From the NCBI GenBank assembly GCA_004296455.1, contig AP018280.1:5568794-5632793 (forward strand): DNA of 64,000 nt. Reading direction: 5' to 3'. The position numbers and the translations under genes were made by a program. The stretch's first letter is position 1. Each line of letters begins with the position of its first letter. Shown piece by piece: positions 1 through 64,000 of the stretch. This DNA comes from Calothrix sp. NIES-4101. GTDB lineage: Bacteria; Cyanobacteriota; Cyanobacteriia; Cyanobacteriales; Nostocaceae. Below the pieces are notes generated by a model. It had not been told where the DNA came from. It made no database searches and worked only from the letters and a program-made list of their open reading frames with translations.

Positions 1-1
1 T

Positions 2-1279
2 TTACGAGGGAAAGCTTTACAAGAAGCATTGGACTGGGCAACTGATAAAAGCTTAAGTAATATAGATGATCAGTTTTTAAGACATAGTCAAGAATGTGAC
101 AAACAAGAAATACAAAAGGCTTTAAAAGTAAAACAAGAAGAAAGCCAAATACTCTCTGAAGCTAACTCCACACTAACTGATGCTAGAAATCGAGCAAGAG
201 TCAACATATTTATTGGTTCGTTTTTACTAATAGTTACATTAATCATATCAATAACAACAAGCGAAATAGCTGACAGAGTATTAAGTTACTCTGCTCGTCA
301 ATACACTGAAGAACTAGGGTTTAGGAAAAGAGATGAAATAAAAAACTTTATTAAAAGCTTACAGAATAAAATGATAATTGCCAGTGATAATGATGCCTTC
401 AAAACAAAATATAGTAAACAAAAATCGAGAGATTATTTACAAAAACTATCGCAAAGATTACCAGGAAAAACTAAATGTATTCAATTAATTAAGATAGAAT
501 CATCTCATAAAAATTTAGAGAATAAATATAATGTTATTGCCAGTACATGCGAAAATAAAAAATTAGTGATACCAATAGAAAACTTATTAAGCACAAAACC
601 CAAAAGTATAGCACCCGAACACTGCATTACTCAAGTTTATTCAGATAATAATATTAATCAAAGTAGTTTTATCAAGCAGTTTGATCTAGTTGTAAGTGTT
701 CCTATTTATAATTTAGATTCTGTAAAGAATACTGAAATTCAACCTCTTCCTCAACTTCAGTATGTTTTGAGCATACAAACTGATTTATCTTCTTTATTAA
801 CACAAGATAATTCTACCAATTCATTTTCTACTTCTTCATTATTGATTGATGAGAACGGAATTATACTTACTCATCCAAACTATAAGCGAATAGGTCGTAG
901 CATTGAGGAGGAGAATTATGGGAGTAAAATAAGAGCAATTTTTATAGCTTTCTTAAACAAACAAAATTATATTTTTACACCTTCTATATCAGACAAAGAA
1001 GTAGATGATCTGGTCGCAATATACACTACTGCTAGTCCCATTACCTTTATACCTGGTTTTAGTCATTTACCTGGTAACACTCGTCGTTGGGGAGTATTAA
1101 TTATTTCTAGAAATAATGCATTACGAGAACTGAGAACAAATCAATCAATTTTAAAAATAGTTAACTTAGTATTATTATTACTTGTACCTTTAGTTATAGC
1201 TATTACAGAATTTCCTTTTATGTATCTTCCTCGAAGAAGCGTTAAAATTAAAAAAATGGATAACCAAAACTTATTGTAA
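2..1279 (+). CDS. 3' part of AAA-like STAND NTPase with C-terminal Cache-type membrane sensor (5' end outside window)
   Basis: The frame is open from the first bases, so the gene begins upstream. The first ATG-like start visible (TTG at 29) is not credible because the residues before it, LRGKALQEALDWA, continue the segment that in cyanobacterial AAA-like (AAA_35) signalling proteins closes the ATPase module just before a membrane helix. Next come a charged coiled coil (HSQECDKQEIQKALKVKQEE), a hydrophobic helix (IFIGSFLLIVTLIISI), an approximately 280-residue domain, and a second hydrophobic helix near the end (VNLVLLLLVPLVIAI). The domain between the helices carries the Cache-like signature LLIDENGIILTHPNYKRIG. 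The inferred topology is a cytoplasmic NTPase, an exported ligand-binding domain and a short cytoplasmic tail. Other members of this family usually carry WD40 repeats at this place. The ligand is unknown. The gene is AT-rich compared with its neighbours. Confidence 0.72.
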   Translation, partial: LRGKALQEALDWATDKSLSNIDDQFLRHSQECDKQEIQKALKVKQEESQILSEANSTLTDARNRARVNIFIGSFLLIVTLIISITTSEIADRVLSYSARQYTEELGFRKRDEIKNFIKSLQNKMIIASDNDAFKTKYSKQKSRDYLQKLSQRLPGKTKCIQLIKIESSHKNLENKYNVIASTCENKKLVIPIENLLSTKPKSIAPEHCITQVYSDNNINQSSFIKQFDLVVSVPIYNLDSVKNTEIQPLPQLQYVLSIQTDLSSLLTQDNSTNSFSTSSLLIDENGIILTHPNYKRIGRSIEEENYGSKIRAIFIAFLNKQNYIFTPSISDKEVDDLVAIYTTASPITFIPGFSHLPGNTRRWGVLIISRNNALRELRTNQSILKIVNLVLLLLVPLVIAITEFPFMYLPRRSVKIKKMDNQNLL

Positions 1280-1315
1280 TTTTAAGAATAGTATCATATG
1301 CTTATTTTTCAAATT

Positions 1316-1354
1316 GCGATCGCTTTTTGTGGATTTGTGGAGTTATGCGATCGC
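1316..1354. repeat. HIP1 palindromes (two copies of GCGATCGC)
   Basis: GCGATCGC lies at 1316-1323 and 1347-1354. This octamer, or its 6-8 bp core, recurs throughout the window both inside and between genes. It is the highly iterated palindrome typical of many cyanobacterial genomes and supports the taxonomic call. Confidence 0.85.
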
Positions 1355-1380
1355 GTGGCTTTCCACAGTCATCACATCTG

Positions 1381-1737
1381 TTATAAAGTTTTCACAGATT
1401 GAGTATTAATTTCTGTTAAATTAGTTAATTTAATATCAGTTGTAAACAAAATTGCATCTACAGATTGTGCAGTTGCAGCAATGATTGTATCAGGAAGTCT
1501 TAGTCTGTATTGTTTTCGCAGTGCGATCGTTAAATTTTTGATATTATTATCAATTCCAATGAGTGTAATACAATCTAAAAAATTAATAATTTGTCTTTCT
1601 TCCTCTGAACTGAGACCAGAATAAGATAGCAATTCAATCTCAGTAATTATTGAAGCAAAATATTGTCCTACTGGTAGAGGATTCGCTAACCTACCACCCA
1701 ATAAATATAAAACTATATTTGTGTCGAGTAAAATCAA
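1381..1737 (-). CDS. PIN-domain ribonuclease toxin (VapC type)
   Basis: A 118-residue protein of the normal size for VapC toxins, which are Mg-dependent endoribonucleases that cut tRNA or other RNA. The PIN acidic residues are visible in order: MILLDTN (Asp5), the Glu pair in SIITEIELL, the Asp in LRLPDTIIAATA and the Asp in LFTTDIKLT. The likely antitoxin ends 6 bp upstream on the same strand (1744-1950), giving the antitoxin-first two-gene layout of vapBC. The locus is expected to be autoregulated by the antitoxin-toxin complex. The target RNA cannot be read from the sequence. It looks intact. Confidence 0.85.
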   Translation of the reverse strand: MILLDTNIVLYLLGGRLANPLPVGQYFASIITEIELLSYSGLSSEEERQIINFLDCITLIGIDNNIKNLTIALRKQYRLRLPDTIIAATAQSVDAILFTTDIKLTNLTEINTQSVKTL

Positions 1738-1743
1738 GACTGC

Positions 1744-1950
1744 TCAACTCCATTCATCCCTAATTTGTTGCTGATATTCTAAAGGGTCTTGAGTAAGATT
1801 GATTGTACCTGCAAATCTATTTAAATCAAGATTAGCTTGTTGATAGGTTTGTAATATTTCCTCAATCCTTTGCCAATCTTGATAATCAATCAAAACTGCA
1901 ACTGGACGCATGGCTTCATCAGTTACAATTTTTTTGTTTATAGGCAGCAT
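1744..1950 (-). CDS. Antitoxin of the PIN toxin pair (Phd/YefM- or VapB-like)
   Basis: A 68-residue acidic protein immediately upstream of the PIN toxin, with 6 bp between its stop and the toxin start. The first half (VTDEAMRPVAVLIDYQDWQRIEEIL) has the pattern seen in Phd/YefM-type antitoxins: a beta strand ending VAVLIDYQDW followed by a helix. The second half is polar and probably the toxin-wrapping tail. The N-terminal DNA-binding part is shorter than in classical Phd, so the exact family is open. The function is inferred mainly from size, position and pairing with the toxin. Confidence 0.72.
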   Translation of the reverse strand: MLPINKKIVTDEAMRPVAVLIDYQDWQRIEEILQTYQQANLDLNRFAGTINLTQDPLEYQQQIRDEWS

Positions 1951-2428
1951 ACTGTTGTGTTCAATTTAGGGTTTTACTCTTTTTATCTTAACTTTTTCCG
2001 ATCGCATTTGGTTTGAGGGTTTTGTGAGATGCGATCGCACTTCGATTTTGAGGCTTTTAGGGAAGTGCGATCTTTGCAGCTTAACATTGGCAAAGCCACC
2101 TTGGATGAGCTAGTTATCGAATTTATTTTATAAGTTTTTTTGTGGAGTGGGTTAGCGTATGCATAGCATTGCCGCAGGCTAGCTCAACGAAGTTATCGCA
2201 TTTCTAATTTTTCATAATTATATCAACTCAATAAATGATAATATTGTTAAGGTTTGTGGCGTTAATGGAAAATTTACATATAGCGTCTTGACTTGAGATT
2301 CACTCATCAATTCAGCAACGCCTAATTGCATAATTAAAACCTATCAAGAAGAAGCTTTGTACTAAATTTTGTCTGAATCACCAATCAGAATCAATATCAG
2401 CATCAATAAAAAATAACGGAAATCTCTC
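1951..2428. other. Intergenic region with HIP1 and dispersed-repeat debris
   Basis: No convincing coding sequence. It contains HIP1 near 2031, an inverted-looking segment with a gccgcaggct core near 2172, and AT-rich sequence leading to the thioredoxin gene. The promoters of the toxin-antitoxin operon (left) and thioredoxin (right) must lie here. Confidence 0.5.
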
Positions 2429-2752
2429 ATGCAAACAGTTGAATATATTCAAGAAGAAGAATTTGACTCACTCTTGACACCTGACAGTGGAGTGCTTGTA
2501 TTTGACTTTACAGCAACTTGGTGCGGTCCTTGTAAAATGATTGCTCCTTTAATGGATAAATTAGCTCAAGAATATTCAGGTAGTGCTAAAGTAGCAAAAG
2601 TAGACCTTGATCAAAGTAAAACCCTTGCTAAAAGGTTGGGTATCCGCAGTATTCCAGCAGTAATGATCTACAAAGATGGAACTTTGATGGAAACCATTGT
2701 TGGAGTAGCAACTTATGAAAAATTCTCCACAGCTGTAGCAAATCTACTTTAG
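2429..2752 (+). CDS. trxA: Thioredoxin
   Basis: A small cytoplasmic dithiol oxidoreductase that reduces protein disulfides using electrons from thioredoxin reductase. At 107 residues it has the canonical length, with the active site WCGPC at residues 31-35, preceded by VLVFDFTAT, and the cis-proline motif RSIPAV. No signal peptide, so it is cytosolic. It stands alone with about 480 bp upstream and no partner gene. Cyanobacteria carry several thioredoxins (m, x, y and others); the sequence alone does not settle the type, and it is somewhat divergent from m-type TrxA. Confidence 0.93.
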   Translation: MQTVEYIQEEEFDSLLTPDSGVLVFDFTATWCGPCKMIAPLMDKLAQEYSGSAKVAKVDLDQSKTLAKRLGIRSIPAVMIYKDGTLMETIVGVATYEKFSTAVANLL

Positions 2753-3118
2753 ATACTTTTCTAAAAAGATTTACACTCTGGCATGAAAACATTCAGACTT
2801 CGGGTTCAATGCCAGCAGCGCGTAATTGCTATGCTAATCTTTCCGCACATTGTCTTTAGGTTTCTAGGTTTCAGTGCGTTGACGCTCCGGTATTACGCTT
2901 CCGCACCCCAAAGCAATAATTCTCCATTTTACCTTATCAGCGTAGCTTTGAAAATTGCGATCAACTTTGTGTAGATTTCAAGTTGAGTTGACAGCAATTT
3001 ATTTACGTATAAGCACTCAGGTTAATTATTCTTTTTCCGGAGTAAAAAGTAGATATTGATAAACCACATTGACGAAAAAACTTTTAAAACTTTGTAAATT
3101 CAAAACTTATAACCCATC
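2753..3118. other. Intergenic region after trxA
   Basis: A 63-codon reading frame at 2783-2974 has no domain, an odd composition and no ribosome-binding site, so I do not call it. The stretch gcgttgacgctccggtattacgcttccgc looks like dispersed cyanobacterial repeat sequence. The promoter for the secreted SH3-like protein should lie near the right end. Confidence 0.4.
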
Positions 3119-3430
3119 ATGAATCCTATCTCGAAACAAATCGCATTTTTTGGTACATTTCTAACTTTAGCAATCGCACCTGGATTATTTTTGCAAACAC
3201 CATCTGCCAGCGCCACACCTATTTGTACTGTGACGGGGATTCAAACAGGACAGTTAGCATTGCGTTTTAGCCCTAATGGCAAATCGAGAGCGGGTTTAAA
3301 TAATGGAAATCAAGTTGTTCCTATCCAAGCACGGGGAAATTGGTTTTATGTACGGGTTATATCTGGTCCAAATAATAGAGTTACTGGATTGAAAGGTTGG
3401 GTAAATTCTAATTATTTATACTGTTCTTAA
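3119..3430 (+). CDS. Secreted small SH3-like (SH3b) protein
   Basis: Residues 1 to about 33 form a signal peptide: basic start (MNPISKQ), hydrophobic core (FLTLAIAPGLFL) and an Ala-x-Ala cleavage site (SASA). The remaining about 70 residues resemble a single bacterial SH3 domain: TGQLALRFSPNGKSRAGLNNG, then VVPIQARGNWFYVRV, then GLKGWVNSNYLYCS, with the typical closing W-V-N-x-x-Y-L. Two cysteines could form a disulfide. Such domains bind cell-wall peptides in exported proteins. No catalytic domain is attached. Another small secreted protein follows 36 bp downstream and may be co-transcribed. Confidence 0.75.
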   Translation: MNPISKQIAFFGTFLTLAIAPGLFLQTPSASATPICTVTGIQTGQLALRFSPNGKSRAGLNNGNQVVPIQARGNWFYVRVISGPNNRVTGLKGWVNSNYLYCS

Positions 3431-3466
3431 GGTTTCCTAAAATTCATTAATACCCTCAAAAAAACT

Positions 3467-3760
3467 ATGAAAAAAGCTCTTTTTCTCGTGACATTGGCTA
3501 CTATTCCGACATTTTGCTTTTCCAGTGTTTCTTTAGCTTCCGTTTATATCAAATACTACAATAAAGATTCTCAAAAGCATGTCATGAAAGTCCAAATGGA
3601 TGGCTCTGCCAAAGAAGTCATATTCAACGGTAGTACTACTGGAGCAGCAACTATACAAGGTAGTGGTAAAGTCGCTGTAATTGAGACATCTTGCGGAAAA
3701 ATTGAAATCAAAGATGATTCCAAAATTGAAATCAAAGATGGTTGTATCAAGTTGCAGTAA
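3467..3760 (+). CDS. Small exported protein of unknown function
   Basis: A 97-residue protein with a clear signal peptide (MKKALFLVTLATIPTFCFSS, cleavage after SLA). The mature part is short, beta-rich in appearance and ends in two near-identical segments, KIEIKDDS and KIEIKDGC, with two cysteines that could pair. It follows the SH3-like gene by 36 bp on the same strand, so the two probably form one unit acting in the periplasm or envelope. I do not recognise the family. Confidence 0.62.
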   Translation: MKKALFLVTLATIPTFCFSSVSLASVYIKYYNKDSQKHVMKVQMDGSAKEVIFNGSTTGAATIQGSGKVAVIETSCGKIEIKDDSKIEIKDGCIKLQ

Positions 3761-3872
3761 GTAGATTTTTGCGGCACTGAATCATCGCGATCGCAATTTT
3801 CAGTATATTGTATTCGCATTACTGAAATTAACAAATTTTATAAGTATTTGTGCGATAATTTAGAGTCTGAAT

Positions 3873-3901
3873 GTGCGTTACTATTTATCCTGCTAACGCA
3901 C
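3873..3901. terminator. Inverted repeat between convergent genes (possible bidirectional terminator)
   Basis: GTGCGTTA (3873-3880) and TAACGCAC (3894-3901) form a perfect 8-bp stem with a 13-nt loop. It lies between the exported protein (+) and ureC (-), which converge here. There is no strong T tract on either side, so termination is an inference from position. Confidence 0.4.
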
Positions 3902-3976
3902 TTCAAAATCAAGAGATTCTAAATATAAATTTCCAAATATAAAATCTCTGATTAAGTAGACGAGATATACATATCC

Positions 3977-5704
3977 TCAAAATAAAAAGTACCTTTGCGC
4001 CATTGGCAAAATTGTCGCAGGTTCGCAAGTCAATAATTCCCCATCTGCACGTACTTCATAAGTCTCCGCATCAACTTCAATACGTGGCATCGCATCATTT
4101 AATTTCATATCTCGCTTACTCAATTTACGGATTCCGGACACAGCCACAGCTTGTTTTTTTAAACCCAATTTTTCCGGAATTTCCCGCTTTAAAGCAGCTT
4201 TGGAAACAAACGTCAGTGAAGTTGCATGTCTTGCACCTGCAAAACTACCAAACATCGATCGCATATGTACAGGTTGCGGTGTAGGTATACTTGCATTGGC
4301 ATCACCCATTTGTGCCCAAGCAATAAAACCTCCTTTAATCACCATCTCTGGTTTTACGCCAAAAAAAGCAGGCTTCCACAAACACAAATCTGCTAGTTTT
4401 CCTTCTTCCACCGAACCTACATAATCAGCAATTCCATGGGCGATCGCTGGATTGATTGTATATTTAGCAACGTATCTTTGTGCCCGAAAATTATCTGCCC
4501 TGAGTTCTGCTCCCGAAATTACAGAGCTTGAGGACAGATTTCCCCGTTGGACTTTCATTTTATGGGCAGTCTGCCAAGTACGAATTATTACCTCTCCTAC
4601 CCGTCCCATCGCCTGTGAGTCGGAGGAAATCATGCTAAACGCACCCAAATCATGCAAAATATCCTCAGCAGCAATGGTTTCCCGACGGATGCGCGACTCA
4701 GCAAAAGCCACATCTTCGGGGATATCTGCATCAAGATGATGACATACCATCAACATATCCAAGTGTTCATCAAGGGTATTTACTGTGTAAGGACGAGTGG
4801 GATTAGTTGATGATGGTAAAACATTTGCTTCTTGGCAAACTTTGATAATATCTGGTGCGTGTCCTCCCCCTGCACCTTCAGTATGGTAGGTATGAATCAC
4901 ACGATTTTTGAAGGCAGCAATGGTATCTTCAACAAATCCGGCTTCGTTGAGGGTGTCGGTATGTATGGCAACCTGGACATCGTAATCATCGGCAACACTT
5001 AAACAAGTATCAATTGTTGCTGGAGTCGTTCCCCAATCCTCATGCAGTTTTAGTCCTATTGCTCCGGAATGAATTTGTTCAATTAGACCCTGGGGCTGGC
5101 TGGTATTACCTTTACCTAAGAAGCCTAAATTCACAGGAAAAGCGTCAGCCGCTTGCAGCATTCGGTAAATATTCCAGGGGCCTGGTGTACATGTTGTTGC
5201 ATTTGTTCCAGTCGCTGGCCCCGTACCCCCACCAATCATAGTTGTAATTCCTGATGCGATCGCTACTTCAATTTGCTGCGGACAGATAAAATGGATGTGG
5301 GAATCTATACCCCCAGCAGTGAGAATCATCCCTTCACCTGCGATCGCTTCGGTACCGGGTCCAATAATAATATCTATATTGTCCTGAATGTAGGGATTTC
5401 CAGCTTTGCCAATTTTAAATATTTTGCCGTCCTTTATCCCAATATCAGCCTTAACAACACCCCACCAATCAAGAATGACAGCATTGGTAATTACAGTATC
5501 CACAGCACCATCAGCATTGGAGATTGGGGATTGTCCCATGCCATCACGGATAACCTTACCACCACCGAATTTTACCTCATCGCCGTAAGTTGTAAAATCG
5601 CGATCGACTTCGATAAATAGTTCGGTGTCTGCGAGTCTAATTTTATCTCCGACTGTGGGGCCAAATGTTTCTGCGTAGGCACGACGGGACATTCTGTAAG
5701 GCAT
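3977..5704 (-). CDS. ureC: Urease subunit alpha
   Basis: Catalytic subunit of nickel urease, which hydrolyses urea to ammonia and carbamate. At 575 residues it has the family's normal length (about 570). Visible active-site elements are HIH in [12 protein letters not shown], the carbamylated lysine in [12 protein letters not shown], histidines in [10 protein letters not shown] and [13 protein letters not shown], the flap Cys-His in [10 protein letters not shown], and the metal-binding Asp in [10 protein letters not shown]. The usual C-terminal signature [10 protein letters not shown] is intact. The odd feature is context: ureA, ureB and the accessory genes ureDEFG are not next to it. Upstream (5705-6023) is non-coding and then a SulP gene runs the other way, so ureC has its own promoter here and depends on partners encoded elsewhere. 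Confidence 0.97.
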
Positions 5705-6023
5705 GATAGTACACTCTCTACGATGATGTGGAATCCTTCTCTAGAAATGAAGGAAGCAGTGGCTACCCACAGGATACTTTTTGTCCACGGGGGCAAAGAC
5801 TTTGATTTCTCACCTTTCTCTTCAGTTAAGAAACTCTATAATCTACCCTTCATTAAAGCAGATGTCGTTAACAAACTCTAACTTCGACATCTTGCTTGAT
5901 TAAAGTTGCTTTGGTGGACTACTAGGAATGATTAATTACTGAATTATACTTAGCGGTTGGGCTATTTAAAGTGTGAATTACGCACAGGCAATTTTATTGG
6001 CATCAAGATAACTAGGAGGAAAC
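5705..6023. promoter_or_regulatory. Divergent intergenic region between ureC and the SulP gene
   Basis: Holds the promoters for ureC (leftward) and the SulP gene (rightward). A strong Shine-Dalgarno AGGAGG lies at 6014-6019, just before the TTG start at 6024, and fixes that unusual start. No riboswitch or clear NtcA site (GTA-N8-TAC) was recognised by eye. Confidence 0.4.
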
Positions 6024-7262
6024 TTGAAAGGGACAATTCTGAGACGAGAGTGGTTTTTTAACACTCGGCAAGACATTATGGCTGGGGCAGTGGTAGGACT
6101 GGCTTTGATTCCAGAAGCGATCGCCTTCTCAATTATTGCTGGGGTTGACCCTAAAGTGGGACTATATACCTCTTTTATTATCGCTGTGATGACCGCATTT
6201 TTTGGGGGTAGACCGGGGGCAATTTCGGCTGCTACTGGTGCAATGGCTTTGTTGATGATTGATTTAGTGAAGCTGCATGGTTTGCAATACCTGCTTGCTG
6301 CTACTTTCCTCACGGGGATAATCCAGGTATTATTTGGTATCTTGAAACTGGGTCGGCAGATGAAATATGTCCCCAGAGCCGTAATGTTAGGATACATCAA
6401 CGCTTTGGCTGTGTTGATTTTTCTGGCGCAGTTGCCCCAACTAATTGGCAAACCCCCCTTAGTATATATTTTAACTGCTATATCTTTGGCAATTATTTAC
6501 ATTCTGCCCCGGTTTACGAAAGCGGTTCCTTCCCCCTTAGTCACTTTAGCAGTTATGACGATCGCAGCGATCGCATTAAAATTAAAAGTCCCTACCGTTG
6601 GGGATATGGGGAAATTACCCACCGCACCCCCTGTATTTGCGTTACCACAAGTTCCCTTCACCTGGGAGACTTTACAGATTATTTTGCCCTATTCTTTGAC
6701 CTTAGCGATTGTTGGTTTATTAGCTTCCTTCCTCACCGCTTCCTTGGTGGATGAACTCACCGATACCCCCAGTGATAAAAATCAAGAAGCTAAAGGTCAA
6801 GGTATCGCTAATATTGTCACCGCTTTTTTTGGCGGGATGGCTGGTTGCGGGATGATTGGACAATCGGTAATTAATGTGCAATCGGGGGGTCGAGGACGCT
6901 TATCAACCCTGTGTGCAGGAATTTTCTTGCTGTTTGCGATTTTAGCCTTGCAAGATTGGGTCAGACAAATGCCGATGGCTGCCCTCGTTGCCATTATGAT
7001 TATGGTGTCCATTGGCACATTTCGCTGGTCATCCTTTAAAGATATTCCCCGGATTCCCCAAAGTGAAACCCTCGTCATGTTAACAACCATGTTTGTGACG
7101 ATTTTTACACGCAATTTTGCCCTGGGTGTGGCAATGGGAATAGTTATGAGTACGGTGTTTTTTAGCCGAAAAATCGCCAAATTGGTGTTTGTGGATAAAG
7201 TATTAAGTGATGATGGCAGCCACCGTATCTATGAATCTATCCCACTAATAAAATTTTATTAA
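6024..7262 (+). pseudogene. SulP-family anion transporter, N-terminal part (interrupted in STAS domain by IS)
   Basis: SulP proteins are inner-membrane transporters or channels for sulfate, bicarbonate or similar anions, with 10-14 helices and a cytoplasmic STAS domain. The start is TTG at 6024 with AGGAGG 4 nt upstream. Family motifs are [19 protein letters not shown] and [17 protein letters not shown] in the first helices, and [20 protein letters not shown] later. Native coding ends at Glu404 (7233-7235); the last eight residues before the stop at 7260-7262 are encoded by the inserted IS. The STAS remainder resumes at 8131. Restored length would be about 488 residues. It is not specifically like BicA, and the substrate is not evident. 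The truncated product keeps all membrane helices but has almost no STAS domain, so it is probably non-functional or deregulated. Confidence 0.88.
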
Positions 7263-7752
7263 TCCAGATATGAATTGTGGCAAGGGAGAGAAAAGCATTG
7301 AAACAAGCTCTAATTCGTTCCCATCGAACAACAAGACGGCGATATTTTCTTTGATACCAGGCGAAACAACGTTCTTGCTGAAAGCGCGGAACAGAAATTT
7401 TAATTGGTCTACCTCGATTTTTTCTATTCTTCCAAACACGCTTGGGCAATTGAGGTCTGATTCCACGTTTACGCAAGGCAGCGCGTTTGTCCTTGGAATC
7501 ATAGCCTTTGTCAGCAGCAAGGACTTTAACTCGTTTACGAGGCCTACCGGGTTTATTCGTTTTGACTTTGACACTATCTAACAGTGGTATCACTTGATCT
7601 CTTTCACTACCGTTGGCTGGAGTTGTGCGATTAGCCAAGGGCATACCATTACCATCAGTCAAGGTATGTATTAAAATTCCCTTACCTTTATGACCGTACT
7701 TAACGCCTTCACCCCCACCTTTTCCAGGGGGAAAAAGACCCATCAACAGCAC
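7237..7752 (-). CDS. IS5-type transposase, ORF B (catalytic DDE part)
   Basis: A 171-residue frame; the real overlap with ORF A begins around LFPPGKGGG. It contains the second catalytic Asp in [11 protein letters not shown] and the Glu region in [15 protein letters not shown], the usual C-terminal signature of DDE_Tnp_1/IS5 enzymes. Its stop codon TAG (7237-7239) is formed by the terminal inverted repeat. It is probably expressed only by frameshift from ORF A. Confidence 0.85.
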
Positions 7753-8071
7753 CGTAATCCCAGTTGATCAGTCCTCTTTCCTCTGCAATCCCTAGTATCC
7801 TTGCTTGCAAACTTTCCAAAGTTCCGTCGGTTTCCCAACGTTGTAACCATCTGTGCGCTGCACTTTTTGATGCCCAGATTTCTCCAGTAGGAGTATCGCA
7901 CCAACGGCATCCTGTTATCAATATACACAATAACGTGTTAAGTACATGACGAAATGGTGCATGAGGCATTCCCCGTCCTCTCTTTTCTGGTTTCTTGGGG
8001 AATATATCTTCAAACAGCTTCCACTCCAGATCACTTAACCCTTCAAATCTCCCAGCCATACCCTGATACAA
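7709..8071 (-). CDS. IS5-type transposase, ORF A (N-terminal part, DUF4096-like)
   Basis: A 120-residue frame containing the N-terminal DNA-binding region of IS5/IS427 transposases: FEGLSDLEWKLFEDIFP, HVLNTLLCILITGCRW and SKSAAHRWLQRWETDG, then the first catalytic Asp in [12 protein letters not shown]. It ends at 7709, inside the start of ORF B. ORF B is in the +1 frame relative to A. Joining them in the run TTTTTCCCCC/GGAAAAGG gives one full transposase of about 275 residues. This arrangement is known for several IS5 subgroups, where frameshifting makes the active enzyme. Confidence 0.85.
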   Translation of the reverse strand: MYQGMAGRFEGLSDLEWKLFEDIFPKKPEKRGRGMPHAPFRHVLNTLLCILITGCRWCDTPTGEIWASKSAAHRWLQRWETDGTLESLQARILGIAEERGLINWDYGAVDGSFSPWKRWG

Positions 8072-8130
8072 TTTACCGTCATTAACAGCAGATTATCACA
8101 TTGCTGATATTAGTGGGATAGGTTCATAAA

Positions 8131-8385
8131 GTGAGTGGACAAATTTTCTTTTTATCCAAGGAAGAATTTTTAGAATCCTTTGACTTTGGGGAAGTAGTCG
8201 ATCGCGTCACGATTGATTTAAGCAATGCTCATTTGTGGGATCAAGGAGCAGTAGCCACACTAGATCGTATTGTCTGGAAATTCCGTCGTAATGGTGCAGA
8301 TGTGAAATTGCTGGGACTAAATCAAGCCAGTGCCACATTAGTTGAGAAGTTAGGGATTCACAATCAATCTGGTTCCGAAAAATAG
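8131..8385 (+). pseudogene. SulP transporter, C-terminal STAS-domain remnant
   Basis: 84 codons continuing the interrupted transporter: VSGQIFFLSKEEFLESFDF, VTIDLSNAHLWDQGAVATLD and GADVKLLGLNQASATLVEKLG. These are the strands and helices of a STAS domain, as found at the C terminus of SulP proteins. The GTG at 8131 is Val in the original gene and could be used as a start, but there is no ribosome-binding site. Joining Glu404 at 7235 to this Val restores a continuous frame. Confidence 0.88.
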
Positions 8386-8389
8386 CATA

Positions 8390-8638
8390 TTACCCACGAG
8401 AATCGCGTAAATTTGCTAAATTCTCACGCACAGCCACAGTATTAGGATGATTCGCCCCTAAAATTCGCTCCAAAATAGTCAAAGCTTGGAGATACAGGGG
8501 TTCGGCTTGGTCGTACTTTCCTTGGGAATTGTAGAGATATGCCAAGTTGTTGAAGCTGGTGGCGACAAGGAGATGATTATCTCCCAGCAGGCGTTGTCTG
8601 AGTTCTAAAGCTTGGAGATACAGAGGTTCGGCTTGGTC
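8390..8638 (-). pseudogene. C-terminal TPR fragment of the NB-ARC/TPR gene
   Basis: Carries the last TPR units (LGDNHLLVATSFNNLAYLYN, then LGANHPNTVAVRENLANLRD) and the true stop. The apparent ORF extends to 8680, but the segment 8639-8680 belongs to the inserted IS. Excision of the IS joins Asp-Gln-Ala at 10326 to Glu-Pro here in frame. Confidence 0.85.
8630..8638. repeat. Left 9-bp target-site duplication of the 1.68-kb IS
   Basis: GGCTTGGTC at 8630-8638 is repeated exactly at 10318-10326, directly outside the inverted repeats of the IS. The sequence encodes Asp-Gln-Ala of a TPR on the minus strand. Confidence 0.85.
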
Positions 8639-8720
8639 TAGGCTGTTGACTTTGTTGGTTTTAAGGCACCATTGCTTCATACAATAATAGTGTCGTTAAT
8701 ACTTAGCACATTCAAAGCCC

Positions 8721-8972
8721 ATGCAGGAGTTTAAAAGCCCAGTTAGTAGATTAGCACGTTTGTTTCAGAAAGGTCGAGATAACTGGAAAGAAAAAGCACT
8801 ATTAAAACAAAAAAAGATTAGAGCCTTAGAAATCAAGGTTAGAGATCTATTAGATTCAAGAGAAGAATGGAAAAATCGCGCGTTGATGGCAGAGTCAAAA
8901 CTAAAAGAGTTAAACATTGAAGGAGATTTAGACGAAAAAAAGAGGAAATTCAAGTCGAAGCAGAAATCATAG
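8721..8972 (+). CDS. Small basic coiled-coil accessory protein of the IS
   Basis: 83 residues, strongly charged and predicted helical (RLFQKGRDNWKEKALLKQKK, then RALEIKVRDLLDSREEWKNR), ending in a Lys-rich tail. It lies just inside the left end of the IS and stops 5 bp before the transposase start, so translation is probably coupled. The function is not known. DNA binding or assembly of the transposase is a guess from charge and position. Confidence 0.65.
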   Translation: MQEFKSPVSRLARLFQKGRDNWKEKALLKQKKIRALEIKVRDLLDSREEWKNRALMAESKLKELNIEGDLDEKKRKFKSKQKS

Positions 8973-8977
8973 AAGCT

Positions 8978-10279
8978 ATGGAATTAAATGTGAAGGGTCA
9001 TCATTATGATGCCAAAATAATTCAGCAAGCACTCTTACTTTTAATTGAATGTGGTATCAGTTTTAGAGGAGTAGAAAAAGTATTTGAGTTGTTTAATAAT
9101 TATGAAGAGCAGGCAACTCCAAGTTTCAGTTGTGTGAGAAAGTGGTTGGCTCGGATTGGAATATATGAATTGACAAAAGAGAAAGAATATCGTGATGATT
9201 GGATATTTATTGTCGATTTGACATTAGAATTAGGGAAACAAAAAGCGTTGGTAATTTTAGGCGTTTCACAGCAGCATATTGAAGAAAATGTGATGAAGCA
9301 GAAAAGAGGGTTGGCGCATGAAGACGTGAAAATTTTCGGATTAGAAATTATGGATTCTACGAAAGGAGAGATTATAGAATCAAAACTAGAAAAAATCAGT
9401 CAAAAAGTCGGCGTACCAGTACAAATAGTAGCGGACAATGGTAGCGACCTAGCTCGTGGAATCAAGCTATACCAGCAAAATCACCCAGATATTATCTATA
9501 CCCATGATGTGACTCATGCAATGGCTTTACTTTTAAAATACCAGCTAGATTCGGATGAGAGATATCAGTCATTTATTCAAAAATGTAATATCAGCAGACA
9601 AAAATTACAACAAACAGATTTATCATTTTTATCTCCTCCAACACAACGTTCTCAATGTCGTTTTTTTAATGTAGAAAGGTTGACAAATTGGGGGATTAAA
9701 TTACTAAATTCTTCTCCAGACACTTTAATTAAATTAATGCCAGATTCTGACCCTTCGCTGATTACTCAGAAAATAGTAGATAAATTGGGATGGTTAGTTG
9801 ACTACGAATCAGACCTAATTCAATGGAACCAAATGGTGTCACTCACACGAGGTGTTGAAACTCAACTCAAACAATCAGGAATTAGTCATAAAACTCTCGA
9901 TTTTTTTGAACAAAATAAAGTTATATTTGATGATAATTCTCTCCAGAAACTTCAACAAAGTATTTTGGGTTATTTGTCTGTTCAATGCCGAAAAATTAAA
10001 AACCAATCTACTTTTTTAGCTACTTCTGATGTGATTGAGTCATTGTTTGGAAAATATAAGCAATTTTCCGCGCGCTGTCCATTTAAAGAAATGGGTCAGA
10101 TGCTGCTAACCATCTGTTTATCTACTATGAATCTGACGACAGCTTTGATTAAAAACGCACTTGAAACAATTAGTTTTTCAGACGTTGAAGCATGGCTATC
10201 TGAAGTTTTTGGTCAATCCACACTATCAAAACGAAAAACGTTGTTTTCAGGGGATTGTGACGACATTAAAAGTGCATGA
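8978..10279 (+). CDS. DDE-type transposase of unassigned family
   Basis: 433 residues. The N-terminal part has helix-turn-helix character (ALLLLIECGISFRGVEKVFE, FSCVRKWLARIGIYELTKEK). Candidate RNase H-fold acidic residues are Asp in DWIFIVDLTLELGKQ, Asp in VQIVADNGSDLARGI and Glu in TSDVIESLFGKYKQFS, in DDE order and spacing. It is intact with no frameshift. It follows an 83-residue accessory gene by 5 bp. The two-gene composition and 9-bp target duplication may help place it once compared with ISfinder. Confidence 0.8.
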   Translation: MELNVKGHHYDAKIIQQALLLLIECGISFRGVEKVFELFNNYEEQATPSFSCVRKWLARIGIYELTKEKEYRDDWIFIVDLTLELGKQKALVILGVSQQHIEENVMKQKRGLAHEDVKIFGLEIMDSTKGEIIESKLEKISQKVGVPVQIVADNGSDLARGIKLYQQNHPDIIYTHDVTHAMALLLKYQLDSDERYQSFIQKCNISRQKLQQTDLSFLSPPTQRSQCRFFNVERLTNWGIKLLNSSPDTLIKLMPDSDPSLITQKIVDKLGWLVDYESDLIQWNQMVSLTRGVETQLKQSGISHKTLDFFEQNKVIFDDNSLQKLQQSILGYLSVQCRKIKNQSTFLATSDVIESLFGKYKQFSARCPFKEMGQMLLTICLSTMNLTTALIKNALETISFSDVEAWLSEVFGQSTLSKRKTLFSGDCDDIKSA

Positions 10280-10317
10280 ACTTTTACCATGTCAAAAGGC
10301 ACAGAGTCAACAGCCTA

Positions 10318-10965
10318 GGCTTGGTCGTACTTTCCTTGGGAATTGTAGAGATATGCCAAGTTGTTGAGGCTGGTGGCGACTGAGGGATGATTGTCTCCCA
10401 GCAGGCGTTGTTTGAGTTCTAAAGCTTGGAGTAAAAGGGGTGCGGCTTGGTCGTACTTTCCTTGGTAAGTGTAGAGTAATGCCAAGTTGTTGAGGCTGGT
10501 GGCGACATCGGGATGATTGTCTCCCAGCAGGCGTTGTCTGAGTTCTAAAGCTTGGATACACAGGGGTGCGGCTTGGTCGTACTTTCCTTGGGATTCGTAG
10601 AGTCCAGCCAAGTTGTTAAGGCTAGTGGCGACTGAGGGATGATTGTCTCCCAGCAGGCGTTTATGGAGTTCTAAAGCTTGAAGATACAAGGGTTCTGCTT
10701 GGTCGTACTTTCCTTGAGAGTAGTAGAGATATGCCAAGTTGTTGAGGCTTTGGGCAACATCGAGATGATTGTCTCCCAGCAGGCGTTGTCTGAGTTCTAA
10801 AGCTTGGATACACAGGGGTTCGGCTTGGTCGTATTTTCCTTGGGAATAGTAGAGTAATGCCAAGTTGTTGAGGCTGGTGGCGACTGAGGGATGATTATCT
10901 CCCAAGCGGTTTTGTACTGTTGATAAACACTGTTGATTCCAAGGTTCGGCTTGGGTATATAACCC
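10318..10965 (-). repeat. Tandem 126-bp TPR-encoding repeats
   Basis: About five units of 126 bp (42 codons), with conserved blocks such as ttggtcgtactttccttgg and ccaagttgttgaggct on the plus strand; the array continues past the IS at 8390-8638. Units differ mainly at the third residue of the LAxLY motif and in the loop. Confidence 0.85.
10955..10965. repeat. 11-bp target-site duplication, left copy (MITE)
   Basis: GTATATAACCC at 10955-10965 is repeated exactly at 11144-11154, directly flanking the 178-bp element. Confidence 0.88.
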
Positions 10966-11143
10966 TACCCCTGTTAAGGTGAACATTTGTACTGACGATT
11001 TATAGGGGTTTCAGCACCGCATCCATTAAAAATTGAAGGCAAAAAATAATGCTTGCGTTAAAAATTTAGGTTCTGCGATTAGAGGTAGAACGTAAGAATG
11101 GGACTTCTGGCTAGTACATTATTGGTACACCTTAACAGGGGTA
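10966..11143. mobile_element. 178-bp MITE with 16-bp terminal inverted repeats
   Basis: Ends TACCCCTGTTAAGGTG (10966-10981) and its exact complement (11128-11143), with a shared subterminal GTAC motif further in. The 11-bp direct repeat GTATATAACCC flanks both ends. It encodes nothing itself, but on the minus strand it supplies both the stop that ends the NB-ARC frame (TAA at 11119-11121) and the ATG (10986) that opens the TPR frame. Element plus one duplication is 189 bp, a multiple of three. A target duplication of 11 bp fits IS4-type elements, so a parent of that type is a reasonable guess. Confidence 0.88.
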
Positions 11144-12339
11144 GTATATAACCCTTGTCCTTCATAAAATCTGCCTAAGCCGAGGAAATGCTTAATTAAA
11201 TCTTCATCACTGACATATTCAATCAGATTATTTGCTACTTCAGCTATGTGTGGTATTGCAAGAGAAACAGCGTTAATTTTTTCAAGTGTAGGAGTCTCAG
11301 GAATTTCTTTAGCAACTGCTACCATTACCTGACAAAACGATCGCTTAAATTCCTCTACTTGCTCTAAACTTGTAAACTTAGATTGGAAAAATTCCCGCAG
11401 TAAGGGATGTAGTTGATAGATTCCCTCTTCTTTGCGCTGGAGTAAATGCAGATTCAATAATTTATCATCCCGAATGTCTTCTAACTCATCCTCATCTTTA
11501 TCTGTGAAGCACTGTTCTACTAAGTTCCAGGGTATGGGTGCGGCGGCAAATAAACTGAGTATACAGCCTAATTGTTTGTCATCCTCTGCTAATTCCTGCC
11601 AACTCAACTCAAAGGCGGCTTGCACTCCCCTTTGTGCTGTCATATCTGCTTCTGGTTTTACAAGTGCAGGTTGTTCTAATCGCTTTTTCTCCAAACGCTG
11701 CATCATTTCCCATAGGGACAAATCCGGTTTCCGCGCCAGATATCGCCCCACCAACTCCAAACCTAAAGGCAAATACCCCAGCCATGCACACAACTGTTTT
11801 GCTACATCTAATTCTCTCTCAATTCGCCCTGGTGTTTCTGCTAGCAAAGACCGTAACAACTCCAAGGCTGCATCTGGTTGTAATACATCCAAAGATAATT
11901 GCTTGATAGCTACACCCAACTTTTTGCGGGTAGTCATCAACACTTTAAATCTGGAAGATGCGCCCTGTAGGTAAGGTCTGATTTGCTGGTAATCTGTAAC
12001 ATCATCCACCACCACCAGCACATTACCCTCACGCCAATTCCGCCAGCAGTATTGTACTTGTGCAGGTAAATCAAATTCTTCTGGTGGCTTTAAATCAAGC
12101 TGAGTTCTGGCAAACCGCACCACTTGAACGCCAAAATCCTCAACTTTCGCCTGTAACCAGCACAGTCCACCTTGGTAGTTTTCGCGCTGAGTCATGGCAT
12201 ATTGCAAGGCGAGTTCTGTTTTACCCAGTCCACCCATTCCCAAAATAGCCGCAATGGCTACTTGGTTGTTTTCCTGCAATAGTTTGTGGAGTTCTTCCAG
12301 TTCTTCATCACGTCCGACAAATTTGACTACCCCACTCAA
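11119..12339 (-). pseudogene. NB-ARC ATPase part of the NB-ARC/TPR gene
   Basis: 406 codons open from TTG at 12339, in the same frame as the N-terminal fragment. NB-ARC motifs are visible: N-terminal FVGRDEELEELHKLL, Walker A AILGMGGLGKTELALQYA, Walker B NVLVVVDDVTDY, RNBS-like FKVLMTTRKKLG, GLPL-type YLPLGLELVGRYLA, and the MHD-like region LHPLLREFFQSKF. This is the nucleotide-dependent switch of NLR-like proteins. The last 12 codons (from 11154 down) run into the MITE. It could still be made as a separate protein from the TTG, but no ribosome-binding site is obvious, so loss of function is more likely. Confidence 0.85.
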
Positions 12340-12399
12340 GGGTAAATTTTGCGGTATTTCAGGCTTTGACTTTACCCGTTCCTGTTCGGGCGACTGTAG

Positions 12400-12858
12400 T
12401 CAGTTGTATGTGTTGTGCTGTTCCCGAATTGTGATTTGTTGGGCAACCATTGCCCCTTTTTCAGCTTGGATACTTTCTGCTAACTTGGCAAAGTTATTAA
12501 CAATTGCTGGTTGCGCTTGAATTTCTGCGGCTAATTTTTGAATTTCCTCAGCCTTGGGGGATTCATCTTGATTAACTGTTGCTTCTACTTCCCACACTGA
12601 TTGGGCAATTTCGGTATCTGTATCGGCTGCGGCTTTCAACTCCAACACCGCTTGACCATAATCTAACCGTTCCTGTGCGTTTTCCTGTGACGTATTCGCT
12701 AACAAGGGCAGTTTATTTTTCTGGCGTAGCTTTGCGATTAACTCGTTACTTTTTTCTAATGCTGCTTCCCCCAGCTTTTCGCCTGTTTTTTCTAAAGCCT
12801 TAGTTAAAACTATAGTCGCGATCGCAGTTCCTACCGCTGTTAGTGTTACTGGTTCCAT
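12400..12858 (-). pseudogene. N-terminal helical domain of the NB-ARC/TPR gene, ended by an in-frame TGA
   Basis: 152 residues. It begins with a hydrophobic stretch followed by a helix (MEPVTLTAVGTAIATIVLTK, then ALEKTGEKLGEAALEKSNEL), continues with an Ala/Glu-rich region and ends KGAMVAQQITIREQHNTYN. The TGA at 12402-12400 is in the same reading frame as the NB-ARC part, and sequence between the two (LQSPEQERVKSKPEIPQNLP) reads as a normal linker. This type of N-terminal domain is often seen on cyanobacterial STAND proteins and is a possible membrane-acting effector. A sequencing error or stop readthrough cannot be excluded. Confidence 0.78.
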
Positions 12859-13292
12859 AAATAAATAATAATATTACGAGATTATACTTATATTCCTCAG
12901 CATAACAGCTTCTCAATATAGAAAAAAGCACAAGTTATGAAGCCTACAGTGTATGCACAAGTTTAAACAACACTAATTTCTTTGGTGCGTTACGGTTGAC
13001 ACTTACAGGCATGAGAATTAGCATCTGCCGTGATTCAGTGATATCTTTTTATCATTAGCTGTAATTAGCTCCCAAGTATAGTAATGCCATTATTTTGACA
13101 AGACGCAGGCATACTTAAACACAAACCCAGAAAACTCTCGATAAAAAAGCAGTAGACTTTTCCATACTTGTAGAGAGCAAGCTGGGCAAGTAAATTATTT
13201 GTGATTAAAAATACTTAAATACCTATCATTGGACAGATGCGTTTCTATTGGTTGTTAATGTGATACTCTAGTAGGAGGGGAATCAACACCGA
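12859..13292. other. Intergenic region
   Basis: AT-rich, no coding sequence recognised. It should hold the promoter of the NB-ARC/TPR gene (leftward) and of the small-ORF/aroQ unit (rightward). Confidence 0.4.
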
Positions 13293-13394
13293 ATGACGTT
13301 AGAGAAGCGGCTCTTTTTCCGCAATCCGGGATATTACAACTTAGTAGCCCGATTTGGATTATATAAGGTGTTTGATAGTCCCATAATTCCCTAG
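13293..13394 (+). CDS. Candidate 33-residue small protein upstream of aroQ
   Basis: ATG at 13293 is preceded by a strong Shine-Dalgarno (AGGAGGGG at 13273-13280). The product begins MTLEKRLFFRNPGYYNLVAR and ends FGLYKVFDSPIIP. It is basic and aromatic, with no membrane helix. The next small ORF starts 45 bp downstream on the same strand. I do not recognise it; the call rests on the ribosome-binding site and balanced amino-acid use. It could also be a leader peptide. Confidence 0.5.
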   Translation: MTLEKRLFFRNPGYYNLVARFGLYKVFDSPIIP

Positions 13395-13439
13395 CTGTTA
13401 ACCAAAAATTGAGGTAGTATCTCAGGAGCGGTCAGTTCA

Positions 13440-13577
13440 ATGGATTATATAGATAAGGTGCTAGAAAAGCTGAAGGAATTGGGACGCAAGCTGATAGAAG
13501 CGTTGCTAGGTCCACAAGCAGAACCGGAGCCAGAATTAATTCCGATTCCTGTAAATGATAGATCGCGTCGTCGCTAA
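13440..13577 (+). CDS. Small 45-residue protein upstream of aroQ
   Basis: ATG at 13440 has AGGAG 11 nt upstream (13424-13428). The first half is an amphipathic helix (MDYIDKVLEKLKELGRKLIE), followed by an acidic Pro-Glu segment (GPQAEPEPELIPIPV) and a basic tail (NDRSRRR). This ordered composition is unlike random translation. It stops 21 bp before aroQ on the same strand, so co-transcription is likely. Function unknown. Confidence 0.62.
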   Translation: MDYIDKVLEKLKELGRKLIEALLGPQAEPEPELIPIPVNDRSRRR

Positions 13578-13598
13578 AGGATATATTAAGTACTGGAC

Positions 13599-14087
13599 GT
13601 GGTAATTCATTCTCCTTTCAGCATTTTGGTACTGCATGGGCCAAACTTGAATTTGCTGGGACAACGCGAGCCAGGTATTTATGGCTGCCTGAGTTTAGCC
13701 GATATTAATCGGTTACTAACAGAAAAAGCAAATAAACTTGAGGTCAATATAGCTGTCACACAGTCAAATCATGAAGGTGTCCTGGTAGATGCAATTCATG
13801 CATCTGTAGCGCAACATCAAGGTCTTTTGATCAATGCTGGAGCTTATACTCATACCAGTGTAGCTTTGCGGGATGCGATCGCTGGTGTTAATTTGCCGAC
13901 AGTAGAGGTTCACTTAAGCAATATTTACCGTCGTGAGGAATTCCGCCACCATTCATATATTGCACCCGTTGCGATCGGACAAATTAGTGGTTTTGGTGCT
14001 CAAAGTTATCTGCTAGGTTTACATGCATTGGTAAATTACCTCAGAGAGCAAAATTCCCAAAAGGGAATCCAGGCTAAACAAGCGTAG
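13599..14087 (+). CDS. aroQ: 3-dehydroquinate dehydratase, type II
   Basis: Catalyses dehydration of 3-dehydroquinate to 3-dehydroshikimate in the shikimate pathway. 162 residues, slightly longer than the usual 145-150. Family motifs: [21 protein letters not shown], with the catalytic Arg and Tyr; [24 protein letters not shown]; and [20 protein letters not shown], with the catalytic His. The annotated start is GTG at 13599; an internal TTG just before LVLHGP would give the more usual length. No strong ribosome-binding site separates them. It probably belongs to a unit with the small ORFs upstream. Confidence 0.95.
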
Positions 14088-14322
14088 ATTAAATAAATAT
14101 CGAAGATACAATTAAGAATCTAAAATTTTAATTAGAGGGATATTCTCCCACCAATTAGAGTTGTTTTTATTTGTTCATGTATAAATATATATAGATAAAA
14201 TGTATAAATAAAAATAGAAAAAATACATAGAACACCGTACATTATTTGGGAGACTAATTGCTGATGATTGTATTCTTGCTTGGTAAAATAATTTACAGCT
14301 AACAGGAGTGAGAATTTAAAAG

Positions 14323-15351
14323 TTGCGCTATTCGCTTATTAGTAGGTTCCGAGGAACTGTTGTTGGAGCTGTAATTGGAGAAACATTACCAATTAAGAAT
14401 GCAAAGCAGGAAAAAGAGTTATCATTTCAGACCCAAACGGCTCTAAATGTGATGAACTTTGCCAGTACAAGTTTGATTACCCAAGGTAAATTAAATTTAG
14501 AAGATTGGTTGCGAATCAAGCCAGGTAATCACATCCTAAATCAATTAAACTCAAACAAATCAAGCAATTTAAATATCGACTTCAACGAGCAACCTTTACT
14601 AACAGCAATTTTTGCAACCCTACCCATAGCCCTGTTTTTTCATGAGAACTCTCTGAAACTGAAGCAAAACATAAGTGATGTAGTGCAGGCTTATAGTGAT
14701 GATTTAGCTATACGAGATAGTACTCTTGCAGTCAGTTATGCAATTGCCAAATCACTGACTGAAAATCTCAAACCAGCTACGCTAATTCCCCAAATTGTAG
14801 ATTTTTTAGGTAATACTCCAACTGATACTCCACAGCAGTTGTTAAAAATTCATCACTTATTAGAACAAGGCGCTAGTTTAGAACAAGTTAACATTGAATT
14901 AAGTAAAGCCGAGCAGCAGCAAAAAAACTCTTCTCATCAATATACCCCCAGTCAATTGGTAGCAGTCGCTTTTTACTGTTTTCTGGTAACACTTGAAGAC
15001 TTTCGCCTATCTGTTTTGCTGGCACGTAGCGACACAGATTTCACAACCATAGGCACAATTACAGGAGCCTTATCGGGAGCTTACAATAGTACAGCAGGAA
15101 TACCGATCGCTTGGCAAGTTCGATATTCGCAACAAAATAGGACAAACTTGCACTCAAACATAGGAATGCAAATGGTAGAATTAGCTGATGGGCTTTTGGC
15201 TGTGTGGTCGGGGGTGTACGATATTGAACAGCAGACAAACGCAACTAACAAAACAGGAAATTCAACATTGTCTAATCAGAGACTTCCTTTACTCGAAACT
15301 GATTCTCACTGGCAGGTTTCTGCATCTCCTCGCGTAATTAAATGCCGTTGA
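14323..15351 (+). CDS. ADP-ribosylglycohydrolase-like protein (degenerate)
   Basis: 342 residues from TTG at 14323 (AGGAG at 14304-14308). Opening residues RFRGTVVGAVIGETLP match the start of the ADP-ribosyl-glycohydrolase fold (normally RaxGaLlGqAiGDAlG). Later parts also fit: AIRDSTLAVSYAIAKSLTEN, and TTIGTITGALSGAYNSTAGI, corresponding to the GaiaGAyyG region. The metal-binding Asp clusters of active enzymes (D-T-x-x, D-D-D) are not evident, so it may have lost hydrolase activity and serve as a binding or structural protein. It stands between aroQ and the 7TM-HD phosphohydrolase on the same strand, with separate gaps of 235 and 310 bp. Confidence 0.7.
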   Translation: MRYSLISRFRGTVVGAVIGETLPIKNAKQEKELSFQTQTALNVMNFASTSLITQGKLNLEDWLRIKPGNHILNQLNSNKSSNLNIDFNEQPLLTAIFATLPIALFFHENSLKLKQNISDVVQAYSDDLAIRDSTLAVSYAIAKSLTENLKPATLIPQIVDFLGNTPTDTPQQLLKIHHLLEQGASLEQVNIELSKAEQQQKNSSHQYTPSQLVAVAFYCFLVTLEDFRLSVLLARSDTDFTTIGTITGALSGAYNSTAGIPIAWQVRYSQQNRTNLHSNIGMQMVELADGLLAVWSGVYDIEQQTNATNKTGNSTLSNQRLPLLETDSHWQVSASPRVIKCR

Positions 15352-15661
15352 TGCTTTCCACAGAAGTCAATATACAGCCCAAGTATCATTAGTTATTTAG
15401 TTATTGCAACATCAGCTAGCAATCTCAACATCTTTTGCTAATTAATCGCTCTTGGATTTACATACAACACTATTGACAAAATTACAATATCCTACGGTTC
15501 AGCAAAAATTTACAAACATCAGTAATATTTTATATAGTGTTGTCACTGCTACCTAATACTTGGGGCTAAGGGTAGTAATTGTGTAAAACTTGCTTCAGAC
15601 ATGCTTCCATGCAAAATTCCCTTATCTTAACTTTTAGACTCAGCTATTGCGGTTACAGGTG
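15352..15661. other. Intergenic region
   Basis: AT-rich with no coding sequence seen. It probably carries the promoter of the HD phosphohydrolase gene. Confidence 0.35.
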
Positions 15662-18343
15662 ATGAAACAAGCGCCATTTTTTTTACATTCCTTGTCACAG
15701 AGGATGAACAAGCGGTGGCGACAGTACAAAAAACTACGCCGCGAGTTTTTATTCAGGCTCGGTAAAAAATGGCAAATAGGTTATAGTTGGCATGAAGTAG
15801 TAGCGAATTTGGTTAGCAATGTTACAGGTATTTATATAATGACACTAGAGAAAATACCTAAAAATTCGCTGGTGATTTTTGCGATCGCAGTTTTGACATT
15901 AACTGGGGTGATGGGGCAAAAATTATACAATCAGCCACAGATGAAAGCTGGAAGCAAAGCATTAGTGACAATTCAAGCGCCCCATACTGATACGATTGAA
16001 AACAAATACCAAACACAAGCAAAGCGTCAAGCTGCCAGCAGTAATTCTAGCTCCGTACCAATTTTGATGGTTGATGAGAACATTAATGGGCAGATTGGGC
16101 AAAAATTACAAGAAGACTTAGAGCAGGGAAACCAAATTCGCAGTATCGCCGGTTCATTCCCTTATTATGGCGATAGTTCGGTTTTATCGGTGGTATCGCA
16201 GCGTTATTTGCGTTCCGCCTCAAATAAAGAATGGCAAGTATTTCAAGAAGTCATCACTCGCAATAATTCTACTTTTGCGAGTATAAACAAATCTCGCGAA
16301 TCACGTTTAGAGAAATTGCTATTACCCAAACAGACGGGAAAATGCCAGAATCCCTTTTGTGTGGAAACAGGAGCGAATCCTCAATCGAATCATCAGCATA
16401 ATTTTCGCAGTATCACCACAGATACAGCAAAAACACTACCAAATTCAAAGCAGATATTACCAAAGCCAATACCAACAGACTTGGCTGAGATTACTAACAG
16501 TGATAATTTAGCTCAAGCGTTGACAGAAATTGAGACTTTACGGTTAACGACTTCCTCAGAACAGATATCTGCACTGGTTAAAGAAATATCGCGATCGCGC
16601 CAAAGATATACTCAAGCTAAAATGAAAATAGCCGAAATTGCTCGTCAAAATCCGAATTCGGCATCCAAAAATAGTCTAGTCTTAGATTTAACAGAAGATG
16701 ACTGGACGAAAGCTCAAATTGCTATCCAACAAACAGCACAGCGTATTCTCGCCCAAGGTATTCCCCCCGGATTACCACCAAGCTTTTTAGAAGATGCAGT
16801 CAAGTTAAACTTGCAAGATGCGGGCATGAAAGAAGCCGAATCTTTCGCAACCCAGTTGTTGGTGGAAACACTACAACCGAATCTGAAGAAAGATGAAGCA
16901 AAAACACGAATCCAAGCTAAAAACGCGGCTAAGGGCATTAAGCCTGTCATGATTACAGTGCAGCAGGGTGAAGTAATTGTTCGTAAAGGCGACATTATTA
17001 GCGATTGGAATTTTCAGGTTCTTGAACATTACGGTTTAATTCGCCGAGAAGTTAAATGGTTGCGGTTAATTATCTTAGCTGGAATCATCGCGGTGGCGGT
17101 GGCAATTTTTGTTATTGTTGAAAAACGGGTAAAATATCGCAAGAGACAACGCGATCGCATTTTAATTTTATTACTTATTCTCAGTATTCCTTTAGTTTTA
17201 ACAATGGGCACACCATTCACCACTTGGAGTGCTTCAGGTTTGCTTTTGGGTAGCCTTTATGGTAGTACCATCGGCGTGACGACAATCGGCTTATTGACAT
17301 TACTATTACCGTGTAGCTTAGAAATCAGTAGGATTACACTTTTAGCAGGTGCAACAGGCTCATTGTTAGCCAGCTGTATCGCCCACAAATTGCGTTCCCG
17401 TGAAGAATTAGCTTTACTAGGAATTGCGGTTGCGATCGCCCAAGCTGGTGTATATTTACTTCTCAAGATTTGTATTGGTGGAGCCTTTGGCGGTAATTTA
17501 TATCCAGTCTTGAAAGAATCATTTCTATTAGGTTGTTCTGGTTTAAGTTGGAGTATCGTTGCTCTCGGTTTAAGTCCCTATCTCGAACAGCTTTTCGATT
17601 TAGTCACCCCCATTCGTCTAGCCGAACTTGCAAATCCCAATCGCCCCCTGCTCAAACGTTTGGCAGCTGAAACTCCCGGTACTTTCCAACATACTTTATT
17701 CGTCTCCAGTCTGGCGGAAGCCGCAGCTCGCAGACTTGGATGTAACGTCGAACTCGTCAGAGCCGGGACTTTATACCACGATATCGGCAAAATGCATGAC
17801 CCTGATGCATTTATCGAGAATCAAATGGGGGCACCTAACAAACATGATACGGAAATCAAAAACCCTTGGATAAGTGCCGAAATTATTAAGAGACACGTCA
17901 GTGAAGGCTTAATTATGGCACGGAAACACCGCTTACCAACAGCAATTCAAGCCTTTATCCCTGAACACCAAGGGACTATGCAGATTGCTTATTTTTACCA
18001 CCAGGCACAGCAATTGGCAAAAACATGCGAATATATTCAAGTCGATGCTCGTGACTTTAGTTACGATGGTCCCATTCCCCAATCTAAAGAAACTGCGATC
18101 GTCATGCTAGCAGATTCCTGTGAAGCTGCCCTACGCAGCCTCAAGGACACAACACCAGAACAGGCTTTATCCATGCTCAATAATATTTTGCGTGCCCGTT
18201 GGCAAGATGAGCAACTTGTTGATTCTGGACTAACTCGCAATCAAATGTCAGAGATTGCTGAGATATTTGTAGAAGTTTGGCAACAGTTCCATCATAAACG
18301 CATTGCCTATCCAAAGTTAAAAGCTAATACAAAGGACAAGTAA
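15662..18343 (+). CDS. 7TM receptor-type HD phosphohydrolase (PgpH-like; c-di-AMP phosphodiesterase family)
   Basis: 893 residues from ATG at 15662; a TTG 15 nt earlier is the other possible start. Order of parts: basic cytoplasmic N terminus; one membrane helix near residues 65-85 (LVIFAIAVLTLTGVMG); a large exported domain (about 90-450) of the 7TMR-HDED type, ending ITVQQGEVIVRKGDIISDWN; seven helices (about 465-635); and a cytoplasmic HD domain. The HD signature YHDIGKMHDP lies near residue 705, with HTLFVSSLAEAAARRLG upstream and ADSCEAALRSLKD downstream. Homologues PgpH in Listeria cleave c-di-AMP to pApA, so control of that second messenger is the likely role here. The exported sensor ligand is unknown. 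Confidence 0.92.
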   Translation: MKQAPFFLHSLSQRMNKRWRQYKKLRREFLFRLGKKWQIGYSWHEVVANLVSNVTGIYIMTLEKIPKNSLVIFAIAVLTLTGVMGQKLYNQPQMKAGSKALVTIQAPHTDTIENKYQTQAKRQAASSNSSSVPILMVDENINGQIGQKLQEDLEQGNQIRSIAGSFPYYGDSSVLSVVSQRYLRSASNKEWQVFQEVITRNNSTFASINKSRESRLEKLLLPKQTGKCQNPFCVETGANPQSNHQHNFRSITTDTAKTLPNSKQILPKPIPTDLAEITNSDNLAQALTEIETLRLTTSSEQISALVKEISRSRQRYTQAKMKIAEIARQNPNSASKNSLVLDLTEDDWTKAQIAIQQTAQRILAQGIPPGLPPSFLEDAVKLNLQDAGMKEAESFATQLLVETLQPNLKKDEAKTRIQAKNAAKGIKPVMITVQQGEVIVRKGDIISDWNFQVLEHYGLIRREVKWLRLIILAGIIAVAVAIFVIVEKRVKYRKRQRDRILILLLILSIPLVLTMGTPFTTWSASGLLLGSLYGSTIGVTTIGLLTLLLPCSLEISRITLLAGATGSLLASCIAHKLRSREELALLGIAVAIAQAGVYLLLKICIGGAFGGNLYPVLKESFLLGCSGLSWSIVALGLSPYLEQLFDLVTPIRLAELANPNRPLLKRLAAETPGTFQHTLFVSSLAEAAARRLGCNVELVRAGTLYHDIGKMHDPDAFIENQMGAPNKHDTEIKNPWISAEIIKRHVSEGLIMARKHRLPTAIQAFIPEHQGTMQIAYFYHQAQQLAKTCEYIQVDARDFSYDGPIPQSKETAIVMLADSCEAALRSLKDTTPEQALSMLNNILRARWQDEQLVDSGLTRNQMSEIAEIFVEVWQQFHHKRIAYPKLKANTKDK

Positions 18344-18371
18344 TATTATGCCTGGTGTACTTCCTATTCAA

Positions 18372-18435
18372 ACTGACACGAAGACTTAGAGACGCGGAGA
18401 AATTTTAATTCTAAGTGATTAGCCGAACATGATGT
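18372..18435 (+). repeat. Dispersed repeat, copy 1 (agacgcgg...attagccgaacatgat)
   Basis: Contains acttagagacgcggagaa, then attttaattctaagtgatt, then agccgaacatgat. Similar sequences occur at 31758-31829 and, inverted and split, at 46733-46902. It lies just after the HD phosphohydrolase gene. Confidence 0.7.
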
Positions 18436-18517
18436 AATGGTGAGTTTCGGAAAATTTGATTAACTATTGCGTTTAATTAAGCTCTACTACCAATTAAGTA
18501 ATCTCAAGTCATAAGAT

Positions 18518-19507
18518 ATGATTCATGCTTTTCTGGAATATAAAGCAATGAATGTATCGATCCGCTTACTAAAATCCCATGAATTGGATGCAGCTGACCA
18601 TATTTTTCGCCTAGCATTTGGTACTTTTGTGGGATTACCCGAACCAACTGAGTTTTATGGGGATGCAACTTACATTCCTCATCGTTGGAAAAGTGATCCG
18701 ACTACAGTATTTGTGGCTGAGGCAGATGGTAAATTAATTGGATCGAACTTAGCGGTAAATTGGGGTAGTTTTGGTTTTTTTGGTCCTTTAAGTGTGCATC
18801 CTGACTATTGGAACCAAGGAATTGGACAAAAATTAGTGGAACCAGCGATCGCTTCTTTTGAACAATGGAATCATCGTTTGGATGGGTTGTTTACTTTTGC
18901 TCAAAGTTCCAAACACCATGCACTATATCAAAAGTTTGGCTTTCGGTTACAATTTCTCACTGCTATTATGGCAAAATCTGTGCAGCCAAATCAAGTTCCA
19001 ACTCAACTTCAAGTTTTACCTGGGGAAACACAATATTCACAAATTAATCCAGAACAACGCTTAGAATGTCTCCGTGCTTGTCGAGAAGTCACAGAATCGG
19101 TATATGAAGGGCTAAATTTATCGCGGGAAATTCAAACTGTCCAAGCCCAGGGATTAGGAGATACATTGTTGTTATGGGATGAATCAAACTTAGCTGGTTT
19201 TGCAGTTTGTCATTGTGGCGCAGCAACAGAAGCTGGTAGTGATACTTGCTTTATTAAATTTGCTGCCGTGCGTTGTGGAAGTAATGCAGCCGAAAATTTT
19301 GAGAAGTTATTAGATTTGTGTGAAGCGTTGACTGTAGTGCGAGGAATGTCTAAGTTAGTAGCAGGGATAAATACAAGTCGTGATGACGCTTATTGTCGGA
19401 TGTTAGCGCGTGGTTTTCGTCCGGAAATTATTGGTGTAGCAATGCAAAAACCTAACCAACAAGGCTACAATCGTCCTGATGTATTTGCGATCGATGATTG
19501 GCGGTAG
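18518..19507 (+). CDS. GNAT-family N-acetyltransferase with a second GNAT-like half
   Basis: 329 residues; a second ATG ten codons in (18548) could be the true start. The N-terminal half has the acetyl-CoA binding motif in FGPLSVHPDYWNQGIGQKLV (Q/R-x-x-G-x-G/A pattern) and the C-terminal motif SKHHALYQKFGFRLQ. The C-terminal half (about 170-329) has a related but degenerate pattern, suggesting a tandem GNAT in which only the first domain binds acetyl-CoA. The substrate is unknown. It is monocistronic. Confidence 0.82.
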   Translation: MIHAFLEYKAMNVSIRLLKSHELDAADHIFRLAFGTFVGLPEPTEFYGDATYIPHRWKSDPTTVFVAEADGKLIGSNLAVNWGSFGFFGPLSVHPDYWNQGIGQKLVEPAIASFEQWNHRLDGLFTFAQSSKHHALYQKFGFRLQFLTAIMAKSVQPNQVPTQLQVLPGETQYSQINPEQRLECLRACREVTESVYEGLNLSREIQTVQAQGLGDTLLLWDESNLAGFAVCHCGAATEAGSDTCFIKFAAVRCGSNAAENFEKLLDLCEALTVVRGMSKLVAGINTSRDDAYCRMLARGFRPEIIGVAMQKPNQQGYNRPDVFAIDDWR

Positions 19508-19557
19508 AAGAAAGCATGGGATAGTAAATCTACAAAGAACTGATTAATAAATCTTAA

Positions 19558-19959
19558 TCATTCTATGTCTTTGATTATGGTTTTTGTATTTTTGATATTC
19601 TTAGATAAAAATATCTTTAACTCACTAACTTTTTGCTTTAATTCATCTAAATCATTACTCACTTGATTGAGGTTTTTCTCAAACTCTGTGAGTGCTTTTT
19701 GGGTTAATTCACTATCAGCAATTCTTTGAGTAATTAAATTATTTTGCAAAGTTTTTAAATATGAAATTTGATAACTGATTGCCGCAAAATTACCGACAAT
19801 CTCACCCATACTTTGACTTTGATAGATTTTGCTATCAATTTCATCTTGATAGGTTTGATTAACAGCTTCACCGTACTTTTCCATGAATCCTGCGACAGTA
19901 TCCAAAGTATCTTGGAATGAACCCTGAAAAGAAACACTCTCAAATCCTTCGCTAGCCAT
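19558..19959 (-). CDS. Coiled-coil protein of unknown function
   Basis: 133 residues; no signal peptide or membrane helix. The C-terminal half is a clear heptad-type coiled coil (LTQKALTEFEKNLNQVSNDL followed by DELKQKVSELKIFLSK). The N-terminal half is acidic and helical. Convergent with the GNAT gene (51 bp apart). Family not recognised. Confidence 0.6.
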   Translation of the reverse strand: MASEGFESVSFQGSFQDTLDTVAGFMEKYGEAVNQTYQDEIDSKIYQSQSMGEIVGNFAAISYQISYLKTLQNNLITQRIADSELTQKALTEFEKNLNQVSNDLDELKQKVSELKIFLSKNIKNTKTIIKDIE

Positions 19960-20322
19960 TATTTTGATTCCTTATTACCGATTTCATCGTTAGCCAAATA
20001 ATTGTTCAAGACGCTGCTAGTCGCGCAAGTGTTTCATTCCCACGGTCATATCACATGATATTAATATCAAATCCAGCGAATCAGTTATGATTAATTTTTC
20101 TTTGCGTCTCTTGTCTCCCCATACCCGCATCGATTTTATTGTCATTTTTTAGGCGCATCTGATATCATACGCCATCTTTTACAAATGTCGCATAGATACT
20201 GCATCTATTAAACCGCATATATACAGATAATTTCAAATGATGAAAAACTTATATAATAGTGGTGATTCGTTTAGCCACTTCAATGCGATCGCACTAATTA
20301 TCACCGTATGGCAAACAGAATA
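19960..20322. other. Intergenic region left of tRNA-Gly
   Basis: AT-rich, with a HIP1 site near 20285. Nothing coding is recognised. Confidence 0.35.
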
Positions 20323-20393
20323 AGCGGGTGAGGGGAATCGAACCCCTATCATTAGCTTGGAAGGCTAAGGTTTTACCACTAAACTACACCCGC
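20323..20393 (-). tRNA. tRNA-Gly (anticodon UCC)
   Basis: On the minus strand the sequence folds as a cloverleaf: acceptor stem GCGGGTG/CACCCGC, D arm GTTTAGTGGTAAAAC, anticodon stem TTAGC/GCTAA with loop CTTCCAA (anticodon TCC), and T arm AGGGG-TTCGATT-CCCCT. The discriminator is T, as usual for tRNA-Gly. CCA is not encoded. Confidence 0.97.
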
Positions 20394-20456
20394 AAAGATA
20401 TTTTTTAATTTTTCAACTTATATAGAGTAACATAGCTAGCCAGCAAAATCAAGTAC

Positions 20457-21776
20457 TCAATTAGTAATTTTCTCACTACTTGCGGCAGTTTGTATGATCA
20501 GGTCTACGAAAAGCCCACCGCTTGCTGGCACATTCCCCTTGTCTCGTCTGGGTATAAATTCGATATTTCCCTGATTTTGCTTAAAATACTCTTCGGCATA
20601 TCTCTTACAGACATCTTTCTGGGCTGCATCATCAGCAATGCGAATTCCATTATTTTTAAAAATCTTACCGCTAGCATCAATAGATAGTAAAACACGACAT
20701 GTGATGGGTTGTGTAATTAACTGCCGATCTTTTTCGTCGAGTAAAGGTGATCTATTTGGTATTGTCGTTTTTTGTTTCATTTGAGGAGGAGATTCGAGCG
20801 TACCTTCACCCGTGATTGAGTTGAGATCAATTTGTTCACTTTCAGATGCAGGAGACAAGCTTGCTGTCCAAAATCCCCCTGTTGTTTCTGTAGGAACTCT
20901 TCCTCCTGGGGGCGGTGGTGGATTTTTATTTACAGCAACTGTATCTGATGATTTTGGTATTTCCCCCCGTTGATTTCTTGCCACTTCATCTGCACGACGC
21001 TGTTGTTCGGCAATTCTTTGCTGACGCTGTTGCTCGGCTAATTCCTGTTGGCGTTGTTGCTCGGCAATTCTTCGCTGGCGTTGTTGTTCGGCTAATTCCT
21101 GTTGGCGCTGTTGCGCGGCAATTCTTCGCTGGCGTTGTTGTTCGGCTAATTTTTGCTGACGCTGTTGCTCGGCAAATGCTCGTCGAAGTTGTTGTTCGGC
21201 AATTCTTTGCTGGCGTTGTTGCTCGGCTAAATTTCTTTTAAATTGTTGTTCAGCAATTCTTTGCCGGCGTTGTTGCTCTGCCAACTCTCGTTGAAATTGT
21301 TGTTCGGCTTGATTTTGAAGTTGTGGTTTTGGTGGAGCTTTTTTCTCAACTTTTGGCTTTATGGCAGGTTTCGTTTTTGTGACAGCAGGATTAGTTAAAG
21401 CGATACCTTGAGAAAGCTTCGCAAACGTATCCTGTTGTGGAGTTACCGGAATTACTGGTGGGACTTTTTGAGGTAATATTTTTGGTGCTTGAGGCGATCG
21501 CGATTGATTTTTGCTTGATGGAGTTAATGGTTGTTGTATAGTTCTTATCCCTGGCTTGGTGGTGGATTTTCTTTCCCTAATCACATCAATAGGGATTATG
21601 GTAGATGTTTTTTGAGGAGCAAAGGAATCAAAATTGATCGCTCGTAATAACAAAAATGCCGATGCATGAAGCATTACCGAGCATGACAAAATCGCAATCC
21701 ACAAACCGGGTGGATCGGTATGTCGCCAAACTGTTACAGATGGAGTTGGTGTTTTATCGGCAACCGATTCTGTCAT
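20457..21776 (-). CDS. TonB-like energy-transducer protein with Q-rich 9-residue repeats
   Basis: 439 residues. One membrane helix near the N terminus (LWIAILSCSVMLHASAFLLL, about residues 24-46), then a Pro/Lys-rich stretch (KPKVEKKAPPKPQLQ), then about eleven 9-residue repeats of the form AEQQRQQRI/AEQQRQQEL (about residues 158-262), and a C-terminal domain (about 335-435) that looks like the TonB C-terminal fold (CRVLLSIDASGKI, then a helix and a closing strand). TonB-type proteins span the periplasm and transmit the proton-motive force to outer-membrane transporters; the repeat would form a long helix bridging that space. It follows cyaC by 38 bp on the same strand and may be co-transcribed. 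Confidence 0.7.
   Translation of the reverse strand: MTESVADKTPTPSVTVWRHTDPPGLWIAILSCSVMLHASAFLLLRAINFDSFAPQKTSTIIPIDVIRERKSTTKPGIRTIQQPLTPSSKNQSRSPQAPKILPQKVPPVIPVTPQQDTFAKLSQGIALTNPAVTKTKPAIKPKVEKKAPPKPQLQNQAEQQFQRELAEQQRRQRIAEQQFKRNLAEQQRQQRIAEQQLRRAFAEQQRQQKLAEQQRQRRIAAQQRQQELAEQQRQRRIAEQQRQQELAEQQRQQRIAEQQRRADEVARNQRGEIPKSSDTVAVNKNPPPPPGGRVPTETTGGFWTASLSPASESEQIDLNSITGEGTLESPPQMKQKTTIPNRSPLLDEKDRQLITQPITCRVLLSIDASGKIFKNNGIRIADDAAQKDVCKRYAEEYFKQNQGNIEFIPRRDKGNVPASGGLFVDLIIQTAASSEKITN
20990..21310. repeat. Tandem 27-bp coding repeat (9-residue AEQQRQQxx)
   Basis: About eleven imperfect 27-bp units, plus-strand pattern ttgttcggcaattctttgc / gcgttgttgctcggctaatt alternating. Encodes the Q-rich helix of the TonB-like protein; unit number probably varies by slippage. 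Confidence 0.85.
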
Positions 21777-21814
21777 TTATCTCTTGGAAATCGCGATAGA
21801 AACCATGAACCATT

Positions 21815-24800
21815 CTAGCGATTTGCAACCACTTCTGGTGTAACCATAAAAGTTAAAACTGTTTCATCAACTCCTTTTAATTCGAGCGGACTGCCTTTGA
21901 TAATTTCCTCATCCTGGAGGTAATCGGCAACTGCTGCGGAGATAAGTATGCTACCAGGGGTGGCAGCTTGCTGCAATCGCGCGGCAATGTTGACACTGGG
22001 ACCGATGGCTGTATAATCTGCACGTTCGGCACTGCCAAACATACCGACAACTGCTGTCCCTTGGTGAATACCACAACGGAATTGTAGCCCGTTGCGCCCA
22101 TCGCTATCAAAAAGACCTTGCTCACGCCAACGTCGATTCAGTTCGTCAAGTCCCCGTAACATTGCCCTGGCAGTATTAATGGAACGTCGTACCTGTTCGT
22201 TAGGTGTTAGTTCTTCTGGCGCACCAAACAGCGCTAAAATTGCATCGCCCATAAATTTATCGACGGTACCACCATTATTAAATACTGCTCGCGTCATTGT
22301 TTCCAGATACTCATTGAGTAATTCGGCGACTTTGCGCGATCGCAATGTATTTGAGAGTTGGGTAAAACCAACGATGTCACTAAACAACACAGTAATTAAG
22401 CGTGGTTCCGGTCGCAAATCCAAGACTAAATCGCCACCTGCGGCTTTTTGTACCAAAGCTGGTGGTAAAAATCGCTGCAATACTGATTCTGTTAAATAAG
22501 TATTTAATTCCAGAACTCGGCGTTCATTCTCCTTGAGTGACAACAGGTTGCGGACTTCGGCTAATAATTCGCGATCGTTAAATGGTTTTGCTAAATAGGC
22601 ATCAGCACCGAGTTCTGTTCCCGATATCCGAGTTTCTTCGTCGATTTTCGCAGTCAGCAAAACGATGGGTATTCCTTTTAATTTTGCCTCTTGGCGAATC
22701 ATCCCAATCATTTCCAACCCTGTAACTAACGGCATCATTAAATCCGTCACAATCAAACTAGGTTGAACTTGTTGTGCAGTGCGGAAGCCTTCAGCGCCAT
22801 TGCGTGCTGTATATACATGGTAGCCATTATCGCGGAGAATGCCGGAAACATAACCACGCAAATCGGGGTTATCGTCAACTACGAGAACAGTATGTCCTGT
22901 TTTAACTGCGACATCTTGGGTATTAAAATCAATAGAAAATTCGCCGTCATCTTCAGACTCAATTAGTTCTAAATCAGCAAGCTCGACACTAGCACGACTT
23001 TTATTTAACTCCACAGGAGCATCTTGCACGCATTCGGGAGCAAGGTGATTACTTCCTGGTGACAGCCAAATATTAAATGTAGTGCCTTTGCCGTATTCAG
23101 ATTCAACAGTGACATTACCACCGTGAATTTCTACGAGTTCTTTGACTAAAGCTAAACCCAAACCCGTACCTTCGTAGGAGCGATTTTCGGAACCTTCAGC
23201 TTGACGAAAACGTTCAAAGAGGTGGGGAATTTGTTCTTTGAGAATTCCAATCCCTGTATCTTTGACTTGGAGAAGACACTTGTTGCCGATAGATTCGACA
23301 GTAATGCTAATTGTCCCACCCTCAGGAGTGAATTTCATGGCATTCGACAAGAGGTTATAAACAACCTTGTCAAATTTTTCCATGTCTAGATACACCGTTG
23401 GACATTCCTGGAGATTATCGATTAATTTCAATCCTTTCTTCTCGCAATAGGTACGGAAAGATTCGGAAATTTGACTGACAAAATCGACTAAATCACAAGG
23501 ACGGAAAGTCGGTTGCATTCTCCCAGCATCAAGACGCTGTAAATCAAGTAATTGATTTACCAAACGCAACAAGCGTCGAGAGTTGCGTAAGGCGATGACA
23601 CTTTGCGAATATGATAATCCTTCTTTGCTGGTAACTGCTGATTCTAAAGGCCCTTGAATTAGGGTAATTGGGGTACGAAACTCGTGGGAAATATTTTGAA
23701 AAAATTCTGTTTTTTGCTTGTCTAATTCCAGTAAACGTTCGGCTTGTTCCAGAGTTTTTTGATATAAACGCGATTGTTGTACAGCAATTGCCGCTTGTGC
23801 CGCAACCGATTTTGCTAGTTCTAGCTCAGATGTTTGCCATTTCCTAGCTTTGTCTTCTTCGCGCAAGGTAATACTGCCAATACTCTTTCCATCCGCCAAT
23901 AATGGTACAACCATCAAAGAACGCGATCGCCCCCTGAGTGGTAAGTCAAAACCACTATATTCTGGAGGATAGTCATGAATATCGCTGATAATCACAGGTT
24001 CCTGTGTCTGCAACATCCTTTGCAGAATTGGATTTCCTTTGATTGGTGCAGATGAGTGGGGTAATTCTAAAGTTGAATGGTTAGTTTTAATAGTTAAGTT
24101 TTTTGAGTCCAATTTTCGTAAACTTAAATGTTCTTGATGGAAATTTCCAGAACCAGGATTTTCAGCTTTATCGTATAAACCGACACAGTGTACATAATCA
24201 TCCTCTTCTGTCCACAGAGACAGTACACAGCCATCAACTTGTAGAGCTTGTCCGAGTTGGTAGGTAATCGCCGAAAAAATCTCTTCTTGGTTCAAGCTCG
24301 AACGAATCGCACTAGTAATAGTGTTAACTAATGCTTCGCGTTTAGCAAGCGATCGCACTTGTTCATAAGCATATGCCTGGGAAAGTGCCAAAGCCGCTTG
24401 ATCTGCCACCATCATGACTAACTTAACTTCATCTTCGCCCCAAACCCGACTATCATGACACTGATGTAATGCCAAAACAGCCATTAATTCCTGGCGGAGA
24501 ATTAAAGGAACTACCAAACTCGAATTAATATTTGCCGTCACAAAGGCATGGGAACGAGCTAATAGTTCTGATGTATTACCATGAATGCGATCGTCATTAG
24601 CGACATCGTTAATCACTTGTACATCACGGGTTTCCCATACTGTCTGGGCTAGCAGGGAAGAGGAAGGCAGGATTGAGAGGAATGGAGGGGCAGAGTTATA
24701 GTTATCTTCTTTTCCACCTCCTGGTGTCCCATCTTCTCCTTGTACTTCTTCAGTTTCTAATGGTTTTTGATAAATAAAACCTTCATCTGCCAACTGTCCA

Positions 24801-25363
24801 TCCCAAAAAGGGCGTAACAGACAGACATCAACCTCCAACATATGACCGACAGTATCGACAATTGCTTGTAATATTTGTCGATAATCGAGGGCACTGCGAA
24901 TAGTATTTGTAACCGTATTTAATAAAGACTCTTGACGCAACGTGCGCGTCAGTTCACGGGTTCTAGCTTTGAGGACATTGTGGGTATCCAAAGCTTGGCG
25001 TACCACAGCCTTTAATTCCTCGGCTTCCCAAGGCTTTGTAACGTATTTAAATACTTTACCTGCATTAATTGCTTCCACCAAGTCTTCGACATCAGTGTAG
25101 CCAGTTAAAATAATCCGAATTATATCTGGATATTGCGTAGCTGTTAGACTTAAAAATTCCGTACCGCTCATCATCGGCATTCGTTGATCGGAGATGATTA
25201 CCGATACATCTCCTTCATCTGCCAATAAATCCAATGCGGCAGGACCAGAAGTTGCCCTCAACACCTTGTAGTCACGGTAAAAGGTGCGGTAAAGCAAGTC
25301 AAGATTGTCGGGTTCATCATCGACAACCAAAATTTTAGGCTTACTGTTTGCTTGGGATTTCAT
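21815..25363 (-). CDS. cyaC: Adenylate cyclase with two-component modules (CyaC type)
   Basis: Makes cAMP from ATP under phosphorelay control. The start chosen is ATG at 25363, preceded by AGGAAAG; an upstream frame to 25474 lacks these features. 1182 residues. Modules in order: receiver (ISDQRMP, Asp near 58), two GAF domains (about 150-340 and 350-540), histidine kinase (H-box NISHEFRTP near 560; DTGIGIL and GTGLGLALV near 703-735), second receiver (VTDLMMP near 875), and class III cyclase (LFSDIVGFTQL near 996 and GDAILALFG near 1040, the two metal-binding Asp). This order is that of CyaC from Anabaena and Spirulina. GAF1 contains a low-complexity insert (DGTPGGGKED region). The TonB-like gene follows closely downstream. 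Confidence 0.93.
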   Translation of the reverse strand: MKSQANSKPKILVVDDEPDNLDLLYRTFYRDYKVLRATSGPAALDLLADEGDVSVIISDQRMPMMSGTEFLSLTATQYPDIIRIILTGYTDVEDLVEAINAGKVFKYVTKPWEAEELKAVVRQALDTHNVLKARTRELTRTLRQESLLNTVTNTIRSALDYRQILQAIVDTVGHMLEVDVCLLRPFWDGQLADEGFIYQKPLETEEVQGEDGTPGGGKEDNYNSAPPFLSILPSSSLLAQTVWETRDVQVINDVANDDRIHGNTSELLARSHAFVTANINSSLVVPLILRQELMAVLALHQCHDSRVWGEDEVKLVMMVADQAALALSQAYAYEQVRSLAKREALVNTITSAIRSSLNQEEIFSAITYQLGQALQVDGCVLSLWTEEDDYVHCVGLYDKAENPGSGNFHQEHLSLRKLDSKNLTIKTNHSTLELPHSSAPIKGNPILQRMLQTQEPVIISDIHDYPPEYSGFDLPLRGRSRSLMVVPLLADGKSIGSITLREEDKARKWQTSELELAKSVAAQAAIAVQQSRLYQKTLEQAERLLELDKQKTEFFQNISHEFRTPITLIQGPLESAVTSKEGLSYSQSVIALRNSRRLLRLVNQLLDLQRLDAGRMQPTFRPCDLVDFVSQISESFRTYCEKKGLKLIDNLQECPTVYLDMEKFDKVVYNLLSNAMKFTPEGGTISITVESIGNKCLLQVKDTGIGILKEQIPHLFERFRQAEGSENRSYEGTGLGLALVKELVEIHGGNVTVESEYGKGTTFNIWLSPGSNHLAPECVQDAPVELNKSRASVELADLELIESEDDGEFSIDFNTQDVAVKTGHTVLVVDDNPDLRGYVSGILRDNGYHVYTARNGAEGFRTAQQVQPSLIVTDLMMPLVTGLEMIGMIRQEAKLKGIPIVLLTAKIDEETRISGTELGADAYLAKPFNDRELLAEVRNLLSLKENERRVLELNTYLTESVLQRFLPPALVQKAAGGDLVLDLRPEPRLITVLFSDIVGFTQLSNTLRSRKVAELLNEYLETMTRAVFNNGGTVDKFMGDAILALFGAPEELTPNEQVRRSINTARAMLRGLDELNRRWREQGLFDSDGRNGLQFRCGIHQGTAVVGMFGSAERADYTAIGPSVNIAARLQQAATPGSILISAAVADYLQDEEIIKGSPLELKGVDETVLTFMVTPEVVANR

Positions 25364-26162
25364 GCACCGCTTTCCTGCTGCAAAGGCAGTTGGATAAAGA
25401 ATAAACTGCTGGGGTTGGGATGAAACTGAGTTTGGTGTAGGTGGTAGCAGAACATTTTGACTGAGAAGGCACATTGCCTACATAACTGCTGATTCCAAAA
25501 GCATTTTTTCACTTTAGTTTGCCTTGTCTTCGTCCTCGATAATTTTTGTTGGTGATGTACACCCCTATTTGATGGCTGCTTTGTTTGAGTTGTGCATCAC
25601 GAAGGTTTGTGTCACAACTTTGCTTTACCTCCAGGCTAGAAATAGACGATCGCGTATAACATCAAGGGCAAATTGCTCTATAGAGTTGTATCCGCATATT
25701 AAGTTTTCCCGCTTCAGCCCTAACACTAACACTCGCAGGTAAATTTTATTAAACAAGGTCATTTGGGGGTCAGAAATATTACAACTATAAAAATATTTAA
25801 AGATAGAAGTATAGTATTACACAAACAGCCGTAACTAAATTGAAAACTATAACTATGCTAAAGGGAATGGCAGAGATTTTGGAAATGGTGGCAAAAGAGT
25901 CTGATACTGCATGGGCTAGAATAATCAATACTCATAGGGCTATTACCTCTAGATGGAGTTAATTTAAGTTAATGACTACTGTACTTAGCGATCGCGATCA
26001 ATGTCATTAGGGAAACTAAGGAAACAGTCCAGCAGTCACAACTTATAACCTGTTGTTACCCCTTAACCTTTGGTGCTTCTGTTTTTCCCTTTTTTCTAGA
26101 AAAAGTTTTATGTTTAATGTCCATAGGGGTTTTCCAATAGGTAAACTGGTGTTCTAGGATAT
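25364..26162. other. Intergenic region between cyaC and the second GNAT gene
   Basis: About 0.8 kb, AT-rich, with HIP1-like sites near 25650 and 25988. A 35-codon ORF at 25855-25962 has no ribosome-binding site and no support. The cyaC promoter should lie at the left. Confidence 0.4.
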
Positions 26163-26816
26163 TTGAAAAGATTTCGTTGCGTTCACTACGCGAAACTAAC
26201 CTTGAAACCCTGGTTTTTCCATCCCTCTCAACAACAGCCTCATAATTCCGCGAACTCTGGCGCATCCTGTCGATTCGAGGTTCGTGCGGCTACATCTGCG
26301 GATTTACAGAGTATTTCCCAAATAATTGCCGATAGCTTTCATTCCTCAAAAGGTTTTTGGGGCTGGGCTTTCCCACTATTACGCTTGGGTATTTATGAAG
26401 ATTTGAGACATCGCTTGACATCTCCAGCCCCACACCATCTTTGTTTGGTTGCTGTTGATACTAGCTCAACAAATGACCATTTAGCAGGCACTGTGGAATT
26501 AGGAGTACGTTTTAATGACAGTTGGGCAAAGACAGCTAAAAGCTTCCCTTATTTGTCAAATTTAGCTGTACATCCGAATTATCGTCGGCAGGGTGCTGCT
26601 TCTGATTTGCTGGCGGGGTGTGAAAAACTTGCTCAAGAATGGGGTTTTCAAGATGTTTATCTCCATGTACTAGAAAATAATTATCAAGCGGGCCAATTGT
26701 ACTTTAAGCATGGGTACCGTGTACATCAAGTTGAAAGTAATCTCAATACCCTGATTTTTAGACGCGATCGCCAAATTCTTTTACACAAACATCTCATTCC
26801 AGAGGCGCTCACCTAG
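26163..26816 (+). CDS. GNAT-family N-acetyltransferase
   Basis: The recognisable domain begins at FEVRAATSADLQSISQIIAD and contains the acetyl-CoA site in LSNLAVHPNYRRQGAASDLL (R-R-x-G-x-A), followed by VYLHVLENNYQAGQLYFKHG. These are standard GNAT motifs. No ATG is available before the domain: the frame opens after a stop at 26142, and TTG at 26163 or TTG at 26202 are the candidate starts. The first 35 codons are atypical. Substrate unknown; alanine-type acetylation of ribosomal protein or a small molecule are both possible. Confidence 0.8.
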   Translation: MKRFRCVHYAKLTLKPWFFHPSQQQPHNSANSGASCRFEVRAATSADLQSISQIIADSFHSSKGFWGWAFPLLRLGIYEDLRHRLTSPAPHHLCLVAVDTSSTNDHLAGTVELGVRFNDSWAKTAKSFPYLSNLAVHPNYRRQGAASDLLAGCEKLAQEWGFQDVYLHVLENNYQAGQLYFKHGYRVHQVESNLNTLIFRRDRQILLHKHLIPEALT

Positions 26817-27467
26817 AATCTATAGTTGAAGGGCATTCGGGAAATCTCCTCCAAGTTTGGCGATCGCGAAGTTATATTGCTAGTAGTGTTGAATATCGGC
26901 TTGCAGAAGACTTGCAGACACGATAGTTCAGCAATCCCATCTGCGAATTGAGAATTATTTAAACCAATATTTCTTCAGCAATGAATATAGATGATCATCT
27001 GAAATCACTAGCGAAAGATGAAGCAAGCACTTGATGAGGTCAATACTTAAAGACAACAAAGTTAATATTTAAGCAGTTCCAGAATTCCGAACTGAAACCA
27101 GGTAATCTTTTAACTTTTGTCTTTGACGCATATCAAAGCATTCACCCACTTGACATCAGTATAAATACGTGAAAAATGCTTTTAATATTCCTTACAGGAA
27201 CTTCGTATTCTCAATACTGAGCTTTATGGAAACTTTAATCAAAAAACCCTACCATTAAAGACAAAAGTAATTAAATCCCATAGAATGATGTTACTCAATA
27301 ATTTTTCCATTCCCAATATCAATTTCTTGCTTTTGCTAGTTTTATTTGAATTGTTTGCAAAGAATTGATAAACATATAAAAACGAATTTTATAATTTCTT
27401 AATATTTCTGCTTTAGTTTCAATCTTAAACTCACTCTAGTAACTAAAACATTCAAATTTCAAAACAC
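26817..27467. other. Intergenic region
   Basis: About 650 bp, AT-rich, with a HIP1-like site near 26860. No ORF or RNA structure recognised. It probably carries the promoter for the gene at 27468. Confidence 0.35.
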
Positions 27468-28022
27468 ATGGATAGCGTCACAAACTATCGCTATCAAAAT
27501 ACTATGGTATTCACTTACTACCCAGACACTAGTTTTCTCGAATATCTCGTCATGCCGGATGGAGCGGAACATTCCTATGGTTCCGATCTCATGGCAATGT
27601 TGAATGATGGAAAAGTTTTTGTAGTCAATAGTCGCAGGCGTAATGGCTTGATACTATTCAAGCGTTATCATGCTGAATTTGCTGGGCCTGGGGCTGCGGT
27701 TGGTGGTGATTACGATCGCGATTGTGTAGGGGCTTTAGCGATTGGAAGTCTATCATTATTGACTCCAGAAACTCACGATGAGCGCCAAAAATCTTATTTA
27801 ATTAGAAGGCAATGGATTCGCCTAATTAAACAAATTACAGAGAATCCAATTGCCACTCAGCGAGTTCAAAAGATTTTGGATCAGTTTGAGCAATACTTCC
27901 CGCCAGAATTGGTAAGTCGTTTACCTGATGAGGCATTTGCACATCTAGTAGGGGTACTACCGCAAACAGCTGCGAACGTGCGTCGTTTGGGTAATCATGT
28001 AGATAGTAAATACAACTATTAA
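27468..28022 (+). CDS. Conserved cyanobacterial-type protein of unknown function
   Basis: 184 residues, cytoplasmic in appearance, no signal peptide. The N-terminal half is beta-rich (YQNTMVFTYYPDTSFLEYL, then GKVFVVNSRRRNGLILFKRY). The C-terminal segment LPDEAFAHLVGVLPQTAANV resembles the helix-turn-helix of Crp-type regulators, so DNA binding is possible but not established. Monocistronic, with a long upstream region. Confidence 0.65.
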   Translation: MDSVTNYRYQNTMVFTYYPDTSFLEYLVMPDGAEHSYGSDLMAMLNDGKVFVVNSRRRNGLILFKRYHAEFAGPGAAVGGDYDRDCVGALAIGSLSLLTPETHDERQKSYLIRRQWIRLIKQITENPIATQRVQKILDQFEQYFPPELVSRLPDEAFAHLVGVLPQTAANVRRLGNHVDSKYNY

Positions 28023-28064
28023 ATATCTAAACCTCTTCAATTTTTCAGAAATATTCAAGAGTAA

Positions 28065-29219
28065 TTAGTCAGAATTAAGCTGTGCTAAAACTGCCTGTAT
28101 TCTCTTCAACGTGCGGGTGTTTTCCTCTGGACTACCCACGGTGATTCTTAAACCTCCACCAGTGTGGCGCACCAAAGTCCCATTTGCTTTTAGTTCTTCG
28201 GCCAGTTTACTTAAATAGACTTCAATTGAAATTGAGGTATTAATAATTCGTGGTCTTAAATAAATAAAGTTTGCGGCGCTATGCCATACTTTTAGTTGAG
28301 GTTGTTGGCTGAGAGTCGTTTGTAACTTGTTTCGTTCCTCTAGAGTTTGGGGTATGGTGTCTAATAAAAGTTGACGATTTTGGATGGCAAGTAATGCCGC
28401 AGCCAGCGAGAAACTGGGGAGATTGTAAGGTAAGCGAACTTTTTCCAGAACGGTGATTAATTCTGGATTAGCAATACAATAACCTACACGCATTGCCGCT
28501 AGTCTAAAAGCTTTAGAAAAAGTCCGCATGATTACCCAGTTTGGATGTTGCTGGATTTCGTCAACGAGGGTATTTTGGCTAAATTCAAAATAAGCTTCGT
28601 CAATAATGACTAAAATATGTTCTGGTAAGCTTTTTAACCAAGCAATTTCAGCATCCGTTAAAGCATTGGCGGTAGGTGAATTGGGATGAACAACAAAAAT
28701 TGCTCGGATGGCGGGGTTTTGAGGACTTTCTAGGGCAGATTGGGCGGCTTTTAAATCAATGGCAAAGTTTTCTTCGCTTCTACCTACCGTAACTACATTA
28801 ATTCCCAATGTTTGTGCCAAAATTGCGTACATTGAGAAAGTGGGAGATGCAACCAAAATCGAACCGTTACCGCCAAGACAGCTAGCAATTAGTAGGGAAC
28901 GAATTAATTCATCGGAACCGTTACCAATAGAGATATGCTCAGAGGTGAAAATAGAGGATGTAATCTGTGCAGATTCGTTGACATAATCAGCGATCGCCTT
29001 TTTTAATTCTTCATGTCCGCCGTCAGGGTAACGATTGGTTTCGATGAGTTCTTGATACATCCAAGCTAGCTTTTGCTTTAACTCATGGGGTAAATCGTAA
29101 GGACTTTCATTTGTGTCTAATCTGTCGAACTGCTTGGCTACAGGGACATCTGAGTCATTACCTGGATGTGGTTTGTAGGCGCTAAATTGGGCTAAGTCTT
29201 GGCGAATATAGGGAAGCAT
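28065..29219 (-). CDS. hisC: Histidinol-phosphate aminotransferase (class I/II PLP enzyme)
   Basis: 384 residues, near the usual 350-390. Converts imidazole acetol-phosphate and glutamate to histidinol phosphate in histidine biosynthesis. Motifs: [12 protein letters not shown] and [19 protein letters not shown] near the start, [35 protein letters not shown] and the PLP lysine in [16 protein letters not shown]. Fold-type I aminotransferases closely related to HisC also act on other substrates, and cyanobacteria often have two copies. The gene is convergent with the one at 27468. Confidence 0.88.
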
Positions 29220-29364
29220 GGAGGATTTTGGATTACTCTAGGAGAAGCCGCTTGCGCGTCTATGGATTTTGGATTGATTACTTGGTCATTATCATTAGTT
29301 TTTATAAGTAGAGAACCATAAACAAGCTATCAATGAATAACCAAGGATCGAATATTATACAGTT

Positions 29365-30012
29365 TTAGGGTATTTGACAAAAGCGTGAAATTGCTTGCTC
29401 TATTTCATTGATTACATTCCCTAATGCGTGGTCACTTTCTAATTCGACTAATTCCACCCACGGGCGCTGTTTGGCAAAATTGTGACTTGCGGACAGGGGA
29501 ATGACTTCATCGTAGATTCCGTGCAGGATTAAAGTTGGAATTGGGCGCTGTAGTTTGTTTTCGGTGTATTGGGCTGCATCTGTAATGAAATTGTAATGTA
29601 GAGGTAATTCTGCTTGTTCCCGGTAGTGATAAACCATCAAGTATTCTTCTTGCTGCCATTGTTGAATTTTTTCATCACCTAGTTTGCTTAACCAATGGGA
29701 TAAAAAACCAAATGCGGGTGCAAGGAGAACGAGGCGTTGTACTTGAGGGTAGTTTTCAGCTATGTGTGCTGATGTTAAACCGCCTAAGCTGGAACCAATC
29801 AATGTTACGGGGGTTTTATCTGGCTCATTGGGGGCGGGAATTTCGGCAATTACTTGATGATATTGGCGGGTAATTGTCAGGTGGGAAAAATCCCCGGCAT
29901 TCAAATCGGGAATTGTGATATTGATTTGCCGTTGCTGGAAAAAAGATTGAATTTCTCTGGATTTGACAGAATTGGGACTGGAAGCAAAACCATGCAGGTA
30001 GATGTATTTCAT
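29365..30012 (-). CDS. YqiA/YcfP-type alpha/beta hydrolase (esterase)
   Basis: 215 residues. Opening MKYIYLHGFASSPNSVKSRE and the nucleophile motif LIGSSLGGL (Ser) define the family; the acid is in HGIYDEVIP and the histidine in LESDHALGNV. Enzymes of this group are small cytosolic esterases of uncertain physiological substrate. It lies 117 bp downstream of glutathione reductase on the same strand and could be read with it. Confidence 0.85.
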   Translation of the reverse strand: MKYIYLHGFASSPNSVKSREIQSFFQQRQINITIPDLNAGDFSHLTITRQYHQVIAEIPAPNEPDKTPVTLIGSSLGGLTSAHIAENYPQVQRLVLLAPAFGFLSHWLSKLGDEKIQQWQQEEYLMVYHYREQAELPLHYNFITDAAQYTENKLQRPIPTLILHGIYDEVIPLSASHNFAKQRPWVELVELESDHALGNVINEIEQAISRFCQIP

Positions 30013-30129
30013 AAGGAAAGGTGTGTAACGTAGAGAGACGGGGACATAGGGAGATAGAAAAACATATTATTGGAAACTCACCCTGTCCCTGCGTCTTCTG
30101 TTTACATATCAATTACCAACAATTTCATG

Positions 30130-31506
30130 TCATCGCATCGTCACAAATTCTTCGGCGGCGCTGGGATGAATACCAACAGTTGCATCGAAGTCTTTTTTGG
30201 TTGCACCCATTTTCACTGCGATCGCAATTCCTTGAATAATTTCGGCGGCGTTGTCTCCTACCATATGTGCCCCCAAGACTCTATCAGTGTTGCTATCAAC
30301 TACCAATTTCATCATTGTTTTTTCTTCGACACCAGGTAGCACATAATACATGGGGCGGAATTTGGTTTTAAAGACTTTAATAGCATCCCCATATTTTTCT
30401 CGAGCTTCGGCTTCTGTTAAACCTACGGTTGCGGCTTCGGGTGAGGAGAAGATGGCGGTAGCTACGGTTTCGTGACTAAACAGGCGTTGGTTATTACCAA
30501 ATTCACTGTCTGCAAAAGCCCTGCCTTCACCGATCGCTACTGGAGTCAGATTAATTCTATCCGTAACATCACCAACGGCATAGATATTTTCTTGACTAGT
30601 TTGGCTACGTTCATTAACTGCGATCGCTTTCATGCCAGTATAACCAGGCCCTTCAATGGAGCCGGAAACTAGCTCAACTCCGGCATTTTCTAAACCGAGT
30701 CCATCGACGTTGGGGGCGCGTCCTGTGGCGATTAGGAATGTATCGGCAATTAGTGGCTGTTGAGTTTCGTCGGATAAAGTTAATTTTAATCCTTCGGGTA
30801 CTTTCTCTACTTGTTGAATGATATTGTGCTTAATAATATTGATGCCGTGGTTGTTCATTCCAGCTTCGATATTGTCGCGAATATCATCATCGAAGCCCTT
30901 TAAGATTTTGTCTCCACGGGTAATTTGGGTGACTTCGCTTCCCAACCCACGCATAATACAGGCAAACTCAGTCCCGATATAACCTGCGCCAATAATGACA
31001 ATATGTTTAGGTTGTTCCTTGAGATGAAAGATTTCGTTGGAGGTAATACCATGTTCAAACCCTGGCATTTGGGGCTTGACAGGACGACCACCAACAGCAA
31101 TTAAAATTTTATTGGCGGTATATTTCTTGTCTCCAACTTCAACAGTGTGGGGGTCTAATAATTTTCCTTTGCCAGAAATAAGTTCGACTCCAGCTTTTTC
31201 TAAAAAGCTAATATGCAACTGCGAGAGGCGGCGAACTTCGTTATCTATGGATGTAATAAAGTGTTCCCAATTTAATGTGGCTGCGCCAACTTGCCAACCG
31301 TAACCAGCCGCTTCCCGGAATAATGCTGGGAAATGGGAACCATAAACCATGAGTTTTTTGGGTACACAACCGCGAATTACACAGGTTCCACCCACTAAAT
31401 CGTTTTCAGCGATCGCCACTTTTGCGCCGTAACTGGCAGCACGTTTAGAAGCTGCTAATCCTCCAGAACCCGCACCAATAACGAACAAATCATAATCGTA
31501 TGTCAT
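30130..31506 (-). CDS. gor: Glutathione reductase
   Basis: FAD enzyme that reduces glutathione disulfide with NADPH. 458 residues. N-terminal FAD motif VIGAGSGGLAASKRAA, redox-active cysteines Cys42 and Cys47 in GGTCVIRGCVPKK, NAD(P)-binding motif IVIGAGYIGTEFACIM with downstream arginines, FAD motif NIYAVGDVTDRINLTPVAI, and the C-terminal GIHPSAAEEFVTM that carries the catalytic His-Glu dyad. These separate it from dihydrolipoamide dehydrogenase and mercuric reductase. Start ATG at 31506. Confidence 0.96.
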   Translation of the reverse strand: MTYDYDLFVIGAGSGGLAASKRAASYGAKVAIAENDLVGGTCVIRGCVPKKLMVYGSHFPALFREAAGYGWQVGAATLNWEHFITSIDNEVRRLSQLHISFLEKAGVELISGKGKLLDPHTVEVGDKKYTANKILIAVGGRPVKPQMPGFEHGITSNEIFHLKEQPKHIVIIGAGYIGTEFACIMRGLGSEVTQITRGDKILKGFDDDIRDNIEAGMNNHGINIIKHNIIQQVEKVPEGLKLTLSDETQQPLIADTFLIATGRAPNVDGLGLENAGVELVSGSIEGPGYTGMKAIAVNERSQTSQENIYAVGDVTDRINLTPVAIGEGRAFADSEFGNNQRLFSHETVATAIFSSPEAATVGLTEAEAREKYGDAIKVFKTKFRPMYYVLPGVEEKTMMKLVVDSNTDRVLGAHMVGDNAAEIIQGIAIAVKMGATKKDFDATVGIHPSAAEEFVTMR

Positions 31507-31877
31507 ATTACAAGTTCCTGGGGATAGAAATATACTAGACCGAAAATAGATTCAAAAACTGACACCAAGACACTAAACATTTGCAAGTTGCATAAATGTT
31601 TAGATTGGCATCCTTATATTTATGTTAAACAAAAATCATCTGAAACAAAAAGCAACCGCCTGAGAGCGATCGCATTCATGCTGATGTATGTTGAATTTGT
31701 AATCATCAAAGTTGCAGTTACGAGTTATATCATGTCCGGTTGCATCTTCTTATTAAGACTGACATGGAGATTTAGAGACGCGGGGACGCGGAGAAATTTT
31801 AATTGTCAGCGATTAGCCGAACATGATATTAAAGACGCAGGGATGAAGTGGCAACGAAAATATTTTCCTTGGCGAAA
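31507..31877. other. Intergenic region with dispersed repeat
   Basis: Carries the repeat at 31758-31829. An ORF across it (31588-31911) is made of repeat sequence and overlaps the 3' end of the next minus-strand gene, so I reject it. The gor promoter lies at the left. Confidence 0.45.
31758..31829 (+). repeat. Dispersed repeat, copy 2
   Basis: Contains tttagagacgcggggacgcg, then gagaaattttaattgtcagc, then gattagccgaacatgatat. Same family as the copy at 18372 and the split inverted copy at 46733-46902. Confidence 0.75.
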
Positions 31878-32240
31878 TTACACGGGTTGTGCTTTGCCTG
31901 CCCGGCAATAATTGTGGATACCCATTTTGAGGATATACAAAGCAACTGGAACCGCTAAAGATGCCGGAGGGGGTAAAAATCCCGCAACTAGATTTAATAA
32001 ACCGAGAAAATCCTCGGCGGGTTTACTACAGACAGCATCGCGATATCTGTTGGCAAATTCTGCTAAATCAACTTGGCGGAATGTTGCTTCACCGCTTTGT
32101 GCCGATAATTCCGAGAAGGCAGCTTCCAGATTACCATCATATTTAGCGATCGCATCTAGCCCTACTTTCACATCTGCATCTGGGTAATTGACAAGTTGGC
32201 TCTGATATTCTTGCAGTTCTACTGGTGTAATTAAAGTCAT
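31878..32240 (-). CDS. Small protein of unknown function
   Basis: The likely start is ATG at 32240 (MTLITPVELQEYQSQLVNYP), giving 120 residues; a longer frame to 32306 adds an atypical leader. The middle is helical and acidic, with a UBA-like or TerB-like feel (AIAKYDGNLEAAFSELSAQS); the C-terminal part has a hydrophobic segment (LLNLVAGFLPPPASLAVPVA). Family not recognised. Confidence 0.6.
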   Translation of the reverse strand: MTLITPVELQEYQSQLVNYPDADVKVGLDAIAKYDGNLEAAFSELSAQSGEATFRQVDLAEFANRYRDAVCSKPAEDFLGLLNLVAGFLPPPASLAVPVALYILKMGIHNYCRAGKAQPV

Positions 32241-32352
32241 ATGCTGATTGTGGGGAATGAATAGAAATAGATATTTGAAAAAGGATGCAACACCTTGCAC
32301 CCTCAAACAGAAATTTTCACTTAGTTGTTATTTGTTACACAAGTAGAATCTA

Positions 32353-33024
32353 TCACTTTTTCAAAACAACGTTAAATGAATTTAAATACCCAGCAATACT
32401 TTTTGTTAAAAACTGTTTCTGTCTTTTAGTGGTGACAACCATTACCTGGTATAAACGTCCTTCAGCAAAATACATACGGTTCTTGGTAATTTTGCCGCCA
32501 GAATTAATGTATTCAATTTCCCGTCCTGGATGCCCATTAGAACTACGGATAGTTCTATGATTAAGCAGTTCACTTTGAGTTGTTTTTAATGCCATCTCTT
32601 GGGCATTTTTCAGTACTTCTTCTGGGTTCGCCATTTGCCCATAGCTATCCGGAAAATCATTAAAAGCGACAACGTAGGCAACATCTTGCTTAGGAGGTTG
32701 GGCAACAAATACCTGAAGATTAATTTCCCCCATAAATGTTTTTTGGGTTTGGGCTGTCACCTTTGGTTTTCCAGGCATCAAAACACTAAAACGCCCATCT
32801 GGGGCATTAAATAACTTCCATCGGTACTGTTCCATTAGTGCGGCATCGGCTTTGGCTCCTGGTTTGGTTTTCGGACGTGGCGAGCGAGCCTCTACATTGG
32901 CAAAATTAGCACATATGAGAACTGCGGTCAGTAACGGTAGATAACCACGAATATATTTTTGCGATCGAAGTTTGGTAAATGGTACTAGTGTCATATATTT
33001 GGCTTTTGGTGATGCGTATTTCAC
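32353..33024 (-). CDS. Exported protein of unknown function (cyanobacterial PsbP/MSF1-like shape)
   Basis: 223 residues (ATG at 32994 is an alternative start). A hydrophobic segment near residues 28-42 (GYLPLLTAVLICANFANVEA) followed by ARS looks like a signal peptide. The mature part begins YRWKLFNAPDGRFSVLMPGK and continues with FVAQPPKQDVAYVVAFNDFP and GREIEYINSGGKITKNRMYF. This layout (a fold beginning with FSVLMPGKP, then strands, then a helix) is seen in a group of exported cyanobacterial proteins of unknown role. Convergent with nothing; gcvT is upstream. Confidence 0.68.
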   Translation of the reverse strand: MKYASPKAKYMTLVPFTKLRSQKYIRGYLPLLTAVLICANFANVEARSPRPKTKPGAKADAALMEQYRWKLFNAPDGRFSVLMPGKPKVTAQTQKTFMGEINLQVFVAQPPKQDVAYVVAFNDFPDSYGQMANPEEVLKNAQEMALKTTQSELLNHRTIRSSNGHPGREIEYINSGGKITKNRMYFAEGRLYQVMVVTTKRQKQFLTKSIAGYLNSFNVVLKK

Positions 33025-33258
33025 TTAGTTTGCCACTCCCTTCACTCTAACAGCAAAAAGACTGGCGACGACCACCTAATCTAACAAATCATTTGCAAAA
33101 TGCCTGCACTAACTGCCGAAATTACTAGTTTACAGCCATTAGTACAGTTTGCGATCGCATTGTCTCTACGATTTTATACGCAGATACTTAAAGTATTTAT
33201 AATTACTTTTTGTTTAATATGTGTAATTTTGCGGAGGTGCTTTTTTTTGCTCACTAAT

Positions 33259-34392
33259 TCAGTTGATTAAGCGGGATTTTGAACGGTAGAAGGGGCGCTT
33301 AACTACTGTTGCCGGGTATTTTTTGCCGCGAATTTCTACCTCTAGTAGTTGTCCTGCGATCGCAATTTCTGTGGGCACATAGGCTAAGGCGACGGGATAG
33401 CCTAATGTGGGGGATAAGGAACCACTGGTAATTTCCCCAACTACTTTACCTCCATGCCATACTTGATAGCCATGTCGGGCTATATTTCGCCCTGGCATTT
33501 GCAAACCAATTAGTTTACGTTTGACACCTGCGGATTTTTGCTGTTCTAATACATTTCTGCCAATAAATTCCCCTTTATCAAGATGAACTAACCACCCCAA
33601 ACCGGCTTCTAAAGGTGTTGTGGTATCATCAATATCTTGACCGTAGAGAGCCATCGCTGCTTCTAGCCGTAGGGTATCTCTAGCACCCAGTCCACAGGGT
33701 ATAACATTAGCTTTGATCAGATTTTGCCATAGTTCTACACCCGTTGCGGGGTCAAGCATAATTTCGCAACCATCTTCACCTGTATAACCAGTCCTAGCAA
33801 TAAAGGCGGTTTTTCCCAGTATTGTTGCTTCCATATGTCCAAAGGCTTTGATGGCGGATAAATCTTCACTCACAAATTTTTGCAGTATTTCGATTGCTTT
33901 AGGTCCTTGGAGAGCAATTAAAACTTTTTCTTGGGTAACATCTTGGAAGTTGATGCTGTTGGTGTCGAGATGTTCTAGTAACCAGGCTTTATCTTTGGTG
34001 CAGGTGGCGGCATTGACAATTAATATACCTTTTTCTGCCCCTGTACTGATTTCACCTTGATAGTAAAAAATAATGTCATCAATAATACCACCTTCAGGAT
34101 TAAGCAAAACGCTGTATTGTGCTTGTCCTGGTTGCAGTCTACTCAAGTCTGAGGGGACAAGTTTTTGTAATTGAGCAACTAAATTCTTACCTTGGAGAGT
34201 AAATTTACCCATGTGGGAGATATCGAACATCCCGGCATTATTTCTGACGGCTTCATGTTCGGCGGTAATACCAGAAAATTGTACAGGCATGTCCCAACCG
34301 CCAAAGCCTGTAAATCTGGCTTTCAGTTGTTGAGCTAGGGGGTAGAGGGGGGTTTTCAGCAAAGTTTCGGTGTTTTCGGGATGGTTTGCCAC
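33259..34392 (-). CDS. gcvT: Aminomethyltransferase (glycine cleavage system T protein)
   Basis: T protein of the glycine cleavage system: transfers the aminomethyl group from H protein to tetrahydrofolate, releasing ammonia and methylene-THF. 377 residues, starting at GTG 34392. Motifs: FTGFGGWDMPVQFSGI, GMFDISHMGKFTLQG, YSVLLNPEGGIIDDIIFYY, ARTGYTGEDGCEIMLD, LGARDTLRLEAAMALYGQDI and a C-terminal GEITSGSLSPTLGYPVALAY. gcvH and gcvP are not next to it. The system is central to photorespiration in cyanobacteria. Confidence 0.96.
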   Translation of the reverse strand: MANHPENTETLLKTPLYPLAQQLKARFTGFGGWDMPVQFSGITAEHEAVRNNAGMFDISHMGKFTLQGKNLVAQLQKLVPSDLSRLQPGQAQYSVLLNPEGGIIDDIIFYYQGEISTGAEKGILIVNAATCTKDKAWLLEHLDTNSINFQDVTQEKVLIALQGPKAIEILQKFVSEDLSAIKAFGHMEATILGKTAFIARTGYTGEDGCEIMLDPATGVELWQNLIKANVIPCGLGARDTLRLEAAMALYGQDIDDTTTPLEAGLGWLVHLDKGEFIGRNVLEQQKSAGVKRKLIGLQMPGRNIARHGYQVWHGGKVVGEITSGSLSPTLGYPVALAYVPTEIAIAGQLLEVEIRGKKYPATVVKRPFYRSKSRLIN

Positions 34393-34894
34393 GGATAGTT
34401 TTGATTGGGGTGTTATGTTGTTGTCAATAACTTTATACCGTATGGGAAGGGTAAAGAGAGCAAAAGGCTCGTTTACTCTCGCTCATACTTTAGATATATA
34501 AAACATTTAGACCAAGATATATCGATGGGGCGACGAGATATCAACAGATTTCTCATAATTTGGTAAATGTTAGTTTTGAAAATCTGTAAATTAATCCGAG
34601 AATTAATCTGTATAGTATTTCTAAAAATAGCTTCTCAGCTAAAAATACAATTTACTAGCATTTACAGTCATTAACTAGCAAATATAGTCAGAGTAAAATT
34701 TATATTTTTTCTCGGAAATTTTCAGACTAATACAAGTAGACTTTCCTTTGGTGTGTTGTCTGGAAAATGTATTTTATATATTTTAAACAGCAGCTTCAAT
34801 TACTAAAAAAATATGCAAAAACTAAAATCAAAATATATTGTTGTTCATTATAAATTTTCATTCACAACTCAACTATTCACCTGGTAGATAAATT
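34393..34894. other. Divergent intergenic region upstream of gcvT and the DJ-1-like gene
   Basis: About 500 bp. A compact hairpin lies at 34451-34475 (GTAAA...TTTAC with GAGC/GCTC inside), in the leader side of gcvT. It does not match a glycine riboswitch that I can recognise. The rest is AT-rich. Confidence 0.4.
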
Positions 34895-36013
34895 ATGGCT
34901 TCCAACAATAATCACAAACTCAAAAAAGTAGCTATTCTCATAGAAAATGATGTAGAAGATGCAGAATTTCAAATCCCATATAACGGCTTAAAACAAGCAA
35001 AAATGGATGTAGTGGTTCTTGGTGCCCGCATGAATGAAACCTACAAAGGGAAACGCGGTAAAGTATCCATACAGCCCGATGGTACAACAACAGAAGCGAT
35101 CGCAGCTGAATTTGACGCAGTTATCATTCCTGGGGGGATGGCACCTGATAAAATGCGTCGCAACGTGAATACAGTACGTTTTGTCAAAGAAGCGATCGCT
35201 CAAAATAAATTAGTTGCTGCCGTTTGTCATGGCCCTCAATTGCTCATTGAAGCTGATTTACTCAAAGATAGGAAAGCAACCGGGTTTATTGCCATTCGTC
35301 AAGACATGATTAATGCTGGTGCTAACTACACCGATGAACCTGTAGTTATTGATCAAAACTTGATTACCTCCCGTCAGCCCGGAGATTTAGCCCTGTTTAC
35401 CACAGCGATTTTAAGTCGCTTAGGTTATGGTGGCAAAGATGCAGGATTGCCCGAAGAAAGCGATATCTTCCAACAACCACTAGGCGATCGCAATATAGAA
35501 TGGTGGAAGCTAGCAGATGCTTGGGGTGGTTCCACCAAAGGTGACATTGTCAAAGGTTTGAATACTGCACTGGCTGGTGAAAAATATTCCCTGGAAGCAC
35601 TGCAAAAATATACTGAAAAAGAGTCAGATAGCGAAATTAAAGTAGCTTTTCAAGAAATTATTGGCAACAAAGAACGCCATATCCAATCCTTGGAAATGCG
35701 ACTCAATCAACTTGGTGAAAAACCCTCATTAACTGCCAATATTGCCAACCAATATGCCAAAGTCAAAGCTGCCCTCACAGGAAGCGATGATATCTTTCAG
35801 TTGCGTTCTGCTTTAGGTGATATACAAACAGGAATTGGTGACGTTGGTAACTTGATGGCAGCATTTACCGACCCCATCACAACGGCGATTTTCACTGATA
35901 TCCACAAAGACTTAGTGATGTCCGAACAACGACTAGTCAATTTGTATAGGGCAAAGGTAGGAGATAAAGTAAAATCTGCTAATCCAACTACAGGAACATC
36001 TGTAAGTATGTAG
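34895..36013 (+). CDS. DJ-1/PfpI domain fused to a ferritin-like (PA2169/DUF2383-type) domain
   Basis: 372 residues. N-terminal domain (about 10-185) is DJ-1/PfpI: KVAILIENDVEDAEFQIPYN, FDAVIIPGGMAPDKMRRN and the nucleophile elbow AAVCHGPQLLIEADL with Cys111-His112. Relatives act as glyoxalase/deglycase-type or stress-protective enzymes. The C-terminal part (about 205-360) is a four-helix, ferritin-like bundle of the PA2169/DUF2383 type: DIVKGLNTALAGEKYSLEAL and SEIKVAFQEIIGNKERHIQS. The fusion suggests a stress protein. A SRPBCC membrane protein follows on the same strand. Confidence 0.85.
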   Translation: MASNNNHKLKKVAILIENDVEDAEFQIPYNGLKQAKMDVVVLGARMNETYKGKRGKVSIQPDGTTTEAIAAEFDAVIIPGGMAPDKMRRNVNTVRFVKEAIAQNKLVAAVCHGPQLLIEADLLKDRKATGFIAIRQDMINAGANYTDEPVVIDQNLITSRQPGDLALFTTAILSRLGYGGKDAGLPEESDIFQQPLGDRNIEWWKLADAWGGSTKGDIVKGLNTALAGEKYSLEALQKYTEKESDSEIKVAFQEIIGNKERHIQSLEMRLNQLGEKPSLTANIANQYAKVKAALTGSDDIFQLRSALGDIQTGIGDVGNLMAAFTDPITTAIFTDIHKDLVMSEQRLVNLYRAKVGDKVKSANPTTGTSVSM

Positions 36014-36132
36014 TTTTTGAGAAACAAATCATAAGGCATAGAGATAACAAACAGCAGATAATCTATGCCTTTATTATTTAGCATTTCTTGCTCAGGGTTA
36101 AGTCTAGTTACAGAGTTCAGGAGATACAAATA

Positions 36133-36828
36133 ATGACATCAGCATCAGAAGGTAAATCCAATACAAACCAAAACGAAGCTGGAGAAATTGAACGTTGGGC
36201 TTCGTTAATTAGTGGTAGTGCAATGATATTAATGGGTTTGAAACAGCGTTCCTTGCGTGGTGTTCTAACTGCTGTGGCTGGTGGAGGTTTAGTTTACCAA
36301 GGTGCAATGAAAAAAAGCATAATTCAGCAAGCACAAGAAACAATTGGTATTAGTAAAGATATAAAAGTAGAAAAGACTGTAACTATTAATGAACCTGCGG
36401 ATAGACTATATCGTTATTGGCGTAACTTCGAGAATTTGCCTCAATTTATGCAGCATCTCAAGTATGTCAAAGTCTATGACAATAGACGCTCTCATTGGGT
36501 GACTAGCGCACCTTTAGGTACAAGTGTGGAGTGGGATACAGAGATTTTAGAAGACCGTGAAAACGAATTTATTTCTTGGACTTCAGTCGAAGGTGCTGAT
36601 GTAGAAAACTCTGGTTTTATTAGGTTTAAAAAAGCACCTGAAAATCGGGGTACTGAAGTGAAAGTTGTTATAGAATATAGTCCTCCAGGAGGAGCATTGG
36701 CAGCTTTTTTTGCCAAACTTTTCGGTGAAGAACCAAAACAGCAGATAGGTGCGGATTTACATCGTTTCAAAATGTTAATGGAAACAGGTGAAATTGCCAC
36801 AACTGAAGGACAATCACACGGTAGTTAA
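36133..36828 (+). CDS. DUF2892-like membrane segment plus SRPBCC (polyketide cyclase-type) domain
   Basis: 231 residues from ATG at 36133, with CAGGAGA upstream; the 45-bp upstream extension in the frame is not used. Residues about 20-60 hold two short hydrophobic helices with glycine (LISGSAMILMGLKQRSLRGV, LTAVAGGGLVYQG) as in DUF2892/YgaP-type proteins. The rest (about 75-215) is a SRPBCC fold: KTVTINEPADRLYRYWRNFE, NLPQFMQHLKYVKVYD, VTSAPLGTSVEWDTEI. Proteins of this layout are common near stress genes in cyanobacteria. It lies 119 bp after the DJ-1 fusion. Confidence 0.8.
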   Translation: MTSASEGKSNTNQNEAGEIERWASLISGSAMILMGLKQRSLRGVLTAVAGGGLVYQGAMKKSIIQQAQETIGISKDIKVEKTVTINEPADRLYRYWRNFENLPQFMQHLKYVKVYDNRRSHWVTSAPLGTSVEWDTEILEDRENEFISWTSVEGADVENSGFIRFKKAPENRGTEVKVVIEYSPPGGALAAFFAKLFGEEPKQQIGADLHRFKMLMETGEIATTEGQSHGS

Positions 36829-36954
36829 TAGGTAGCCAGGCGGATGAAGATGATACGATTGCAAAATCAATTAAATCAGAAGTGGTTATAAATAATAGAG
36901 CTGTCTTTAAAATAAATTCCGTGAGAGAATAATCAGGACTAAGTAAAATTACGC

Positions 36955-37287
36955 ATGCTACCAATGACAAGTCCTTTAGAGAGAATAGAGTCACACCCAC
37001 AGGAAGCAAAGCGATTGATTGGGATTAGATATGAAGATTTTATTTCATTAGTAATGTTAGCAGAACAAAGGCACATAGAGAAACAAGCAGAAATTGAAAA
37101 AAACAAGATTCGTTTAATTGCTCCTGGAGGAGGAAGGAGCGCAGAAATGACAGTAAAACAAGGAATATGTCTTTGTTTAGTATATTTGAGACAAAAGCCG
37201 ACATTTGAAATACTAGGATTACTATTCAGCGTCTCAAGAAGCAAAGCAAATAAGACATTTAATTATTGGGTGGAAATTCTCCCTTGA
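36955..37287 (+). CDS. IS5-type transposase, N-terminal frame (HTH part)
   Basis: 110 residues: YEDFISLVMLAEQRHIEKQA, then GGGRSAEMTVKQGICLCLVY, then PTFEILGLLFSVSRSKANKT, the helix-turn-helix region of ISL2/DDE_4-type transposases. It ends at NYWVEILP. The following frame continues in +1 register; skipping one C in CTCCCTTG would give NYWVEILLEILPASQMEEV, a continuous family sequence. Either a frameshift signal or a one-base insertion. Confidence 0.8.
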   Translation: MLPMTSPLERIESHPQEAKRLIGIRYEDFISLVMLAEQRHIEKQAEIEKNKIRLIAPGGGRSAEMTVKQGICLCLVYLRQKPTFEILGLLFSVSRSKANKTFNYWVEILP

Positions 37288-37306
37288 AATTTTACCTGCT
37301 TCTCAA

Positions 37307-37873
37307 ATGGAAGAAGTAGAAAATGATAGTGAAAAATACCAAGCACTCTGTGAAAAATTATGCGAGTATGAATTAATAGTAGACAGTGCAGAGCAAGCAA
37401 TAGAGAGACCTGGTGATTATCAAGAGCAAAAAAAGTATTACTCAGGGAAGAAAAAAATGCACACAATTAAAAATCAGTTTATAGTGATGCCAGGAGGTAA
37501 AGATATTGTTGATATTTGCATAGGGCATTTTGGCAAGATAAGTGATATTAAATTATTTAGAAATCATCGAGATAAACTAGATAAAAGACAAAGATTTTTA
37601 GGAGATAAAGCTTACATTGGAGAAGAACTGATTACAACACCTCATAAGAAACCAAAAAAGGCAGAGCTTTGCGAAGCAAAAAAAGAGGAAAATAAACAGT
37701 TATCCTCCTTACGAATTGGTGTTGAGCATCTGATTTGTCGAGTTAAAACTTTTCACGTTGCTAGTGACAGATTTCGCCTAGCTAGACATCGTTACAACCA
37801 CGTAATAATGGCAGTATGCGGTTTAGTTAGATTACATCTAAATTCTTCTTTGATCTTAAGTGATAATCTTTGA
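37307..37873 (+). CDS. IS5-type transposase, catalytic frame (DDE_Tnp_4)
   Basis: 188 residues. Catalytic region: VDSAEQAIERPGDYQEQKKY with the first Asp, FLGDKAYIGEELI with the second, and RIGVEHLICRVKTF with the Glu. The conserved YSGKKKMHTIKNQ follows the first Asp. The true overlap with the first frame begins upstream of the ATG at 37307. Together the frames make one DDE transposase of about 300 residues. Confidence 0.85.
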   Translation: MEEVENDSEKYQALCEKLCEYELIVDSAEQAIERPGDYQEQKKYYSGKKKMHTIKNQFIVMPGGKDIVDICIGHFGKISDIKLFRNHRDKLDKRQRFLGDKAYIGEELITTPHKKPKKAELCEAKKEENKQLSSLRIGVEHLICRVKTFHVASDRFRLARHRYNHVIMAVCGLVRLHLNSSLILSDNL

Positions 37874-37908
37874 GCTTTATCCATCCACATTTACTTGAAA
37901 ATAGAGCT

Positions 37909-38275
37909 ATGTTTTTCCCAACTTTTAATATTTTTGTTTTTAAACCCCAGAAACCTCATTTTTACGTTTGACACTCAAAACAGTACAAGTGTACCTTTGT
38001 ATCTAAGAAGCTTTTACTGCAAGCACTTTATCTTTCGTAGATAAGTCTAATCATTTTATCACCTACAAGAATTTTTGCTATGTCACAACTGTAATTTTTT
38101 AAGATTAGCAACATTCAAGAGTATGGGGGAGATACCACGAATGTGCAAAGAATTTTTTCTCGATTTGATTGACTAGTTTATTAATTAGCACAATGTTGTA
38201 ATTCACAACTGAAAATATCTAATTTATAGCAATTAACCTAAATAATTTGATTCCTCATCAATAAGGACTGATAAT
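37909..38275. other. Intergenic region upstream of the zinc dehydrogenase
   Basis: AT-rich; nothing coding seen. Contains the promoter of the gene at 38276. Confidence 0.35.
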
Positions 38276-39445
38276 ATGAAAGCAGTATGCTGGCATGGAG
38301 CAAATAAAGTACAAGTAGATACTGTCCCAGACCCAAAAATCTTAAATCCACGTGATGCCATAATTAAAATTACTTCAACGGCTATTTGTGGCTCAGACTT
38401 ACACCTTTATAACGGATTCATTCCCACAATGGAAAAAGGTGACATTATGGGGCACGAATTTATGGGTGAAGTTGTTGATATTGGTAGTGCAATTAAAAAT
38501 ATTAAAATAGGCGATCGCGTTGTTGTTCCTTTCACCATTGCTTGCGGCAACTGCTTTTTTTGTCAGCGCGATTTCTGGTCACTGTGCGATAATTCCAACC
38601 CTAATGGATGGTTAGCTGAAAAGGTACTCGGTCACTCTCCTTCTGGTCTATTTGGTTACTCTCATCTATTTGGAGGTTACGCAGGTGGTCAAGCGGAATA
38701 TGCCCGCGTTCCTTTTGCTGATATAGGTTTGTTTAAAATACCAGAAGGATTAACTGACGAGCAGGTATTATTTTTAACTGATATTTTCCCCACAGGCTAC
38801 ATGGCAGCTGAAAACTGCGATATAGAACCAGGTGATACTGTTGCAGTCTGGGGTTGTGGACCTGTTGGACAGTTTGCTATCAAAAGTGCCTATATGTTGG
38901 GTGCCGAACAAGTAATTGCAATTGATCGGATTCCCGAACGCCTGCAAATGGCTAAGGAGCAATGTCGTGCTGAAGTATTGAATTATGAAGAAATAGATGT
39001 TGGTGAAGCACTCAAAGAAATGACTGGAGGCAGAGGCCCCGACGCTGTGATTGATGCAGTCGGACTCGAAGCCCATGGAACAGACTTTATGGGTTTTTAT
39101 GATCAAGTCAAACAAACAATCAAGCTAGAAACTGATCGTCCAACGGCACTTCGAGAAGCGATCGTTGCTTGTCGTAAGGGTGGTCACGTTTCAGTCCCAG
39201 GTGCTTACGGTGGTTTTATTGACAAAGTCCCAATGGGTGCAGCGATGAATAAGGGTTTGACATTCAAAATGGGACAAACTCACGTTCATAAGTACCTGCG
39301 TCCGTTGTTAGAACGGATTCAGAATGGTGATATTGACCCCACATTTGTGATTACACACACCCTACCTTTAGAACAAGCACCTCATGGTTACGAAATCTTT
39401 AAGCACAAGAAAGACAATTGCATCAAAATTGTGCTAAAACCATAG
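38276..39445 (+). CDS. Zinc-dependent alcohol dehydrogenase (formaldehyde dehydrogenase-like)
   Basis: 389 residues of the medium-chain dehydrogenase family. Catalytic zinc ligands: Cys in [12 protein letters not shown], His-Glu in [13 protein letters not shown]; structural zinc cluster in [16 protein letters not shown]; Rossmann motif [20 protein letters not shown]. The insert around [11 protein letters not shown] and the length (389) fit the glutathione-independent formaldehyde dehydrogenase-like subgroup rather than plain alcohol dehydrogenase. Substrate not proven. Stress genes flank it on both sides. Confidence 0.88.
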
Positions 39446-39672
39446 GTCTTTAAATATTTATCAGGCAGTTAATAATTATTTGGAGAAATACAACTGGGAG
39501 GTGTTCTCATCTAAATAATTTAATAATTTTGTGTTTGATATTTTGACTTTTGATAAATTTTGATAACTTTTTCCACCTGAGATTTAATTGTTTGCCTCAA
39601 AAGGTAATAGAATGCATGTCTTAATTAAGATGAATTTCAACAATTCTTCTATAACTCTAAAATCTCTCAATT

Positions 39673-41433
39673 ATGCATGTATTGAAGCAGTTTACTCAGG
39701 TTAGCATCACCGCGATTTCCTTTAGCATATTTTTCTATAATCAAGTCACAAATCAAATTGCATCAGCTGCTTTTCCAGCACCTCTTTGTAGTAAACAGGG
39801 AATGGTGACATCTGCTCATCCTTTGGCAAGCGATGCAGGTTTACTAATGTTGAAAAAAGGTGGTAATGCAGTCGATGCAGCAGTAGCGACAACCTTTGCA
39901 ATATCAGTGGTGGAACCATTTTCGGCAGGAATTGGTGGAGGTGGATTTTTGCTCATACACCAAGGAAAAAACGGGAAAATTGCAGCCCTAGATTTTCGTG
40001 AACGTGCGCCTATTAAAGCCAGTCGCAATATGTATTTAGATGCTCAAGGTAAAGTCCGTGGGAATTTGAGTACTAACGGACATCTAGCAGTGGGAACACC
40101 AGGAACAGTTGCGGGTTTATATGAAGTGCATCGACAGTACGGTAAACTACCTTGGAAAGAGGTTGTCCAACCTGCGATTGTTCTTGCCCAAAATGGTTTT
40201 ATTTTGGCACCTAAAATTACCCCTCGCTCAATCACTGCACAAGAAGCGAGAAAAAAATTCATACTTGCCAATCCCGCAGCCAGAAAGATTTTTACCCGCA
40301 ATGGTGATTTTTATCAACCTGGTGAAAAGTTAATTCAGCGCGACTTGGCAAAAACTTTAACGGAAATTTCCCAAAATCCCCAAAGTTTTTATACTGGGAG
40401 AATTGCCAAAGCCATTAGTGCAGATATGGCGAAGAATGGCGGCATAATTAATTTAGCGGATTTAAAAGCATATAAACCAATTTGGCGTAATCCTATTTGC
40501 GGTGATTTTCGTAATCATCAAGTGTGTTCAATGCCACCTCCATCATCTGGTGGAGTACATTTATTGCAGATATTAAATATTATTGGGAATACTGATTTAA
40601 AAGTATTAGGATGGCACCATCCAGACGCACTACATTTGCTGGTAGAAGCCATGAAAATTGCTTATGCAGATAGGGCTAAAGTTTTAGGCGACCCTGATTT
40701 TGTGAAAGTTCCCGTCACCCAATTAATTAGTCCAGCATATGCCAAAATACGACGGCAGCAAATCAACATGCAACGGGCAAAACCTTCCAGCGAGGTGATA
40801 ATTTGGGGAGGGAAAGGGAAAGAGAAATGGAGTAATCCCAAATTTTACGAATCCCAGGAAACAAGTCACCTTAATGTTGTCGATGCTGAACGTAATGCCA
40901 TTAGCTTAACATTTACAATCAATACGGGATTTGGCGCAGGAGTCGTCGCCGAGGGTACAGGAATACTGCTAAACAACGAAATGGACGATTTTGCCATAGC
41001 TCCAGGAGTACCCAATTCATTTGGCTTAATTGGTAACGAAGCAAATGCGATCGCACCTCGTAAAACCCCTCTTTCGAGCATGACACCCACCATTATCACC
41101 GAAAATGGCAAACTGCGGATGGTGACGGGAACTCCGGGAGGTAGCACTATTATTACTCAAGTATTACAAGTTGTTCTCAACGTTATCGAATACAAAATGG
41201 ATGCGAGTATGGCAGTTTCTACACCTCGGATTCATCACCAATGGTTTCCCGACGAATTACGTGTCGAACCCTGGGGGCTTGATGCGATGACACTACAAGA
41301 GTTACGACGACGCGGACATAATATCGTGGAAAAGCCTGTTTGGGGTAATGCAAATATTATTTTAGCTAATCCTGATGGTTCCCTAGAAGCAGCAACAGAT
41401 TCCCGTGGAGAAGGAGAAGCCAGAGGATTTTAA
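39673..41433 (+). CDS. ggt: Gamma-glutamyltransferase
   Basis: Periplasmic enzyme that cleaves glutathione and transfers the gamma-glutamyl group. 586 residues. N-terminal hydrophobic region (VSITAISFSIFFYNQVTNQI) acts as a signal peptide. Conserved AHPLASDAGLLMLKKGGNAV and IGGGGFLLIHQGKNG, then the autoprocessing site with nucleophile Thr397 in SQETSHLNVVDAERN, followed by TGILLNNEMDDFAIAPG, PLSSMTPTI and GTPGGSTIITQV. The precursor is cut before Thr397 into large and small subunits. Full length and intact. Confidence 0.95.
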   Translation: MHVLKQFTQVSITAISFSIFFYNQVTNQIASAAFPAPLCSKQGMVTSAHPLASDAGLLMLKKGGNAVDAAVATTFAISVVEPFSAGIGGGGFLLIHQGKNGKIAALDFRERAPIKASRNMYLDAQGKVRGNLSTNGHLAVGTPGTVAGLYEVHRQYGKLPWKEVVQPAIVLAQNGFILAPKITPRSITAQEARKKFILANPAARKIFTRNGDFYQPGEKLIQRDLAKTLTEISQNPQSFYTGRIAKAISADMAKNGGIINLADLKAYKPIWRNPICGDFRNHQVCSMPPPSSGGVHLLQILNIIGNTDLKVLGWHHPDALHLLVEAMKIAYADRAKVLGDPDFVKVPVTQLISPAYAKIRRQQINMQRAKPSSEVIIWGGKGKEKWSNPKFYESQETSHLNVVDAERNAISLTFTINTGFGAGVVAEGTGILLNNEMDDFAIAPGVPNSFGLIGNEANAIAPRKTPLSSMTPTIITENGKLRMVTGTPGGSTIITQVLQVVLNVIEYKMDASMAVSTPRIHHQWFPDELRVEPWGLDAMTLQELRRRGHNIVEKPVWGNANIILANPDGSLEAATDSRGEGEARGF

Positions 41434-41459
41434 GTGCTTCAGAATTAATTATCTGCAAC

Positions 41460-41672
41460 CTAAAAACTCGGAACTACTTCCCAACCTTCTTTTAACAACT
41501 TCTGAAATGTTGCTAAACCTTTAGAAGTTTCTGCCATTCGATAATCGGGTATTGCATACTGAGGAAACGCGGTATAAGGTTGCCAAGGTTCCTGTGGTGT
41601 AGTCTGCAAATGCAAAATTTTATTTCCCTTTTCTTCACCAGACTTCCGTAACCAACACATCCGTTTTTGCAT
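41460..41672 (-). CDS. Small conserved-type protein of unknown function
   Basis: 70 residues. ATG at 41672 is preceded by AGGAGTT at 6-10 nt on the minus strand, supporting translation. Basic N terminus (MQKRMCWLRKSGEEKGNK), aromatic/Pro-rich middle (PWQPYTAFPQYAIPDY) and a short helical end (KGLATFQKLLKEGWEVV). Two further features are unusual: Trp-rich composition and no membrane helix. Function unknown. Convergent with ggt. Confidence 0.6.
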   Translation of the reverse strand: MQKRMCWLRKSGEEKGNKILHLQTTPQEPWQPYTAFPQYAIPDYRMAETSKGLATFQKLLKEGWEVVPSF

Positions 41673-42018
41673 GGCTAACTCCTAATATTGAGGTTGAAAT
41701 GAGGAAATTGGTAAATTTGTATTTTTTTACACGATGAGTTGAAGTTAGATGCAGAATACAAATTACAATGCAATATATCGCTCTAACCAATGTCTAAATC
41801 TATTATTTAATATTCAATAAAATCAACAGATGTACAGTTACAAAAGCCACAAAATTGCCATTTAGATAATGTTATCTATGGCTGAAATAATTACAATAAA
41901 ATAAACAGAGATAAGCTAATAATTAATGATGAGTTAGATTTGAACTAAAAAGGGCAAAATTTCCTTTGCCCATACCAAAAATTTGATTGGGAATATATGC
42001 AGAATATTTTGAGAATAT
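41673..42018. other. Intergenic region
   Basis: AT-rich, no coding sequence. It probably carries the promoter of the small gene (leftward). Confidence 0.35.
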
Positions 42019-42615
42019 TTACCTGATACTGCTGTACAAATTATTGCCCACAAGAGTACGGATATTCATGACCATATTGCTATATTCAGAATCAGATAAA
42101 ACAGGTTGTGAATTTTGCAAATTGATATTTTTTTCTAGATCAATCCAAGATTTACAACCACCATATTTTCCCCTATAGGGAATCTCTTCTACATAACCGA
42201 TTTTATACGTACGTAAAAGTAATATAAATAACGGTTGACTAGCTTTCCATTTCAAGCGATCGCAAATAAAATTATCGTTCCAAATATGAAACGGCAATAG
42301 CTGATTGACTACATCTTCATCGCTAATTGGCAAAATATCAGTAATTTGGGCAAAACTACTAATCTTAATAGTTTCTGGATGCCAGCCAGATGTGACAGGA
42401 CATACCCGATTAGCATATTCTGGCTTCAATAAAAACGGTTGTTGATGCTCATAGGTGGGATACAACAAAACTTGCTCGTGGGCAACTTGAAAAACTCCTC
42501 CTCGCTCGTGAATACCACCTTTGCGGAGGAGCATAATTGTGTTTCCAGTTTCTAAAGCTTGAATTGCGATCGCCCATTCTTTGAGGGCATGACAGGTACT
42601 AGTCAATTCATCCAT
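42019..42615 (-). CDS. DUF1802-family protein
   Basis: 198 residues. Characteristic ALKEWAIAIQALETGNTIML at the start, followed by LRKGGIHERGGVFQVAHEQV and LLYPTYEHQQPFLLKPEY. This family is found in cyanobacteria and some other bacteria; function unknown. Cytosolic. It is divergent from the aldo/keto reductase; starts are 107 bp apart. Confidence 0.82.
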   Translation of the reverse strand: MDELTSTCHALKEWAIAIQALETGNTIMLLRKGGIHERGGVFQVAHEQVLLYPTYEHQQPFLLKPEYANRVCPVTSGWHPETIKISSFAQITDILPISDEDVVNQLLPFHIWNDNFICDRLKWKASQPLFILLLRTYKIGYVEEIPYRGKYGGCKSWIDLEKNINLQNSQPVLSDSEYSNMVMNIRTLVGNNLYSSIR

Positions 42616-42722
42616 AAATATCTACTGTGACTCTGATTTTATTGAATATGGAGTTAGGTAGACTTAAACACTATCTAGAGCATTATCTAGGGAAAGAACA
42701 TGGAAATAAATTTGGTAAAAAT

Positions 42723-43685
42723 ATGGAAAAACGACGTTTGGGGACATCGGACGTGCAAATTACACCCATCTTGATGGGAACTTGGCAAGCTGGTAAACGC
42801 ATGTGGGTTGGTATCGACGATACAGAATCCATCAAAGCAATACGAACTGCCTACGAAGCAGGTATTACAACCATCGATACAGCAGAGGTTTATGGCGAAG
42901 GACATTCCGAACGGATTGTTGCCGCAGCCTTAGCCGATGTACGGGATAAAGTAGAATATGCTACCAAAGTTTTCGCTAACCATCTTAAGTACAATTTAGT
43001 CATTGAAGCTTGCGAGAATTCACTTAAAAACCTGCAAACTGATTACATCGATTTGTATCAAATTCACTGGCCTTCTGGTTCCTTCGGTTCGGAAATTGTC
43101 CCGATTGAGGAAACTATGCGGGCTTTAAATGACTTGAAAACCCAGGGAAAAATCCGCGCGATCGGTGTTTCTAATTTTTCTCGTACCCAACTCGAAGCAG
43201 CTAGTCAGTACGGACGGATTGACAGTTTACAACCGCCCTATTCTTTATTTTGGCGCTACGTGGAAACCGATACCATGCCCTATTGTATCGAGCAGCAAAT
43301 ATCAATTTTAGCTTATTCACCCCTCGCACAAGGCTTACTAACAGGTAAATTTGCCCCCGGACACAAATTTGCAGCAGGTGATAACCGTACCGATAATAAA
43401 TTATTTCAGGGAGACAATTTTGTACATGCCCATGAAGCTTTAGAAAAACTTCGTCCCATTGCCAAAAGTCATAATTGTACTCTGGCAGAAATTGCGATCG
43501 CCTGGCTCATATCTCAACCACAAACTAATGCCATTGTTGGAGCGCGTCATCCAGAACAAGCATTAACCAATGCTAAAGCTGCGAGCATCAAACTTTCCCC
43601 TCAGGAATTAGAACAAATTGATGCGATCGGGCGTATTGTTACTGATCATTTAGATAATAATCCCGTTATGTGGAACTGGAGTTAA
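42723..43685 (+). CDS. Aldo/keto reductase
   Basis: 320 residues from ATG at 42723 (MEKRRLGTSDVQITPILMG); the frame opens earlier at 42627 but that leader is not family-like. NAD(P)H-dependent reductase of carbonyls with TIM-barrel fold. Catalytic tetrad: Asp and Tyr in TIDTAEVYGEG, Lys in EYATKVFANH, His in LYQIHWPSGS. C-terminal part includes IGVSNFSRTQLEAASQYG and IAWLISQPQTNAIVGARHPE, where the NADP phosphate is bound. Substrate unknown; it resembles the YajO/Tas group. Confidence 0.88.
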   Translation: MEKRRLGTSDVQITPILMGTWQAGKRMWVGIDDTESIKAIRTAYEAGITTIDTAEVYGEGHSERIVAAALADVRDKVEYATKVFANHLKYNLVIEACENSLKNLQTDYIDLYQIHWPSGSFGSEIVPIEETMRALNDLKTQGKIRAIGVSNFSRTQLEAASQYGRIDSLQPPYSLFWRYVETDTMPYCIEQQISILAYSPLAQGLLTGKFAPGHKFAAGDNRTDNKLFQGDNFVHAHEALEKLRPIAKSHNCTLAEIAIAWLISQPQTNAIVGARHPEQALTNAKAASIKLSPQELEQIDAIGRIVTDHLDNNPVMWNWS

Positions 43686-44041
43686 ATAGTCAACTACCTG
43701 CACTGTATACCAAGCATACAGTGTAAAAACAAACAATTAAAATCTTCTATGTTCCCTTTTTTGCTTTCCTGATTTTGTCTTCCGCCTCTCCATAGGATGA
43801 CGCTTTGTTCATGACAGATTACACTGTGATAACGGGAGCTAAGGTTGCTAAAAACAACACCCGTATATATGAAATGGCATTTTTGAAGATCAGTCAGGAT
43901 TCAGAAGTTCCTTACCGGGAAGTACGCTAACAAATTCACCCTGTGGGTAAGCTTTGCCTACATGTTAAAATTTGGCTCCTGAATACTGAATTCTTCCTTG
44001 TTAAACATTTCTTTAATCGAATCCTATATCAAAAGCTAATT
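43686..44041. other. Intergenic region upstream of the CyaB-type cyclase
   Basis: No coding sequence. An upstream reading frame to GTG 43943 continues into the cyclase but lacks family similarity. The promoter of the cyclase should lie here. Confidence 0.4.
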
Positions 44042-46627
44042 ATGTCTCTCGAACAAATTAGTTGTGGTGAAACTGCCAATTTAGTAATTGATGCTGAAAA
44101 TCAGGGAAACCGCGACTTGCAGCCTCAAGCTGCACCAGTGGGTGCCCTTGCCAAACGGCAGGGAACTATTTCTACCTTTCTAGCTCCGCTCACTCAAGAC
44201 ACCTTTAAACAGGTGGTAACGGAAGTTGAGCAAAAGTTAATGATTGTGAATCAAACCCTATCGATGCTGGATTCGCAAGGGTTTGAAACAATTCTTCAAG
44301 AAATGTTGCATTCGATCACTCTCAAAACCGGAGAGTTATTGGGGGCTGACCGGACGACAATATTTTTGCTAGATGAGGAAAAGCAAGAACTCTGGTCAAT
44401 AGTTGCTGAAGGAGAGGGTGACAAGTCTTTAGAAATTCGCATCCCTGCCAATAAGGGTATTGCTGGAGAAGTTGCCACAAATAAACAAGTTATTAATATA
44501 CCTTTTGATTTTTATAACGATCCCCGTTCTGTTTTTGCCCAGGAGCAGGAAAAACGTACGGGATACCGTACCTACACAATGTTGGCATTACCACTACTCA
44601 ACGACCAAGGACAGTTGGTTGCTGTAGTGCAGTTGCTAAATAAATTAAAATCTAACCATCACCCGAATGCACCGTTAGCAGACAGAATTGACATCAACGG
44701 ATTTGCTGAGGCTGATGAGCAACTTTTTCAACAATTTGCCTTATCCATCCGGTTAATCTTAGAATCATCTCGCTCTTTCTATGTAGCAACGCAAAAGCAA
44801 CGGGCGGCGGCGGCTTTAATGAAAGCGATTAAATCCCTGTCCCAAAGTAACCTCGACCTCGAAGATACCCTGAAACGGGTAATGGACGAAGCCAAAGAGT
44901 TAATGAATGCCGATCGCAGTACCCTGTGGTTGATAGACCGAGATAAAAATGAACTCTGGACGAAAATCACCCAAGATAACGGCTCAACTAGAGAACTGCG
45001 GGTACCCATGGGAAGAGGATTCGTCGGGCAAGTCGCTGCTTCTGGCAAAACCCTGAATATTCCCTTTGATTTATACAATCATCCTGACTCTGATACTGCC
45101 AAACAACTCGATCAGCAAAACGGCTATCGCACTTGTAGTTTACTCTGTATGCCAGTATTTAACGCTGATAAAGAGTTAATTGGTGTCACCCAGTTAGTAA
45201 ATAAAAAGAAATCAGGGGATTTTGCTACCTATGATCCCAGACAATGGCCCAAAGCCCCGGAATGCTTCCAAGCTAGCTTTGATCGCAACGACGAAGATTT
45301 TATGGAAGCCTTTAACATCCAAGCTGGGGTAGCGTTACAGAATGCCAAATTGTTCGATACTGTCAAACAGCAAGAGCAAATGCAGCGCGATATTTTGCGA
45401 AGTCTTTCTAATGGGGTAATTTCCACCGATAAAGTGGGTAATATTATTGCTGCTAATGAAAGCGCCAAGCGGATGCTAGGCTTGGATAGTGAAGACCGAC
45501 TGGAGGGTAAATCAATTACCGAATTGATTGCAATTAAAGAAGGTGATTTCAGCAAGTGGTGTCATGACGCTTTAAAGGCAGTTGATATCAAATACACCCA
45601 ACAATATTACCCCGATCGCACATTGTTAATGGGTGGGCAAGAAGAGCATAGCATTAACCTATCGATTAACACGATTGCTGACGCGAGTGACAATCAACAA
45701 GTCCGTGGGGCGCTGGTGGTAATGGAAGACATCAGTGATGAAAAGCGTCTCAAGAGTACCATGTACCGCTATATGACGCAGGAATTGGCAGAGGAATTAC
45801 TCAAACTTGATGATGCTAAATTGGGAGGCGATCGCAAAGAAGTTTCGATTTTGTTCTCGGATATTCGCGGTTACACAACTTTGACAGAAAATCTCGAAGC
45901 CGAAGAAGTTGTAAGTATGCTCAACGAATACTTCGAGTCAATGGTGGAAGCTGTATTTAAACACAAAGGTACTCTCGATAAATATATCGGAGATGCCATC
46001 ATGGCGGTATTTGGTTCCCCCCTTCCCCTAGAACAACATGCTTGGATGGCGGTACAAACATCCCTGGAAATGCGCCAACGCTTGCGAGAATTTAACCACC
46101 GTCGTCACACCATCAACAAACCTCGAATTGATATTGGGATTGGCATTAACTCCGACACAGTAATTAGCGGTAATATTGGTTCTAGCAAGCGAATGGAATT
46201 TACGGCTATTGGAGACGGTGTTAACTTAGGTTCACGTTTGGAAAGCGTCACCAAACATTACAGTTGTGACATTATCATCAGTGATAATACGTTTAAACCT
46301 TGTCAAGATAATATTTGGGCGCGGGAACTCGACTATATCCGCGTTAAGGGTAGAAATGAACCTGTAGCGATATACGAACTAATTGGTTTGCGGACTGATC
46401 CGATAGATGGGAAAAAGCTGGACATCATTGAGCATTATCATAAAGGGCGGGAATATTATTTAAATCGCCAATTTACCTTTGCCAAAAACGAATTTAGCAA
46501 AGTTATAGATATCGATCCCCAGGATCATGCTGCAATGCTACATATGCGACGCTGTAAACATTGGCTACAAAGCCCCCCTTCTGATGCTGATTGGGATGAA
46601 GGTGTATGGACATTCAAAGATAAATAA
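44042..46627 (+). CDS. cyaB: cAMP-regulated adenylate cyclase, GAF-GAF-PAS-cyclase (CyaB1/CyaB2 type)
   Basis: 861 residues from ATG at 44042, equal to the known 859-860 residue CyaB1 and CyaB2 of Anabaena. GAF-A (about 85-245) and GAF-B (about 270-440) both keep the cNMP-binding NKxnFxxxDE motif (NK at about 200 with GFAEADE; NK at about 386 with SFDRNDE); cAMP binding in the B domain of CyaB1 activates the enzyme. PAS (about 445-575) follows. The class III cyclase (about 600-790) has metal Asp in ILFSDIRGYTTL and GDAIMAVFGS, substrate-binding residues in MEFTAIGDGVNLGSRLES. A short TPR-like end closes it. CyaB1 or CyaB2 cannot be separated by eye. Confidence 0.94.
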   Translation: MSLEQISCGETANLVIDAENQGNRDLQPQAAPVGALAKRQGTISTFLAPLTQDTFKQVVTEVEQKLMIVNQTLSMLDSQGFETILQEMLHSITLKTGELLGADRTTIFLLDEEKQELWSIVAEGEGDKSLEIRIPANKGIAGEVATNKQVINIPFDFYNDPRSVFAQEQEKRTGYRTYTMLALPLLNDQGQLVAVVQLLNKLKSNHHPNAPLADRIDINGFAEADEQLFQQFALSIRLILESSRSFYVATQKQRAAAALMKAIKSLSQSNLDLEDTLKRVMDEAKELMNADRSTLWLIDRDKNELWTKITQDNGSTRELRVPMGRGFVGQVAASGKTLNIPFDLYNHPDSDTAKQLDQQNGYRTCSLLCMPVFNADKELIGVTQLVNKKKSGDFATYDPRQWPKAPECFQASFDRNDEDFMEAFNIQAGVALQNAKLFDTVKQQEQMQRDILRSLSNGVISTDKVGNIIAANESAKRMLGLDSEDRLEGKSITELIAIKEGDFSKWCHDALKAVDIKYTQQYYPDRTLLMGGQEEHSINLSINTIADASDNQQVRGALVVMEDISDEKRLKSTMYRYMTQELAEELLKLDDAKLGGDRKEVSILFSDIRGYTTLTENLEAEEVVSMLNEYFESMVEAVFKHKGTLDKYIGDAIMAVFGSPLPLEQHAWMAVQTSLEMRQRLREFNHRRHTINKPRIDIGIGINSDTVISGNIGSSKRMEFTAIGDGVNLGSRLESVTKHYSCDIIISDNTFKPCQDNIWARELDYIRVKGRNEPVAIYELIGLRTDPIDGKKLDIIEHYHKGREYYLNRQFTFAKNEFSKVIDIDPQDHAAMLHMRRCKHWLQSPPSDADWDEGVWTFKDK

Positions 46628-46646
46628 ATCAATAAACAATTTCATT

Positions 46647-46670
46647 GGGGGTACAATATATTGCACCCTC
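46647..46670 (+). terminator. Probable Rho-independent terminator after the CyaB-type cyclase
   Basis: GGGGGTACAAT and ATTGCACCCTC pair (one A-C mismatch) with an AT loop, followed by TTATTTTGATTT. It begins 20 bp after the stop. Confidence 0.65.
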
Positions 46671-46732
46671 TTATTTTGATTTGATGGAATAGCGAGTTGC
46701 AATTGTGTGGTTTTTCTTCACATTGCCCATTG

Positions 46733-46902
46733 ATATCATGTTCGGCTAATCACTTGTAACTAACACATTTCAAAACCCTTATAGAGCAAGGCTTTTAGCA
46801 CAACAATAACAATGTGTTTGTTTCATTTGTTGCTAGCGGCGAAATCGGAGGCTTACAATTAAAGTTTCCCCGCGTCCCCGCGTCTCTAAGTCTCCGTGTC
46901 TC
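46733..46902 (-). repeat. Dispersed repeat, inverted copy 3, split by about 99 bp
   Basis: The halves tgatatcatgttcggctaat (from 46731) and cttacaattaaagtttcccc (46852 on) are contiguous in the other two copies. The intervening sequence at about 46756-46854 is flanked by CTT on both sides. The right half continues into gcgtccccgcgtctctaag. Confidence 0.7.
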
Positions 46903-46977
46903 TCTATCTCCGCATCACCATCTGTTACTTGTTGTTGGAAAATGGTATAAATACTGTTTTTGGAGAGACGTTAATAG

Positions 46978-49900
46978 TTAAACAGGAATTGTAATTATAA
47001 ATTCTGTACCTTCCCCTAATCTAGAGTTGACGGCGATATTTCCACCATGTTTTTCTTCAACAATTTGCCGGGCGATCGCCAATCCGAATCCTGTACCTTT
47101 ACCTACTTCTTTGGTAGTAAATAAATGGTCAAATATCTTCTGTTTGACTTCTTCACTCATTCCCTTACCATTATCAGCAATGGTAATTTTGATTTGCTGA
47201 TTCTTAACTGAGGTTTTAATAGTGATTTTGTTGGGATTTGCCTTGATTTCCTCAAAGTTACGCCCGATATTAAACTCATCCAAGGCATCAATGGCATTGG
47301 CGAGGATATTCATAAATACCTGATTTAATTGACCGGGAAAACACTCAACTTGTGGTAAATTTCCATACTCTTTCACTACTTCAATCGCTGGACGTAGTTC
47401 GTTAGCTTTGAGACGATGTTTGAGTATTAAGATGGTGCTATCAATACCTTCATGAAGGTTAAAAGATACTTTATAGTCTTTATCGGCACGGGAAAAAGTT
47501 CGTAAACTGGTGCTGATATTTTTTAACCTGTCACAGGCCATCACCATAGCATCGATCATTTTGGGCACATCTTCCAAGCAATAATCTAAGTCAATTTCTT
47601 CGGCATGTTCGAGAATTTCCTCTCCTGGGTTAGTTAGACTTGCTTGATATAACTTCAGGTGTTGAGTGATATCGGCAACAGTGGGTTTAGCTTGCTGGAG
47701 GCTAGCAGCAATAAAACCAAGAGGATTATTCATCTCGTGAGCGACACCTGCTACTAAGTTACCGAGTGCCGACATTTTCTCATTTTGTACTAACTGAAGT
47801 TGGGTTTCTTGGAGATTTTGCAGGGTTTCTTCTAGTTGAATTGCTTGTTGACGAGTTTCTAGAAGTAAATCAGTTTGTTGGAGTGCAACTCCCATTTGCG
47901 CAGCGATTTGTTTGGCAAATTCAATTTCCGAAGATTCCCACTCACGTGAGCGATCGCATTGATGAACGCAGAGTAAACCCCACAGTTCATGATTTTGCAG
48001 AATTGGTACAACTAAGGAGGCTCTGACATCAAATTGCTGCAAAATTGCCCGATGACAGTCTAGTACCTCGGCTGTTTGCACATCTGGCATTGCACATATA
48101 CGTCCCTGTTTATAGAGATTTGCATAGTTCTCGCCGAAACAATGGTCTTGAATTTTCACAGCTAAAGCCGAAGTAAATTCTGGCAGCACATCTTCGGCGA
48201 TAAATTCCCCGTAATTGTAATTTTCTCCCAAATGAAACTGATAAATGCCGACACGCGAGACATTGAGAATACGACGCATATTTTGAGTTACTGCTCGAAA
48301 TATTGCACCTAAGTCTAAAGATTCTCGTATCTGAGTCACAACATTAAATAAAGTTTTTTGTTGCTTGAGGGACTGTTTCAGTTGTTGGGCTTTTTCTTGA
48401 GATTCTTGATAAAGACGGGCATTTTCGAGAGAGATGGCTGCTTGTACTGATAACATTTGGAGCACTTTGAGGCGATCGCTGGTAAATACCCCCGCAGTTA
48501 AATGATTTTCTAGGTAGATAATCCCCACCAAATGCCCTTGACTGATGATGGGTGTACACAATACACTCTTGGGCTGATTTTCGAGCATATATTTGCCAAT
48601 GACACCAAGAATATCCGTTTGCAGATTATCAATAACTATTGTTTGTTGAGTATTTTTAACATAGTTAATAATTTTTACAGGGATATCTTGACAATCGTCT
48701 AATAATTGTGGTTCAAGAATAGTTTGAATTTGAGAGGGAGAATTATTTTGATCATTAATGAAGGTAATTGCTTTGACTTGCCAAGTATTTTTGTGGGGAA
48801 TAATTAATGCAGATTTTTTCGCACCAGAGTTTTCCAGAATAATTTGCGTGAGACTAGTAACGAGTTGATCTAATTCGATGGTGCTAGAAATCATTTGAGC
48901 AGCTTTGAGAACAGAACTCAAATCCAAAGCCACCGAAATATTTGTGCTGCTAGCGGTGGAAGTGTAAGTGGATGATGAACTCGCCGGAAACGCCATAGTA
49001 GTCATGGTTTCGAGAGTATTGAGATTCAGTTGCCGTTGTTGCAGGATAGGTTGAAGAAGCCGGGGATAGTCTTTTTCTAAGTTCTCAGTTTTGGCTTGTG
49101 CTCCCCAACGGGCATAACAGTAATATGCTTCTTGCATATAAGCTTGGGCGATTTTTTCTTTACCCCATTCCAGATAAAATTTAGCTGCCAGTTCATTCCC
49201 AAGTGCTTCTTCACCAATGTATTCGTGTTTTTTAGCTGATTGAATTGCTATTTCATACAATTCCATTGCCTCTGTGTTGTGTTTGCAGATGCGATGTTTT
49301 TCAGCTTCCACCAGTTGCCATTTATGTAAGTAATTCATGGGTGCATAGTGTGCCCATTTTTGTAAAATGCCCTGATTCTCTTGTACTCGTTGCCAGTGAT
49401 TGGCTGATTCTGAAGTAAATTCGTCAATTTCCGTAAGTGCAATCAAAGAATCGTAGAAGTAAAAAATAGGTTCGGCTGCACTTCCCACACATCCAGTTAA
49501 ATATTGTCTGGCTTGGAATGCGTCTTTTTGCGATCGCTTTACGTCTGCCAGTACAAAATTTAGCCCCGCTCGATACATATAAAATTGAAATAAGCGCCAT
49601 AAATCATTAGTTGCTAATGCTTCGCTGACAATTTTTTCGGCATAGCTATCTTGACGCAAAGATACTTCTTCGTCTGATTTTCCTAGTAGGGTGAGAGCAG
49701 CTTCCCAATAAATGAAACAATGGTTTGAACTTGTAATCAGGTTAAAGTCTTGTAATTGTTGGTAATAGGCACAAATTTGAGATTCATATTCAGGCAAGGA
49801 TTTACTACTCCAGTAGGCATTCATGCCGAAGTTTTGCACGTTATAGCCAAAAAATTCTAAATTACCTGTTTCTAAACCTGCTTGACAACCTTCCCGCAAA

Positions 49901-52900
49901 ATCGGCAATGTTTCTTGCAGATGGGCGGTACAGTGGTAGAAGTATCCACCCAAGACAATAAAAGTTGCGGCTCGAATATTTTTGGCTTCTGGTTCGGAAG
50001 CAAGTTGGTAAGCTAATTGTCCAAACTTTTGCGCTACACCCATATCTTGCCAAGTTATACTCAGTTGGAAAGCATAACTGACATAACTGTAGGCAGAAAA
50101 TAAGCAGTTACCAAATTGAATCGAAAGTTTCACCTGAAGCGGCACAATCAGCAAATATAGTGGCGAACCCGTCATATAACAAGCGGGAATCAGACTGGTG
50201 GCAATTTGCATAATGGCAAATTTTTCCCCATCCACCATTTTCGGTAGATGAATAAGTTCCTCAACCGAGCGATCGCCAATTATAGCTGTTATTTCCTGTC
50301 TTGTTTGTTGAATATCTTCCTGGGTAGGATGTTCAGGTAAACTGACCCCCAAATTTTGTAAAATAAATTTACCTGTGGCGATCGCTTCTAAAAGTTGATT
50401 CTGGGAAGTTAAAGACTGGATTTTTACTTGATATACTTGCACTGTATCCAGAGGTATTTTAGCATGATTAATTACCGCTTCAATTAATTGATTCATCTGC
50501 TGTAAATCACCACACAATGAAGCAATTTCAGCAGCTAATTCATGTAGAAGCAAAGTTATTTGATATTGTCGCTGCCAAGCTTCTTTCCCCAGAATTTGCA
50601 AGCCAAATTTGGCATATTCACGAGCTGCTTGATATGCAGTTGCTGCCCTTGCTTTACGGCAAGCTGTGAGATTAAGTTGGGCTAATTCATCTAGTTGCGC
50701 TTGTTCAACTATTAAGTTAATTCCATAATTCAACTGATTGACTAACTCAAAAATCCTCTCTTCCCTGGCTTCTGGTGAAATTTGTTGCAGTAATAATTGC
50801 CCAATTTGATAATGGACATTTTGTTTTTGCTCATCAGGAATTAGGGAGTAAGCAGCTTGTTGAACTCTGTCATGCAGGAATTTATAGGTAAAAATTTCAT
50901 TATTCTCTTGACTCACAGTTTGATATTCTGAGCCAACAAAAAACTTATAAATCTCACTTTGGGGTAAAATCAAACCTTCCTGTAACGCATTCCACAAACA
51001 AGCTGCTGTTTCTATCTGGGATTGTTCGGAAACAATTGCTAATGTTTCTAAATCAAACTGGTTGCCAATACAAGCAGCTAACTTCAACAAATCTTGAGTT
51101 GATTGAGGTAATCTTTGTAATTGCAATGTCATAAACTCAACAACATCATACGTCAGAGTTTGTTGCTGAATTTGGATGATATCACATTGCCAATAGCCCT
51201 CATCATAATTAAATACAAGTAACTTATCTTGATGTAATGCTTTCAGAAATTGCGTTGTAAAAAATGGATTACCGCCTGTTTGTTGATAGACTAAGTTAGC
51301 AAGAGGTAAAGCTAAATCCTCCGAACAACTTAGTGTATCAGCGACTAATTGGTGTAATTTCCAATTACTGAGTGCTGCCAAGGTAATTGTATTAACTATG
51401 GCTCCATTGCTCGGAATCTCATCTAACATCAACATCAACGGGTGAGCAGTCGATACTTCATTATCTCGATATGCTCCAATTAATAATAAATAACCCTGAT
51501 TGACATCACTAAGTAATAACTGGATGAGCTTCAAGGAAGCCGAGTCTGCCCATTGCAAATCATCTAAAAATAAGACTAAAGGATGTTCTGGATGAGTAAA
51601 TAATTTAATAAATCTTTGAAATAGTAAATTAAATCTATTTTGTGCTGCACTACCTGATAATTCTGGAGCAGGGGGTTGTTTTCCAATAATTCGTTCTAAT
51701 TCCGGGATTACTTCAATAATTACCTGAGCATTATCTCCTAATGCTTCAATAATTTTATCTTTCCATTGTTGAAGTTGTTTATCACTTTCCGTTAACAATT
51801 GCCCCATTAAATCACGGCAAGCTTGTACAAATGCCGAAAAGGGAATATTACGATTAAACTGGTCAAATTTACCCTTAATAAAATAGCCACGTTGTTGAAC
51901 AATTGGTTTATGAACTTCATTAATGACAGCAGTTTTACCAATCCCAGAGTAACCAGCAACCAACATTAACTCACTGTTACCCGCAGATACCCTAGCAAAT
52001 GCTTCTAATAACTTCTCTACCTCCGTTTCTCGACCATATAACTTATCTGGGATAATAAAGCGATCGCAAATATCACGTTTAGCAATTTCAAAATCTGCAA
52101 TTTTCCCTGTTTCTTGAAGCTGCACCAGGCATTTTTCTAAATCATACTTTAATCCCAAAGCGCTCTGATATCGATCCTCAGCATTTTTTGCCATTAATTT
52201 CATGACAATGTCAGAAATGACTGGGAAAATCCCGACTATATTTTCTAACGCTGGTGCTTGTTTAGCAATATGAGAATGCACCAACTCCATGGCATCATCT
52301 GATGGAAATGGCAATTTGCATGTCAGTAATTCGTAAAAAGTCACACCCAAAGAATAAAAATCGGTGCGGTAGTCTATCCCCCGGTTCATGCGTCCAGTTT
52401 GTTCGGGAGAAATGTAAGCAAGGGTTCCTTCTAATAAGTTAGGACTAATTATCGTTTGAGTTTCTCGAGGAAGCAGGGAAGCAATACTAAAGTCAACTAA
52501 CTTTACTTGTTTTGTGTCAGGATTAATTAAAATATTGGCAGGTTTAATATCTTTATGAATAATCCGATGTTTATAAAGCATCTCTAAGATATTACAAAGA
52601 GATATAGCAGTCTGTAAAAATTCTTGGAGACATGTTACATCTTGTATCTGCCGTGAATCAAAATAATCTTTGATGGGAATTCCCCCAAAGTCTTCCATTA
52701 CCAACATATAGCCATTTTCATATGCTTCGAGGCTATAGGTTTGGATAATTCCAGGAAAGTTAAGATTCTTGGTGATAGTGTACTGATTCCGAAATTGTAC
52801 TAATTCACTAAAGTTGGGGTAAGTATTTTTCAGTAGTTTAATCACCACTGGTAATAAGTCAGTTTCTCGAAAAGCACGATAAACTAAGGTTCTGGAACCA

Positions 52901-52974
52901 TGATAAATTTGTTCGCTGACTTGATATCCGGGAATACTAACCTGGGTGCTAACCATACTGCTACATTCTGACAA
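46978..52974 (-). CDS. Hybrid Ser/Thr kinase - AAA ATPase - GAF - histidine kinase (HstK-type)
   Basis: 1998 residues, cytoplasmic. Modules: Ser/Thr kinase (about 15-275) with Lys in PVVIKLLKN, catalytic HKDIKPANILI near 138 and TDFYSLGVTFYELL; note DFS in place of DFG, as common in this family. Then AAA/PknK-type ATPase (about 310-650) with Walker A GYSGIGKT near 343; TPR-like helices (about 700-1330); GAF 1 (about 1355-1530); GAF 2 (about 1550-1710); a dimerisation region with H-box AGVAHEMNNPLG near 1745; and HATPase (about 1865-1997) with NAIDAL, DNGKGMSEEV and GTGFGLAIARQ. HstK proteins join kinase types in one chain in heterocyst-forming cyanobacteria. The partner regulator is not nearby. 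Confidence 0.93.
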   Translation of the reverse strand: MSECSSMVSTQVSIPGYQVSEQIYHGSRTLVYRAFRETDLLPVVIKLLKNTYPNFSELVQFRNQYTITKNLNFPGIIQTYSLEAYENGYMLVMEDFGGIPIKDYFDSRQIQDVTCLQEFLQTAISLCNILEMLYKHRIIHKDIKPANILINPDTKQVKLVDFSIASLLPRETQTIISPNLLEGTLAYISPEQTGRMNRGIDYRTDFYSLGVTFYELLTCKLPFPSDDAMELVHSHIAKQAPALENIVGIFPVISDIVMKLMAKNAEDRYQSALGLKYDLEKCLVQLQETGKIADFEIAKRDICDRFIIPDKLYGRETEVEKLLEAFARVSAGNSELMLVAGYSGIGKTAVINEVHKPIVQQRGYFIKGKFDQFNRNIPFSAFVQACRDLMGQLLTESDKQLQQWKDKIIEALGDNAQVIIEVIPELERIIGKQPPAPELSGSAAQNRFNLLFQRFIKLFTHPEHPLVLFLDDLQWADSASLKLIQLLLSDVNQGYLLLIGAYRDNEVSTAHPLMLMLDEIPSNGAIVNTITLAALSNWKLHQLVADTLSCSEDLALPLANLVYQQTGGNPFFTTQFLKALHQDKLLVFNYDEGYWQCDIIQIQQQTLTYDVVEFMTLQLQRLPQSTQDLLKLAACIGNQFDLETLAIVSEQSQIETAACLWNALQEGLILPQSEIYKFFVGSEYQTVSQENNEIFTYKFLHDRVQQAAYSLIPDEQKQNVHYQIGQLLLQQISPEAREERIFELVNQLNYGINLIVEQAQLDELAQLNLTACRKARAATAYQAAREYAKFGLQILGKEAWQRQYQITLLLHELAAEIASLCGDLQQMNQLIEAVINHAKIPLDTVQVYQVKIQSLTSQNQLLEAIATGKFILQNLGVSLPEHPTQEDIQQTRQEITAIIGDRSVEELIHLPKMVDGEKFAIMQIATSLIPACYMTGSPLYLLIVPLQVKLSIQFGNCLFSAYSYVSYAFQLSITWQDMGVAQKFGQLAYQLASEPEAKNIRAATFIVLGGYFYHCTAHLQETLPILREGCQAGLETGNLEFFGYNVQNFGMNAYWSSKSLPEYESQICAYYQQLQDFNLITSSNHCFIYWEAALTLLGKSDEEVSLRQDSYAEKIVSEALATNDLWRLFQFYMYRAGLNFVLADVKRSQKDAFQARQYLTGCVGSAAEPIFYFYDSLIALTEIDEFTSESANHWQRVQENQGILQKWAHYAPMNYLHKWQLVEAEKHRICKHNTEAMELYEIAIQSAKKHEYIGEEALGNELAAKFYLEWGKEKIAQAYMQEAYYCYARWGAQAKTENLEKDYPRLLQPILQQRQLNLNTLETMTTMAFPASSSSTYTSTASSTNISVALDLSSVLKAAQMISSTIELDQLVTSLTQIILENSGAKKSALIIPHKNTWQVKAITFINDQNNSPSQIQTILEPQLLDDCQDIPVKIINYVKNTQQTIVIDNLQTDILGVIGKYMLENQPKSVLCTPIISQGHLVGIIYLENHLTAGVFTSDRLKVLQMLSVQAAISLENARLYQESQEKAQQLKQSLKQQKTLFNVVTQIRESLDLGAIFRAVTQNMRRILNVSRVGIYQFHLGENYNYGEFIAEDVLPEFTSALAVKIQDHCFGENYANLYKQGRICAMPDVQTAEVLDCHRAILQQFDVRASLVVPILQNHELWGLLCVHQCDRSREWESSEIEFAKQIAAQMGVALQQTDLLLETRQQAIQLEETLQNLQETQLQLVQNEKMSALGNLVAGVAHEMNNPLGFIAASLQQAKPTVADITQHLKLYQASLTNPGEEILEHAEEIDLDYCLEDVPKMIDAMVMACDRLKNISTSLRTFSRADKDYKVSFNLHEGIDSTILILKHRLKANELRPAIEVVKEYGNLPQVECFPGQLNQVFMNILANAIDALDEFNIGRNFEEIKANPNKITIKTSVKNQQIKITIADNGKGMSEEVKQKIFDHLFTTKEVGKGTGFGLAIARQIVEEKHGGNIAVNSRLGEGTEFIITIPV

Positions 52975-53279
52975 CTTCTATGTCTAGTATTCCCAGATCA
53001 GTAAATAAATTTAATCTCCTTGTATTGATGATTAGTCTACAAAAAAAGTCAAATCTGAGGTTGATGTTCGAGCATATATTCCCCAATGACATAGTCGCAA
53101 TCTTGATTTGTTATTTGCGGTAATTAAGGTAAATACAATAGATTGAGGATGCTTTCTGAGCATTGAGGTGATTGCTAAGACAAGGAACAGAATAAATCAT
53201 AATTCCGCTCCCTCACTGAGTCGAATTGACTCAGTGGGAATAGTTATTACAGGAAAAAAGCAATATTCAGGAGATTTTC
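52975..53279. other. Intergenic region
   Basis: Holds the hairpin at 53212-53238 and the promoter of the large kinase at the left. No coding sequence recognised. Confidence 0.4.
53212..53238 (-). terminator. Hairpin downstream of the phycobilisome linker gene
   Basis: An 11-bp stem (CCTCACTGAGTC with GACTCAGTGGG, one GU) and a 5-nt loop GAATT. Position (42 bp after the linker stop) suggests termination, but the T tract is weak. Confidence 0.5.
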
Positions 53280-54293
53280 CTAGAAAAACACGCGACTGCG
53301 CCATTTATTGAGTTTTGCTTCTCCAATTGTTGCCAAGCGTCGTGCATCCGCGATTTGTTCTTCTAATGCCGAAATTTGGGCTGATTGAGAATCTGCTTGT
53401 TGCTGTAAGGATGCATACAAATCAATTGATGGCGCAGCACCCTGAGATTGCCAAGTAGAAATTTGTGCAGCGCCAATACTAGCAAAAGGACGAAGTTCTG
53501 CCAGTTGTTTTTGTAGTGTCTCAATCAACTTAGCTTGCTCGTTAATTTGTTCACTTAGAGGTTGATTCAAATCAAATAAGACGTATGGACTAGTTGGTGC
53601 AACAGTTTCTTCTGTTGTTTTTGGCTTGAATAAATCAGCTAACAGTGAACCAACATCGGTATATTTTTGAGTTCCAAAAGGGGTATTAGCAAGCACAGAA
53701 CGAAGGAGTTGCGCCTTATTTCCCGAAGCCATATTTTTATCACTACTGGAATTACTGCGCTGTAATTGAAACATATTGGTAAATCCAATTATCTTTTTCC
53801 CATTTTGAGTTTGAAAACCTCTGGAGAAAGGTACTGTGTTTTCGCCAAAATTATCTAAATACTCATCGCAATCCAGATAGGAATCAATATCTGCATCAAA
53901 CCCTTGCTCATCAAGGATTTGGCTGTGATACCTCATTTCGCTGTAATCGTCAGGCGCACGTCCGAGCAAATGCTTAAAGTTGAGTTCAATAGTTCGATAG
54001 CGATAGCAACTGTCAACAAATTTGGAACGATATAGATAGGATTTGGCAATACAGCGCACAAATTCGCGCACTGTCATATCACCTTGGCGAAGTTGCGATT
54101 CGGGAACTTTTAAGCGCTCACTTTCCATAATGTGGGCATTTCCCAGCACTTGCCGGTATGCAGCCCGAATCACAAGCTCGATTTCATCGGATGATGCACC
54201 TTGCCACAATTCAACTGGAGTCACATCTTCCATGACTCCAACATTAAATTCTGATATACGGCTGAGGGTAGAGTTGACAAAACTACTAGCCAC
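53280..54293 (-). CDS. Phycobilisome linker polypeptide with extended coiled-coil tail
   Basis: 337 residues. The N-terminal PBS_linker_poly domain (about 25-160) is recognisable: ELVIRAAYRQVLGNAHIMES, ERLKVPESQLRQGDMTVREF, RCIAKSYLYRSKFVDSCYRY and HLLGRAPDDYSEMRYHSQIL. Such domains sit inside phycobiliprotein hexamers and join discs of the light-harvesting rod. The C-terminal part (about 225-337) is different: it is a coiled coil (LNQPLSEQINEQAKLIETLQ, LQQQADSQSAQISALEEQIA) with no CpcD-type domain. It is not next to cpc, apc or pec genes. It may attach rods to something other than the standard core. Confidence 0.85.
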   Translation of the reverse strand: MASSFVNSTLSRISEFNVGVMEDVTPVELWQGASSDEIELVIRAAYRQVLGNAHIMESERLKVPESQLRQGDMTVREFVRCIAKSYLYRSKFVDSCYRYRTIELNFKHLLGRAPDDYSEMRYHSQILDEQGFDADIDSYLDCDEYLDNFGENTVPFSRGFQTQNGKKIIGFTNMFQLQRSNSSSDKNMASGNKAQLLRSVLANTPFGTQKYTDVGSLLADLFKPKTTEETVAPTSPYVLFDLNQPLSEQINEQAKLIETLQKQLAELRPFASIGAAQISTWQSQGAAPSIDLYASLQQQADSQSAQISALEEQIADARRLATIGEAKLNKWRSRVFF

Positions 54294-54707
54294 TACAAAA
54301 CCTCCAGTAATTAAAGAGTAATTAATTTTTTTGAGATTCTTTGTTAATAATAGAGACGTAACTAAATGCCGTCCCTCTTATCTAAAAGTGCTTGATAAGC
54401 ATCATCTAAATTATCAAGCTTTGGTATTGTAGTTAGTTAATTTTTTTTACAAGTACGAGGTAGGTTTGAAGAGGACAGGGAGAAATAGGGATGTGGGGTA
54501 CATCAAAGTATTAATACGTAGTCACAAGCTACAAGAGTTTGCTAATTGTAGATTATATCTGAGTATTGATGGTTATCTTCATCACCTTGATAACTGTCAT
54601 AAAATAGCCTTCTCTCAGGTTATTGGCCACGAGGGAAGGCTATTTCAGTTTATGCTATTTTTTGTATAAAATAACACCAACAGTCGTTCTAAATACCTTT
54701 CTCTTGA
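54294..54707. other. Intergenic region with strong hairpin
   Basis: Holds the hairpin at 54602-54645. An ORF at 54466-54669 crosses it and has no support. The linker promoter is at the left. Confidence 0.45.
54602..54645 (-). terminator. Strong hairpin, probable terminator of the nucleotidyltransferase gene
   Basis: AAATAGCCTTC (54602-54612) pairs with GAAGGCTATTT (54635-54645), extended by four more pairs with one GU, to a 15-bp stem and 14-nt loop. In the leftward direction it ends in ATTTTATG. It starts 63 bp after the stop of the gene at 54708. Confidence 0.65.
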
Positions 54708-55874
54708 TTAACCTGCATTTGTCTCCAATAACTCAGCGATCGCTTGATGTTCGAGGGGAGTTTGTGACGGGGGTGCTTGCCGTGCATCAGTAATCAGCCA
54801 ATCTAATGCTGCTTCTTGAACATCGATGGTTGCGCCAGTTTTATCCACACAGTAACGACCAAAGACCAGCTTATCAACCAATCGGACACCAGGCCCTAGA
54901 CGCGACCATTCAAAGATAACGCTATTTTCCACAGTCGCACCACTACAAATCCAGCAGTTGGGGCCAATCATTGCTGGACCAACTATCTTGGCTCCATCCT
55001 CAATCTTGGTCATCCCACCAATGTAAACTGGGCCAGTAATCTCAACTTTGTCCCAATTAATTGCTACATTCAACCCTGTATAAATTCCAGGTGCTACTTC
55101 ATGACCAGGAATTTGCACATTTTTGATTTCGCCTAACAAGACACCGCGAATAGCTCGCCAATAATCTGGGACTTTACCAATATCCACCCATTCAAAGTCC
55201 ATCGGTTTGGCATAGAAGGGTGCACCCATTTCCACTAGTTTGGGGAATAATTCGCTACCAATATCATATTCAACACCGGAAGGGATATAGTTTAATACTT
55301 CTGGTTCAAAGATATAAATACCTGTGTTGATATTGGTGCTGAGTGCCTCTTCTACCGAAGGTTTTTCTTGGAAAGCCTGAATACGTCCTTCTTCGTCAGT
55401 GACAACGACACCGTAGCTAGGAACCTCTTCGCGAGGAACGGTTTTTGTGATGATAGTGGCGATCGAACCTTTAGAGCGATGCCATTTAACTGCTTCAGTT
55501 AAATCCAGGTCAATTAAAGCGTCACCACACAAAACGACAAAAGTGTCATCGAAGAACGGTGAGAAATCTTGGATGCGCTTCATCCCACCAGCAGAACCGA
55601 CCGCTTCCCCGATTAAATTACCTTCAACAATCTTACCTTCAAAAGAATAAGCTATTTGTACGCCAAACTTCTGACCGTCGCGGAAATAGCTTTCGATTTC
55701 CTCAGCCAGATGACTAACATTGACCATAATTTGGTCAAATCCATGCTGACGTAACAGTTCCAGTAAAAATTCCATCACTGGCTTTTGCAGGATGGGAATC
55801 ATTGGTTTGGGGGTCGTATAGGTAATAGGACGAACTCTCGTACCCTTACCTGCTGCCAGAATCATCGCCTTCAT
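54708..55874 (-). CDS. Sugar-phosphate nucleotidyltransferase (mannose-1-phosphate guanylyltransferase or glucose-1-phosphate type)
   Basis: 388 residues. N-terminal nucleotidyl transferase fold: MKAMILAAGKGTRVRPITYT with the G-x-G-T-R-x-R-P signature, TPKPMIPILQKPVMEFLLEL, FVVLCGDALIDLDLTE with the metal-binding Asp, and YDIGSELFPKLVEMG. The C-terminal third (about 265-360) has hexapeptide left-handed beta-helix character (IGGMTKIEDGAKIVGPAMIG). It makes an NDP-sugar for polysaccharide or cell-envelope synthesis. GDP-mannose and dTDP-glucose type enzymes look alike, so the nucleotide is not assigned. Confidence 0.88.
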   Translation of the reverse strand: MKAMILAAGKGTRVRPITYTTPKPMIPILQKPVMEFLLELLRQHGFDQIMVNVSHLAEEIESYFRDGQKFGVQIAYSFEGKIVEGNLIGEAVGSAGGMKRIQDFSPFFDDTFVVLCGDALIDLDLTEAVKWHRSKGSIATIITKTVPREEVPSYGVVVTDEEGRIQAFQEKPSVEEALSTNINTGIYIFEPEVLNYIPSGVEYDIGSELFPKLVEMGAPFYAKPMDFEWVDIGKVPDYWRAIRGVLLGEIKNVQIPGHEVAPGIYTGLNVAINWDKVEITGPVYIGGMTKIEDGAKIVGPAMIGPNCWICSGATVENSVIFEWSRLGPGVRLVDKLVFGRYCVDKTGATIDVQEAALDWLITDARQAPPSQTPLEHQAIAELLETNAG

Positions 55875-56183
55875 AATATATTTATTCCTCTTTATTCCTC
55901 AACCACAGCCAGTTTACTTTGATGTACGTGATACTTAATCATCGGTTTATTTCTACTTTAAGTCATCCTGAAAAGCACGGATTAAAGGATTTTTCACACC
56001 TACACAAGCACAAGCCATAATTACAGACGTTGTCATGATGATTTACTGTTCATCCTTCCAATTTACCTAGAATTTGGTATCTGCTGTACTAAAATTATGT
56101 AAATAGGCAGTATTAAGCTGGCGAATAGGAATTTGCAGAAGATGTGAAGAGGTCAGAATCATTATTTTTCCTGCCTTTCTGAT
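55875..56183. other. Intergenic region
   Basis: Nothing coding seen. It lies between the nucleotidyltransferase start and scpA stop (same strand), so the promoter of the former is here. Confidence 0.35.
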
Positions 56184-57020
56184 TCAACTTGCCGACAAAT
56201 CAGTTTTACTTGTATTTGCAGGATGTGCTAGCAAGCGAATTTTCAGTTCCTGATAAAAATCTTCTTGGTATAATTCGACTTTGGATTGTGCTGAGAGTAA
56301 CAATAATGCCCAGAACACACCAACTTTATGGCTATTGGAGGATTCGCGATCGCCTGATAAGGTTTGTGTTGGCTTTTTGAACACCGTCCATAATTCTAAC
56401 AATTGTTCTAAGTTCATCCATTCTTGTTCTAATGCAAACTCGCTGGCTGAACTATATAAAAGTTGTTCGAGTTCCCCGGCAACTTCGCTTAAATTTTCTT
56501 GATGCGACATTTCAATTGCTTGTCGCATTGTTCGCACATTGTCAACGTTACGAGTCCGAATTGGTTTAATTACTTCTTTTTGCTGAACTTTTTTGAGTTG
56601 ATCAGCCATGACTTGCAACTGCTCAATCAGTTCGGCAAGGGTAACGCGACGCTTTGGCGGTGGCATTGCGGCTGCACGACGACGTAATGCTCTTTCTAGG
56701 GGAAGTCTGGCTGTTCGTAAAAATACATCTTCTTCCCCTTCCCCTAAAAACTCGTCCAGTAAGGCTTCTTGTGCATCTTCGGCAGCTTGCATTTGCATTA
56801 AGGTATTTGCCTTAAATAGAACCAGCATCGAAGCCGATAAAAAGGCTTGCCCTGATTGAAATAAATCATTTTCGTAACCCCGCCTATTTGTTTCTGGAGC
56901 CATTAGTTCCAGAAAACGGTCAATCACCTCGATTACCTTAACGTCCCAAGGATCGATATCTCCTTGTTCGGCTTGGTCAATAAGTTGCGTAATTGTTTCT
57001 AATAGTTCCGAAGCATCCAT
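56184..57020 (-). CDS. scpA: Segregation and condensation protein A
   Basis: 278 residues. ScpA (kleisin) bridges the SMC ATPase heads and helps condense and segregate the chromosome. Motifs: LLETITQLIDQAEQGDIDPW and the following helix, VKVIEVIDRFLELM, FLSASMLVLFKANTLMQMQA, and a C-terminal winged-helix part (FWALLLLSAQSKVELYQEDF) that contacts SMC. Acidic, cytoplasmic. The partner scpB is not nearby. Normal length. Confidence 0.93.
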   Translation of the reverse strand: MDASELLETITQLIDQAEQGDIDPWDVKVIEVIDRFLELMAPETNRRGYENDLFQSGQAFLSASMLVLFKANTLMQMQAAEDAQEALLDEFLGEGEEDVFLRTARLPLERALRRRAAAMPPPKRRVTLAELIEQLQVMADQLKKVQQKEVIKPIRTRNVDNVRTMRQAIEMSHQENLSEVAGELEQLLYSSASEFALEQEWMNLEQLLELWTVFKKPTQTLSGDRESSNSHKVGVFWALLLLSAQSKVELYQEDFYQELKIRLLAHPANTSKTDLSAS

Positions 57021-57459
57021 TAATTAGTACTAAACAATTTGGAACAAAATGACTGAATAATAGTAACGTGAGACTAGCGATCGCAATAACTGCTAATTTT
57101 AACTGTCTCATTGGGAACTCAAGATTAAGTAATTATTGTTTTACCTAAATATTCCCTATTGTTGAAAACTTACTTAAGTATCTTCAAAGTATTTAAAAGT
57201 ATATTTATATGCTGAATTTATGCTGACAAAATCTTATTGATTAGATATTTAACCTATTAGTCTTGAGGTTTACAGGAGCAATATTATCGGAAAATAGCAA
57301 GACCATCAAGTATCTCATGATATTTTTATACTTATTTTTCAGTCAAAAACTATACCAAATATTCCTAATTACTTGATGAATTGGGGGAATTAGGAGTTAG
57401 ATTAAGATTTGAGTGATAATTGGCGATCGCAACTGCGGCTCCAGTCATTCTGATTCCCT
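57021..57459. other. Intergenic region
   Basis: AT-rich, no coding sequence; HIP1 near 57424 and HIP1 core near 57078. The scpA promoter is at the left. Confidence 0.35.
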
Positions 57460-58521
57460 TTAGGATTGAGAAATTTCTTTGCTGACTTTGAGGGCATCAT
57501 AAGTACCTTTAATCGTTCCGGCAATGGGGATAGCAACTAGCGTCCCTAATAATCCCGCAATCTCGAAACCCATTAAAATCGCCACAAAAATCCAAATCGG
57601 ATTTAAGCCAATAAAATCGCCGAGTAATTTAGGTGCGAGCAGATTGTCTTTGATTTGCTGCATAATAATCGCTGCCGATGCCACTTTAACAGCTAACCAC
57701 AAGTTTTGCAGCAGCACTAACAGTGTTACTAATCCAATTCCTAACGTGGCACCAATCAAGGGAATCAGTTGGGAAATCCCAATGATAATCGCGAACAGCA
57801 GAGCAAAGGGCACTTGGAGGACGAGGAAAATAGGAGTCAAACAGCCCGTCATAAATAGCGCCAGGAGAATTTGGCTGAGAAAAAAGTAATGAAAATTTAA
57901 CCTGAGGGAATTTGTCAGGGGCAAACGAACATGTGACGGTAAGAGGTGTGTCAAACCAGACCAAACCTGTTTACCATACAGAAGCATGTAGAATGCGAGG
58001 ACAATGACTAAAATAAAGTTGAGTATTCCCGATAATAGTGAACTAGCTAACCCAACTGCATTAGATGGTAATTGCTGCAATAAGTTTTTGATATATAACT
58101 CAATGTTGTCATTGACTTGTTTGCCAACAACAGTAAAATCTAGAGGCAAACGTCGTTGTCTAGCGATATTCTCAAATCTTTGAAGATTTGCTTGGCTTTC
58201 TGATAACCAGTTAGGTATTTTATTTAATAACTGCGTAGTTTGGTCAATTAATATTGGTACAAGTGTCACGCCCAAAACTACAAATAGCGTTAAAGTCACT
58301 AATAAAACGATAATTACCGCTTGGGTGCGGCTTAGGCGTGCCGTCTCAAAAAATTTCACCGGATAATTGAGTAAAAACGCAATCAGTGCAGCACTACTAA
58401 GAATAGTAATTGGGTTTTGGAAATAGCGAAATATGAGAGACAGTATCCACACATTGAGAGCAATGATAGGACCACTCAAACCGTAAAACAACAAATTTTG
58501 AACCAATGCTGAACGGCGCAT
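57460..58521 (-). CDS. AI-2E family transporter (UPF0118/TqsA-like permease)
   Basis: 353 residues with about eight membrane helices, for example PIIALNVWILSLIFRYF, ILSSAALIAFLLNYPVKFFE, VIIVLLVTLTLFVVLGVTLV, ILNFILVIVLAFYMLLYGKQ and IIGISQLIPLIGATLGIGLV, the last being the family's signature region. Members export small molecules (autoinducer-2, sodium, others). Function in cyanobacteria is unassigned. No partner genes. Confidence 0.88.
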   Translation of the reverse strand: MRRSALVQNLLFYGLSGPIIALNVWILSLIFRYFQNPITILSSAALIAFLLNYPVKFFETARLSRTQAVIIVLLVTLTLFVVLGVTLVPILIDQTTQLLNKIPNWLSESQANLQRFENIARQRRLPLDFTVVGKQVNDNIELYIKNLLQQLPSNAVGLASSLLSGILNFILVIVLAFYMLLYGKQVWSGLTHLLPSHVRLPLTNSLRLNFHYFFLSQILLALFMTGCLTPIFLVLQVPFALLFAIIIGISQLIPLIGATLGIGLVTLLVLLQNLWLAVKVASAAIIMQQIKDNLLAPKLLGDFIGLNPIWIFVAILMGFEIAGLLGTLVAIPIAGTIKGTYDALKVSKEISQS

Positions 58522-58927
58522 AGATAAATAAGAATGGGGTTAGGGTAATTGGAGTTAGGGTAAAAAGATTACTTTCCCTAGCCCTAATTTGCTGGCTGTA
58601 TTTATTTTTTTATAGTCTTTACTAGATGAGATTTGGCACTTTAAAATCTAATAGTTGGCTTTAGTTAATGCAAGTCAACCACTATAATAAGGAATTTTGA
58701 AGCAGAAGCAATCTCCAGCCAATAATCAGCAACCGTTCTCATTCATCTATAACTTTGCTGCCTCAGCCTGACACCATTTCACTAAAATCGTGAAACATAT
58801 CCAAATTCTGAAACCCTTGTAAAATCAGGATTTCTTAATTGCGAATTGCGTAGCTTGCTTCTGCCCTTTGGGCAGAATTGTGAATTGGTATGACTCCCCA
58901 TTCTCTAATCATCAACAGTAGATCAAA
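58522..58927. other. Intergenic region with a palindromic repeat
   Basis: Divergent between the AI-2E transporter and pdxH. Contains the palindrome at 58859-58877 and AT-rich promoter sequence. Confidence 0.4.
58859..58877. repeat. Perfect palindrome TTCTGCCC-TTT-GGGCAGAA
   Basis: Two 8-bp arms with a 3-nt loop, preceded by attgcgaattgcgtagcttgc, typical of small dispersed repeats in Nostoc-type genomes. Its RNA would form a tight hairpin about 50 nt before the pdxH start. Confidence 0.65.
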
Positions 58928-59581
58928 ATGGATAAAGCGATCGCAGACCTACGCAAAGATTACACGCTCAAAGGTCTTTTGGAAACAGATATTGACCCAA
59001 ATCCGTTTGTACAATTTCAACAATGGTTTGAACAAGCACGTGCTGCCGAACTTCCGGAACCCAACGCCATGACATTGGCGACTACCACACCAGAGGGTAA
59101 ACCATCGGCGCGAATTGTCTTATTAAAGGATTTTGATAGTAAAGGTTTTGTTTTTTATACCAATTACAAGAGTCGCAAAGGGCAAGAGCTAACCAGCAAT
59201 CCTCAAGCAAACCTCGTATTTTGGTGGGCAGAACTCGAACGCCAAGTGAGGATTTACGGAAATATTGAGAAGGTATCAGATCAGGAATCGGATGAGTATT
59301 TTTACAGTCGCCCCTTAAATAGTCGCCTTGGTGCTTGGACATCCAATCAAAGCGAAGTGATTACCAGTCGTGATGTGTTGGAAAAACGCTTTACAGAATT
59401 ACAAAATCAATATCCAGATGGAGATATTCCCCGTCCCCAGTATTGGGGTGGATTCCGAGTCATCCCTAGCGAAATAGAATTTTGGCAAGGTCGCCCCAGT
59501 CGTTTGCACGATCGCCTGCGTTATACTCTTGTAGGGAGTAATCACAATAGTAGTTGGCAGATTGAACGGTTATCTCCTTAA
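58928..59581 (+). CDS. pdxH: Pyridoxamine 5'-phosphate oxidase
   Basis: 217 residues, usual length. FMN enzyme that oxidises pyridoxamine or pyridoxine 5'-phosphate to PLP. Motifs: MTLATTTPEGKPSARIVLLK, FVFYTNYKSRKGQELTSNPQ, LVFWWAELERQVRIYGNIEK, YFYSRPLNSRLGAWTSNQSE and the C-terminal GGFRVIPSEIEFWQGRPSRL HD-R region that binds PLP. Start ATG at 58928. Confidence 0.96.
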   Translation: MDKAIADLRKDYTLKGLLETDIDPNPFVQFQQWFEQARAAELPEPNAMTLATTTPEGKPSARIVLLKDFDSKGFVFYTNYKSRKGQELTSNPQANLVFWWAELERQVRIYGNIEKVSDQESDEYFYSRPLNSRLGAWTSNQSEVITSRDVLEKRFTELQNQYPDGDIPRPQYWGGFRVIPSEIEFWQGRPSRLHDRLRYTLVGSNHNSSWQIERLSP

Positions 59582-59602
59582 GGATTTTTCGGTCAAAATC
59601 CG

Positions 59603-59797
59603 TCAAATATTCTTAAAATTATGACTTTTGCGTCTTGCTCGTCTAATGGTTCTCTGCTGTAGATGCACTGAATCCTCTTTAGAAGTATCGGTTAATACAA
59701 ACTGCAAGTTTATTGAACGCAAACGCGAACCGCCTGGAATTCTACGTCTGGGTACACCTCGAGATGGTGGTTTGATTCTCAGAACACGAATAGGCAT
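59603..59797 (-). CDS. Small basic protein of unknown function
   Basis: 64 residues. ATG at 59797 has a good ribosome-binding site (GGGAG 8 nt upstream). Basic throughout (MPIRVLRIKPPSRGVPRRRI, then RTIRRARRKSHNFKNI), with Arg-Pro-Gly segment near the start. It could bind nucleic acid. Convergent with pdxH, stop codons 21 bp apart. A competing plus-strand ORF overlaps it but lacks a ribosome-binding site. Confidence 0.6.
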   Translation of the reverse strand: MPIRVLRIKPPSRGVPRRRIPGGSRLRSINLQFVLTDTSKEDSVHLQQRTIRRARRKSHNFKNI

Positions 59798-60153
59798 GAT
59801 TTTATCTCCCTAAAAATTTTCGCAAAATTTCGTCAAGGCTTGTAATTACAAGTCTTGAATAATGGTTTATTTAAGTTTTGAAATTGAAGTTTGAAGACTT
59901 AAGGTTTGAATTTTCTCTATTAGTTATTACAGGAGTTATTGCTGCGACTCCGGAAATTACATATGATTCATTACGTCAAAATACTGAGTATGTAATATTT
60001 TTAAAGTAATAGTTTATTAGTACTACAAAACAAAAAGGGTAAACCAAACAGTAGTTCACCCCGAAAATTTTGTCTATTTGTCATCTAAAAAGTTAGTTTT
60101 GTGCTGCTGGCAAATATTGTTTCAGCAGTTAAAGCTAACTGAGAAAAAGCATT
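59798..60153. other. Intergenic region
   Basis: AT-rich. No coding sequence; it carries the promoter of the small basic protein and the end of the DUF3153 gene. Confidence 0.35.
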
Positions 60154-60996
60154 CTACGACTGTGCGATCGCAGATTTTTTGTCTTGAATGGTAGGATCGG
60201 GCATGAAGGTATATCGCAAATAAATTCCACCCCAAACTACTAAAATAATGATTAAAGTACCAATGCCCAAAGGACTGGGTAGCCAAAATGTGACTTCAAT
60301 GTGATTGAGTTCTCCAGGCTGGAAATGCCAGATTAATTGTTTGCCGTGACGTTCTGGTGTAATTGCGCTGGGATTTTCTATGGCTGTGTTTTCGTCGATG
60401 GGTTGGTTCGTTTGGGGAATATTCTTTGCGCCCCAAGAAGCTTTCAGGCTAAATTCTAAGTCGAGAATTGAACCAGCGTTCGCTAAGACATTACCATTAT
60501 TAGAGATGAGAGCGAGCGATCGCAAGTCTAAATCATATATCAAGTGATTGCGTACTAATAGCAAAAAGTTATTTTGGAATAACAGCAAATTCGATTCTAT
60601 TTTGGGTAAGTCAGATGCGGATTCTGAAGCTTTTGCTTTTTGCTTGATGTTGGGATTAAAAAATTCGTTATATTTAGTTTGTAATTCCTGCCCATTACTG
60701 AAGGGAATTGATACAACTAATTCTTCTTTGGAAATTCGACGTGCTTTTCCTTCCAATTTACGGGCGCGGCGTTCAATACTATTGAGCCATTCATATACGG
60801 AATCACCGCTAAAACTGGTTAATTTTTCGCCTAAACGAATATGCTGTACCAACTCGCCGGAATTTGCATTGGCGAAGTTAACGCCAACATCGTATTTAAC
60901 GCAACCCGACAATAGCAAGGATGCTAATACTACAAACCAAACAACCCTTGTGCGGCGAATTATTAATTTCATCATTCGTTTGAAATTTTCCCTCAC
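60154..60996 (-). CDS. DUF3153-type lipoprotein with C-terminal membrane helix
   Basis: 280 residues. Basic start, hydrophobic segment (VVWFVVLASLLLSGC) and lipobox LLSGC near Cys32 indicate a lipid-anchored exported protein. The body is the DUF3153 domain (VKYDVGVNFANANSGELVQH, then VYEWLNSIERRARKLEGKAR). A second hydrophobic helix lies near the end (LGIGTLIIILVVWGGIYLRY). Found in cyanobacteria; role unknown. It is the last of a run of minus-strand genes. Confidence 0.82.
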   Translation of the reverse strand: MRENFKRMMKLIIRRTRVVWFVVLASLLLSGCVKYDVGVNFANANSGELVQHIRLGEKLTSFSGDSVYEWLNSIERRARKLEGKARRISKEELVVSIPFSNGQELQTKYNEFFNPNIKQKAKASESASDLPKIESNLLLFQNNFLLLVRNHLIYDLDLRSLALISNNGNVLANAGSILDLEFSLKASWGAKNIPQTNQPIDENTAIENPSAITPERHGKQLIWHFQPGELNHIEVTFWLPSPLGIGTLIIILVVWGGIYLRYTFMPDPTIQDKKSAIAQS

Positions 60997-61181
60997 AGCA
61001 AAAACCTCCGCAATACTTTAAGTGGTATGAATAATACAAGAACGTAGAATTGTAGAACTGTAAGACTTTCAGACAAAATAAATCATGGCTGCATCTACGC
61101 CATGCTGTTATCAGTGTTGTTTGACAGCCAAATAATTATTTTCTAATTCTGGTCTGTATTTATGTATTGACCTGACATTTC

Positions 61182-61706
61182 TTAAAAACTTAACCAAACT
61201 AAATATAAGACGGTGAAAGCAACAATAACCAAACCCACCCCAATAAAACTATTATCTTTGGTATTAACTTGGCTGAGGTCAATCTCTTCTGCTTCAGGTC
61301 GTTTTTTTGGTTCACCGGATGATTTATTAGTATTGACGACTAGCTTCGTTTTATTGTCATTATCCGAGATGCCGCTAAAGTCAGGGATTTCCGTCATCCA
61401 TTCTTTGGGACGGTTGAGTTTGGGTGCTTTCCAGATATACTGTAAGCGTTTTGCTTGGATGCTGGTTTCTGCATGGGGATGGCGTTTGAGTTGCTCGCAT
61501 AAATCAATAGCATCGTCAAGCCTGCCAGCAGCTTCATAAGCAGTTGCTAGCCAAATTTGTACCTCTCCACCCAAGCGAGTATTCCGCGATAGTAACGCAC
61601 TGGCTTTTTCCAGAGTTTCCACAGCTTCCCGGTATTGTCCATTTTCAAATGCTGTTTGTCCTTGCTGGTAGAGGGTTTTTGCAATTTCAATACTGTCTGT
61701 ACTCAC
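61182..61706 (-). CDS. TPR-repeat membrane-anchored protein
   Basis: GTG at 61706 (MSTDSIEIAKTLYQQGQTAF if read as Met) is the likely start; the longer frame to 61745 has an atypical leader. The N-terminal half holds two to three TPR-like helical hairpins (AFENGQYREAVETLEKASAL, EVQIWLATAYEAAGRLDDAI). The C terminus has one membrane helix (FIGVGLVIVAFTVLYLVWLS), so the TPR domain faces the cytoplasm or lumen side. 174 residues. Such proteins support photosystem or membrane-complex assembly in cyanobacteria, though this is inference only. Confidence 0.75.
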   Translation of the reverse strand: MSTDSIEIAKTLYQQGQTAFENGQYREAVETLEKASALLSRNTRLGGEVQIWLATAYEAAGRLDDAIDLCEQLKRHPHAETSIQAKRLQYIWKAPKLNRPKEWMTEIPDFSGISDNDNKTKLVVNTNKSSGEPKKRPEAEEIDLSQVNTKDNSFIGVGLVIVAFTVLYLVWLSF

Positions 61707-61785
61707 TATTTTTACACCCAAAAGCACTTTTTTATATTGTGCCAATTTCGGTATTTTTTGGGCAAAATTGTGGGCAATGTTTTTT

Positions 61786-62193
61786 TCAGCTTGTCATGGT
61801 TGATTGTAGCCATTGATTTATGGCATCTGGTAATTCTCTTTTTTGTCTGGTTGCCACATCAATACATACATGCCGAGTCATGGCTTGACTGACTATAGAA
61901 TCTGCGATCGCAATTTTGTAATTAATTGCAAATTTTTCACAGTTCAGTTTTTCTGAAGTTAACTTTACTACTAATTTATCACCACAAAAAATAGGTTTCC
62001 AAAAATCTACATTTGCATGAACAATTGGATAAGCAATTGCGGAGTTTTGAAAAAAGTTTTTGAGATTAATCCCAGATGCTGCTAGAGATTCTTCATAAGC
62101 TTCGTGGCAGATTTTTAAAACATTGGCGAAATAGACAACACCTGCGGCATCGGTATCTTGAAACCGAATGGTACGATGATACGTGAAAGACAT
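61786..62193 (-). CDS. Acyl-CoA thioesterase, DHNA-CoA hydrolase type (hot-dog fold)
   Basis: 135 residues from ATG at 62193 ([20 protein letters not shown]); the frame to 62313 adds an unsupported leader. The motif [20 protein letters not shown] has the catalytic Asp and the 4HBT fold. In cyanobacteria the enzyme of this type (slr0204 in Synechocystis) hydrolyses 1,4-dihydroxy-2-naphthoyl-CoA in phylloquinone synthesis. The fold is shared with other acyl-CoA thioesterases, so the substrate is an inference. Confidence 0.85.
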
Positions 62194-62275
62194 TTTGCTG
62201 ACAGTAATATTTGTGCATGAGTAAATATATATCAATCCTAAATCATTTGTGCTGCCATAGCTTTGGCAGAGAAGA

Positions 62276-62308
62276 ATATCCCCAACTTCTCCAAGAAATC
62301 GGGGATAT
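62276..62308 (-). terminator. Probable terminator after the HopA1-family gene
   Basis: ATATCCCC (62276-62283) and GGGGATAT (62301-62308) form an 8-bp stem with a 17-nt loop, followed leftward by TCTTCTC. It lies 40 bp after the stop of the HopA1-type gene. Confidence 0.5.
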
Positions 62309-62347
62309 GACACATAAATAAAAATGGATTGCTAAATTTACATCAAT

Positions 62348-63439
62348 CTAACTCAAAGGTAAGTAAATATCTTCAGAATTAGGATTCAAATAGGGGCGTT
62401 GTAAATCGATACCAAACCTGACAAAATAATCATGAATTGCTTCCATTTTTTCATCAGCAGAATTGCCATATTTTTGCCAAGTTTCAATTATTGCATTGGC
62501 AACTATCTGACAGCGATTCATCCCAAAACTTTCTTGAGCGACAAATTTTTGCTTTGGTTCTTCAGCTAACCCCAATCCTGGTGCTAAAAATTTTGTAAAT
62601 AGGGGGATTTCGCTGTGGAAGTGAGATTGATGTTGTAAATAAATAACTTGTAAAACTTGACGAACAGTTAAATAGTCTTGCTTTTCAAAAGAAAGTACGC
62701 AAGCATCGTAACGTCCAAAAGCCGCAGGATGGCACAGAACTTGAAAGCTAAAGGGAATTTCCACCGCATTCAATTCTGATGTGATTGCATCCATTAATGC
62801 GATCGCACCAGATGATGTAGTGTTAAAGTATATTCTCCCTAATCCCAAATCCACATTACTCTGCTGTTTTTCTTGCCCAACATTACTAATGGCAATGTAA
62901 AATCCATTCTGCAAGCGATTTTTGGGCATTCTTACCGCAATGCGATCGCCTCTTTTGGCAATTGGGGCATCAGGTACAAGATGCTTATCACTCTCAGCAT
63001 ACATCGTTAAGCCACCTTTGACGACAGCCAGGCTCGCATCCGGTTCTCTTCGCAATACTTCCCAATCACCATCAAAATAACCTGTACCACAATTGCGATC
63101 GTCTAATTCTGTATAAAATTCTTTATCAATTCCCAATATCGAATTATTCTCCAAATTGTGGTGTAGCGAATAAACTTTGGAAACACGTAAAGGGGTATTT
63201 GTCAAGCTATTGCGTAGTGATGCGTTGAAATAAATGCCGTAAATAAAGTTTCGTAATAATAAAACGCGATATTTTTGTTGCAATTGCGGAGGATTACGCT
63301 CAAATCTTGCCACAACATCGGCAGGTAAAGCAAAAGGCTGATAATTCGGGTGACGAATACAAAAATTTGCCTCAATTTGAATGTCGCTAGTAATGTTTTG
63401 TAGCGTTTCCGTGAGTTTGTCAGTAGTCTCTAGCATCAT
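62348..63439 (-). CDS. HopA1-family protein (T3SS-effector-like; cyanobacterial)
   Basis: 363 residues, no signal peptide. Segments IEANFCIRHPNYQPFALPAD, LLLRNFIYGIYFNASLRNSL, GYFDGDWEVLRREPDASLAV and SFGMNRCQIVANAIIETWQK match my memory of cyanobacterial HopA1-family proteins. HopA1 is named from a Pseudomonas syringae effector. A HopA1-type protein (LxmY) acts with a kinase-like partner (LxmK) in class V lanthipeptide synthesis, as a lyase after Ser/Thr phosphorylation. Whether this protein does that is not shown: no precursor peptide is visible. The next gene upstream (partly in the window) is on the same strand and may be the partner kinase. Confidence 0.8.
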   Translation of the reverse strand: MMLETTDKLTETLQNITSDIQIEANFCIRHPNYQPFALPADVVARFERNPPQLQQKYRVLLLRNFIYGIYFNASLRNSLTNTPLRVSKVYSLHHNLENNSILGIDKEFYTELDDRNCGTGYFDGDWEVLRREPDASLAVVKGGLTMYAESDKHLVPDAPIAKRGDRIAVRMPKNRLQNGFYIAISNVGQEKQQSNVDLGLGRIYFNTTSSGAIALMDAITSELNAVEIPFSFQVLCHPAAFGRYDACVLSFEKQDYLTVRQVLQVIYLQHQSHFHSEIPLFTKFLAPGLGLAEEPKQKFVAQESFGMNRCQIVANAIIETWQKYGNSADEKMEAIHDYFVRFGIDLQRPYLNPNSEDIYLPLS

Positions 63440-63736
63440 GAGAACACAAATAGGGAGTAATGACTTTTAGGTGGGAGACGCGGAAAGGAAAAAGTGATAC
63501 CAATTTGAAAAAAGAATGCGACAGATGAAGTTTGTAGAAGAGACACGTTAGCAAAACTCCTCTGTTCGCTCTTAGTGTTCCCGAAGGGTAAGAGCCTATA
63601 TCGCGTCTCAGATTCTGGATGTGTTGCAAACATTTTTTGAATCGGTATGAGTGAGAGATATGGGAAAAATGAGAGAGGGAGAATAAATATTCCTTCTGCT
63701 TGCATATCTCCATCTATTTTTCCCCTCCCCACTTCT
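63440..63736. other. Intergenic region with repeat-like sequence
   Basis: Overlapping ORFs here (63420-63713, 63436-63858) are shadows of low complexity. Contains gtgttcccgaagggtaagag and gatgtgttgcaaacattttt, sequences of dispersed-repeat type. No precursor-peptide-like ORF was found. Confidence 0.4.
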
Positions 63737-64000
63737 TTAACATCCCCGCAACCGAGGTTTTTCGTAATAAATCCGCAACAAATTTTGTTCGCGTGCGGTT
63801 TTGGGAACAGTCTGTAACTTTTGTAGTGGTTCGATAATTTCGCTTTCGGAAACACCAAATACGGTTTCTACCGATTGCTGCGGCATTGTTAACAATGTCT
63901 TGGCAACTTGTAATATATTGATGCCGACATTGTCAAAATGTTGACAGCACTTGAGGTTTTGTTCGATTTGGTTAATTAGCGCTAACCCAGCAAACTGAAC
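63737..64000 (-). CDS. 3' end of a minus-strand gene, possibly phosphotransferase-like
   Basis: 87 codons before a stop at 63737, running off the right edge. Sequence begins VQFAGLALINQIEQNLKCCQ, includes FDNVGINILQVAKTLLTMPQ and ends RIYYEKPRLRGC. The helical pattern resembles the C-terminal lobe of aminoglycoside-phosphotransferase-type kinases, which are known neighbours of HopA1-family genes in cyanobacteria; this is a weak match by eye. It lies 297 bp upstream of the HopA1-type gene on the same strand. Confidence 0.55.
   Translation of the reverse strand, partial: VQFAGLALINQIEQNLKCCQHFDNVGINILQVAKTLLTMPQQSVETVFGVSESEIIEPLQKLQTVPKTAREQNLLRIYYEKPRLRGC

What the first reader, a model, noticed from the sequence alone, without database searches (positions are those of the whole stretch)
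10955..11154. A 178-bp MITE with exact 11-bp target duplication inside an NB-ARC/TPR gene
The element has 16-bp perfect terminal inverted repeats (TACCCCTGTTAAGGTG) and GTATATAACCC on both sides. Removing it with one duplication copy (189 bp) restores the frame and a family-like sequence, Glu-Gly-Gln-Gly-Leu-Tyr-Thr-Gln-Ala-Glu. It is non-coding, so it must be moved by another element's transposase. An 11-bp duplication suggests an IS4-type parent. On the minus strand it also supplies both a stop and a new in-frame ATG, so it splits one gene into two apparently clean ORFs.
Basis: partly seen in the sequence, partly recalled or inferred. Interest (0 to 1): 0.72.

Follow-up and report, generated by a model that had tools for sequence, protein, structure and literature searches.

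The report
Cross-mobilised MITE splitting a cyanobacterial NLR gene
A 178-letter jumping DNA fragment that carries no gene of its own has copied itself 14 times around a cyanobacterial genome, most likely by borrowing the enzyme of a larger element with the same ends, and here it has cut an immune-receptor-like gene in two; that gene belongs to a family with a conserved stop signal and RNA hairpin in its middle, which is the more surprising observation.

Summary
A 178-bp element (10966-11143) with perfect 16-bp terminal inverted repeats lies between exact 11-bp duplications inside an NB-ARC/TPR gene of a Nostocales-type cyanobacterium. The genome holds 14 identical copies, all 14 with 10-12 bp duplications, plus 2 diverged ones. 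The proposed parent exists: nine 1646-bp elements with the same ends and 10-11 bp duplications encode a 478-aa IS4-like transposase. The 7 nearest homologues have an uninterrupted site. This is an ordinary MITE, probably moved in trans: a new member of a known kind. Two details are unusual: the transposase group has Ser/Thr where the IS4 signature has Lys, and one MITE and one IS sit head to tail on one 10-bp target present three times. Following the host gene led to something more interesting: its NB-ARC half is preceded, in frame, by a UGA that closes a 152-aa ORF. In 102 of 103 related sites the codon before the conserved block is UGA, and a hairpin with compensatory changes lies just after it. 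Programmed UGA readthrough in bacterial NLR genes is my reading; it is untested.

The parts
10966..11143 (.). 178-bp MITE, one of 14 identical copies in the genome
10966..10981 (+). left terminal inverted repeat TACCCCTGTTAAGGTG
11128..11143 (-). right terminal inverted repeat, same 16-mer on the minus strand
10955..10965 (.). target duplication GTATATAACCC, left copy
11144..11154 (.). target duplication GTATATAACCC, right copy
11119..11121 (-). TAA stop inside the MITE that ends the NB-ARC half
10984..10986 (-). ATG inside the MITE, in frame, that opens the TPR half
11119..12399 (-). NB-ARC half of the host gene (open frame directly after the UGA)
   Evidence: Pfam NB-ARC 63.8 bits
10315..10986 (-). 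TPR half of the host gene
   Evidence: Pfam TPR_12 279.5 bits
8639..10317 (.). second insertion in the same gene: 1679 bp, ends TAGGCTGTTGACT, 9-bp duplication GGCTTGGTC (8630-8638 and 10318-10326), 83- and 433-aa ORFs; the 433-aa ORF has no Pfam or NCBIfam match at E 0.001 (the 83-aa ORF was not searched)
8390..8680 (-). ORF holding the last TPR piece of the host gene; its first residues lie in the second insertion
12400..12858 (-). 152-aa ORF upstream of and in frame with the NB-ARC half; predicted helical domain, ends in the UGA
12364..12402 (-). 39-nt UGA-hairpin element; UGA at 12400-12402; the one match of model R1 in this genome at E up to 0.1

Best explanation
The 178 bp are a non-autonomous miniature inverted-repeat transposable element. 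It carries the same 16-19 bp terminal inverted repeats as a 1646-bp IS4-like insertion sequence in the same genome, whose 478-aa DDE transposase binds those ends, cuts the element out and joins it to a new site with a 10-12 bp stagger; repair leaves the duplication. Shown: element, ends, duplications, copies, parent, empty site in homologues. Inferred: that this transposase does the moving, and that the movement is cut-and-paste. The MITE body is not a deletion derivative of the present IS, so the MITE was probably built from other DNA flanked by two such ends, or descends from a lost relative; it belongs to a wider MITE family in related genera. The 14 identical copies suggest a recent burst from one source (inference). 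Here it broke an NB-ARC/TPR gene.
For: 14 identical copies, 14 of 14 with 10-12 bp duplications. The 16-mer occurs 25 times on each strand of the genome, the reversed control 0 times. Nine 1646-bp elements share the ends, differ by 0-2 bases from the first, and 9 of 9 have 10-11 bp duplications; each encodes the 478-aa ORF without stops. The ORF matches NF033592 IS4 (112.3 bits) and Pfam DDE_Tnp_1; D133, D203 and E310 (positions; roles by alignment and the definition in PMC2266710, passages) have IS4-family spacing. MITE and IS targets are alike: pooled over both strands the outermost base is G at 18 of 28 MITE and 12 of 18 IS ends, background G 0.20. A MITE and an IS share one 10-bp target, present three times. 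The empty site is gap-free in the 7 nearest homologues.
Against: MITE and IS share only about 19-25 bp at the ends, so derivation from this IS is not shown. No transposition was observed. In the same-genus genomes the IS is present in G002 (97-99% identical, in two frames, i.e. broken) without the MITE, and G001 has only a 75% MITE with a degraded IS. In G014 and G020 MITE relatives occur without a close transposase: G014's only match is a 51-residue fragment, E 8.7e-5, and G020 has none.
Confidence: 0.93

Rival explanations
1. The MITE is an internal-deletion (type I) derivative of the present 1646-bp IS.
For: Same ends; the right end of the MITE matches one IS end over 25 bp at 92%.
Against: Beyond the ends, blastn with word size 7 gave only matches of 8-16 bp at E 0.12 or worse; MITE bodies are related to each other across genera.
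Confidence: 0.05
2. The 178 bp are kept by selection as a structured RNA or regulatory element rather than spreading selfishly.
For: The strand folds much better than shuffles (z -7.5 as RNA on the plus strand, -5.6 on the minus strand).
Against: The inverted repeats supply the longest helix; in 11 family members the body shows little covariation (3 of 35 pairs with a both-sided change, 2 of them in the terminal repeats; covariation term -0.59). No Rfam match up to E 1 in 10500-11600. Several copies lie within long open frames.
Confidence: 0.03
3. The MITE is moved by an unrelated transposase that happens to recognise the same ends.
For: The MITE family occurs in genomes without a detected close transposase (G014, G020).
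Against: In this genome a multicopy transposon has identical ends, similar duplication length and similar target preference.
Confidence: 0.03

Closest known systems
Prokaryotic MITEs, type II in the sense of PMC10969869 (passages read)
   Same: Short, non-coding, terminal inverted repeats, target duplications, multicopy; similarity to the autonomous element confined to the ends.
   Different: Nothing of principle; here the autonomous partner is present in the same genome in nearly identical copies.
MITEs of Anabaena sp. 90 (PMC3542288, passages read)
   Same: Nostocales, 77-541 bp, inverted repeats, 15 of 147 inside disrupted ORFs.
   Different: There the authors report no evident similarity with the inverted repeats of that genome's ISs; here nine ISs with the same ends are found.
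IS4 family (PMC2266710, passages including Table 1 read)
   Same: Single-ORF DDE transposase, D-D-E spacing, duplications of about 10 bp, size.
   Different: The Lys of YREK is Ser here, Ser or Thr in the close and middle relatives that cover it (four distant ones at 22-27% have Lys); ends TACCCC match no subgroup consensus listed in Table 1.
For the host gene: BASS/BELL amyloid NLR pairs (PMC7889193, passages read; the primary paper was not held)
   Same: A small helical domain with a variable C-terminal tail is encoded next to an NB-ARC NLR in filamentous cyanobacteria.
   Different: The two ORFs are in one frame, separated only by a UGA with a conserved hairpin, and the NLR half has only a short leader without a copy of the tail.

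Membership tests
MITE | short (50-500 bp) non-coding element with terminal inverted repeats | tested here: met
   178 bp, 16-bp perfect repeats, longest open stretch 30 codons
MITE | target-site duplications | tested here: met
   14 of 14 identical copies, 10-12 bp; of the 2 diverged copies one has 11 bp, one none
MITE | multiple copies and a related autonomous element | tested here: met
   14 copies, 9 full IS
MITE | mobilisation in trans by the IS transposase | not testable with these tools
   needs a transposition assay
Type I MITE of this IS | interior sequence shared with the autonomous element | tested here: not met
   similarity only at the ends; fits type II
IS4 family | single transposase ORF with D(60-110)D(100-150)E | tested here: met
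   D133, D203, E310 in a 478-aa ORF
IS4 family | Y(2)R(3)E(6)K signature | tested here: not met
   Y303, R306 and E310 present; position 317 is Ser; Thr in L070, L073, L074, L075, L087, L130, L137, L138; Ser in L071, L136, L139; Lys in the distant L081, L082, L083, L085. Filed as IS4-like only.
IS4 family | direct repeats of about one helix turn (7-13 bp in Table 1 of PMC2266710) | tested here: met
   10-11 bp in 9 of 9
IS4 family | NCBIfam curated cut-off | tested here: not met
   NF033592 112.3 bits, cut-off 115
Selenocysteine insertion (considered for the host-gene UGA) | tRNA-Sec and SelB in the genome | tested here: not met
   no RF01852 match over cut-off among 8 candidates; the 4 of 8 whose loci were read are ordinary tRNAs; no TIGR00475 match over cut-off among 13. 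The genome may be incomplete.
BASS/BELL two-gene amyloid NLR (considered for the host gene) | shared amyloid motif at the C-terminus of the effector and the N-terminus of the NLR | tested here: inconclusive
   upstream tails fall into a few recurrent N/G/T-rich types but were not scored as amyloid; the leaders after the UGA, read by eye, carry no copy of the tail

The most novel reading that the evidence does not exclude
The gene that the MITE hit belongs to a large family of cyanobacterial receptor genes in which a small helical domain plus a variable tail is joined, in frame, to NB-ARC and other domains through a UGA stop codon followed by a conserved RNA hairpin (which may extend to take in the UGA). 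The hairpin makes ribosomes read through the UGA at some rate, so one gene yields both the free effector and an effector-tail-NLR fusion that share one tail.
Probability: 0.7. Interest if true: 0.85.

Novelty: new member of a known kind. Interest (0 to 1): 0.5.

Why it matters
The MITE pairs a non-autonomous element with its probable helper in one genome, with enough identical copies to define ends, targets and duplications; the Anabaena sp. 90 MITEs were reported without such a partner (PMC3542288, passages). The transposase group (YRE plus Ser/Thr, with 10-11 bp duplications in the copies measured here) does not fit the published pattern in which the three groups that depart from YREK have duplications of around 5 bp (PMC2266710, passages). 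The host-gene observation would matter more: programmed stop-codon readthrough in bacterial NLR-like genes would set effector-to-receptor stoichiometry from a single gene, and would mean that annotation splits members of this family, as on the Nostoc sp. C057 plasmid.

Tried and rejected
Internal deletion of the IS as the MITE's origin: rejected on sequence. Native linker or coding sequence: rejected. Rfam element in or near the MITE: none up to E 1. MITE in the PLSDB plasmids: no match at E 1e-5. Conserved internal RNA structure of the MITE: not supported. Host proteins in PADLOC: matches only for the TPR half, none for the NB-ARC or upstream ORF. Pfam for upstream ORFs: nothing over a gathering score in the 6 tested at E 0.1. 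Fold of the upstream 152-aa domain: AlphaFold mean pLDDT 65.6, helices, low-confidence tail; Foldseek against PDB gave nothing at E 0.001, so no homologue is claimed. Rfam over 12250-12900: two matches up to E 10, both below gathering score. Single-sequence folding of the UGA element gave z between -1.4 and +0.9 against mononucleotide shuffles for the 12 sites shown, so the case for the hairpin rests on covariation, not stability. In the first nine codons after the UGA pN/pS is above 1 in the two larger groups (1.42 and 2.29; 0.84 in a pair), i.e. no protein-level constraint there, partly because sites were chosen by that stretch; further on it is 0.65 and 0.27, and 0.93 in the pair. 68 of 92 sites have a GTG or TTG before the FVGR motif, so reinitiation is not excluded for those.

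Full report
OBSERVATION. Its 178 bp recur 14 times at 100% identity in the window's genome (7.59 Mb, 6 contigs), on contigs C1, C2 and C4, and twice at 74-76%. All 14 have a 10-12 bp direct repeat abutting TACCCC...GGGGTA, which settles the boundary. Of the two diverged copies one has an 11-bp duplication, the other none.

PARENT. The 16-mer end occurs 25 times on each strand, the reversed control never. The 50 occurrences fall into 14 identical MITEs (28), nine 1646-bp elements (18), the diverged MITE L015 (2), and two single ends: the diverged MITE L016 and, on contig C5, a tenth IS copy (protein 99% identical) with one exact end. The nine 1646-bp elements differ by 0-2 bases from the first and all nine have 10-11 bp duplications. 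They encode a 478-aa protein that matches NCBIfam IS4 (NF033592, 112.3 bits, cut-off 115) and Pfam DDE_Tnp_1 (30 bits, cut-off 23). Catalytic spacing fits IS4. The Y-R-E part of the signature is present, but the Lys position is Ser here; among relatives aligned there it is Thr in eight and Ser in three, and Lys in four distant ones. PMC2266710 (passages with Table 1) makes the full YREK and ~10-bp repeats go together, so I call it IS4-like and not a confirmed IS4 member.

MITE VERSUS IS. Beyond 19 bp (25 bp at 92% for one pairing) blastn found nothing significant between MITE and IS. The MITE body does have relatives: 6 of 60 genomes searched, own genome included, have a match, two of them (G031, G050) only at the ends. 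The nearest copy read is in another genus of the same family (G249, L123: 6 differences in 178 by eye); it has no duplication. By the definition in PMC10969869 (passages) it is type II. The 16-mer is present in 27 of 388 genomes of the order, 18 of 150 genera; the reversed control was seen once, in G249. MITE-sized pairs of 177-200 bp occur in G249, G256, G246, G153 and G299; 5 of the 7 read have a 10-11 bp duplication, 2 (L123, L129) none.

TARGETS. The outermost duplicated base is G at 18 of 28 MITE ends and 12 of 18 IS ends, both strands pooled, background 0.20. At 821832-823665 of contig C1 an IS and a MITE lie head to tail with GTCTATAGCC before, between and after: two insertions into the same target, or one insertion into the other's duplication.

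EMPTY SITE AND HOST GENE. With one duplication kept, the two halves read through EGQGLYTQAE. Of 19 homologous loci fetched by protein similarity (the best of matches in 49 of 60 genomes), 17 align across the junction without an insert; 13 are gap-free, including the 7 nearest, and 4 have one or two gaps; L097 did not cover it and L108 gave an unrelated match, although my script's own flag counted it as spanning. The MITE gives the stop and the new ATG. The TPR half is cut again at 8639-10317 by a 1679-bp element with a 9-bp duplication, so the gene is broken at least twice.

THE UGA. The NB-ARC frame starts directly after a TGA CTA that ends a 152-aa ORF in the same frame. Of the 7 nearest homologues 6 share the TGA (5 with CTA, L095 with CTG); L096 does not. 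To test whether the TGA itself is conserved I searched 217 genomes of the family with a 24-nt block that lies after the TGA and does not include it, up to 3 mismatches: 76 genomes matched. I read every place listed there through the loci: 112 loci, some of them the same place, which reduce to 103 distinct 120-nt contexts. The preceding codon is TGA in 102 of 103; the exception (GCG, L219) has 3 open codons before and 54 after and looks like a chance match. By motif, 93 of the 103 are followed by an NB-ARC-like frame. Of the ten others one is L219 and one (L189) has a stop after one codon; of the remaining eight I ran Pfam on two: L177 is NB-ARC and L160 is CHASE2. 101 of the 102 have an upstream frame of 100 or more codons; the other, L191, reaches the contig end after 69.

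A control independent of the DNA pattern: of the 20 loci found by protein similarity (own included), 9 have TGA directly before a short leader with an in-frame upstream frame of 142-157 codons (L089-L095, L098, L104); of the other 11, 9 have an ATG as first start before the P-loop.

THE HAIRPIN. The 76 distinct 39-mers form UGACU/AGU(C/U)A around GCCCG/CGGGU: 97.0% of 760 cells are paired, against 95.0% in column shuffles and at most 45.1% in slid controls. There are 22 both-side-changed cells against 6.1 expected, and the covariation score is 0.226 against 0.184; 0 of 500 shuffles reach any of these three. The number of pairs with a both-sided change (2) and of further pair types (9) do not exceed the shuffles (416 and 468 of 500); the tool warns that related sequences can exceed shuffles without structure. 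RNAalifold keeps only the inner helix. The outer helix, which would contain the UGA, varies on one side only and has 1-8 unpaired cells per pair. A covariance model found 29 matches at E up to 0.1 in 60 relatives, 16 of 60 genomes, with stricter filters that lose weak matches (it missed L098's genome G053). 28 of 29 start with TGA in frame with open frames of 134-198 codons before and 146-513 after; the exception is the truncated L287. The model contains the TGA, so this is weaker evidence for it. Element lengths of 39 and 42 nt (8 of the 29 are 42), and the shorter form in L098 read by eye, differ by multiples of three, as expected if the stretch is translated. In the window's genome the model matches once: in the gene the MITE has split.

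READING OF THE UGA. For translation through it: identity of the stop codon, frame continuity, a hairpin just 3' of the stop as in known readthrough stimulators (recalled), no ATG/GTG/TTG between UGA and FVGR in 24 of 92 sites and no ATG in any of the 92. Against: no expression data; 68 of 92 sites have a GTG or TTG that could serve reinitiation, and 4 of the 29 model matches (L278, L283, L284, L290, downstream parts not of the FVGR type) have an ATG 17-23 codons after the UGA; the first codons are constrained as RNA rather than as protein. Selenocysteine is unlikely: no tRNA-Sec and no SelB over cut-off. The upstream domain is a predicted helical bundle of modest confidence with a low-confidence tail, with no PDB match at E 0.001. 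Its likeness to the BELL domain of BASS pairs rests on passages of PMC7889193 and on position, not on a profile.

LITERATURE. For the MITE, searches were searched (listings). For the UGA element, the listings showed no title or abstract start that describes it, and Rfam 15 has no family at the site above gathering score. The primary BASS paper was not held, so I cannot say that it is unreported. RefSeq annotates one homologue on a named plasmid (Nostoc sp. C057 p057_C) as two genes, the NB-ARC gene starting 88 bases after the last base of the UGA that ends the hypothetical protein.

VERDICT. The finding as given is correct and ordinary: a MITE and its probable helper. I put the MITE alone at about 0.3; the overall interest of 0.5 reflects the host-gene observation, which deserves its own examination.

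Noticed in passing
window 12364-12402 (minus); homologous sites in L089-L095 and L141-L292: Conserved in-frame UGA with a covarying hairpin joins a small helical-domain ORF to NB-ARC and other domains; 102 of 103 sites have TGA although TGA was not in the search pattern.
   Followed up: partly
genome contig C1, 821832-823665 (L047, L011): An IS and a MITE head to tail with the same 10-bp target three times.
   Followed up: partly
window 8639-10317: 1679-bp insertion with ends TAGGCTGTTGACT and a 9-bp duplication in the same host gene; its 433-aa ORF has no Pfam or NCBIfam match at E 0.001, so possibly an uncatalogued transposase.
   Followed up: partly
478-aa transposase and relatives L070, L073, L074, L075, L087, L130, L137, L138, L139: A group with Ser/Thr at the Lys of YREK; the own-genome copies have 10-11 bp duplications.
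   Followed up: partly
L068 (G014): A MITE relative whose two ends carry matching changes (TACGGC...GCCGTA) and a 10-bp duplication, i.e. ends that changed together.
   Followed up: no
L160 (G409): The same UGA junction is followed by a CHASE2 domain instead of NB-ARC, suggesting domain shuffling at the junction.
   Followed up: no
window 7237-8071: ORFs that look like the two parts of an IS5-type transposase beside the end of a SulP-like transporter ORF (family names recalled from the sequences, not searched).
   Followed up: no
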